Source: Promethearchaeota archaeon
Lineage (GTDB): Archaea > Asgardarchaeota > Lokiarchaeia > Sigyniarchaeales > SOKP01
Reading direction: 5' to 3'
DNA length: 34,704 nucleotides
Assembly: GCA_020344955.1 (NCBI GenBank)
Contig: CP070831.1
Coordinates: 2,088,434 to 2,123,137 of the forward strand
The translations under genes and the position numbers were made by a program. The notes under the pieces are model-generated. The model searched no databases. It was not told where the DNA came from and was given only the letters and a program-made list of their open reading frames with translations. This document shows positions 1 through 34,704 of the stretch, piece by piece. The first letter of the stretch is position 1, and each line of letters starts with the position of its first letter.

Positions 1-833
1 CTGATAAATAAGTAAGCTTCTGCAACATGACAACGTAAAATATTTTGGTTGTATGTTGGAAACCCACCAAAACCCCCTCTCTTAACTACTTCAACACTAA
101 TTGGATCAGTTAAGATATTGTTATATTTTTTTCTTAATTTTCGAATTAAACTTGCCCAAATAGAAATATCTGGAATCATTTCCTGAATATTTTGGACCTG
201 ATACCTCCCATTCGAATAATCTCTTATAATATCTTCACATGGGTATAATTCTATCGAACAACCTAAATCTTCGACTAATTGGCAAATATCGTCTAATAGG
301 TGGATATTGTCTTTCATAACTACTGTACTGATGATAGGTTTGATATTATTTTTATTAGCTAGCTTAATGGATTCGATGACTCTATCAAATACTTTTATTC
401 CACGCATTTTATCATGTAATTTTGCTGTTGGATAATCCAGGGAAAGTAAGACATAATCCAAGCCTTCAATTTTTTGTTCTCTGAATAATTTAGGTAATAG
501 ATATCCGTTAGTAGCTATCCCATTCATAAAATCATGAATAACTCCAGTATAATATATCAATTCTGGTAAATCCTTTCTTAGTGTTGGTTCGCCACCTGTA
601 AAAGAGAGAGAAAGGACACCTAAATCAGCAACCTCATCAATTAATAATTTAATTTGTTCTGTGGTCATATCATGTCCTAAAACAGATTCAGGTAAAGAAT
701 GAATAGAACAGAAGGGACATTTCCCATTGCAACGTAATGTTAATTCTATTTGAGCAGAATAGGGGATTTTATAGTCAGTAAAATTGTTTAAAATGAAGTT
801 TTTAATATACTGTATCCACTTTTTAATACGCAT
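1..833 (-). CDS. Radical SAM protein (MoaA/PqqE-like), 3' end cut by window edge
   Basis: The frame is open from an ATG at 833 down to base 1, giving 277 residues with no stop, so the C-terminus lies outside the window. The radical SAM cluster motif C-x3-C-x2-C is at residues 35, 39 and 42 (CNGKCPFC), followed by the glycine-rich SAM-binding stretch FTGGEPTLR near residue 72 and later by LSLD. The TIM-barrel part is complete. A further Cys in LRCHVAEAYLF near the cut lies where SPASM/twitch auxiliary-cluster domains begin. Family knowledge: such proteins modify peptides, cofactors or lipids by radical chemistry. The substrate cannot be read from the sequence. The neighbour at 1048-1380 is on the same strand, 214 bp upstream, so co-transcription is possible but not shown. 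Confidence 0.85.
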   Translation of the reverse strand, partial: MRIKKWIQYIKNFILNNFTDYKIPYSAQIELTLRCNGKCPFCSIHSLPESVLGHDMTTEQIKLLIDEVADLGVLSLSFTGGEPTLRKDLPELIYYTGVIHDFMNGIATNGYLLPKLFREQKIEGLDYVLLSLDYPTAKLHDKMRGIKVFDRVIESIKLANKNNIKPIISTVVMKDNIHLLDDICQLVEDLGCSIELYPCEDIIRDYSNGRYQVQNIQEMIPDISIWASLIRKLRKKYNNILTDPISVEVVKRGGFGGFPTYNQNILRCHVAEAYLFI

Positions 834-1047
834 TTGAGGAATTTGATTCTACACCATACAATTCTTAACAAATCTCTATTTAAGAATTTAAAGAAGATTA
901 TAATTAAAAATATAACTTAATGGTTTAATAATGAATAATTTTTAAAAAAACAAAAGTGTTCAAGAGAAAATAAAAAAAATATAAAATAAATTTATACTAT
1001 ATACTTTAGTATTCATAGCCACACTGTTTTTGCTATTATTAGGAACT

Positions 1048-1380
1048 CTAATAACAATTACAAACATATTTTTTAGCGTATATTTTTACACCGCCCATTT
1101 GGTGTAAAACTTGGCTCTTATCTTCATGTGTGGCAAATGCAGTACTTGCGCATTCTGGGCATACTCTACGGCCTTCAACTGGAGGTTTTTCCTCCAATCG
1201 TGCTTCTTCTTCTTGCTTGTCTACTATAGCAGAAGGTTTGACTGTTGTAGCAGCAGGAGTAGAAGGAGATGACGTCGTTGGAGTTGAACTTACAGATATA
1301 GGTTCAGCTTTCATTAATTTATCAAGTTTAAGGTTAATGTCTTCAAGTAGTTTTAATACTTTTTGTTCAAATTCTGACAA
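1048..1380 (-). CDS. Small coiled-coil protein with C-terminal zinc ribbon
   Basis: This 110-residue protein has three parts: an amphipathic helix likely to form a short coiled coil (residues 1-25), a low-complexity Ser/Thr/Pro linker (about 28-50), and a C-terminal zinc ribbon with CPEC at 74-77 and CNC at the very end. The last knuckle (C-x-C) is shorter than the usual C-x2-C and the protein stops one residue later, so the ribbon may be degenerate. The start is TTG at 1380; it is chosen because GAGGAG lies just upstream on the minus strand and no better ATG exists. I do not recognise a function. Small ribbon proteins with an oligomerising helix are common in Asgard genomes and are often guessed to bind nucleic acid or protein; that is inference. 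Confidence 0.6.
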   Translation of the reverse strand: MSEFEQKVLKLLEDINLKLDKLMKAEPISVSSTPTTSSPSTPAATTVKPSAIVDKQEEEARLEEKPPVEGRRVCPECASTAFATHEDKSQVLHQMGGVKIYAKKYVCNCY

Positions 1381-1771
1381 TATAGTTCTCCTCTTAAAAA
1401 TTATTTTTCAAATTTAATCTATTTTTTTAAAGAATTAATCTAAGTTTGATTTTATATACTTTGGTAAAATGAAAAATCCTCAATCTTAATTGGAATAAAT
1501 TGTTCGGATGAAGCATTTTAGAATGGTACTTATTTATCTTAATGCTTGAAATAGTTGTTTTTGCAACATTAATCTCCAATTTAAAGCTATTCATTAAAAA
1601 AAATAGAGGAATTATTTTTGTTAATGATTTCAATAATAATTTAAAAATTAGATTGATTATCCTCTTGATTTACAATATTCATTAATGAATTTAATTCATT
1701 AGAATAATTTAATTACCTATTATTATATTTATATTCATTTAAAAATGAAATAATTTGAACGTGGTTTTTAG
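1381..1771. other. 391-bp intergenic region between divergent genes
   Basis: No credible coding sequence is seen; short frames here are AT-rich and lack start signals. The left end carries the GAGGAG ribosome-binding site of the zinc-ribbon gene, and the right end carries the promoter and palindromes listed separately for the gene at 1772. Confidence 0.6.
1677..1749 (+). promoter_or_regulatory. TATA box flanked by two palindromes upstream of the GT/flavin-reductase gene
   Basis: A 14-bp perfect palindrome (ATTCATTAATGAAT, 1677-1690) is followed by a TATA-like tatatttatat (1724-1734) and a second palindrome (ttcattt-aa-aaatgaa, 1734-1749). The second lies where transcription would start, about 22-38 bp before the ATG at 1772. 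Both share the half-site ATTCATT, and a third copy lies at 1693-1699. This arrangement would suit an operator, but AT-rich DNA yields palindromes easily. Confidence 0.4.
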
Positions 1772-3253
1772 ATGAAAAAACTGATTTTTGCTTATTTTTC
1801 TGATTGCTCAGACCCAAAAGATTTACTACTAGCAGCAAGTATTCGTAAATTTGGAGGATCTTTATCAGATTATCCAATTTGGGTTTTAATTCCAAAAAGG
1901 GAAGAAAATGTTGCTAACGAGATGAAAAATTTATTTTTATTGCTGAATGTTGATCTAATTCCTTTTTCAACTGAGGATGAGTTAAAATTTCCTTTTATTA
2001 CCTATGTCCTTGCTGCCGCAAATGCTGAAGCATTAGCAAAAGAAAAAACAGAACTTCTTGCATGGCTTGGTTCAAATACAATTATTTTTAATGAACCAAA
2101 ACACTTTCTTTTGGATAATGATAAGAATTTAGGTTATCGACCAGTTCATCATACTAATATTGGGTCATTTTATGATGAACCAATAGATCCATTTTGGGAT
2201 CTAGTGTATCAAAAATGCAATATATCTAAAGAACAAATTTTTCCAATGAAAACACATGTTGACCATAACAAGCTCCGCCCTTACTTTAATGCTGGTTGTT
2301 TGATCATTAGACCAGAGAAAGGATTACTTCAATCATGGTGGAATACTTATAAAGAATTACATAATGAAAAATGTATTAAAGATTATTACAATAAGAACTA
2401 CATATATGCTATATTCATTCATCAAGTAATCTTATCAGGTGTGATACTCTCTACCATGGAAAGAAGTGAACTTTTTGAATTGCCTTTTGATTATAATTAT
2501 CCATTAAATCTATATTATAATTGTCCGTTTGTTTATCGGGCTAAAGATGTCAATAAATTAATTACAGTTCGTTATGAGGATTTAGGAGATCTTAAAAAGA
2601 TTCTCATTCAAGATCCTTTGAAAAGTTGGCTAATAAGTCAAATAGATAACTTTTTCCTAAAGACATTATCCTCTGCTGAGAAAATTAAATTTGGAAATGT
2701 TCCTCTAGTTTATCCTGTCCCTATTATTCTTGCAGGAGCATTTTTTAATAATAAACCTAATTTTGAGACATTAGGAGATGTTGGAATAATGGGGATTAAG
2801 CCTCCACTTGTTTACATATCATCAGGTCAAGATCATTATACAAATCAAGGAATTCTCGAACATGGAACCTTTAGTATTAATTTTCCAACAACACAACTTC
2901 TTACAAAAACGGACTATTGCGGAGTAGTATCTGGAAAAGATGTAGATAAATCACAATTATTTAATGTTTTTTATGGTGAATTAGAAACAGCACCTATGAT
3001 TCGAGAGTGCCCCGTGAATTTAGAATGTAAAGTTATCAAGGAATTTTCAATTCAACATAGACAGATATTTATTGCAGAGATTGTACAAGCATATGTTAGT
3101 GAAGATTATGTTATTAAAAATGAAGAAGGTTTGGGAATTGCAGATATGGTAAAATTGGATCCAATTATCTATGCATTAGATAATAATTATTATAAAATTG
3201 GTGAAAGCATCGGAACAGGATACCAAGAAAGCCAGAAATTTAAACAGGATTAG
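1772..3253 (+). CDS. Fusion of a GT8-like glycosyltransferase domain (degenerate DxD) and a flavin-reductase domain
   Basis: This 493-residue protein has two domains. Residues 1-300 resemble GT-A-fold, GT8-like proteins: beta-strand starts, a L-G-S-N-T segment at 99-103 where relatives carry L-D-x-D-T, YRPVHHTNIGS at 122-132, and PYFNAGCLIIRPE at 170-182, matching the GT8 FNAG block. Residues 310-483 match the flavoredoxin/flavin reductase-like FMN-binding split barrel: MGIKPPLVYIS (340-350), TDYCGVVSGKDVDK (380-393), APMIRECPVNLECKV (407-421) and NNYYKIGE near the end. The metal-binding DxD of the first domain appears lost (G100-S-N102), so that half may be non-catalytic. The gene is monocistronic, faces a convergent neighbour and has a promoter at 1724-1749. 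Substrate and partner are unknown. The flavin-domain call is firm; the GT call is moderate. Confidence 0.75.
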   Translation: MKKLIFAYFSDCSDPKDLLLAASIRKFGGSLSDYPIWVLIPKREENVANEMKNLFLLLNVDLIPFSTEDELKFPFITYVLAAANAEALAKEKTELLAWLGSNTIIFNEPKHFLLDNDKNLGYRPVHHTNIGSFYDEPIDPFWDLVYQKCNISKEQIFPMKTHVDHNKLRPYFNAGCLIIRPEKGLLQSWWNTYKELHNEKCIKDYYNKNYIYAIFIHQVILSGVILSTMERSELFELPFDYNYPLNLYYNCPFVYRAKDVNKLITVRYEDLGDLKKILIQDPLKSWLISQIDNFFLKTLSSAEKIKFGNVPLVYPVPIILAGAFFNNKPNFETLGDVGIMGIKPPLVYISSGQDHYTNQGILEHGTFSINFPTTQLLTKTDYCGVVSGKDVDKSQLFNVFYGELETAPMIRECPVNLECKVIKEFSIQHRQIFIAEIVQAYVSEDYVIKNEEGLGIADMVKLDPIIYALDNNYYKIGESIGTGYQESQKFKQD

Positions 3254-3290
3254 TATCAATTTAAAAATCTTATAAAAATAATTTAATTTT

Positions 3291-3326
3291 AATCCTAAAA
3301 AATCAAAAGATCACTTATTTAGGATT
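3291..3326. terminator. Hairpin between convergent genes
   Basis: Arms aatcctaaa (3291-3299) and tttaggatt (3318-3326) pair perfectly over 9 bp with an 18-nt loop. The structure lies between the stop of the plus-strand gene at 3253 and the stop of the minus-strand gene at 3319, overlapping the latter's last codons. It could serve as a bidirectional 3'-end structure. T-runs flank it only weakly. Confidence 0.4.
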
Positions 3327-3714
3327 TAATTAAATCTCTGCTTGCTATAATATTTATATCAAGCCCAAGCACATTTTCTATTAGGATATCCCCCATTTTT
3401 ATAGGAGCTTTGCTTTCTATTTTTGCGATTTCTTTAAGAGTTTCTTCCAATCGATCCTTTGGAATCGGTTTATCTGATCTCACAGGGATTAGTGGTAAGA
3501 ATCCATTTTCCACTTGCATTGTAGTAGTAAGAATTCTCTTTGGTGCGACGAATTCTTCTCTAGCATATTCTTCCCCCCTCTTACATGAATGACCTTCTAT
3601 AATCAATTCACCATTTACATTTTCAACATGAACAAGACAACCAGTTGGGCAGATAATGCATCTTATATCCTTAAATCCTTCTGGAAGCTCACTTTCATTA
3701 ACTTCTGTTGACAT
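3319..3714 (-). CDS. DUF1667 protein, third gene of the glycerol-3-phosphate dehydrogenase-type operon
   Basis: This 131-residue protein carries an N-terminal Cys cluster (C19, C22, C26 in CIICPTGC, and C44 in GHSCKRG) that probably binds an Fe-S cluster. The block RILTTTMQVENG and the motif PVRSDKPIPK follow, both typical of DUF1667. The family is known from operons with a GlpA-like dehydrogenase and an NAD/FAD oxidoreductase (the TM1432-TM1434 set of Thermotoga maritima), which is exactly the order here. It starts 21 bp after the preceding stop, with GGTGATC as a plausible ribosome-binding site. Its likely job is electron transfer or assembly within the complex; that role is inferred from context. 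Confidence 0.85.
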   Translation of the reverse strand: MSTEVNESELPEGFKDIRCIICPTGCLVHVENVNGELIIEGHSCKRGEEYAREEFVAPKRILTTTMQVENGFLPLIPVRSDKPIPKDRLEETLKEIAKIESKAPIKMGDILIENVLGLDINIIASRDLIKS

Positions 3715-3735
3715 TTCTGATCACCTAGTTTTTGG

Positions 3736-5034
3736 TCAATCCTCCTCAATTAAAACCTCAGGTCGAGGGATTACTTCGATTTCTAAGGTTTTACAATCAG
3801 GATCTATTTGTTGTTCACTTAAATTTAATTTTATTTCAATCATCTCACTTGGAATAACATATCTCCTCTTTCGTTTGTATACGATTTTATTATTTTCATC
3901 TTTGAATTGAATTAAAAGTCTTCTATCTGGTCGCTTGACTCTAAACGTAAAAATAATATCTTTAGATAAATCAGCTCGATTAATCAAATCGGGTTTTATA
4001 TAATTAACATTTTCACCAGAAATGCACTTAATGTAGTCTTTTTTTCCAATACTTTTACCTAATCTTTCTTTAATATATTCAATAGCATTTAATCCGGCTC
4101 GTTTTGCCTCTGCTGAGACTAGATCTACTAAATCATGAACTTGTAAAACATTTCCACACGCAAATACACCTTCAATTGAAGTCTCTAAATTATTATCGAC
4201 TATAGGACCTCCCATTTGTGAAATCTCTGCTCCCGCTTCTCTAGTTAACTCATTTTCAGGAATTAAGCCAACGGATAATAAGAGAGTGTCACACTCAATA
4301 AATTTATCAGATCCGATGACTCTATCAAAATTTCTATCTACTTTTGATATTGTTACTCCTTGAACTCTATCTTTCCCATGGATTTTTGTAACGGTATAAC
4401 TTGTAATTAATGGAATTCCATAATCTTCTAAGCATTGTACTTCGTTTCTTATTAATCCACTTACATAAGGTTGAATTTCTACAACAGCTTTAACTTGACA
4501 TCCCTCCCACGTTAAACGACGTGCCATGATCATACCAATATCCCCACTTCCTAGAATCACATACGTGCGCCCAGGTAAATATCCTTCGATATTAACAAAT
4601 CTTTGAGCCTGCCCCGCAGTATATATTCCAGAAGGCCGAAACCCAGGAATATTAATTGCGCCCCTGGTTTTTTCACGACAGCCCATAGCAAGGATTATAG
4701 CTTTAGCTTGAATCTCAATTAATCCCTCATCTTTATTTACTGCATATATTTTTTTATCTGGAGTGAATTCGATTACCATAGTATCTAATTTAGAGGGAAT
4801 TTTAAGTTCTTTTGCTTCATTAATAAATCTTTGGACATATTCAGGTCCAGTTAATTCTTCATTAAATTCATGGAGCCCAAATCCATTATGAATGCATTGG
4901 AGTGTAATTCCTCCTAACTCTTTATCCCTTTCTATAATCAAAACATCTAGTTCAGCTTTTTTAACGACAATCGCAGCAGCTAATCCAGCAGATCCCCCTC
5001 CTATCACGACCACATCCACATCATATTTTTTCAT
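3736..5034 (-). CDS. NAD(P)/FAD-dependent oxidoreductase, subunit of GlpA-like complex
   Basis: This 432-residue two-dinucleotide-fold flavoprotein has an FAD-binding GGGSAG at residues 12-17, the family-typical GGITLQCIHNGFGL at 41-54 and LTGPEY at 61-66. A second Rossmann motif, VILGSGDIG (159-167), serves NAD(P)H, and a late GVFACGN block contacts FAD. It has no redox-active C-x4-C pair, which separates it from disulfide reductases. The last ~100 residues form a beta-rich extension seen in this family. Its ATG overlaps the stop of the upstream dehydrogenase (ATGA, 5031-5034), which implies translational coupling. Role by family and context: passing electrons between NAD(H) and the glycerol-3-phosphate dehydrogenase-like subunit. 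Confidence 0.88.
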   Translation of the reverse strand: MKKYDVDVVVIGGGSAGLAAAIVVKKAELDVLIIERDKELGGITLQCIHNGFGLHEFNEELTGPEYVQRFINEAKELKIPSKLDTMVIEFTPDKKIYAVNKDEGLIEIQAKAIILAMGCREKTRGAINIPGFRPSGIYTAGQAQRFVNIEGYLPGRTYVILGSGDIGMIMARRLTWEGCQVKAVVEIQPYVSGLIRNEVQCLEDYGIPLITSYTVTKIHGKDRVQGVTISKVDRNFDRVIGSDKFIECDTLLLSVGLIPENELTREAGAEISQMGGPIVDNNLETSIEGVFACGNVLQVHDLVDLVSAEAKRAGLNAIEYIKERLGKSIGKKDYIKCISGENVNYIKPDLINRADLSKDIIFTFRVKRPDRRLLIQFKDENNKIVYKRKRRYVIPSEMIEIKLNLSEQQIDPDCKTLEIEVIPRPEVLIEED

Positions 5035-6503
5035 TTTTCACTGATACCTCCTCTTTCACTTTTCATCATTATATCCTTTGTTTTACCTATCAAAAAATTA
5101 GTATCTTCCCCTCTTTTGGTGATATCTTCATATTTTTTATTTAGTTCTCTTGAAAGAATTTCAATGACACGAGGTCGACAGAATCCTCCTTGACATCTAC
5201 CCATCCCAGGTCTACATCGAAATTTAATTCCATCTACAGTATTGGCTCCCACTGGTGCATGTATAGAATTAATAATTTCCTTTTCAGGAATAGTTTCACA
5301 ACGACAAATAATTCTCCCCCAAGCAGGATCTTCTTGAATCTTTTTGTCAAGTTGTTCCTTTGTAAAGTCTTCAAAACGCTCAGGTTTAGGTCTAATTGGA
5401 TTATAATTTGCTTTGACTTTTAACTCTAAGCCTAATAGTTCAAGGAATTCAACAACCTTTTCAGCAATCGCAAATGTTGCTGTCAAACCGGGCGATAAAA
5501 TACCCGCTACATTAATGAAACCATATACATCTGTATTATCAATTATAAAATCATAAGTATCTGGAACAGCTCTTAATCCAGCGAAATTTCTAATTGAGCT
5601 TCTTACAGGAAGATTTGGAACTAATTTCATACCTCCATCTAAGATTTCCTTTAAACCAGCAGTGGTTGTCGAAATATCTTCGCGATCAGTCATATTTTGA
5701 GCATTAGGTCCTACAAAAGTGTTGCCATGTAATGTAGGACAAACTAATATTCCTTTTGATACTTTTGTAGGAATTGGGAATAAGATCTTATTCAATTGGA
5801 TAGCATTTCGATCAAAGAGAATATATTCCCCCTTTCTTGGCATAATACTAAAATAATCTAACCCCAACATTTTAGAAATTTTCGCAGCATATAATCCAGC
5901 AGCATTTATGAGATTTCGTCCCTGAAATTCACCTTGATATGTTCTTACTGTGAAAACATAATCCTGATGTTTAATTTTTACAACCTCATGATTTCTGAAA
6001 AATTTTACCCCATTCATAGCAGCGTTTTCAGCTAAAGCAAATGTCAATTCATAAGGGCTGGCAAGTCCAGCAGTAGGTGCATGTAAAACGCCCACAACCT
6101 CGCCAGTTAAATTTGGTTCCAATTTTTTTATCTGTTTCTTATCCAATATTACTTCTAAGTCAGGAATGCCATCTTCAACGCCTTTTTTTCGTTCTTCTTC
6201 TAATTGCTTAATTTGATTGTCCTCTAATGCTACTACAAAAGAACCAATTCGCTTGAAGGGGAAATTCAGTTCTTGAGCTGCTTGATTATATAATTTATTT
6301 CCTTTAATACATAAATATCGCTTAATGTATTCTCTTGAAGAAGCATATCCAGCATGAATCACACCAGAATTAGCTTTGGTAGTTCCAGAAGCAACCTCCG
6401 CTTCTTTTTCTAGTAAACAAATTTCTAAATCATATTTTGAAAGCGTACGAGCTATACAACAACCAGTAACTCCGCCTCCAATTATTATTACATCGTAAAT
6501 CAA
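5031..6503 (-). CDS. GlpA-like FAD-dependent glycerol-3-phosphate dehydrogenase with BFD [2Fe-2S] domain
   Basis: This 490-residue protein has an N-terminal DAO-type FAD domain with IIGGGVTG at 7-14, ASGTTKANSGVIHAGY at 38-53 and a C-terminal FAD contact block near GFINVAGILSPGLT (328-341). A BFD-like Fer2 domain follows, with cysteines C400-x-C402 and C437-x4-C442 (GRCQGGFC). This architecture is that of anaerobic glycerol-3-phosphate dehydrogenase GlpA and its relatives (TM1432 type), oxidising sn-glycerol 3-phosphate to DHAP. Related enzymes act on 2-hydroxyglutarate or other hydroxy acids, so the substrate is not certain. The start is TTG at 6503, placed directly before the conserved YDVIIIGGG strand. 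It is the first gene of a three-gene operon. Confidence 0.85.
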   Translation of the reverse strand: MIYDVIIIGGGVTGCCIARTLSKYDLEICLLEKEAEVASGTTKANSGVIHAGYASSREYIKRYLCIKGNKLYNQAAQELNFPFKRIGSFVVALEDNQIKQLEEERKKGVEDGIPDLEVILDKKQIKKLEPNLTGEVVGVLHAPTAGLASPYELTFALAENAAMNGVKFFRNHEVVKIKHQDYVFTVRTYQGEFQGRNLINAAGLYAAKISKMLGLDYFSIMPRKGEYILFDRNAIQLNKILFPIPTKVSKGILVCPTLHGNTFVGPNAQNMTDREDISTTTAGLKEILDGGMKLVPNLPVRSSIRNFAGLRAVPDTYDFIIDNTDVYGFINVAGILSPGLTATFAIAEKVVEFLELLGLELKVKANYNPIRPKPERFEDFTKEQLDKKIQEDPAWGRIICRCETIPEKEIINSIHAPVGANTVDGIKFRCRPGMGRCQGGFCRPRVIEILSRELNKKYEDITKRGEDTNFLIGKTKDIMMKSERGGISEK

Positions 6504-6667
6504 TTATAGACAAACCCTTTAAATAATGTTTTAGTTTAAATATCTGAAATGAATATTAGAATCTAATCTTAAAAAATATATATACCTTTTAAATTTATTA
6601 AAGAGAAGAATAGATTTTTACACTAATATTTATATAAATATTTTTATAATTTTCTTATTCCAATCTC

Positions 6668-7012
6668 TTAAAAAATAGCAATTAATATAAACCAAATAAG
6701 ATTGAAAACAAGCGCAAGAAGAATTAAAATCTTAGTTACAGGATTAAACATAGTATTTTTTATCCCTTTTGTCATTTTTAACTTTAACTCATCATCAATA
6801 AGATTTTCAATTGTATTATAACGGCTTGCTTCCTTTTTCATATGAATAGATCCTAGAAATCGTGGATTCGCTAAGTTTTTTATAATATTACCTAAATTAT
6901 TTGAATAAAGTTGATTTTTCTTTCTTATAATTGGAAGTTGCTTAAATTCTGTTTTATCCTTAGAATCCTTATTTACAGGTTGCTTCATTCTTTTTTCCTT
7001 TTTGTAATTCAC
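6668..7012 (-). CDS. Small basic protein with C-terminal membrane anchor
   Basis: This 114-residue hypothetical protein is strongly basic and polar up to about residue 88. One hydrophobic helix at about 92-113 ends at the stop, giving a tail-anchored layout with the N-terminus presumably in the cytoplasm. The frame begins with GTG at 7012; an ATG at 6988 (residue 9), preceded by AAAGGAAA, is an equally good start. No known domain is recognised. It lies on the same strand between the longin-like gene (7102-7488) and the dehydrogenase operon, 90 bp from the former, so it could share its transcript. Confidence 0.5.
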   Translation of the reverse strand: MNYKKEKRMKQPVNKDSKDKTEFKQLPIIRKKNQLYSNNLGNIIKNLANPRFLGSIHMKKEASRYNTIENLIDDELKLKMTKGIKNTMFNPVTKILILLALVFNLIWFILIAIF

Positions 7013-7101
7013 TAAATTTCTTTTTCATGATTTAAAAATCAAATTAGTCTTAAATTTTTTTCGATTATATTACAAAAAAAGATAGTTTTTGAGAATTATT
7101 A

Positions 7102-7488
7102 CTATAGTTCTTCCAATGAATCTGTAATGTGATTGCCAAATTCAGCAAATGTTTTTATATTCTTTCCAATATTTCTTAAAAGCTCATCAGGATAAATTTT
7201 ATAAAATTTTTTTGAGATATTTTGTAACTCCTTCAAGACTCTTTTAGCTTTAGCTTCACTCGAAGAATTCGCAACAAATAGGAAATGATTATTCTTTACG
7301 ACTGTAAAACGAATACTGCTTAGTTCAAAATTAGAAATCCCCCCTTCAGCAAGATTTTCAGCAAATGTATTTAATGCACTCATTAGGCCTCCAAAAACTT
7401 GTGGCCCTATTCTTGGATCAATTACTCGACTAAATACCGTTAAACCACTTTCCGTTAATATCCATATGTCTCTTATAATCTTTGTCAA
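7102..7488 (-). CDS. Longin/roadblock-like small-GTPase accessory protein
   Basis: This 128-residue protein starts with IRDIWILTESGLTVFSR, two beta strands joined by a tight turn, as in longin and roadblock folds. A helix (about 29-46, GGLMSALNTFAENL) follows, then strands with SNFELSSIRFTVVKNNHFLFVAN (52-74) and a long C-terminal helix. The order beta-beta-alpha-beta-beta-alpha suits a longin domain. Such stand-alone proteins are abundant in Asgard archaea beside expanded small GTPases, where they are thought to act as GTPase platforms; no GTPase lies in this window. The start is TTG at 7488 with GGAAC about 8 nt upstream. The fold call comes from pattern, not from a search; family assignment between longin and roadblock is open. 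Confidence 0.6.
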   Translation of the reverse strand: MTKIIRDIWILTESGLTVFSRVIDPRIGPQVFGGLMSALNTFAENLAEGGISNFELSSIRFTVVKNNHFLFVANSSSEAKAKRVLKELQNISKKFYKIYPDELLRNIGKNIKTFAEFGNHITDSLEEL

Positions 7489-7647
7489 GTTGAGTTCCTT
7501 CTTGTTATATAGTTTTTATCAATAGTTTAGGATTTTATTTTTATAAAATAATGATATTAAAGATATATTATTTTATTTAAAAATAATAAATTATATCTTA
7601 AGTTGTTTATCTAAATATAATTAAGTATTAAAATAAAAATTTTAAAT

Positions 7648-9393
7648 ATGGAACCAGTGTATAATAAAATCTCTGACGATTTGTTTATCAAATTTAAGGA
7701 AATTGTCGGTGAAAAATTTTTCTTTGATAATTATGAAATAAGGTACAGTTATGCTTTCGGTTGTTCAATTTTTAATAAAAATTGGGTTCCAGATTTAATT
7801 TTAGTTCCACAAACTTCTCACCAAGTCTCTGAAATTTTACAATTAGCCAATAATAATAAAATTCCTGTTACCCCTCGCGGTAGTGGAACTAGTCTATCTT
7901 CTGGCTCATTAAGTCCCTATGGTGGAATAATTTTAGATTTAAGCAGCATGGATGATATTATTTCAATCGACATAGAAAATAATATGGTAGAAGTTGAGCC
8001 GGGAGTAATTTGTGATGATTTGAATGAAACTCTAAAGCCATATGGATATTTTTTTCCTCCAGATCCCGGTTCTAGTTCTGTTGCTACAATAGGAGGAATG
8101 GTTGCTAGTAATGCAGGTGGCATTCAAGCATTTAAATATGGTGTTACTAAAAATTATGTAATATTTTTAGAAGTCGTACTATCAGATGGAAGAATTTTAA
8201 ATTTGGGTTCAAAAGTTTTAAAATCAGTTTCTTCTTACAATATAAAAGATCTTTTTATTGGCTCTGAGGGTACTCTAGGAGTTATAACAAAAATTGGCTT
8301 AAGAATCCGACCTTTACCAAAAACGAGAAAATTAGGACTATTTATATTTGATAACATCAATAATTTGAAGGATGCTGTTTTAGAATTAAGACGCTATGGG
8401 ATCGTACCAAATTTATTAGAATTCATGGATAAACTCATATTAAAAGCAGTTACAGAGTATTTAGGGGGAGAATTCTATGATTTTCCAGAGGGGTATGTGT
8501 TGTTGGCAGAAGTGGATGGGGACTCAACAAGAGAAGTGGATGAAATATTTACTACTATGTTTGACATTATTATCCAGAAGAATCCTATATTCCATAAAGT
8601 TGCCATGACTGAAGAAGAAAGAGAAAGGTTAATTTTAGCAAGAAAAGCTAATCTTCCAGCTTTATCAAGAATTAGACCAAATACATGTGTAGAAGATTGT
8701 ACAATTCAAATTTCAGATTTTTCGGAGGTTATAAAAAAAATTGAGGATATTCCTAAAAAGATTAATGCAAAAAACTTGTTAGTTGCAATTATTTGTCATA
8801 TGGAGGGAAATTTGCATCCAACCTTTCTGTTTAATGAAAATGATGAACAAGATGTAAGAGATTTCAAAAAAGCAATAGATTATTTATACAAAGAAATAAT
8901 AATACCCGTAGGGGGGTCTATAACTGGTGAACATGGAATTGGAAAAATAAAAACAGCATATATTGAACTAGAGCATGATTCTAATGTAATTGATATGATG
9001 AGAGAGATTAAAAAACTATACGATCCAAACAGGATATTAAACCCAGGAATTGGGAAAGGAGATATTCGTACTTTAAATGCAGGAAGTGAAAAACGTACAT
9101 TAAAAGAACAACCTGAACATATATTAGAATTAAAGTGTATGAGATGTGGTTTTTGTATCACATGCCCATCAAGAATTAATTATGTTATAGAAACATATAG
9201 CCCTAGAGGGAGATTAAGCCTTCTTAATGGATTAATTCATGGCGATTTAGAATTAAATGATTTAATTATTGATGTATTGCATACCTGTACATTATGCGGA
9301 CTTTGTCAAACCAAATGTCCTGCTGGTGTTAATATAGTCGAAATTTTTGAAAAAGCGAGAGAAATAATTCATAAAGACCGTGAGAAAACATGA
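7648..9393 (+). CDS. GlcD-type FAD-linked D-lactate/glycolate dehydrogenase with C-terminal 2x[4Fe-4S] domain
   Basis: This 581-residue protein has a PCMH-type FAD domain (about 48-222: PRGSGTSLSSG at 76-86, PPDPGSSS at 137-144, GGMVASNAGG at 149-158, GSEGTLGV at 205-212). The C-terminal FAD-oxidase domain ends with GEHGIGK and LYDPNRILNPG. A fused ferredoxin-like segment follows with C497, C500, C503, C507 and C547, C550, C553, C557, ligands for two [4Fe-4S] clusters. It thus joins GlcD to the Fe-S head of GlcF but lacks the CCG domains. It should oxidise a 2-hydroxy acid and hand electrons to an Fe-S or quinone acceptor. Its stop overlaps the start of a LarA homologue (ATGA), which points to lactate. 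An alternative substrate is glycolate. Confidence 0.88.
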   Translation: MEPVYNKISDDLFIKFKEIVGEKFFFDNYEIRYSYAFGCSIFNKNWVPDLILVPQTSHQVSEILQLANNNKIPVTPRGSGTSLSSGSLSPYGGIILDLSSMDDIISIDIENNMVEVEPGVICDDLNETLKPYGYFFPPDPGSSSVATIGGMVASNAGGIQAFKYGVTKNYVIFLEVVLSDGRILNLGSKVLKSVSSYNIKDLFIGSEGTLGVITKIGLRIRPLPKTRKLGLFIFDNINNLKDAVLELRRYGIVPNLLEFMDKLILKAVTEYLGGEFYDFPEGYVLLAEVDGDSTREVDEIFTTMFDIIIQKNPIFHKVAMTEEERERLILARKANLPALSRIRPNTCVEDCTIQISDFSEVIKKIEDIPKKINAKNLLVAIICHMEGNLHPTFLFNENDEQDVRDFKKAIDYLYKEIIIPVGGSITGEHGIGKIKTAYIELEHDSNVIDMMREIKKLYDPNRILNPGIGKGDIRTLNAGSEKRTLKEQPEHILELKCMRCGFCITCPSRINYVIETYSPRGRLSLLNGLIHGDLELNDLIIDVLHTCTLCGLCQTKCPAGVNIVEIFEKAREIIHKDREKT

Positions 9394-10670
9394 AAATTGA
9401 CTATGGAAAAGAAGGGCTCGATATAAATTTAGATCCAAAATGGAATATTACAATCTTATGTGCTTCAGAACAAAAATCTATTGAATCTCCAAAAGTTAAG
9501 ATCAAAGAATCAATTAATAATCCAATTGAAGGACCATCTTTAAAAGAAATAATTGATAAAAAAGTCAATCTAAATTCAGTTTGTATCGTTTCAAGTGATG
9601 CAACTAGACCTGTGCCATCAAACCTAATTCTTGAAGCAATAGTAGAGGAGTTGAACTTAAATGGAATTGATGATAATAAAATTTCTGTTCTTATTGCTAC
9701 TGGATTACACCGTACTTCTCGTGATGATGAATTGGAACGTATTTTAGGTAAAACATTGATAAATAGAATCACGATAATTGATCACAAAGCAACCGATATG
9801 GATTCTTTAGTCTATATTGGGAAATCCGCTGATAACGATCCAATTTTCGTAAATAGGTATTATTATTCAGCAGATTTAAAGATTTTAACTGGCTATGTTG
9901 AACCTCACTTCTTTTTTGGTTTTTCAGGTGGACGTAAATCGTTAGTACCTGGAATAGTGGGTATAGATACAATCCAAGTTAATCATTCTGCAGAAAAAAT
10001 AGCTTCCCCGTATGCTCGATTTGGCATTTATAAGGAAAACCCATTGCATAAACATTCTCTTGCAATTTCTAAGAAAATCGGTGTTGACTTTATCATTAAT
10101 GTTTGTATTAATAAAAAACATGAGATTATAGAAATTGCTTCAGGGGATTTTATTAAAGCTCATGAAAAGTTGGTAGATTATCAATTGAAACAAACCTTCA
10201 CTGGAATTAAGGAGAGATATGATGTTGTAATATGTGGTAATGGAGGGTATCCATTAGATCTTAATTTGTATCAAGCCGTAAAAAGCATGGCAATCGGAGA
10301 ATTAGCCGTAAAAGACGGAGGAACGATAATTGCAGTAAATGAGTGTGTAGAAGGCATTGGAATTGGGCAAGATAAGTTTAAAGAGTTAATATTTTCTGGA
10401 ATGGTGCCTAAAGAAATTTATAAGAAAATCTTAAATAAAGAAATTGTAGTACCTGATCAGTGGGAAATCCAAATTTTGGCAAGAATTCTTATGAAAGCAG
10501 ATGTCTTTATTATTTCGGAGTTAAATGAAAATGAGATTGGTAATATTGGTTTGAAGTATGCGAAAAATGTTGAGGATGCTATTAGAACATGTTTAAAGAA
10601 ATATGGTTCAGATGCTTCTATATTAATCTTACCTAATGGTCCACAATTACTACCATTATATAAAAAATAG
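9390..10670 (+). CDS. larA: LarA-type nickel-pincer 2-hydroxyacid (lactate) racemase
   Basis: This 426-residue protein keeps the residues known for Lactobacillus plantarum LarA. D70 and R73 lie in SSDATRPVP, H107 in ATGLHRTS, and H173 and K183 in the block EPHFFFGFSGGRK. K183 is the lysine that tethers the NPN nickel cofactor, and H199 in VNHSAEK is a nickel ligand. Length and spacing match the family. It is translationally coupled to the FAD dehydrogenase (ATGA, 9390-9393), so the pair should interconvert lactate enantiomers and oxidise the D form. The cofactor makers LarB, LarC and LarE are not in this window. LarA homologues also racemise other 2-hydroxy acids, so the substrate rests on context. 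Confidence 0.87.
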   Translation: MKIDYGKEGLDINLDPKWNITILCASEQKSIESPKVKIKESINNPIEGPSLKEIIDKKVNLNSVCIVSSDATRPVPSNLILEAIVEELNLNGIDDNKISVLIATGLHRTSRDDELERILGKTLINRITIIDHKATDMDSLVYIGKSADNDPIFVNRYYYSADLKILTGYVEPHFFFGFSGGRKSLVPGIVGIDTIQVNHSAEKIASPYARFGIYKENPLHKHSLAISKKIGVDFIINVCINKKHEIIEIASGDFIKAHEKLVDYQLKQTFTGIKERYDVVICGNGGYPLDLNLYQAVKSMAIGELAVKDGGTIIAVNECVEGIGIGQDKFKELIFSGMVPKEIYKKILNKEIVVPDQWEIQILARILMKADVFIISELNENEIGNIGLKYAKNVEDAIRTCLKKYGSDASILILPNGPQLLPLYKK

Positions 10671-10977
10671 GTCATTTATGGTTAATAACTCTCTAATTTA
10701 TATAAAATCGGATAAGAAAATACGTGTTAGTATCACACATAAAAATTATGGAGGAAAAGTTAATCAACCTAAAAATTGTTTAATTATTTACCTTTGAAAT
10801 CCTCCGCTTTCACTTTAAATATTTTTCTTTTAGTATATATTTTAATACGAAAAACTAGATTAATTTTATAGGTTTAGACTGTGATTCTATGATGAATCAC
10901 TAGGTATTAGAATATATTATTATCAATCATCTTTGTAATATACATTTCCCATTTTTTTTTGCAGAAGTATTAGGGGG
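10671..10977. other. 307-bp intergenic region
   Basis: No coding frame with a start signal is seen. The region contains T-rich runs near 10813-10852 that could end the lactate operon, and a strong inverted repeat at 10881-10900 listed separately. A TATA-like stretch (about 10905-10920) precedes the esterase gene. Confidence 0.5.
10881..10900. promoter_or_regulatory. 20-bp inverted repeat upstream of the anchored esterase gene
   Basis: GTGATTC (10881-10887) and GAATCAC (10894-10900) are perfect 7-bp arms around a 6-nt centre (TATGAT). Arms with three G/C positions are less likely by chance in this AT-rich DNA. It lies about 80 bp before the gene start and just upstream of a TATA-like stretch, a position typical of an activator or repressor site. 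Confidence 0.4.
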
Positions 10978-12738
10978 ATGTTTAAACATATTAAGGGTAG
11001 GCTGAAAATGAAGATAGGGAAGAATTGGATAAAAACTCCAAAAATTAAAATCGCCTGCTACTCCTCAGTGATAATGAATTCGATCTGTGGTCTATTAGGT
11101 ATTTTTTATCTATTCAGTTCTTCTTATTCAATTTTATGGGATTTCTTAGGAATTATTCTATTGATTACCATTTTTAGCAATCTTGTTCTTGTTTTTATTA
11201 ATTCACGGAAGAGAAATGGACACAATAGATTCACAAATAAATTTAATATTTTTGGTTATGTGTATTTAACTTTTATCATTATAGCTATGGTTTGTATGAT
11301 GCTCGGCAATTTACTTGTTTCTGTGACCTATTCCAATCAACTCATTGATAATTTATTATCATATATATTAATCTATCTATTTTATTTTGGAATTCTAATT
11401 ATAGGAATCGTTTATGCCATTTTTGGAGTAAAAACGTATAATAAAATAAATTTGGGGGTTGAAAATCATACAATTAACATAAGGATTTCAAGAAGATTTA
11501 TAAAAGTAAAAAGCATTTTTAAAAAAATAGCTATAGTAATTTCAAGGATTACTTTTATTATAGGTATCATTTTTGGTATTGTAATTTTATTTGGTTCATT
11601 TGAAATTGTAACAACCTTCATTGCAATTGTTTCTGGCCAATTCGGTATTTTCTTTTCGATTATATTTTTTGCAAATACGATTATACTCTTAAAATTAAAG
11701 CATCAACGATGGAATACAAAAAAATTCTATAGAACTGCTTTAACTGGAACTCTTATCTCTTTATTGTTATTAACTCCATTATTTCTAACTCAATTTACTA
11801 TTAATAATATAGAAAGAAACTTCTCAAGTATATTTGGTCCAAATTGGAGAGAACAAATACCCGTTGAAGTAAATAATTACTTTTTAGAAACTCCGTTTTC
11901 TCTTTCTAATTATTTCTTAGGTATACCACCAAAAGATTGCAATATTGAAAAAGATGTCTTGTTTTATAAGGATGAAGGAATCGAGTTATATTTTGATGCA
12001 TATATGCCCAAATCTAATATAGGAGGACTTCCAGGGGCAAATTCTACAATAGTTAGAATCCATGGAGGTGCTTGGGTTTCTGGTGATAAAGGTTTAATGA
12101 ATATGATGCAAATGAATAAATATTTCGCTGCCCAAGGATATGTAGTTTTTGATATTCAATATGGAATTGCAGACAATCCTCTATATGCTTTAGATCCCTT
12201 AACTCCTACTTATAAAAAAGGTAGCTTTAATATAGATGATATGGTAAGGCATATTGGTATCTTTACTAATTATTTAACTAATCATTCCGAAGAATATGGA
12301 GCAAATTTGGATTCTGTATTTTTCAGCGGAGGTTCGGCAGGTGGTCATCTAAGCTGTGCTGCGGCTTTAGCTATAGCGAGTGGACATTATACTGATATAT
12401 TTAGTGCCAATCTGACAATAAAAGGTTTAGTCCCATTTTACCCAGCAAATGATCTCATGAATTTTTTTGGACTTAGTGGAAGCCTTGAGTTTAAAAATCC
12501 AGAAAACTTAATTGAAAGCGATAGTCCTCCCTGCCTTATCTTTCAAGGTACTCATGATATAATTAATTACTTCGGTATATCAAGGGAGATTCAAGATACA
12601 TATTTCTCTAAAGGAAATGGAAATTGTGCAATTTTATGGATGCCTTTTGGAGGACATGCCTCAGATTTCTATTTCACTGGGTATTACAACCAAATATTCT
12701 TATATTATATGGAGAGATTTTTGTATCTAAATCTCTAG
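10978..12738 (+). CDS. Membrane-anchored alpha/beta-hydrolase (HSL/BD-FAE-like esterase)
   Basis: This 586-residue protein has two halves. Residues 25-275 contain about seven hydrophobic helices (roughly 31-49, 54-74, 92-117, 126-150, 185-208, 210-240, 253-275). Residues 320-586 form an alpha/beta-hydrolase with the oxyanion motif HGGAW (362-366), nucleophile S453 in GGSAGGH, acid D527 in FQGTHD and H560 in FGGHASD, a full catalytic triad. The fold and HGGxW motif place it with hormone-sensitive-lipase-like esterases. The catalytic half probably lies outside the cytoplasm after the last helix, but topology is not proved. The ATG at 10978 sits directly after AGGGGG; the ATG at 11008 (residue 11), preceded by GGGTAGG, may be the true start. 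The substrate is unknown; lipid or acetyl-sugar esters are possible. Confidence 0.8.
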   Translation: MFKHIKGRLKMKIGKNWIKTPKIKIACYSSVIMNSICGLLGIFYLFSSSYSILWDFLGIILLITIFSNLVLVFINSRKRNGHNRFTNKFNIFGYVYLTFIIIAMVCMMLGNLLVSVTYSNQLIDNLLSYILIYLFYFGILIIGIVYAIFGVKTYNKINLGVENHTINIRISRRFIKVKSIFKKIAIVISRITFIIGIIFGIVILFGSFEIVTTFIAIVSGQFGIFFSIIFFANTIILLKLKHQRWNTKKFYRTALTGTLISLLLLTPLFLTQFTINNIERNFSSIFGPNWREQIPVEVNNYFLETPFSLSNYFLGIPPKDCNIEKDVLFYKDEGIELYFDAYMPKSNIGGLPGANSTIVRIHGGAWVSGDKGLMNMMQMNKYFAAQGYVVFDIQYGIADNPLYALDPLTPTYKKGSFNIDDMVRHIGIFTNYLTNHSEEYGANLDSVFFSGGSAGGHLSCAAALAIASGHYTDIFSANLTIKGLVPFYPANDLMNFFGLSGSLEFKNPENLIESDSPPCLIFQGTHDIINYFGISREIQDTYFSKGNGNCAILWMPFGGHASDFYFTGYYNQIFLYYMERFLYLNL

Positions 12739-12803
12739 TTTTATTATTTACTTTTTTAGCCAAATAAATGCATTTTTACAAAAAAGTTATAAATTATAAA
12801 TTC

Positions 12804-12835
12804 CCACGAAATACCCATAAAACGTCTGTTCGTGG
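12804..12835. repeat. Inverted repeat, possible terminator of the esterase gene or leader hairpin
   Basis: CCACGAA (12804-12810) pairs with TTCGTGG (12829-12835) across an 18-nt loop. It has the highest G+C content of the surrounding intergenic DNA. It lies 66 bp after the esterase stop and 230 bp before TFB; there is no T-run after it, so a regulatory site or small RNA stem is as likely as a terminator. Confidence 0.35.
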
Positions 12836-12993
12836 ACATATCACAATTTTAAATAGTTAAATATTTATATAATGAAGTGAATTAAATAGAAATAGTCAAT
12901 AAAAAGATATTGTACAGAATTATAAATTTTATAAAATAAAGACAATACAAATTTATACAAAATTGATTATAACGATCATAGAATAACACAAAT

Positions 12994-13015
12994 ATCGATC
13001 AATATCAATATTGAT
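12994..13015. promoter_or_regulatory. Palindrome cluster in front of tfb
   Basis: ATCGAT (12994-12999) and the perfect 12-bp palindrome ATCAATATTGAT (13004-13015) share the half-site ATC-A/G-AT and lie about 50-70 bp before the TFB start, downstream of the likely TATA box. They could be an operator. AT-rich composition lowers the weight of this. Confidence 0.3.
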
Positions 13016-13064
13016 TAAAATTTTTACAGCCGAAAAAAAATAGTACGGTAAAAAGTGAACAGAT

Positions 13065-13997
13065 ATGAGCTATAGAGATAGATTACGTTCAACAAAAACC
13101 ACTCCAGAAAGTGAAGGAAGCTGTAGTTCAGATGCTCAATGCTGTAGTAATCCTTGCATCGAATCCCGAGACGGAGATAATGTTTGTTTAAATTGTGGTA
13201 TGATAATTGGAAGAAACTTAGTTGGAAATGAAAGACGTGCTTATACAATAGAAGAAGTCAATAAAAGGCGTCGAACAGAACCTCGATGGAGAGAATTTGG
13301 TCCACGTACAATGTTGCCTGCTTCTAAAGTTGATTCTAAAGGAAGATTAATCAACGCAAAAGGTAAAACACTCTTTTCGAGACTATCCAAGATTCAAAAC
13401 TCACTTATCTCTTCAATTGAAAGAAATTTTTGGGAAGCAAAACCTAAGCTTAAGATGCTTACTAGTAAAATGAATATACCAGAATATATCAAGGAAACTG
13501 CATGGAAGATTTATTCTGTTGTTGCTAAAAAGAAACTTACGATGGGTAGATCAATCGATGGTTTTATAGCAGCTTCATTATACGCAGCAATTCGAGTACA
13601 TGAATTCCCACGATTACTCGAAGAAGTTTGTGAAGCTTCAATGACTCCAAGAAGGACTGTACACCGCTCTTTGGGTATGGTCGTTAAGGAAGTATTACCT
13701 CTTTTGGCACTTAAATATCGTCCGATAACGGCGGAACAACTTGTGTTTCGCTTCGGTAATGATTTAAGTTTACCGATGAATATTCAAAAGAATGCTGTGA
13801 ATATGCTAAAAGAAGCTTCTCAAAATGGATTATTGCGAACTGGTAAGGATCCAAAGGGATTAGCCGCAAGTGTGATTTATATGGCAGCAAAAGCAGGAAA
13901 TTGTCGGAAGACGCAAGCGGAAGTCTCCGAAGTGGCAAAAGTTACAGAAGTTACTTTGCGCTCACGCTCCAAACAGATAAAAAGTAAGCTCCGATAG
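13065..13997 (+). CDS. tfb: Transcription initiation factor TFB with atypical zinc ribbon
   Basis: This 310-residue protein has the TFB plan: an N-terminal zinc ribbon, a B-finger/linker (RTEPRWREFGPRTMLPAS, about 70-87) and two cyclin repeats (about 115-210 and 215-310). The first repeat has IDGFIAASLYAAIR, the second KDPKGLAASVIYMAAK. It should bind TBP and the BRE and recruit RNA polymerase. The ribbon is odd: after C41-x2-C44 in VCLNCG, the first knuckle offers C20, C26, C27 and C31 with only nine residues between C31 and C41, whereas usual TFBs have C-x2-C and about 15-17 residues. The B-finger lacks the common HDxGL motif. It may therefore be a divergent paralogue rather than the main TFB. 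A T-rich run follows the stop. Confidence 0.9.
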   Translation: MSYRDRLRSTKTTPESEGSCSSDAQCCSNPCIESRDGDNVCLNCGMIIGRNLVGNERRAYTIEEVNKRRRTEPRWREFGPRTMLPASKVDSKGRLINAKGKTLFSRLSKIQNSLISSIERNFWEAKPKLKMLTSKMNIPEYIKETAWKIYSVVAKKKLTMGRSIDGFIAASLYAAIRVHEFPRLLEEVCEASMTPRRTVHRSLGMVVKEVLPLLALKYRPITAEQLVFRFGNDLSLPMNIQKNAVNMLKEASQNGLLRTGKDPKGLAASVIYMAAKAGNCRKTQAEVSEVAKVTEVTLRSRSKQIKSKLR

Positions 13998-14029
13998 AAC
14001 GAGTTTCTGGTTCCGAATAAGATTATAGA

Positions 14030-14058
14030 TTTTTTTCCTTTTTTTCTTTTATTTCTTT
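14030..14058 (+). terminator. T-rich terminator after tfb
   Basis: Starting 33 bp after the TFB stop, the plus strand has a run of almost only T with a few C and A (14030-14058). Archaeal RNA polymerase terminates at such T-tracts without a stem. Confidence 0.5.
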
Positions 14059-14118
14059 GTTATTGTTTAATAATCAAGACATATTTTTGTTGAAATCACC
14101 AAAAATTTATACATAAAA

Positions 14119-14131
14119 GTATTTAAATAAG
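14119..14131 (+). promoter_or_regulatory. TATA box of the PlsY-kinase fusion gene
   Basis: agtatttaaataag matches an archaeal TATA box and is about 45-55 bp before the TTG start at 14174. Together with GGTGAG at 14163-14168 it supports that start and a leader of roughly 20 nt. Confidence 0.5.
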
Positions 14132-14173
14132 ATTATTTCAAGTATATAATGATAAGAAAATTGGTGAGAATAT

Positions 14174-15391
14174 TTGGATTTGATTGAGATTTTTCTGACA
14201 ATATTGAGTTTAATTATTGCTTACCTTTTAGGAGCAATATTACCTGCTTTTCTCTTTGGTAAATTAAAGGGTATTGATGTAAGAGAGGAAGGATCAAAAA
14301 ATCCTGGAACTGCGAATGCATTCCGAGTATTAGGACTCCCTTATGCGATTCCAACAGCAATATATGATACATTGAAGGGATTGTTGGCAATATTAATAGC
14401 GTTTAGTCTGGAAGTCAATCCAATTTTCATGCAAATCTGCGGAATTGTAGCAATAGTAGGCCATGTTTTTCCTTTTTATTTAAAATTTCATGGTGGTGAA
14501 GGAAATGCTACTGCTACTGGATTACTTCTGTATTATCTTGTAAATTATTTTTCAGTTAGTTTTGAGATATTTTACATAATAATTATTTTGCTTATTCTTG
14601 TTGGGATATTTACTTACATATCCAAATCAGGAAGCCTTTTACCTGCAGTATTATTTCCCCTTCTTGGTTATTCAGTATTTGTCACCTATCCAACTAGTAT
14701 TTTTAATATATTTTTTGTAATTGTTCTAGCGCATATTGCTACAATTGGTATGTATAAGGTAATAACAGAAAAGAAATTAGTAATTACTGATGAAGAATTT
14801 CTTGCACGTTGGTGGAGAGTTGCGATAAGACCAGTCGCTCTTTTATTTTTGGCATTTTATTTTATTTTTTCAGATGTCGTAGCCATTATATTAATAGGTG
14901 TAGTATGTTTATGCTTTATTGCTCTTGACGTTTTTCGATTTATTTCAAAGCAAACACAAGAATTGTTAACAGTTAGAGTCAAATCAATTTTTAGGAAAGG
15001 AGAAGAAAAGAAATTTTCATCGATGACAATTTTTTTAATATCAACATTTATTATAGTTTTATTATTTGGACAGCTTTCAATAGAGATTGCTATAACTGCA
15101 TTAGTATTTCTCACGTTTGGAGATATATATAGTAAAGTATTTGGGTTAGCTTATGGTCGTCATAAACTGTTTGAACATAAATCATTAGAAGGAACTCTGG
15201 CATATGTGGGTTGTGTGATTACATGCAGCTACATCATTTACACAATAACAGGAATTTCACTACCTGTTCTTATAGTTGGTGGAGTTGCAGCAACTTTTTC
15301 TGAATTCTTTCCATTAGGAATGAATGATAATTTCACAGTTCCAATAATAAGCGGAGCTGCAATGTTTGTAGCATTATTTTTTGGTTTATAA
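14174..15391 (+). CDS. Fusion of PlsY-like glycerol-3-phosphate acyltransferase and dolichol/polyprenol-kinase-like domain
   Basis: This 405-residue membrane protein has two domains. Residues 1-198 match PlsY: GSKNPGTANAFR at 40-51 corresponds to the GSGNxGAxNxxR motif, and GHVFPFYLKFHGGEGNAT at 96-113 corresponds to HxxPxxLxFxGGKGVAT. Two substitutions fall in that conserved loop (K to E109, V to N111). Residues 215-405 match the CTP-dependent dolichol/phytol/diacylglycerol kinase family: FGDIYSKVFGLAYGRHK (315-331), HKSLEGTLA (335-343) and SEFFPLGMNDNFTVP (376-390). PlsY transfers acyl from acyl-phosphate to sn-G3P in ester-lipid synthesis. The kinase half phosphorylates a lipid alcohol in its family. 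The start is TTG with GGTGA 6 nt upstream. Activity of the altered PlsY half is uncertain. Confidence 0.85.
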   Translation: MDLIEIFLTILSLIIAYLLGAILPAFLFGKLKGIDVREEGSKNPGTANAFRVLGLPYAIPTAIYDTLKGLLAILIAFSLEVNPIFMQICGIVAIVGHVFPFYLKFHGGEGNATATGLLLYYLVNYFSVSFEIFYIIIILLILVGIFTYISKSGSLLPAVLFPLLGYSVFVTYPTSIFNIFFVIVLAHIATIGMYKVITEKKLVITDEEFLARWWRVAIRPVALLFLAFYFIFSDVVAIILIGVVCLCFIALDVFRFISKQTQELLTVRVKSIFRKGEEKKFSSMTIFLISTFIIVLLFGQLSIEIAITALVFLTFGDIYSKVFGLAYGRHKLFEHKSLEGTLAYVGCVITCSYIIYTITGISLPVLIVGGVAATFSEFFPLGMNDNFTVPIISGAAMFVALFFGL

Positions 15392-15542
15392 AAATAATCT
15401 TATTCTTTTATTAATTAAATGGTTAATTTTGAATTTTGGAAACAACAATCTAATTTTATACATTTATGTTAATTTTGTAACAATACATAAATAGTAAGAT
15501 TAAATTGTGAATACATAACTTAAGCGAAGTTCTTACTTATTT

Positions 15543-16211
15543 TTGTTGACATCAAATTTGAATTCCAAAAGAATAGTTAAATTAACAATAGCAACTTGGC
15601 CTTTATCTTGCGTAATCGGAATTTTAATAGTTTTAATTAATTACATTTCATTATTTATCTCAATTGCGTTAGCGCCACCACCTTTCAGTCCTTTGCAAAA
15701 TTATATGAGTAGTTTAGGAAACTCAACCTATAATCCTAATGGGGCAATTATTTATAATGGTTCAGTAATAGTCTCTGGATTTTTATTTTTATTTTTTTTT
15801 ATTGGATTATTTCAGTGGTATTCTGACAGGAAAAGGGATAAGATTATATTAGTAGCAACTCAAATAGTAGGTGTCTTGTTAGCTTTCATTTTTACACTTA
15901 CAGGATTTTATTCTGAGGATTTTAAGCCACAGCATGTCTTCTGGTCAATTGTTGCGGGGATTTTTGGTTTTTTAGCTAATGTTTTTATGGCTTTTTATTT
16001 AATAATACAAAAAGAATCTATAAAGACAATTTCTTATTTTGTAGTTGGATTTATGGGTTTTTATATTATATTTTTGTTCATATTATCTCCCCAACACGTT
16101 TTAACAGAATGGGTTGTTAGGACAGCAGGAGATATTAATTTTATATTGATGATTATTAATTTTAAGCACATATATCAAGTAAGAAATAAGTTGAAATTAG
16201 AAATCCACTAA
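15543..16211 (+). CDS. DUF998-family membrane protein
   Basis: This 222-residue protein has six predicted hydrophobic segments. Between the first two lies the DUF998-like block PLQNYMSSLGNSTYNPNGA at about 50-68, followed by a glycine-rich helix. The frame opens with tandem TTG codons at 15543 and 15546; no ATG is available near the conserved N-terminus, so TTG is the probable start. A TATA-like stretch lies at about 15483-15495. Function of DUF998 proteins is unknown. A second DUF998 gene (16262-16894) faces it end to end, 50 bp away. Confidence 0.7.
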   Translation: MLTSNLNSKRIVKLTIATWPLSCVIGILIVLINYISLFISIALAPPPFSPLQNYMSSLGNSTYNPNGAIIYNGSVIVSGFLFLFFFIGLFQWYSDRKRDKIILVATQIVGVLLAFIFTLTGFYSEDFKPQHVFWSIVAGIFGFLANVFMAFYLIIQKESIKTISYFVVGFMGFYIIFLFILSPQHVLTEWVVRTAGDINFILMIINFKHIYQVRNKLKLEIH

Positions 16212-16261
16212 AAATAGAGTTAATAATCAATTAAGAAGTATTAAATTATGATCAGGTTCAA

Positions 16262-16894
16262 CTAATCTGTTATACGATATAATCTAATAGACATTATTAA
16301 TATCCAAGTAATTGGAACACTAAGTCCTAATCTTTGTATTAATCCGTTGACTAAAGATATATCAATAAGTATTGAAATTGGAGAATATATGATTATATAA
16401 ATTCCAATTAGGACAAAAAAAAACCACCAATATTTTTTCCAGTTGTAGTCTCTCCACAGTGGATACAATGAAAGAATAATCGCTGCGGGCATAGTTATCG
16501 AAGGTAATTTTATAAGGATATTATGTCCTATACCAGTAAACGTTAAGTTTCCACATCCAGAATCGCATGGAAACATCGGAAGGCTTAAAATACAAATACC
16601 AGAGATGACAAACAAAATCATGCTGATTTTAGTTAAGAAATGCTTTTCAACACCAAGATAAAGTCCCACTCCAAAGAAAATCAAATAAAGACCAAATATA
16701 ACAAAACCAAAAATATTCATATAAATATTTGTTGGAGCTTCATTACTAGCAAGTTCACTAATAAATTGACTTATAGGGTTATAACCAGGATAAACTAAGC
16801 CTAAAATTGTAAAAACTATAATGTTAATTACCGGTCCTAGAATTCCAAAAATTGCTGAAGTTTTCTGAAGTCGTTTAATCTGAACTATATCCAT
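16262..16894 (-). CDS. Second DUF998-family membrane protein
   Basis: This 210-residue protein has about six hydrophobic helices and a DUF998 signature, YNPISQFISELASNEAP at about 38-54, in the loop after the first helix. A CDSGCG motif near 111-116 lies in a loop between helices and might form a disulfide or metal site. It is convergent with the DUF998 gene at 15543-16211. The two share the loop pattern (P-x5-SxLxS/N) but are otherwise quite different, so they are not a recent duplication. Function is unknown. Confidence 0.7.
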   Translation of the reverse strand: MDIVQIKRLQKTSAIFGILGPVINIIVFTILGLVYPGYNPISQFISELASNEAPTNIYMNIFGFVIFGLYLIFFGVGLYLGVEKHFLTKISMILFVISGICILSLPMFPCDSGCGNLTFTGIGHNILIKLPSITMPAAIILSLYPLWRDYNWKKYWWFFFVLIGIYIIIYSPISILIDISLVNGLIQRLGLSVPITWILIMSIRLYRITD

Positions 16895-17136
16895 ATCCCC
16901 TAACCCATTGATTAAAAATAGCAGTAGAAGGAATAAAAACCTTTCTAATTCACAACATCCTTAATAAAATTTATTATTTAATTACTTTTGCATAACCTAA
17001 ATTTTAAATAGACATAATTTTTATATAAAAAAATTTTCACCGAATTTAAAGGATTTTAACGAATTTATATTAGTTTATTCTTCTTTTTGATAAAAATAAT
17101 GTTATATAGGAATATTTTTATCTTTTCTATAGACTG

Positions 17137-17883
17137 ATGAGCTATATTGAAAAAAAGTATAAGAAAAAGATAAAGGAAACTTTTGAAAATCAAACAGAGC
17201 TAGAAAGTTCCTTGCTTATTGAATTATACCAGAAGTCAGCGAAAAATATAAATGAAATTGCTACTCTATGCGCAAAATTTAATCATAATATTAACTTGAT
17301 TCTTAAAAAATATTATCCTGAGATAAAAGAAATGAAGGATAAACTGGAAATAAAATCAACCTTGAAATTTTATTATGATTTGATTGACAAATTGACAGAT
17401 TTAGTCAGAAATATTGAAAACTATCGGAGAATCGATCAAGAATATTATAATCATTTAATTGAATTCATAGAGGATAAAGAAAATTTAATATCTGGAAAAT
17501 ATAGAACTATATGTGCTCACGAATTAACTGCCTTTTATGATCCGACATCAAGAGAGAATTTAGAAAAGATATTGTTAGAAAAATTAGAGATGAAAAGCCA
17601 ACAATATTTTACATTTGGCACTTTAGAAGAAGAAATTAAAAAAATTGCGAAAATAGCTGGTGCTAATGAAATATCAATAAATCCTGTAGATGAATTTTAT
17701 AAAGAAGAATTTGATTTTGCTGAATCAATTATCAGTTTTACAAGTATAGATGATAGTAATCAATTTGTATTAGATAAAATCGGAGAAGAACTAAGAAGAT
17801 ATTTAGAATCTAAGAAATATCAAGTAGTAGTGAAAACGGGATTAGTTATTACTAGCGCAAAATTATTATCTGACAAGAGTTAA
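17137..17883 (+). CDS. Soluble helical protein of unknown function
   Basis: This 248-residue protein is rich in Lys and Glu. Residues 1-160 are almost wholly helical with coiled-coil character. The C-terminal part (about 165-248) looks alpha/beta, with strands in YQVVVKTGLVITSAKL. No family is recognised and there is no membrane segment or signal peptide. It is followed 61 bp later by a multi-pass membrane protein on the same strand, so the two may be one transcript. A TATA-like region lies about 35-60 bp upstream of the ATG. Confidence 0.55.
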   Translation: MSYIEKKYKKKIKETFENQTELESSLLIELYQKSAKNINEIATLCAKFNHNINLILKKYYPEIKEMKDKLEIKSTLKFYYDLIDKLTDLVRNIENYRRIDQEYYNHLIEFIEDKENLISGKYRTICAHELTAFYDPTSRENLEKILLEKLEMKSQQYFTFGTLEEEIKKIAKIAGANEISINPVDEFYKEEFDFAESIISFTSIDDSNQFVLDKIGEELRRYLESKKYQVVVKTGLVITSAKLLSDKS

Positions 17884-17944
17884 TCAACCAAACAACTAGT
17901 TGTAATGAAAAAACTTATTTGAAAAAGTAATTTTAAAGGGATTA

Positions 17945-18946
17945 ATGAAGATTTTATATAGAATACTAAAAGCATTAATAATTTTGTTTCTTACTATTTC
18001 ATGCTTTTTTTTCCTTTACTATTTCTTCTATTTTGATCAACATTATATATGGGATGAGATTGAGATAAGCATTAACTGGATGGTTACAATTCTTTTCTTT
18101 ATAATCTATTTCTATATTCTTTTTTTTCTGATTGATTTTAGAGCTTTTAATGCTGTGTTTTTACTTATAGTAATGGTGGGAACTCCAGTTTGGATTTTAA
18201 TATATTTTCTTGAATTCTTAAATATTGAATTTACTTTTTGGAATTGGTCTGCAATTAGAGATCTTGCAAGCATTTTATGTTTCTCGGTCTTACCTCCTGG
18301 ATTATCATCAAGTTTCATTAAATATATCAAAAGCAACTCAAATCAAAATAAAGAAAAAAGAATATTTAGAAGGTACCGTATTCATGAAGGGTTTGTAGGT
18401 ATTTTATTCATTATTATAGCTTTTTCATTATGGATAATCCGACTTGTAATGATTCAAAACGAGACACTGAGAAGAGAATTAAGAATATTTTTGGCTTTAG
18501 ACATGATTCCTTTAATTCTATTCTTATTCAGTGGTAGTTTCCTAACTTTTAGAGATAGAAGGGATGTACTTAAGCTCAAATTTGTTGAAAAAAGAAAAAT
18601 TCAAGTTACAGGCAAATCTTCAACTATATTTAATCCAATTACGATAAATTCAATTAAATTTTTTAAATCACCAAAATTTGTGTTATTTCCATTAGGAATA
18701 TTATTCTTTAGTTTTGGCTTAAACATGTTTATTCATGGTACAGATTTTATAATAAAAGAATTATTTAATTTGAGTCATGAATCAATAGTTTTTCTTGGCT
18801 TTTTACTGTGTTTCATCGCGGGAGGAATGATTGGCATAGATTGGTATCGTTTGTTTGGTAAAATTTATCCTAATTTATATGAAGAAGTCGAGCATAAAAT
18901 TAATGAGATTAAAATGAATTTGGATCCAAAAATCAAGAAACTTTGA
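17945..18946 (+). CDS. Multi-pass membrane protein of unknown function
   Basis: This 333-residue protein has about eight hydrophobic segments (near 8-30, 42-65, 70-92, 105-125, 147-170, 180-200, 243-265 and 278-298). Basic cytoplasmic loops follow (about 130-145 and 202-225), with an acidic-basic helical tail. No motif or family is recognised. It lies 61 bp after the helical protein at 17137-17883 and 55 bp before the ProRS gene, which has its own TATA-like stretch at about 18958-18972. Confidence 0.55.
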   Translation: MKILYRILKALIILFLTISCFFFLYYFFYFDQHYIWDEIEISINWMVTILFFIIYFYILFFLIDFRAFNAVFLLIVMVGTPVWILIYFLEFLNIEFTFWNWSAIRDLASILCFSVLPPGLSSSFIKYIKSNSNQNKEKRIFRRYRIHEGFVGILFIIIAFSLWIIRLVMIQNETLRRELRIFLALDMIPLILFLFSGSFLTFRDRRDVLKLKFVEKRKIQVTGKSSTIFNPITINSIKFFKSPKFVLFPLGILFFSFGLNMFIHGTDFIIKELFNLSHESIVFLGFLLCFIAGGMIGIDWYRLFGKIYPNLYEEVEHKINEIKMNLDPKIKKL

Positions 18947-19001
18947 ATTTTTTCACTAAAAAAATATATAATTTTTGAAATATTATATTTGATGATTTTC
19001 T

Positions 19002-20477
19002 ATGGCTAAAAAGAATAAAGAAACCCCTATAACAGGAATAACTGTGTCAAAGGAAGAAGATTTTTCTGCGTGGTTTACTGAATTGATTAACAAAGCAGAA
19101 TTAGCGGATATTAGATATAATATTAAAGGTTTTGTTGTATACAGAGAATGGGCGACACTCACAATCAGAAAAATGTATAAGAAAACAGAAGATTTGTTAG
19201 ATAAAAAGGGTCATCTCCCTTTAACAATGCCTTCTCTTATTCCTGAATCAAATCTTGTGATAGAAACTCAACATGTTGATGGTTTTGCTCCTGAAGTATT
19301 TTGGGTTACCGAAGCGGGGAGTTCTGGGGAATTATCAGAACGTTTGGCGTTACGTCCAACAAGCGAGACAGCTCTTTATCCGATGTATGCTCTATGGATA
19401 AGAAGCTATAAAGATCTACCATTTAAGAGATATTTATCGTGTCAAGTTTGGAGATATGAGGGAAAAATGACAAGACCATTCTTCAGAGGTAGAGAATTTC
19501 ATTGGATTGAAACCCATAATGTATTTGCTACAATGGAGGATGCTCTGGAGCAAGTTAAAGAGGATATGGAATCAACATACCAAATTCTTCAAGATGAATG
19601 TTGTATCCCTATTATATTTTTTCAAAGACCAGAATGGGATAAATTTCCAGGAGCAGTTCATACATATGCTGCGGATGCATTAATGGGTTCTGGAAAAGTT
19701 TTACAGTTACCTTCAACTCATCTATTAGGGCAAATTTTTTCAAAGCCATTTAATGTAAAGTTTGTAGATACTGATGGAGAGGAGAAATACGGATATCAGA
19801 CTTGTTATGGCCCCTGTCAAAGTAGAAATTATGGTGCAATGATCGCATATTTGGGTGATGATAAAGGTTTAGTTTTACCTTTTGACTTAGCACCAATCCA
19901 AATTATTATAATACCTATAATTTATAAAGGAAAAGAAGAAATAGTGCTTGCTAAAGCAGAAGAAATATATAATATCTTTAAAGAAAAATATTTAGTCAAA
20001 ATCGATGATTCAGATGAGTCAGTTGGAAATAAATATTATCATTGGGAATTGAAAGGGGTACCCATTAGAATCGAAATTGGACCAAAAGAAATTGAAAATA
20101 AACAAAGTGTTATAGTAAAAAGACATGATGGTAAGAGATTCGAGATAAAAGAGAAAGAATTAGAGGATAAGATTGATGAAATTGCCCAAAATTACACTAA
20201 AGAAATAAAAGAAAAATCTTTAATTGACTTTGAATCTCAAGTTGAGTGTGTTTATGAAAAAGATGCTGCGATTGAAGCCATTAATAATGGAAAAATTGTT
20301 TGTTGTGGCTTTTGCTCAATTGATATGGATGCTTATCATTGTGCTGAAGTGGTTGAAAAAGATATTGGTGGTTTTGTCCGTGGAAAAAGAATCGATGAAG
20401 AAAAACATGAATTTGCTACTTGTTTAATTTGTGGAAAACCTGCTGGTTGTACAGTTTATATTGCTAAAACATATTGA
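19002..20477 (+). CDS. proS: Prolyl-tRNA synthetase, archaeal/eukaryotic type
   Basis: This 491-residue class II synthetase charges tRNA-Pro. Motif 2 is at about 149-172 (VWRYEGKMTRPFFRGREFHW), preceded by LRPTSETALYPMY (117-129). Motif 3 is in SRNYGAMIAYLGDDKGLVLP (274-293). The anticodon-binding domain follows (about 298-400), then a C-terminal zinc domain with C435, C438, C474 and C477, ending in the conserved Tyr. The editing INS domain is absent, as expected for this type. The loop before motif 3 reads GYQTCYGPCQSR, with Cys at 268 and 272, where many homologues have TSWG. The gene seems to have its own promoter. Confidence 0.95.
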   Translation: MAKKNKETPITGITVSKEEDFSAWFTELINKAELADIRYNIKGFVVYREWATLTIRKMYKKTEDLLDKKGHLPLTMPSLIPESNLVIETQHVDGFAPEVFWVTEAGSSGELSERLALRPTSETALYPMYALWIRSYKDLPFKRYLSCQVWRYEGKMTRPFFRGREFHWIETHNVFATMEDALEQVKEDMESTYQILQDECCIPIIFFQRPEWDKFPGAVHTYAADALMGSGKVLQLPSTHLLGQIFSKPFNVKFVDTDGEEKYGYQTCYGPCQSRNYGAMIAYLGDDKGLVLPFDLAPIQIIIIPIIYKGKEEIVLAKAEEIYNIFKEKYLVKIDDSDESVGNKYYHWELKGVPIRIEIGPKEIENKQSVIVKRHDGKRFEIKEKELEDKIDEIAQNYTKEIKEKSLIDFESQVECVYEKDAAIEAINNGKIVCCGFCSIDMDAYHCAEVVEKDIGGFVRGKRIDEEKHEFATCLICGKPAGCTVYIAKTY

Positions 20478-20572
20478 ATCATGAAGAAACGAATATATGC
20501 TTTTATTTTAAATTCTTTTTAACATTGATAAAATGAAATATTTTAATTATTTGTTTATATTTTTATTCTATT

Positions 20573-20749
20573 ATGGCAAATAAAGATAAAGTGTTAGATG
20601 TTTTCAGAAGTATTGATAAAGCCTTACGACCTGGTGAGATTGCAGAACAAACAGGTATAGATTCTAAAGAAGTATCAAAAATAATAAAAGAATTGCGTGA
20701 AGAAGGAAAAGTATTTTCTCCTAAACGATGTTACTATGCTTTAAAATAA
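20573..20749 (+). CDS. 58-residue winged-helix DNA-binding protein
   Basis: An ATG at 20573 opens a 58-codon frame closed by TAA at 20747-20749. The product has the plan of a minimal wHTH: a first helix (DKVLDVFRSI), a helix-turn-helix (RPGEIAEQTGIDSKEVSKIIKEL at about 20-42) and a short wing (GKVFSPKRCYYALK). The pattern LRPGEIAEQTG...VSKIIKEL is typical of archaeal ArsR/MarR-like small regulators. It lies between the ProRS and amidohydrolase genes on the same strand, 96 bp after the former and 62 bp before the latter. The regulatory target is unknown. Confidence 0.75.
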   Translation: MANKDKVLDVFRSIDKALRPGEIAEQTGIDSKEVSKIIKELREEGKVFSPKRCYYALK

Positions 20750-20811
20750 AAATGAATAAAAATAATTGAGTATATTTTCTACTTTCTAAAGAAAATCGGC
20801 AGGATTTCATA

Positions 20812-21603
20812 ATGGTAATAATTGATTTTCATGTACATGCCCAAAAATTAGAAACACTTTTAACAGATAACCCAGAATTTTTAGAGAAGGATAAAATTCT
20901 TACATCAATGGATGAAGCAGGTATTGATTATTCTGTGCTTATTGTAGTTGCTAAGAAGGGAGAGTTAGATAAAACAAGAAAGGTAAATGATCAATTAGCT
21001 GCAATGTGCCATCATGAAGAGAAATTCTTCGGGTTTGGTTCTATCCATCCTTTAGATGGTAAGCCAGCACTGAAAGAAATGGACCGTTGTATTAAAGAAT
21101 TGGGTTTAATTGGATTCAAATTCCATTCAGTAATTCAAGATTTTGATGTCGGTGACCCTTCATTAATTAAAATTTTTCAAAAAGCAGCTGAGTTAGAAGT
21201 TCCTATTCTTATTGATTCTTGTGACCCTAGGGATGCTGCACAAAATTCAAAGTTCTTTAATCTAGCAGGTGAATGTCCTGAAACCACAATATGTTTTGCT
21301 CATGTTGGGTTACACAGATTTATGGATTATTTTATCTTTGGTTATTTAAGAGGCAATCCTTATTTCAAAATGAATGTTTATTTTGATCTTACTAGCATTT
21401 GTTCAGCTTTTAAAAATTCACCTTTCCATGAACAAGTTCGTTGGATTACAGAAAAAATTGGATCTGATTACCTTCTCTTTGGTTCAGATTTTCCAGGAAA
21501 TGATCAGAAAGAATCTCTGGAGGATATTCGAGAATTTGGTTATCCTAAAGAATGGATTCCAAAAATTCTTGGAGAAAATGCGATGAAATTATTGAAGATT
21601 TAA
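20812..21603 (+). CDS. Amidohydrolase-2 family metal-dependent hydrolase
   Basis: This 263-residue TIM barrel belongs to the ACMSD/amidohydrolase-2 group. The N-terminal metal motif is H7-x-H9 in DFHVH, H105 lies in GFKFH, H164 in FAHVG and the catalytic D226 in FGSDFP. The strand that usually carries a His (VPILIHxG) reads VPILIDSCDP, with Asp at 135, which may alter metal binding. The length is normal for the family. Members decarboxylate or hydrolyse small aromatic or carboxylic compounds; the substrate here cannot be named. It may be co-transcribed with the small wHTH gene 62 bp upstream. Confidence 0.8.
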   Translation: MVIIDFHVHAQKLETLLTDNPEFLEKDKILTSMDEAGIDYSVLIVVAKKGELDKTRKVNDQLAAMCHHEEKFFGFGSIHPLDGKPALKEMDRCIKELGLIGFKFHSVIQDFDVGDPSLIKIFQKAAELEVPILIDSCDPRDAAQNSKFFNLAGECPETTICFAHVGLHRFMDYFIFGYLRGNPYFKMNVYFDLTSICSAFKNSPFHEQVRWITEKIGSDYLLFGSDFPGNDQKESLEDIREFGYPKEWIPKILGENAMKLLKI

Positions 21604-21644
21604 TCTATATTTTACTTTTTTATAAGTATTCAGTATTAGCTTAG

Positions 21645-21669
21645 CATTCTTTAAATTTTAGAATGTTTT
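21645..21669 (+). terminator. Short hairpin and T-run after the amidohydrolase gene
   Basis: CATTCT (21645-21650) and AGAATG (21660-21665) form a 6-bp stem around a 9-nt loop, followed by TTTT. It lies 42 bp after the stop. A T-rich tract at 21608-21622 is an alternative terminator. Confidence 0.35.
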
Positions 21670-21747
21670 GGCTTTGCTTTAAAAAATTATTTAAAAAAAA
21701 AAGAAAAAATAAGAACTTCAATGAGAATAAAAGATTGGAGCAGATTT

Positions 21748-21882
21748 TTACTGATGTTCTTTTATAAATTTGGATTCCGTATTTATATATCCACAATTTA
21801 AACATTCGACAGTTTTTGGTGGGAAATAATTTAAGACTTTAGGCATTTTCATTGAAGCACAATTAGGACAATAATAATACAT
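21748..21882 (-). CDS. 44-residue zinc-ribbon protein
   Basis: On the minus strand an ATG at 21882 opens a 44-codon frame ending in TAA at 21748-21750. The product starts MYYYCPNC and carries a second knuckle CLNCGY at residues 27-32. This gives C5, C8, C27 and C30, a textbook C-x2-C...C-x2-C rubredoxin-like ribbon filling the whole protein. The conserved ribbon spacing in a stand-alone frame argues that it is real. It points away from the MBL gene at 21973, sharing a 90-bp divergent region. Function is unknown; nucleic-acid or protein binding is likely for such mini-ribbons. Confidence 0.7.
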   Translation of the reverse strand: MYYYCPNCASMKMPKVLNYFPPKTVECLNCGYINTESKFIKEHQ

Positions 21883-21972
21883 TTTTTAAAACCCTTCGAT
21901 TTAAATTATTATTATCTTACCTAGAGGTTTTTAAGAATAATTAAAAACTACTATAATTTATTTTAGATAATA

Positions 21973-22875
21973 ATGAATGATTTTGTCCAACTCGTTATAG
22001 AGGAATTTAAAGATATTTACTTCATAAAGGGAGCTAGAGAGGGTAAATATCCCTATTCACATTCTTTACTTATTGAAGACCATTTAATAGACACAGGGAT
22101 TTCTAGTAGATTAATAAGAAAACTCAAAAGAAGTTTTCCTATAAATATTATATTACTTTCCCACTGGCATGAAGATCATACTTCAGGTAATCGATTATTT
22201 CCTAACACTAAATTCTTTATTCATTCAAAAGATAAATTTTTTATTGAGAATGTCAATAAATTTAATGAGTTTTATGATATTTCAAATACTCCAGCAGAAG
22301 AAGAATCTGAATGGCTTATGGAAAGTTTAAAACTAGAGAACACTAATATTGATAAAACAATAGAGGATAGTGAAATAATTGAAATTGGAGAAAAATATAA
22401 GTTAAAAATAATTCATACTCCTGGTCATACTGCTGGTCATTGCGTATTTCTAGAATTAATTTCTAAGCTAGCATTCTTAGCAGATATTGATTTAACCAAT
22501 TTTGTTTTTTATGCTGGTATTGATTCAGATTTAATAGATTTTGAAGAATCGATTGATAAATTATATAAACTCGATATTAGAACGGCTGTTACTGGTCATA
22601 GAGGAATAATCAAAGGTAGGAAAAAAATAAAAGAAGAATTGAATAAATATAAATCAATAATTTATAAGCGAGATGAGCGAATTTTATCTTATCTTTCTGA
22701 AGGTAATCCAAAAAGCATATTAGATTTTAAAAGGAAGAATTTGATATATAAATATTATAGTGAATTCAAAGAATATGAGACTATTGCAGAACTAATAATG
22801 ATCCAAAAGCATCTTGATAAATTTATTGAAAATAAACTGATAGAACAGAAAGGAAATGGTTACGTTTTAACCTAG
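21973..22875 (+). CDS. Metallo-beta-lactamase fold hydrolase, LACTB2-like with C-terminal helical/wHTH domain
   Basis: This 300-residue protein has the MBL metal motifs: H64-x-H66-x-D68-H69 (HWHEDH), H152 in TPGHTAGH, D171 in LADID and H209 in VTGHRG. Together these should bind two zinc ions. Residues about 215-300 form a helical tail ending in a wHTH-like unit (HLDKFIENKLIEQKGNGYVL), the layout of LACTB2-type hydrolases, some of which are RNases and others thioesterases. It is the first of three same-strand genes with short gaps (47 and 56 bp). With an enoyl-CoA hydratase next, a thioesterase role is possible but only inferred. Confidence 0.83.
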   Translation: MNDFVQLVIEEFKDIYFIKGAREGKYPYSHSLLIEDHLIDTGISSRLIRKLKRSFPINIILLSHWHEDHTSGNRLFPNTKFFIHSKDKFFIENVNKFNEFYDISNTPAEEESEWLMESLKLENTNIDKTIEDSEIIEIGEKYKLKIIHTPGHTAGHCVFLELISKLAFLADIDLTNFVFYAGIDSDLIDFEESIDKLYKLDIRTAVTGHRGIIKGRKKIKEELNKYKSIIYKRDERILSYLSEGNPKSILDFKRKNLIYKYYSEFKEYETIAELIMIQKHLDKFIENKLIEQKGNGYVLT

Positions 22876-22910
22876 TTTTAGTAATTTAATGAATAGTCTT
22901 TGGACTAAAT

Positions 22911-22916
22911 GGAGGT
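22911..22916 (+). promoter_or_regulatory. Strong ribosome-binding site of the enoyl-CoA hydratase gene
   Basis: GGAGGT ends 6 nt before the ATG at 22923, one of the few full Shine-Dalgarno matches in this window. It fixes the start and fits an internal operon gene. Confidence 0.65.
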
Positions 22917-22922
22917 TTAAAA

Positions 22923-23693
22923 ATGGAGGATATTGTTTTATATGAAAAGGAGGGAGATATTGGGAAAGTTATTTTAAATAAACCAGAAAAAAGGAATGCT
23001 ATAGATTTGGAAGTTCTAAAAAGTTTAATTAACGCATTTAAAGAAAGTGCAGAAAAAAACGACATTTGTGTAATATATTCTGCTAATGGTAAAGATTTTA
23101 CAGTTGGTGCAGATTTAAAATATGGATATGATTTACTTACGGATAATAAACGGCAGGATGAAGCAGTTGAGTTTCTAGAATCCTTTCAAAATTTAACAAG
23201 AGCAATGTTAGCTCATCCGGGTGTTATAATTGCAGGACTTCAAGGATGGGTTATTGGAGGTGGATTTGAACAGTTATTGTACTGTGACTTAAGAATTGCT
23301 GCAAAAAATACTCGTATCATGCTTCCAGAGCTAGGAGTGGGGCTCTTTTTCTCAAACGCTTCCACAAAATTATTACCAAGAATTATTGGTGAAGGAAGGG
23401 CAAAAAACATTATGTACTTAGGTAGCGAAATCAATGCTGAGGAAGCTTTAAATATTGGATTAGTTAATCAAGTATGTAAGCTTGAAGGATTAAGAAGGAT
23501 TCTTAAACGTATAGCGAATACAATTGTTCAAAAAGATCATACAGCTATAAAATTAGCAAAAAAATTAATAAATGAAAACCAAGACGAGCCGATTGAATCT
23601 GTTTTAAGCAAGGAATTACAAGCTATGATCCTTACAGGTCAATCTGCGGAGCTTAAGAAAAGACTTAAAAAGTTCGTAAAGGATAATGAATAA
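22923..23693 (+). CDS. Enoyl-CoA hydratase/isomerase family protein
   Basis: This 256-residue crotonase-fold protein has the N-terminal LNKPEKRNAI block, the oxyanion-hole region VGADL (61-65) and GWVIGGGFEQLLYCDLRIA (108-126). Both catalytic glutamates known from rat enoyl-CoA hydratase have counterparts: E116 in GGGFE and E136 in LPELG. The usual P-G-x-G loop after the second Glu is replaced by GLFFSNAS, which suggests a changed substrate pocket. It probably hydrates or isomerises an acyl-CoA. It lies between an MBL hydrolase and a PLP enzyme in a putative operon. Confidence 0.87.
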   Translation: MEDIVLYEKEGDIGKVILNKPEKRNAIDLEVLKSLINAFKESAEKNDICVIYSANGKDFTVGADLKYGYDLLTDNKRQDEAVEFLESFQNLTRAMLAHPGVIIAGLQGWVIGGGFEQLLYCDLRIAAKNTRIMLPELGVGLFFSNASTKLLPRIIGEGRAKNIMYLGSEINAEEALNIGLVNQVCKLEGLRRILKRIANTIVQKDHTAIKLAKKLINENQDEPIESVLSKELQAMILTGQSAELKKRLKKFVKDNE

Positions 23694-23749
23694 TTCTTAA
23701 AATTTTCTTTTTATAAAATTTTTTTATTAATCTATAATTTTAATTTACC

Positions 23750-24889
23750 ATGGCACGTAAAGAGCCAATTTTATTTAAAATGTATCCTTTATTGAAGGAA
23801 AAAGTACCCTGGATCTCCTTATTAATCAACACACCTACCCCTGTTGAGAGATTAACAAAATTAGAGAAATATTTTAATTTAGAAAGCGGTCAAATTTATA
23901 TTAAACGAGATGATAAAAATCACCATATTTATGGAGGAAATAAAATTCGTAAGTTTGAATTTTTATTTGGAAATATTATAAAAAAAAAAAAGAAAAAAGC
24001 TATCGTAACTTATGGGGGTTTAGGTACACATAATGGTCTCGCTTCTGTTATATTATGTAAAAATTTTGATTCTCCTTTAAAATGTGATTTATTCCTTTAT
24101 AATCAACCAATTAAAAGGCAAGTTCAACAATCTTTGTTGTTGTTCAATTATTTCGGAACAAAATTGCATCTAAGTAAAACGGATATAAGAGCTTTTATTA
24201 AAGCGTTGTTTTTCTGGATATTTCATCGTAAATATGATTTTATACTTCCTGGTGGAACTCCTTTTTATGGTAGAGGAACTCCATTAGGTACAGTAGGTTT
24301 TATAGAAGCGATTTTTGAATTAAAGGAACAAATTGATAATGCTTTACTGCCTGAACCTGATGTTATTTTTGTAGCTGCAGGTACAACTGGAACTGCTGCG
24401 GGATTAGTTGCTGGATGCAAGTTATTAGGATTAAAAACGAGAGTCAATGCTGTTGCTGTCTATAAACATTTTCTTGCTAATTCATTAAATTTGACTATAA
24501 ATGCTAATAAAGCTCTTAAATATCTTCATAAAAGAGTAATAAAATTTCCTAAAATAAAGATTTTTTCTGATGATTTCGAATTGATACAAGGTTATCTAGG
24601 TTCTGGATATGGTTTTCCAACAATTGAAGGACAAAAAGCTATCGATACTGTTTTTGATTTAGAAGGAAAAGAAAAAGGATTTCTCTTAGAACCTACTTAT
24701 ACCGGAAAAGCAATGGCAGCTATGTTTAACTTTCTTGAAAAAGAAGAAAATAAATCTAAAAATATGTTGTTTTGGAATACTTATAATTCCAATGATTTGG
24801 ATACCTTTCTTAAAGAAACTAACTATGATCATGAAAAATTACCTAAAAAATTCCATAAATTCTTTAAAAATGAAAACGTTCAAAGTTAA
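23750..24889 (+). CDS. PLP-dependent enzyme of the D-cysteine desulfhydrase/ACC deaminase family
   Basis: This 379-residue fold-type II PLP enzyme has the Schiff-base lysine K65 in GGNKIRKFEF, the pattern of D-cysteine desulfhydrase and ACC deaminase. YGGLGTHNGLA (about 93-103) contacts the substrate carboxylate, and the phosphate-binding loop is GTTGTAAGL. The family typically has about 330-350 residues; here there are N- and C-terminal extensions. It probably deaminates a D-amino acid or D-cysteine, but the exact substrate is not readable. A run of about ten A (codons for KKKKK, near 23984) is a possible slippage site. It is the last gene of a putative three-gene operon and is convergent with the DHS gene. 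Confidence 0.82.
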   Translation: MARKEPILFKMYPLLKEKVPWISLLINTPTPVERLTKLEKYFNLESGQIYIKRDDKNHHIYGGNKIRKFEFLFGNIIKKKKKKAIVTYGGLGTHNGLASVILCKNFDSPLKCDLFLYNQPIKRQVQQSLLLFNYFGTKLHLSKTDIRAFIKALFFWIFHRKYDFILPGGTPFYGRGTPLGTVGFIEAIFELKEQIDNALLPEPDVIFVAAGTTGTAAGLVAGCKLLGLKTRVNAVAVYKHFLANSLNLTINANKALKYLHKRVIKFPKIKIFSDDFELIQGYLGSGYGFPTIEGQKAIDTVFDLEGKEKGFLLEPTYTGKAMAAMFNFLEKEENKSKNMLFWNTYNSNDLDTFLKETNYDHEKLPKKFHKFFKNENVQS

Positions 24890-24916
24890 AATGATAAAAC
24901 AGAAGTTCTAGGTTAA

Positions 24917-25906
24917 TTAAATGATTTTCAAACGTTGAAACAAACCTGTAATCAAAATTGGCAAAGCAATTGTAGCATCACACCATACACTTATATGTTT
25001 TGATTCAAGAGTATATTTCCCCCACGATTTTGCTTCTGAAAAAGTACTTCCTGAAAGCCCTCCATCATACTCCATAGCAGTATGGATACGAACTGAATAA
25101 TTGTAACCCATTTTCGTTATTTTGTCAAATTGATCCAACATTGGAAAGATTTGCTGAGCCCAATTGCGCGGAACGCCACCTCCTATTATTATAGTTCCGT
25201 ACTCATTATACTTTCTTACAAGATCCCCAAATTTTTTAACATCCCCTAAAATATCAAATTGAAAATTATACCCTTCGTAAAAGTCATACTTTAATAGTTT
25301 TAAGGCTAACTCTGAATCAGAAAAAGCAGGTACAAATATAGGTATCTTTTTTTTAGCTGCCATTGAAAGAATAGAATCTACTGATAGTTGATTACCAATT
25401 TTTTCCAGAAATTCTGATGGTGTAATATGGATGTTTTTCTCTTTGAATGCAGATTGAATAATTTCTAATAATTTCAAATCAGCTTTATCATAATTTTCTT
25501 CAGGAAGGAAAATATCATAAATTCTATTTATTCGATACTTGAATAATTCATCATCATCGACATTAGGACTTCCTAAATAATGTCCAACATTACTAGCAGC
25601 ATCTACTAAATCGTGTGTTATATTTGCCCCAGTACTTATCAATATATCAATTAATTCATATTCCATCAGGACTGAAATTAATTTACCCATACCTGCTGGA
25701 ACTAAAGCCCCACTTAAAGTTAAAACAGTTAGACAATTATTGTCCAAAACCATTTTTTCTAAAATATCTAAAGCTATACCAAGATTTCTTCCTTGGAAAC
25801 CGCAATCCTTGAGGGATAGTAAAAGACCATCAATTTTTTTTACTTTTCTTACATCAAAAGGTTGGACTTTTTTTATCAAATAATCTTCTTTTTGATGAGC
25901 ATGCAT
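24917..25906 (-). CDS. Deoxyhypusine synthase
   Basis: This 329-residue protein shows the DHS signature: SGALVPAGMG near 74-83, where NAD and spermidine bind, GGGVPRNWAQQ in the centre-right, and DGGLSG...SWGK at the C-terminal side, with the catalytic lysine at K297. DHS transfers an aminobutyl group from spermidine to a lysine of aIF5A. The presence of the SWGK lysine argues for an active enzyme; a homospermidine-synthase-like activity is the main alternative. It is divergent from the arginine decarboxylase gene at 26240, which supplies agmatine for polyamine synthesis, so the two share a 333-bp control region. Confidence 0.88.
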   Translation of the reverse strand: MHAHQKEDYLIKKVQPFDVRKVKKIDGLLLSLKDCGFQGRNLGIALDILEKMVLDNNCLTVLTLSGALVPAGMGKLISVLMEYELIDILISTGANITHDLVDAASNVGHYLGSPNVDDDELFKYRINRIYDIFLPEENYDKADLKLLEIIQSAFKEKNIHITPSEFLEKIGNQLSVDSILSMAAKKKIPIFVPAFSDSELALKLLKYDFYEGYNFQFDILGDVKKFGDLVRKYNEYGTIIIGGGVPRNWAQQIFPMLDQFDKITKMGYNYSVRIHTAMEYDGGLSGSTFSEAKSWGKYTLESKHISVWCDATIALPILITGLFQRLKII

Positions 25907-26239
25907 AAATTAAATTAAATATTTTAACTATTTTAAATTATTTTTTTTCATTTTTTTTAATAACACTTAAAAAACTCTATTTAATTGGCAGATAAGCTTA
26001 AAATTGAATAAGCCTTTAATTAATTCTCCAAAATTTTCGATAGATAGATGATTTAATTGTAAAATTTAGTACTTTTTATTATACAGAATAATTTCTATTA
26101 AGAGGAGCTAAATTAGGTAAATAATTAACGGATTAATCATCAAATTTATTATTAGTGAATTTCGCTTTCAAACAAATTTAAATATAAGCTTTAATATTTA
26201 ATCCTTAATTAAATATCATAATAAAATAACAATTAATCA
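25907..26239. other. 333-bp divergent promoter region between the DHS and arginine decarboxylase genes
   Basis: No coding frame is seen. Long T-runs at 25938-25962 lie just upstream of the DHS gene. The right side holds a clear TATA box for the arginine decarboxylase gene (26177-26186). An AAGAGGAGC stretch near 26100 resembles a ribosome-binding site but no open frame follows it. Confidence 0.5.
26177..26186 (+). promoter_or_regulatory. TATA box of the arginine decarboxylase gene
   Basis: tttaaatata, preceded by the A-rich BRE-like acaaa, lies 54-63 bp before the ATG at 26240. This predicts a start of transcription near 26211 and a leader of about 30 nt. Confidence 0.5.
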
Positions 26240-26788
26240 ATGTCATTAGTCCCAAAGAAAGTTTTTTTTGTTAAAGGAAAAGGCTTTCACAAATCCAAGC
26301 TTGCTGCTTTTGAAGAAGCCCTTAGGGATGCTGGAATTGAAAAATATAACCTAGTAAATGTTTCTTCAATTTTACCTCCCTATTGCATTGAAGTTGATGC
26401 TCAAGATGGATTAAAACAATTACGACCCGGTCAAGTCGTATTTACTGTTATTGCTAGATCAGATTCAAATGAGTTTAATCGATTGATCTGCTCCTCTATC
26501 GGAGTTGCTAAGCCTGCTGATAAAGGACATTATGGTTATTTAAGTGAACATCATTCATATGGTGTTAAACCAGAAAAAGTAGGGGATATTGCAGAAGATT
26601 TAGCAGCGGAAATGTTAGCGACTACTCTTGGCATTCCATTTGATTCTAACTTAAATTATGATGAGAAAAAAGAAGTATTTAAAATGGGAGGAAAAATAGT
26701 TGAAACTAAAAACATTACTGCCCACGCTACTGTAAGAGAAGAAGATGAATGGGCTGCCGTTGTTGCAGCGGCAATTTTTATCCTTTAA
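26240..26788 (+). CDS. pdaD: Pyruvoyl-dependent arginine decarboxylase
   Basis: This 182-residue proenzyme matches the PvlArgDC family. The self-cleavage site lies in NLVNVSSILPP, with cleavage expected between S42 and S43 to give the pyruvoyl group. The later GHYGYLSEHHSYG (about 96-108) and ITAHATVREEDEWAAVVAAA near the end are also typical. The enzyme turns arginine into agmatine, the first step to putrescine and spermidine. It is transcribed divergently from the deoxyhypusine synthase gene, a spermidine consumer, so the pair brackets the polyamine-hypusine route. Its stop overlaps the 3' end of the convergent GH57 gene by 11 bp. Confidence 0.92.
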   Translation: MSLVPKKVFFVKGKGFHKSKLAAFEEALRDAGIEKYNLVNVSSILPPYCIEVDAQDGLKQLRPGQVVFTVIARSDSNEFNRLICSSIGVAKPADKGHYGYLSEHHSYGVKPEKVGDIAEDLAAEMLATTLGIPFDSNLNYDEKKEVFKMGGKIVETKNITAHATVREEDEWAAVVAAAIFIL

Positions 26789-28373
26789 TTTTTCTAAAAT
26801 AATCTATATTTATATCTTGAAAACATGAATCTATTGATTCAATTTCTTTTAACTGATTTATAGAAATACGATTTTTCTCACCAAAATCCTTTGCCGCCCA
26901 GATTAATTTATTAAATCGCTGATGATGATGGTGAAATCTCTTATTGGCATATTCTTTGGCTTGTTTAGTGTAAAGTAAAAAAGGCCAATCGCTACCTTCC
27001 ATTAATAATAATTCTCTGGCGATTTGTTTTAGGATTCTTTTTTTCCACTCGTTTGGATTTGGATTGGTTTCTAATAGTTTTTCATACTCTTTAATTGAAC
27101 CATTTATATAAGGCCAAATCCAACCATGGTCTGGGTTTTTCCAAACCTGAAAATGACCACCTTCACCCCAACTACTTTCTTGCATTCTTATTACTGAAAA
27201 CTTATTTTTGAATTTTGAGATGTAATCAGAAATGGTGATCATATCTATATCTTCATGGTTATGAATGAAGTTAAAGATTTTTTTAAGCCAGGTTATTCCT
27301 TCCATCCACCAATGGCCGAAAAGTTCAAAATCATAAGGCGAGATTACGATGCCTGTTGAATTAAATTTATTTGAGAACTCTATTAATTCATCCGTTATCA
27401 ATGAGACAAAATTAGAAGCATGAGATTCAACAATATTTTTGGCTTGTTCAATATTATAATACTGCTTTTCCCCTTTTCCTGTTTGTTTATCAGTGATCCT
27501 CCAATAATGTAACCCAGATTCATGATCTTTTTGGTGAAATTCTCTGTAGTATTCATTTCCAGGATATCCTATTTTTGCATCCCATACTTGTCTGCTTGAT
27601 TTTCTATTTCTGCCAAAAACAAATACTCCCGATTCCAATGTATATCCAAAATTCATATTTAATCCTATTTCGTTTTTTTGCTCTAATATTTCAGCATCAA
27701 TGATTCCATGAGAATCAACAAAGAAGTATTTTAGTCCAGAATTGTTCAACCAATAATCAATACTTTCTCTAAATTTGCCGTCTTTATATTCCTTAGGTCT
27801 ATAAGCACATTCAGGAAGCCAAACTCCCTTTGGTTCTTTTCCAAAATATTCTTTATGAGTATCGAACGCTAACTGAATTTGAGAAAAAATCCCTGAATCA
27901 CACTCAAAGAGAGGTAGAATACCATGAGTCGCTGCACATGTAATTAATTCAATTAATTGTTCATCTTGAAGCCATCTAAAACTACCAGGTATATCTCTAT
28001 AATAGTTATGATAAAAAGTATCTAAAGTATGATTTAGATTTTTAAAATGGTACTCTGCAATTTCCTTTCTTATTTGATGATTTTCAAATCGTTTAATATC
28101 TTTTTTAGCTCTTGATATCAAATTCTCCATATATTCTGTAAAACGTTGTTTCATATACTCATCTGCTAATTGTTCTGCCAATATTGGTGTAATATTTATT
28201 GTTATTGCTGTTTTTACATTACTTTCTTTTAATTCTCTTAATAAATTAAGCATAGGAATATATGTTTCGTTCATAGCCTCCAAGAGCCATTCCTCTCCTG
28301 CAGGCCATACACCAGACATTTTACACCAGGGAATATGTCCATGTAGAATTAAACCAAAATATCCGATAGGCAT
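26778..28373 (-). CDS. GH57 family glycoside hydrolase (1,4-alpha-glucan branching enzyme type)
   Basis: From the ATG at 28373 the protein has 531 residues. It starts GYFGLILHGHIPW, the GH57 strand with the HGH motif, and carries the nucleophile Glu in GVWLPECAY (about residue 188) and the catalytic Asp in SPYDFELFGHWW (about 349). Order and length match GH57 branching enzymes, which make alpha-1,6 branches in glycogen. The frame continues upstream to a TTG at 28430, but a TATA-like tttataatt (minus strand, near 28391-28404) lies inside that extension, so 28373 is preferred. The 3' end overlaps the convergent arginine decarboxylase gene by 11 bp. Confidence 0.85.
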   Translation of the reverse strand: MPIGYFGLILHGHIPWCKMSGVWPAGEEWLLEAMNETYIPMLNLLRELKESNVKTAITINITPILAEQLADEYMKQRFTEYMENLISRAKKDIKRFENHQIRKEIAEYHFKNLNHTLDTFYHNYYRDIPGSFRWLQDEQLIELITCAATHGILPLFECDSGIFSQIQLAFDTHKEYFGKEPKGVWLPECAYRPKEYKDGKFRESIDYWLNNSGLKYFFVDSHGIIDAEILEQKNEIGLNMNFGYTLESGVFVFGRNRKSSRQVWDAKIGYPGNEYYREFHQKDHESGLHYWRITDKQTGKGEKQYYNIEQAKNIVESHASNFVSLITDELIEFSNKFNSTGIVISPYDFELFGHWWMEGITWLKKIFNFIHNHEDIDMITISDYISKFKNKFSVIRMQESSWGEGGHFQVWKNPDHGWIWPYINGSIKEYEKLLETNPNPNEWKKRILKQIARELLLMEGSDWPFLLYTKQAKEYANKRFHHHHQRFNKLIWAAKDFGEKNRISINQLKEIESIDSCFQDINIDYFRKIKG

Positions 28374-28450
28374 TTTCAAGAAAATTAATGTTTTATTTAT
28401 AATTAAGTCATATATGTTTATTATATTCAATTAAATGGATGATATGATTT

Positions 28451-29617
28451 ATGACTATGAAGATAAAGGCTATAACAAACCCTCCAAGTCGAGAGGAATT
28501 ATCAAATCGTCTTGAGAAAGTTAAAAAATTAATGAAAGAACAGGATTTGGATTATTATATTGCATTTAATCCTGTAAATATATATTATTTAACAAATTTC
28601 GCATTCTACGTCCATGAACGACCTTTTATTCTTATAATAGAAAGAGATGGAGTTCCAAAAATGTTAATTCCCAGATTAGAGAAGGGACATTTTGAATCTA
28701 GAGTGCGATGTGAAATCGAATTTATCATATATTATGAATTTCCAGCTCGAACAGGGGAAAACTGGTACGATTATTATCAAAAACAAATTAACTCAGAAGC
28801 TAAGGTAGGAATCGAGTCTGAATTACCAATAGGAATTGTAAATAAAACTCCCGGAGAAATTATCATCTCAGATATAATAGATGAAGTCCGAATCATCAAA
28901 ACTGATTATGAAATAGGAAGAATATATCATGCTTGTCGAGTAGTAAATAAGGGCCATAAGGTATTGCTTAAAAAGTGTCGTCCAGGAACTCTTGAGTTTG
29001 CATTATATAAAGATATCACTGATGCTATGACCTCTAAAATAGTCCAAGATATACCTAATACTAATTTTAGAGCTACAGACACCACTGGAGCCGTTTGGCC
29101 ACCATCAATTTCGCATGATCCACACTTAATACCTCATATCTTTGCCCCTATGGAAGAAGGGGGTCCACATGTTTCAATAGTATCTGCTCAAGTGGATGGT
29201 TATGGTGTTGAGATTGAGCGATCTTTTTTCTTAGGATATACACCTGAGAATACTAAAAAGCCCTTCCAAGTAATGTTTGAAGCAAGAGCTTTAGCTTATA
29301 GCATGTTAAAACCAGGAATTATCATGAGTGAAATAGATAAAGCAGTAAGAGATTTTATAACTGAAAACGGATATGGTGATTATATCATCCACCGTACAGG
29401 CCATGGGTTGGGAATTACTGGACATGAAGCACCTTTCTTAGCTGAGGGATATGATAGACCATTAGAAAAAAATATGGTAATTAGTGTTGAACCCGGTATC
29501 TATATACCTGATATAGGGGGATTTCGTCATTCTGATACTGTGTTAATCACTGAAACAGGGTATCAAAAATTAACTAAAGCTCCAGAGACTATTGAAGAGC
29601 TTACAATTCCAATTTAG
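28451..29617 (+). CDS. M24-fold protein (Xaa-Pro peptidase/creatinase family) with altered metal site
   Basis: This 388-residue pita-bread protein has an N-terminal creatinase-like domain (about 15-150) and a C-terminal catalytic domain with HRTGHGLGITGHEAP (314-328), VEPGIY (346-351) and GGFRHSDTVLITETG (356-370). Aligned by eye to E. coli AMPP, ligands H318 and E347 are kept, but D260 corresponds to S245, D271 to E254 and E406 to S361. Three of five metal ligands are thus changed, as in metal-independent creatinase-type members. It may hydrolyse a C-N bond without metal (creatinase, ectoine hydrolase relatives) rather than cut X-Pro peptides. Start M1 or M3 (28457) are both possible. Confidence 0.82.
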   Translation: MTMKIKAITNPPSREELSNRLEKVKKLMKEQDLDYYIAFNPVNIYYLTNFAFYVHERPFILIIERDGVPKMLIPRLEKGHFESRVRCEIEFIIYYEFPARTGENWYDYYQKQINSEAKVGIESELPIGIVNKTPGEIIISDIIDEVRIIKTDYEIGRIYHACRVVNKGHKVLLKKCRPGTLEFALYKDITDAMTSKIVQDIPNTNFRATDTTGAVWPPSISHDPHLIPHIFAPMEEGGPHVSIVSAQVDGYGVEIERSFFLGYTPENTKKPFQVMFEARALAYSMLKPGIIMSEIDKAVRDFITENGYGDYIIHRTGHGLGITGHEAPFLAEGYDRPLEKNMVISVEPGIYIPDIGGFRHSDTVLITETGYQKLTKAPETIEELTIPI

Positions 29618-29629
29618 TTGTTCATGGTT

Positions 29630-30136
29630 TTATTCTATATATTTTACGATTTTTTCTAATGATTTCCTAGCTGTCGGTTCAGGAATGTCTCCCTTAATAT
29701 AACCAAAAGGTAAAACTGTTAAAAGATAGTCATTATCTCCCAAACCAATTATCTCTTTTGCTTTTTCTCTATTCATAGCCCCTATCCAGCATGTTCCAAT
29801 CCCTAAAGACCATGCCATTAACATCATATTCATTGAAACCAATGAAGTATCGATCAAGTACCATTTAGGACTTGTTTTAATTTTTGCAACAATTCCAATA
29901 GCAACTGGAGCTTCTTTCATAAATTTACCATAGTGTAGGCATTTAGTGAGTTTTAATAAAATTTCTTTATTTTTAATTACTATAAACTCCCATGGTTGAC
30001 GATTTGATGCACTAGGAGTCAATCGTCCTGCTTCTAAAATCATTTCAATTTCTTTTTCTGATAAAGATTTATCTTGATAAGATCTAATACTTCTTCTCCC
30101 TTCAAGAAATTCTAGAAAGACTTCTGGCTTTATCAT
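29630..30136 (-). CDS. Nitroreductase family flavoprotein
   Basis: This 168-residue short nitroreductase has the FMN-phosphate motif RRSIRSY (14-20), PSASNRQPWEF (41-51) and the C-terminal GIGTCWIGA plus LPFGY blocks. It should bind FMN as a dimer and reduce nitro, quinone or other electron-poor compounds with NAD(P)H. At 168 residues it is at the short end of the family. It is convergent with the M24 gene (12 bp between stops) and 108 bp downstream, on the same strand, of the small protein at 30245-30643. Confidence 0.87.
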   Translation of the reverse strand: MIKPEVFLEFLEGRRSIRSYQDKSLSEKEIEMILEAGRLTPSASNRQPWEFIVIKNKEILLKLTKCLHYGKFMKEAPVAIGIVAKIKTSPKWYLIDTSLVSMNMMLMAWSLGIGTCWIGAMNREKAKEIIGLGDNDYLLTVLPFGYIKGDIPEPTARKSLEKIVKYIE

Positions 30137-30244
30137 TTTGAATCAATTTTAATTTTTGGTTAATGTAGACTAATCTAAAAACAATTAAAAATGCTTTTTT
30201 TAATATTATATAATATTAGCTTTTAGAATAAAATTTCAGAATTT

Positions 30245-30643
30245 TTAGCCAATTATAGAGTATTCTAATTCACTTAAATAATAAGATAATAGTTCAATCA
30301 ATTTCTTAAATTTATCTAAAGCAACATTATGAGAAGTAGTAATAGGAAAAACAGCTATTAATTTTTTATTTTGATAAAAAGATTTTATTAAAAGAAAAAA
30401 GCCTGTATCTTCTCTATTATTTATTTCAGAACAAAAAATTGTTTGGATTTTTGTCTGATAATCTAAAAGTATTTTAAAATCTTCTGAAAGTAATTTAATA
30501 ACATTATACAATTTCATAAGTTCAATATCATAAGGTTTTGCGATATAATCTCTTTTTTTAGAGAATATTTCATTATCATATTGATCAATTAAAATACAAG
30601 AGATCACATCAGATTGTTCAAATAATAAATCAAAAAATATCAT
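30245..30643 (-). CDS. Small alpha/beta protein, possibly roadblock-like
   Basis: This 132-residue protein begins with strand-turn-strand ISCILIDQYDNEIFSKK (14-30). A long helix follows (about 38-60), then strands around QTIFCSEI and GFFLLIKSFYQNKKLIAVFPIT (81-102) and a C-terminal helix. The order beta-beta-alpha-beta-beta-beta-alpha is that of roadblock/LC7 domains, which in Asgard archaea often partner small GTPases. Sequence similarity to the longin-like protein at 7102-7488 is only in fold order. The start is ATG at 30643 with AAAGGG 6 nt upstream. Family assignment is tentative. Confidence 0.45.
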   Translation of the reverse strand: MIFFDLLFEQSDVISCILIDQYDNEIFSKKRDYIAKPYDIELMKLYNVIKLLSEDFKILLDYQTKIQTIFCSEINNREDTGFFLLIKSFYQNKKLIAVFPITTSHNVALDKFKKLIELLSYYLSELEYSIIG

Positions 30644-30825
30644 AATTTCCCTTTTAAAACTAGTTATATTTATCTTATTGCACCATATATGATTTTACCT
30701 TTAACTTAGAAAATAGATATATTTTTATAAAGAATTAAGGTATGTTTTTTCCCAATTATGAAATTTTTATTAAAAAAATCATAGAATTAAATAAGATGGT
30801 TTCATGTTAATTAAAAAAACTTAGT

Positions 30826-32091
30826 TTATTTCTGACTGAAATAATCAGCTTCTAAGTTTGGAAATATTTTCTTCTTTCTTCCGTCTTTTTCAAAATGAAC
30901 TAAATCAAGTTCTTCCAATTTTTTAATATGATATAAGATTGTTTTATGATCAACTTTGAGTTTTTTCGTGATTAAACTGTTCCAAATTCCAGGATCTTTT
31001 TCTATTATTTCTAAGATTTCTAAGGTTAATTTGCTCTTTTGTAAGGTTATATCAACATTTGAAATTGGATTTTTTTGATAATAAGGAAAATACGCAAGAA
31101 TATTTCCAATTCTTTTCTTACCTATTACTTTATATGTTAATAAGATATCCAAATGCCATACCAAGTTTCCTGCTGCTAATCCAGTTTTCCTTAGCAATTC
31201 ATTAAAATGGATACCAGGTTCATCCAGAATCAAATCTATTATTCTATTTCTATTCTCATTCTCTAACACTTCATCTAAGGATAATCTGTGAGCTCCTTTC
31301 TCAATTGGTACTGTTCTTGTTCTTAAATATCGAAAATAATCTTTTTTAGAAATTAAAACTACTAAGGAAATAATTCCAATGGCTATAAATGAAATTAAAA
31401 CCATTAACCAAATCCAATCCTCCTGAACAATCCCTATTTCAAAGATAGTAATGTAGTATTCAGTATCTTGTTGTAGGTTCGTAAGAGAACTTTCTAAATA
31501 TTTTTCAGAACTAGTTTCATTAACTAATTCGATTGTTTCAATTAACTCCCATGAATCCTGATTAGATTCATAAATTGCTAAAGAAAATGAAGATTCTGGA
31601 TTTAAACCATAATACTGTAATTTCTTATATTGAATAGTCAAGTTTTCAATTGATGTATTCGATATTACTTGATAAATACAGTTGTATCTATATTGATATC
31701 TAAAATTACCTCTCTTAGGCTCTTGTGGAGGTTGAATCACCCCAAAGCTTTGTAGATTTGCTTTAGATGATACATTAAGGGAAATTGGATTAGAATTATT
31801 AATTATAAAAAAAGTTTGACGATTTTCAATATTATTCTCATATTCAATGGATAGATCAATTTGAATATCTGTAGAAATTTGAAAAGTGAGACTATTATTA
31901 AAATAATATGATACTTTTTCTTTGGCATAAATTGTATCCTGAATTGAAAAACCCGTGATAGTCTCTCTACGAGCATTCGCTATTAATAGAAAAGAATTGA
32001 ATCCAATAAATATTATAAAGAGGATTAGAGTGCTATACCTATAGATTTTCCTTTTTACTCCTCTAAAACTACCCAACTGTATTCTTTCCAA
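30826..32091 (-). CDS. Membrane-tethered tandem winged-helix regulator with extracytoplasmic sensor domain
   Basis: This 421-residue protein is laid out as a one-component transmembrane regulator. TM1 is at about 20-40, an extracytoplasmic beta-rich domain with many N-x-S/T sites at 41-225, TM2 at 226-248, a basic linker, a first wHTH at about 275-338 (IHFNELLRKTGLAAGNLVWHLDIL) and a second at about 350-412 (ITKKLKVDHKTILYHIKKLEEL). Both wHTHs carry the archaeal 'VxxHLxxL' recognition-helix pattern. The ectodomain aligns by eye with residues 47-195 of the upstream neighbour (32143-32823). The gap to it is only 51 bp, so one operon is likely. The start is TTG at 32091. Signal and target genes are unknown. 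Confidence 0.75.
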   Translation of the reverse strand: MERIQLGSFRGVKRKIYRYSTLILFIIFIGFNSFLLIANARRETITGFSIQDTIYAKEKVSYYFNNSLTFQISTDIQIDLSIEYENNIENRQTFFIINNSNPISLNVSSKANLQSFGVIQPPQEPKRGNFRYQYRYNCIYQVISNTSIENLTIQYKKLQYYGLNPESSFSLAIYESNQDSWELIETIELVNETSSEKYLESSLTNLQQDTEYYITIFEIGIVQEDWIWLMVLISFIAIGIISLVVLISKKDYFRYLRTRTVPIEKGAHRLSLDEVLENENRNRIIDLILDEPGIHFNELLRKTGLAAGNLVWHLDILLTYKVIGKKRIGNILAYFPYYQKNPISNVDITLQKSKLTLEILEIIEKDPGIWNSLITKKLKVDHKTILYHIKKLEELDLVHFEKDGRKKKIFPNLEADYFSQK

Positions 32092-32142
32092 TATCTTTAA
32101 TTATTATATAACAATATTAAAAAAAAAATTTATTGAATATTT

Positions 32143-32823
32143 TTATTTTCTTTTTCTAAGCAATAACACTGTAATTAATGCAATTATTCCTATTATTCCT
32201 CCGATGCTAATAACAATTATAAGAGTAGTATCTGGTTGTGGAATTAATATTGTCCAATAAGAGAAACCGCTTGTTTCAGTAACTAAAAAGCCTTCTTCTA
32301 ATGTAGTTGCTACAGTTTCCCATGATTTAATTTGTTCATTATAGCGAGCCCATTGTCCATTTTGATTTCGGTGGTTTGATTGAAGTTTAAGTTTTGCGAC
32401 ACAGGTACCATTACATTGTATTTGTATACAGAATCCTTCTTCATATAAATATCGATATCTATTTCTTAATCTATATGTGAATCCCTTCATTAAGCCAAGT
32501 TGCACTTGTTCTTCTGTGCAAGTCATATTCATTAATAATGGACCTGAACCATTCACTTCTATAATAAAATTTTTAGATCCAATTTTTGATGCTTCACAAT
32601 TAATCACTCCTTCAATATCTACATCAGTAATGAATGTCAAACGAGTTTGTGTCATGTATCTGAACATTACTTGACTATTGGCTTCAACTTGGTATTGATA
32701 AGCAGTTTCGTCGTTCACAGGAATTTCAGTTGGATCAACAGCTAGAGCACTAGTTATATTGAAAATTGAAAATAGCATTAGGAAAACAAAAACTCCAAGT
32801 GTTATTTTACTAATTTTTCTCAT
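32143..32823 (-). CDS. Membrane-anchored extracytoplasmic protein, paralogous to the ectodomain of the adjacent regulator
   Basis: This 226-residue protein has a signal peptide (1-28, cleavage near ALA-VD), a beta-rich domain (about 40-195) with five cysteines (C76, C102, C132, C137, C141) that may form disulfides, and one C-terminal TM helix (200-222) ending RKRK. The domain shares with the next gene the pattern TF-x-TD-DI, NG/NN-x-(G/N)P-L-x-(M/L)N(M/V), then RYRY...(I/Q)Q and SWE(T/L)...T. The regulator copy lacks most of the cysteines. It is the first gene of the probable two-gene operon. It may be the sensed ligand-binding partner or a decoy of the regulator; this is inference. Confidence 0.7.
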   Translation of the reverse strand: MRKISKITLGVFVFLMLFSIFNITSALAVDPTEIPVNDETAYQYQVEANSQVMFRYMTQTRLTFITDVDIEGVINCEASKIGSKNFIIEVNGSGPLLMNMTCTEEQVQLGLMKGFTYRLRNRYRYLYEEGFCIQIQCNGTCVAKLKLQSNHRNQNGQWARYNEQIKSWETVATTLEEGFLVTETSGFSYWTILIPQPDTTLIIVISIGGIIGIIALITVLLLRKRK

Positions 32824-33138
32824 TTTGTTATTAAAACTCTTAATTTGTTCTACTTTGCAAAAAAGAAAGTAGTCTTAAAAGCATTAAGGAATAATTATCC
32901 CCAATTAAACCAAATTGGAGTATTACAAATAAGTATAATTAAAAATTGCATTTATTAACAAGATTAGGCTTAACGATAAACTCAATTAGAATTCCATAAA
33001 AAACGTACTTTAAACTAAAATTTTAATATTATAATTTTGAAAATATTATTAAAGATTTTCAAATTAAAATATTTATATGGAATTCATCTTAAATCTAATT
33101 TAATTTGAATCCTAATTCTTACTAATGGAGAAAATTTT
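32824..33138. other. 315-bp divergent intergenic region
   Basis: No gene is seen. An inverted repeat CCAATT-aaacca-AATTGG (32901-32918) lies about 80 bp upstream of the sensor operon. The right end carries a strong TATA box (33067-33078) and a ribosome-binding site (GGAG, 33127-33130) for the coiled-coil gene. Confidence 0.5.
33067..33078 (+). promoter_or_regulatory. TATA box of the wHTH coiled-coil gene
   Basis: aaatatttatat, set in a long A/T tract and followed by GG, lies about 60-70 bp before the ATG at 33139. It predicts a start of transcription near 33102 and a leader of about 35 nt containing GGAG. Confidence 0.5.
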
Positions 33139-34704
33139 ATGTCATTAAAAGATTTCACTAAAGAAGTATTCACTAGATATGGATTTACTGAAGATCATAT
33201 CAACATCTATTTAGTCTATTTAAGAGTTCCCCGAGCTACCACTTCCGAAGTCTATATGACTTTAACGGACGAACATGAAGATTTACAGTATGAAACTGTA
33301 TTAGAGGTTACCAATTGGTTAGTTGAGAAAGGGTTCCTTAAGAGAATTGAAGGTATTGTTGATAGGTATATTCCACTCCAACCTTATTTTGAATTATTTA
33401 CAACTGAATCTGAAAATTTTAGAAATGAAATTGCCAAAATTAAAGACTCAATCTTGGCTGATCAATCTGACCGATTTGAAAAGCTAGAAGCAATTCAAGA
33501 TAAAAGCATCGGTGAAGTAGAAAAAGCAGTTGATACCCAAATTAAATCCTTTTTTGGAGATTCTGATTCAAAAAATAATACCAAACGGAACCGAATTGAT
33601 AGTGCTACAAATCGCTTTAATGAGACTACCAAGGCACTAGAAAGTGATATCCATAGTATAATGGATAACTTAAATTCAAATTTAAAAAACATCTCAGAAA
33701 CAAGTGTTACCAAAAATGAATCTGAAATTACTAAAACTAAAGATAATTTAACTACTTTAGTTTCTAATTTATTAAGCGATTTTTCAACTAGAGTCGAAAA
33801 TTTAGACAAAGAGTTGAAAATGGAGCTGGATGAACATGTAGAAAGACATAAAAACACTGCAAACCAGCTAAAACCCAAAATGGAACAAATACTTGAAAAA
33901 TACTTAGAACGAATGGATAAAGTTGTTACCGATTTAAAAGCTAAAATTTCGAATTTATTAAAAGAACATATTACTCATGTGAAGAATACTACAGATACAC
34001 TCCAAGTAAAATTAAAAGCCATAGTCGATGAGAGACATAGAGTTTTGACAGACCAAACAAATGATTTTAAAAGTATGACTCTCACTTTGATCGATAATTT
34101 ACTTGAACATGCAAATAGGTTCACAGATTTTTCAGAAGAAATGGCAAAGAAAGGATTTTTCTGGATGGGTAAAAAGAAGAAATATAAAGCACGACATGAA
34201 ACTACAATACAAAATATACTGAAATTTACGGAACCAATGAAACCTGATTTTACTAATACATGTGATACTTACATTGCTGATACCAGAGGAACCACAGACA
34301 ATATAAAGGCTGATTTAACTGACACAATGACTAATGAAAATGAGGGATTATCTACAGAAACAAATGATCTTGACTATCGGGCTCAAGAAACTATAGAGGC
34401 TCAACTTGAAACCCTCGCAACCGATTTAGCTGGAGAAGTAGATGATACTTTACAAACTGGTGTAAAGGATTGTTCGGATACAAGAATAAAATTAAAAGAC
34501 TCTCTAGAACGCTCATTAAATCAACATCATAATCAGTATGATACTGCGATAAATAGTCATAAAGAAAATTCATTGAAACATTATACTGATTTTGACTTAG
34601 AAGTTAAAAGAATAAGCGCAGATTGGACTAGAGATGTCAATGCAAACTTCGATAATGGTAAAAGAGATTGCTCAGAGAAAATTGACAGTGAAATTAGATT
34701 ATGG
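33139..34704 (+). CDS. TrmB-like wHTH fused to a very long coiled coil, 3' end cut by window edge
   Basis: An ATG at 33139 opens a frame of 522 codons without a stop to the last base, so the gene is partial. Residues 1-95 look like a TrmB/MarR-type winged helix (KEVFTRYGFTEDHINIYLVYLR, then VTNWLVEKGFLKRIEG and a wing ending YIPLQPY). Residues 95-522 are almost wholly helical, with heptad-like spacing and high Thr, Asp, Asn and Lys content. One non-helical basic-aromatic patch, GFFWMGKKKKYKARH, lies at about 339-353. There is no membrane segment. Long-coil wHTH proteins of this kind are seen in Asgard archaea, function unknown; a chromatin or scaffold role is inference. A strong promoter and GGAG support the start. 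Confidence 0.75.
   Translation, partial: MSLKDFTKEVFTRYGFTEDHINIYLVYLRVPRATTSEVYMTLTDEHEDLQYETVLEVTNWLVEKGFLKRIEGIVDRYIPLQPYFELFTTESENFRNEIAKIKDSILADQSDRFEKLEAIQDKSIGEVEKAVDTQIKSFFGDSDSKNNTKRNRIDSATNRFNETTKALESDIHSIMDNLNSNLKNISETSVTKNESEITKTKDNLTTLVSNLLSDFSTRVENLDKELKMELDEHVERHKNTANQLKPKMEQILEKYLERMDKVVTDLKAKISNLLKEHITHVKNTTDTLQVKLKAIVDERHRVLTDQTNDFKSMTLTLIDNLLEHANRFTDFSEEMAKKGFFWMGKKKKYKARHETTIQNILKFTEPMKPDFTNTCDTYIADTRGTTDNIKADLTDTMTNENEGLSTETNDLDYRAQETIEAQLETLATDLAGEVDDTLQTGVKDCSDTRIKLKDSLERSLNQHHNQYDTAINSHKENSLKHYTDFDLEVKRISADWTRDVNANFDNGKRDCSEKIDSEIRLW

Follow-up and report, generated by a model that had tools for sequence, protein, structure and literature searches.

The closest described counterparts of the locus analyzed here are the bacterial co-component systems, in which a membrane-tethered winged helix-turn-helix (wHTH) regulator is paired with a membrane-anchored co-sensor; ToxR/ToxS, TcpP/TcpH, and VtrA/VtrC all share this layout (PMC9214523, PMC10624426, PMC11323476), and the claim of a first-pass annotation that no such system had been described does not hold. 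Within these pairs, TcpH protects TcpP and ToxS protects ToxR from proteolysis (PMC11323476, PMC10624426). Here we analyze an archaeal gene pair of comparable layout in a 34,704-nt stretch of DNA (the window), taken from a Lokiarchaeal genome that is a single contig of 3.34 Mb. Lokiarchaea are related to the ancestors of complex cells. To our knowledge, little has been established about surface and partner sensing in Asgard archaea; the pair is a concrete, conserved sensor candidate, for which an operator and a small set of target genes are predicted here.

The first-pass annotation had reported two neighboring minus-strand genes with a 51-nt gap, and both open reading frames were recovered: the partner gene, P1, at positions 32143 to 32823 of the window (226 aa), and the regulator gene, P2, at positions 30826 to 32091 (421 aa, TTG start). 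Transmembrane (TM) segments were placed by hydropathy together with structure models. P1 consists of a signal peptide (residues ∼1 to 28), an ectodomain (∼29 to 197), one TM helix (∼198 to 221), and a basic tail, RKRK; it matched no family in Pfam or NCBIfam. P2 consists of a signal anchor or signal peptide (∼18 to 34), an ectodomain (∼36 to 225, with the region homologous to the P1 ectodomain encoded at 31417 to 31986 on the minus strand), a TM segment (∼227 to 249), and two wHTH domains. The first of these (residues 278 to 336; 31084 to 31260, minus strand) matched Pfam HTH_HVO_0163_N (PF24266) with 58.1 bits against a curated cutoff of 31 (whole-protein E = 9.4e-16), and the same family was matched by 22/22 members of the alignment. 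The second (residues 354 to 398, reaching ∼410; 30862 to 31032, minus strand) matched HTH_24 (PF13412) above the Pfam cutoff (whole-protein E = 1.2e-12). The tandem wHTH part of the originally proposed TM-ectodomain-TM-wHTH-wHTH arrangement is thus supported by Pfam. Its N-terminal TM segment may instead be a cleaved signal peptide, since an A/V-x-A motif closes the N-terminal hydrophobic stretch in most homologues; P2 would then read SP-ecto-TM-wHTH-wHTH, with the same topology as P1. One P1 copy in another locus (L024, 2392 to 3261) is interrupted by a run of N and has its TM stretch in duplicate, probably as the result of an assembly join. On the other side of P1, its divergent neighbor (window 33139 to 34704, plus strand) combines an N-terminal wHTH with a long coiled coil. 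In most relatives this neighbor is a single 751-aa ORF (58 to 88% identical), and here it is two overlapping ORFs (L029, 6573 to 8261 and 8135 to 9073), a split that reflects either an assembly frameshift or a real break.

The ectodomains of P1 and P2 are homologous. Their alignment, originally made by eye, was reproduced by BLASTP (E = 3e-6 across 154 residues). Comparison of the two ectodomains with hhalign gave a probability of 97.7 (E = 1.3e-12), and profile-profile comparison with deeper alignments (41 and 49 sequences) raised it to 99.5 (E = 3.3e-22); a P1 profile alone also detected the ectodomains of P2 proteins from other genomes, with E values as low as 2.7e-13. AF2 models of P1 residues 27 to 226 (mean pLDDT, 90.6) and P2 residues 35 to 250 (mean pLDDT, 92.9) were both all-beta, followed by the TM helix. 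The predicted folds matched strand for strand: strand or non-strand state (DSSP), compared along the sequence alignment, agreed in 85% of 163 aligned columns, whereas a shifted-register null reached 49% on average and 63% at most. Searches of the PDB by fold returned no match with E ≤ 0.001 for either model, and no known family was found for the ectodomains in the PDB by sequence or in Pfam and NCBIfam. A weak likeness of P1 to a ZU5 tandem (TM, 0.35; E, 0.1 to 0.3) is not claimed. In a FastTree phylogeny, 41 P1 and 49 P2 ectodomains separated into two clades (support, 0.995) with no misplaced sequence, and this error-free split indicates that the two stem from a single duplication older than the order. 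A mirror-tree test for P1/P2 ectodomain co-divergence beyond shared ancestry gave a partial r of 0.22, a value reached by 113 of 2,000 permutations. P1 also carries a nearly invariant motif of its own, MNMTCTEEQ..LGL, which is missing from P2 and therefore suggests that P1 has a function of its own. This motif bears on a reading in which P1 has no ligand of its own and serves as a guard or chaperone, protecting P2 from proteolysis. Such a role has the same layout and is documented for TcpP/TcpH (PMC11323476) and ToxR/ToxS (PMC10624426); however, it sits poorly with the P1 motif, and we consider it quite improbable here.

Pairing of the two genes is conserved across the whole order, as a check of related genomes showed. 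Neither of the outcomes that the first-pass annotation had named as refuting its reading, differing ectodomain folds or a lack of conserved pairing, was therefore observed. In a one-genome-per-species collection, 23 loci encode P1, and P2 follows on the same strand in 22/22 whose contig continues; adjacency holds even where the wider neighborhood differs (L022, L023, L025, and L026). A P1 profile search of 228 genomes of the phylum, mostly metagenome bins, found P1 in 65, all from the order to which the window belongs, and a P2-type regulator adjoins it in 62 of these 65. In the remaining three (G099, G128, and G130), the contig ends at the P1 match. All named relatives found were Lokiarchaeia/Lokiarchaeota. 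Across the fetched loci, P2 comes after 90 of 94 P1 ORFs, a count that includes redundancy because some loci were fetched twice; the four exceptions are two contig ends and two orphan P1 copies (L028 and L099). The L028 orphan (5489 to 6334; G000:C1:275491-276321) is paralogous to P1 and has a Cys-rich C-x-C insert in its outer domain, and split P1 matches like it were seen in nine other genomes (G111, G112, G121, G126, G134, G136, G138, G142, and G152). The reverse case, P2 paralogues without P1, was found in L100, L109, L110, L129, and L130. Within the P1-P2 gap of the window lies a T10 tract (32119 to 32128, minus strand), a putative archaeal oligo-T terminator or attenuator. Runs of at least six T were present in 46/46 unique P1-P2 gaps (shuffle mean, 11), and runs of at least eight in 27/30 versus 20/126 other co-directional gaps (Fisher p = 1.8e-14), where the P1-P2 gaps, being homologous, are not independent of one another. 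The tract persists where the remainder of the gap has diverged. Since archaeal transcription is terminated by oligo-T tracts, P1 is probably made in excess over P2.

Cassettes of this layout also occur with different outer domains. At least three further ectodomain types, mutually unrelated, were found, together with one from another Asgard class that has soluble partners. In each, the regulator has the wHTH family of P2, an outer domain unrelated to that of P2, and a neighbor whose outer domain is homologous to its own. Regulator and neighbor ectodomains matched with E of ∼1e-40 in type T2 (L098, L101, L116, and L117), ∼1e-74 in T3 (L104 and L123), ∼1e-98 in T4 (L108, L113, L114, and L092, the last with its partner 5.6 kb distant), and ∼1e-57 in T6 (L126 and L150), the type of the other class, whose neighbors are secreted proteins without a C-terminal TM segment. 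As a control, 7 of 210 other ORFs of at least 200 aa in the same loci had an adjacent homologue. Ectodomain similarity between types was not detectable except between T5 and T2; T5 is accordingly not a separate type and belongs to T2 (E = 1e-37). The T3 outer domain is probably a beta-propeller, to judge from its repeats. Gene order differs by type, with the partner first in T2 and in the P1/P2 type (T1) and the regulator first in T3 and T4. Across T2 to T5, similarity among regulators and among partners of different genomes exceeds that between regulator and partner of one cassette, which indicates from these comparisons that the two copies kept separate roles; in T6, known from two genomes only, regulator-partner similarity is as high as regulator-regulator similarity. 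This recurrence with unrelated ectodomains further supports the importance of the partner.

Tethered regulators with another ectodomain type and without a homologous neighbor were also seen (L107, L118, L120 to L122, L124, and L125), as were two at contig ends (L111 and L119). An ectodomain match to a polytopic neighbor in L128 was excluded because it probably represents a tandem copy. In L104 (5500 to 12560), two tandem tethered regulators with repeat (beta-propeller-like) outer domains adjoin one SP-ecto-TM partner, which adds Ig/PKD-like repeats. Regulators of families f14 to f16 of the phylum carry different outer domains, to which their partners show no homology; regulator-partner homology in these cassettes (g1 to g3) was ruled out (hhalign probability, 0.1). 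The g1 partner is itself P1-like (hhalign probability, 98.1; E = 6.6e-14), and a P1-like partner beside an unrelated regulator outer domain is closer to the situation of ToxR/ToxS. Tethered wHTH regulators of other Asgard families (L132, 5487 to 8268; L135, 6088 to 8844; L160, 6246 to 9026; and relatives) have an outer domain Rossmann-like in appearance, followed by a nonhomologous SP-ecto-TM partner, and in one partner group of such families this is a tandem P1-like domain.

The promoter of P1 contains a conserved element, TGGGRAWAATTATTCCTCAATCCTTTTTATA, which was found ahead of P1 in 55/55 testable loci (the training set). The 200 nt upstream of P1 are divergent apart from one block with the consensus TGGGgAAAATTATTCCTCAATCCTTTTTATA, located 61 to 80 nt before the start codon; its first half is an imperfect dyad and its second half the BRE/TATA region. 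In the window, the operator-like element and TATA region (TGGGGATAATTATTCCTTAATGCTTTTAAGA; weight-matrix score, 39.3) lie at 32873 to 32903 on the minus strand, and a second operator-like element (TGGGAAAAAACATACCTTAATTCTTTATAAA; score, 23.6) lies past P2 at 30724 to 30754 on the same strand, before a 132-aa gene (30245 to 30643, minus strand). The span first annotated covers both P1 and P2 and leaves out these two sites. The 132-aa gene, whose homologue occurs only in the closest relative (L005) among P1 loci of the one-genome-per-species collection, is possibly part of the P1/P2 regulon, given the element in front of it; a similar element lies just past P2 in one other genome (G124, C9:559111-559137). 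A weight matrix trained only on T1 P1 promoters was scanned over 880 kb of other loci, with dinucleotide-block shuffles as the null (maximum score, 14.4). Matches above this value were P1 promoters, T4 partners (29.5, 29.2, and 28.0), a T4 regulator (19.1), and genes for small secreted neighbors of the P2 paralogues that lack P1 (26.7, 22.9, 22.2, 18.7, 16.4, and 16.1). These neighbors belong to one family of small secreted or N-anchored proteins encoded immediately next to those paralogues (L100, 9189 to 9779; L110, 7556 to 8128; L109, 4854 to 5411; L129, 5392 to 5973; and L130, 8150 to 8752), which constitutes either an alternative partner family or a target family. The element preceded 7/78 genes adjoining a regulator versus 3/481 elsewhere (Fisher p = 6.8e-5), and those three are cassette genes missed by the 700-bp rule: the distant T4 partner of L092 and genes of L109 and L110 that lie in the same strand run.

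A pattern search allowing up to three mismatches found six sites in the whole genome of the window, against none for the reversed pattern, and a looser pattern added a seventh. Most precede genes for surface or secreted proteins; the downstream products are P1, the orphan P1 paralogue with the Cys-rich insert, a NosD-like SP-TM protein, two secreted HExxH-motif proteins, an LVIVD-repeat protein, and one unclear case, all named from a reading of the sequences rather than from a family search. Hits to the pattern cluster in the family of the window; elsewhere in the phylum, outside the order, they are close to the control level. The element was found after inspection of promoters; what supports it independently is that it transfers to T4 and P2-paralogue cassettes and that it is rare genome-wide. 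The tethered wHTH protein is the sole component common to the T1, T4, and P2-paralogue cassettes and is therefore the best candidate reader of the element. Another regulator with a similar wHTH could read it, for example, a P2-like TM and tandem-wHTH protein without an outer domain (L030, 4715 to 6058; region of G000:C1:2337726-2338283). This protein adjoins a polytopic protein that by eye resembles an isoprenylcysteine/PEMT-type methyltransferase, and P2-like TM-wHTH matches of similar size occur in many genomes of the order. The distribution of the element also suits an arrangement of regulator and target, in which P1 is merely a P2-controlled surface protein that, as its shared ectodomain would imply, faces the same ligand or surface as P2 and takes no part in sensing: the element precedes P1 and several unrelated surface or secreted protein genes, the L028 orphan has it too, the small nonhomologous neighbors of P2 paralogues share it, and the oligo-T tract lies between P1 and P2. 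Such an arrangement alone, however, leaves unexplained why the neighbor is paralogous to the ectodomain of its regulator in at least four unrelated types, and we regard it as rather unlikely.

We instead propose, with moderate confidence, that P1 and P2 together make up a membrane-embedded, autoregulated sensor whose mode of action resembles that of bacterial co-component systems. P2 would be a membrane-held transcription factor that exposes a beta-rich domain to the outside and keeps both wHTH domains within the cell. P1, which lacks any DNA-binding part and joins a single TM helix to an outer domain paralogous to that of P2, would be its matched ectodomain partner. The outer domains most likely associate, either as a heteromer or in a mixed oligomer; this association would change with a ligand or with the state of the surface, such that the wHTH domains of P2 are positioned or dimerized. 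P2 would then act on the dyad element GGGRAWAATTATTCC abutting the BRE/TATA of the P1 promoter, which would close a feedback loop on its own partner, and on the same element at a few genes for surface or secreted proteins. The oligo-T tract behind P1 would leave P1 more abundant than P2. Since the element sits just upstream of the BRE/TATA, activation fits better than repression. The layout and the precedents of ToxR/ToxS, VtrA/VtrC, and TcpP/TcpH make a co-sensor role of P1 appear more likely than that of a bystander. The lack of DNA-binding domains in P1 and its suggested excess over P2 would also suit a decoy, or dominant-negative partner: a P1-P2 heterodimer without one DNA-binding half would hold P2 inactive, and P2 acting on the P1 promoter would give a negative feedback loop. 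A tandem wHTH could bind as a monomer, however, and we give the decoy little credence.

As a co-component-like sensor, the P1/P2 pair agrees with the known systems in several respects. Like VtrA/VtrC, ToxR/ToxS, and TcpP/TcpH, it is an adjacent two-gene cassette; P2 is a membrane-tethered HTH regulator with an extracytoplasmic domain, according to hydropathy and the structure model; and P1, like the co-component partners, has one TM segment, an extracytoplasmic domain, and no DNA-binding part. The known systems, in contrast, come from enteric bacteria and vibrios (PMC9214523, PMC10624426), and P1/P2 is archaeal. Known regulators have an N-terminal cytoplasmic wHTH of the OmpR/CadC (ToxR/CadC) type and one TM segment (PMC9214523, PMC10624426), whereas P2 has a C-terminal tandem of HTH_HVO_0163_N and HTH_24. 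In those systems, regulator and partner differ in fold and the partner is lipocalin-like (PMC9214523, PMC10624426), whereas the P1 and P2 ectodomains are paralogous; the P1 model is confident, and no lipocalin was among the 50 PDB matches listed for it, none of which had E ≤ 0.001. The P1/P2 cassette also differs in having the partner gene first, with the operator-like element before it. Tests of wHTH type, wHTH position, and partner fold all showed differences, which place P1/P2 outside the VtrA/VtrC superfamily.

P2 also fits the definition of the transmembrane transcription regulators of bacteria and archaea, which have a DNA-binding domain and at least one TM segment (PMC10269533). The survey of these regulators treats single proteins, and P2 has a paralogous-ectodomain partner; the searchable text of the survey contains no mention of Asgard or Lokiarchae and, in the parts consulted, no dedicated partner with a paralogous ectodomain (PMC10269533). 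ArnR and ArnR1 of Sulfolobus are, like P2, archaeal membrane-bound HTH regulators (PMC6396743), with the HTH in the N-terminal region (PMC13286277), whereas the wHTH domains of P2 span residues 278 to 398 of 421. Our search of the open-access literature turned up no publication in which an archaeal tethered regulator and its partner have paralogous ectodomains. We also know of no large ectodomain or paralogous partner for ArnR or ArnR1. More broadly, we see an even chance that Asgard archaea, including Lokiarchaea, possess a modular class of matched-ectodomain receptors. In these, tethered tandem-wHTH regulators of unrelated outer-domain folds would each have been matched, time and again, with a partner paralogous to their own outer domain and would control this partner through an operator abutting the BRE/TATA; such a pair would monitor the surface and switch the gene at the membrane without a kinase relay. 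Repeated matching of this kind, in unrelated ectodomain types, would carry the co-component concept past the enteric bacteria in which it was described and to another molecular solution.
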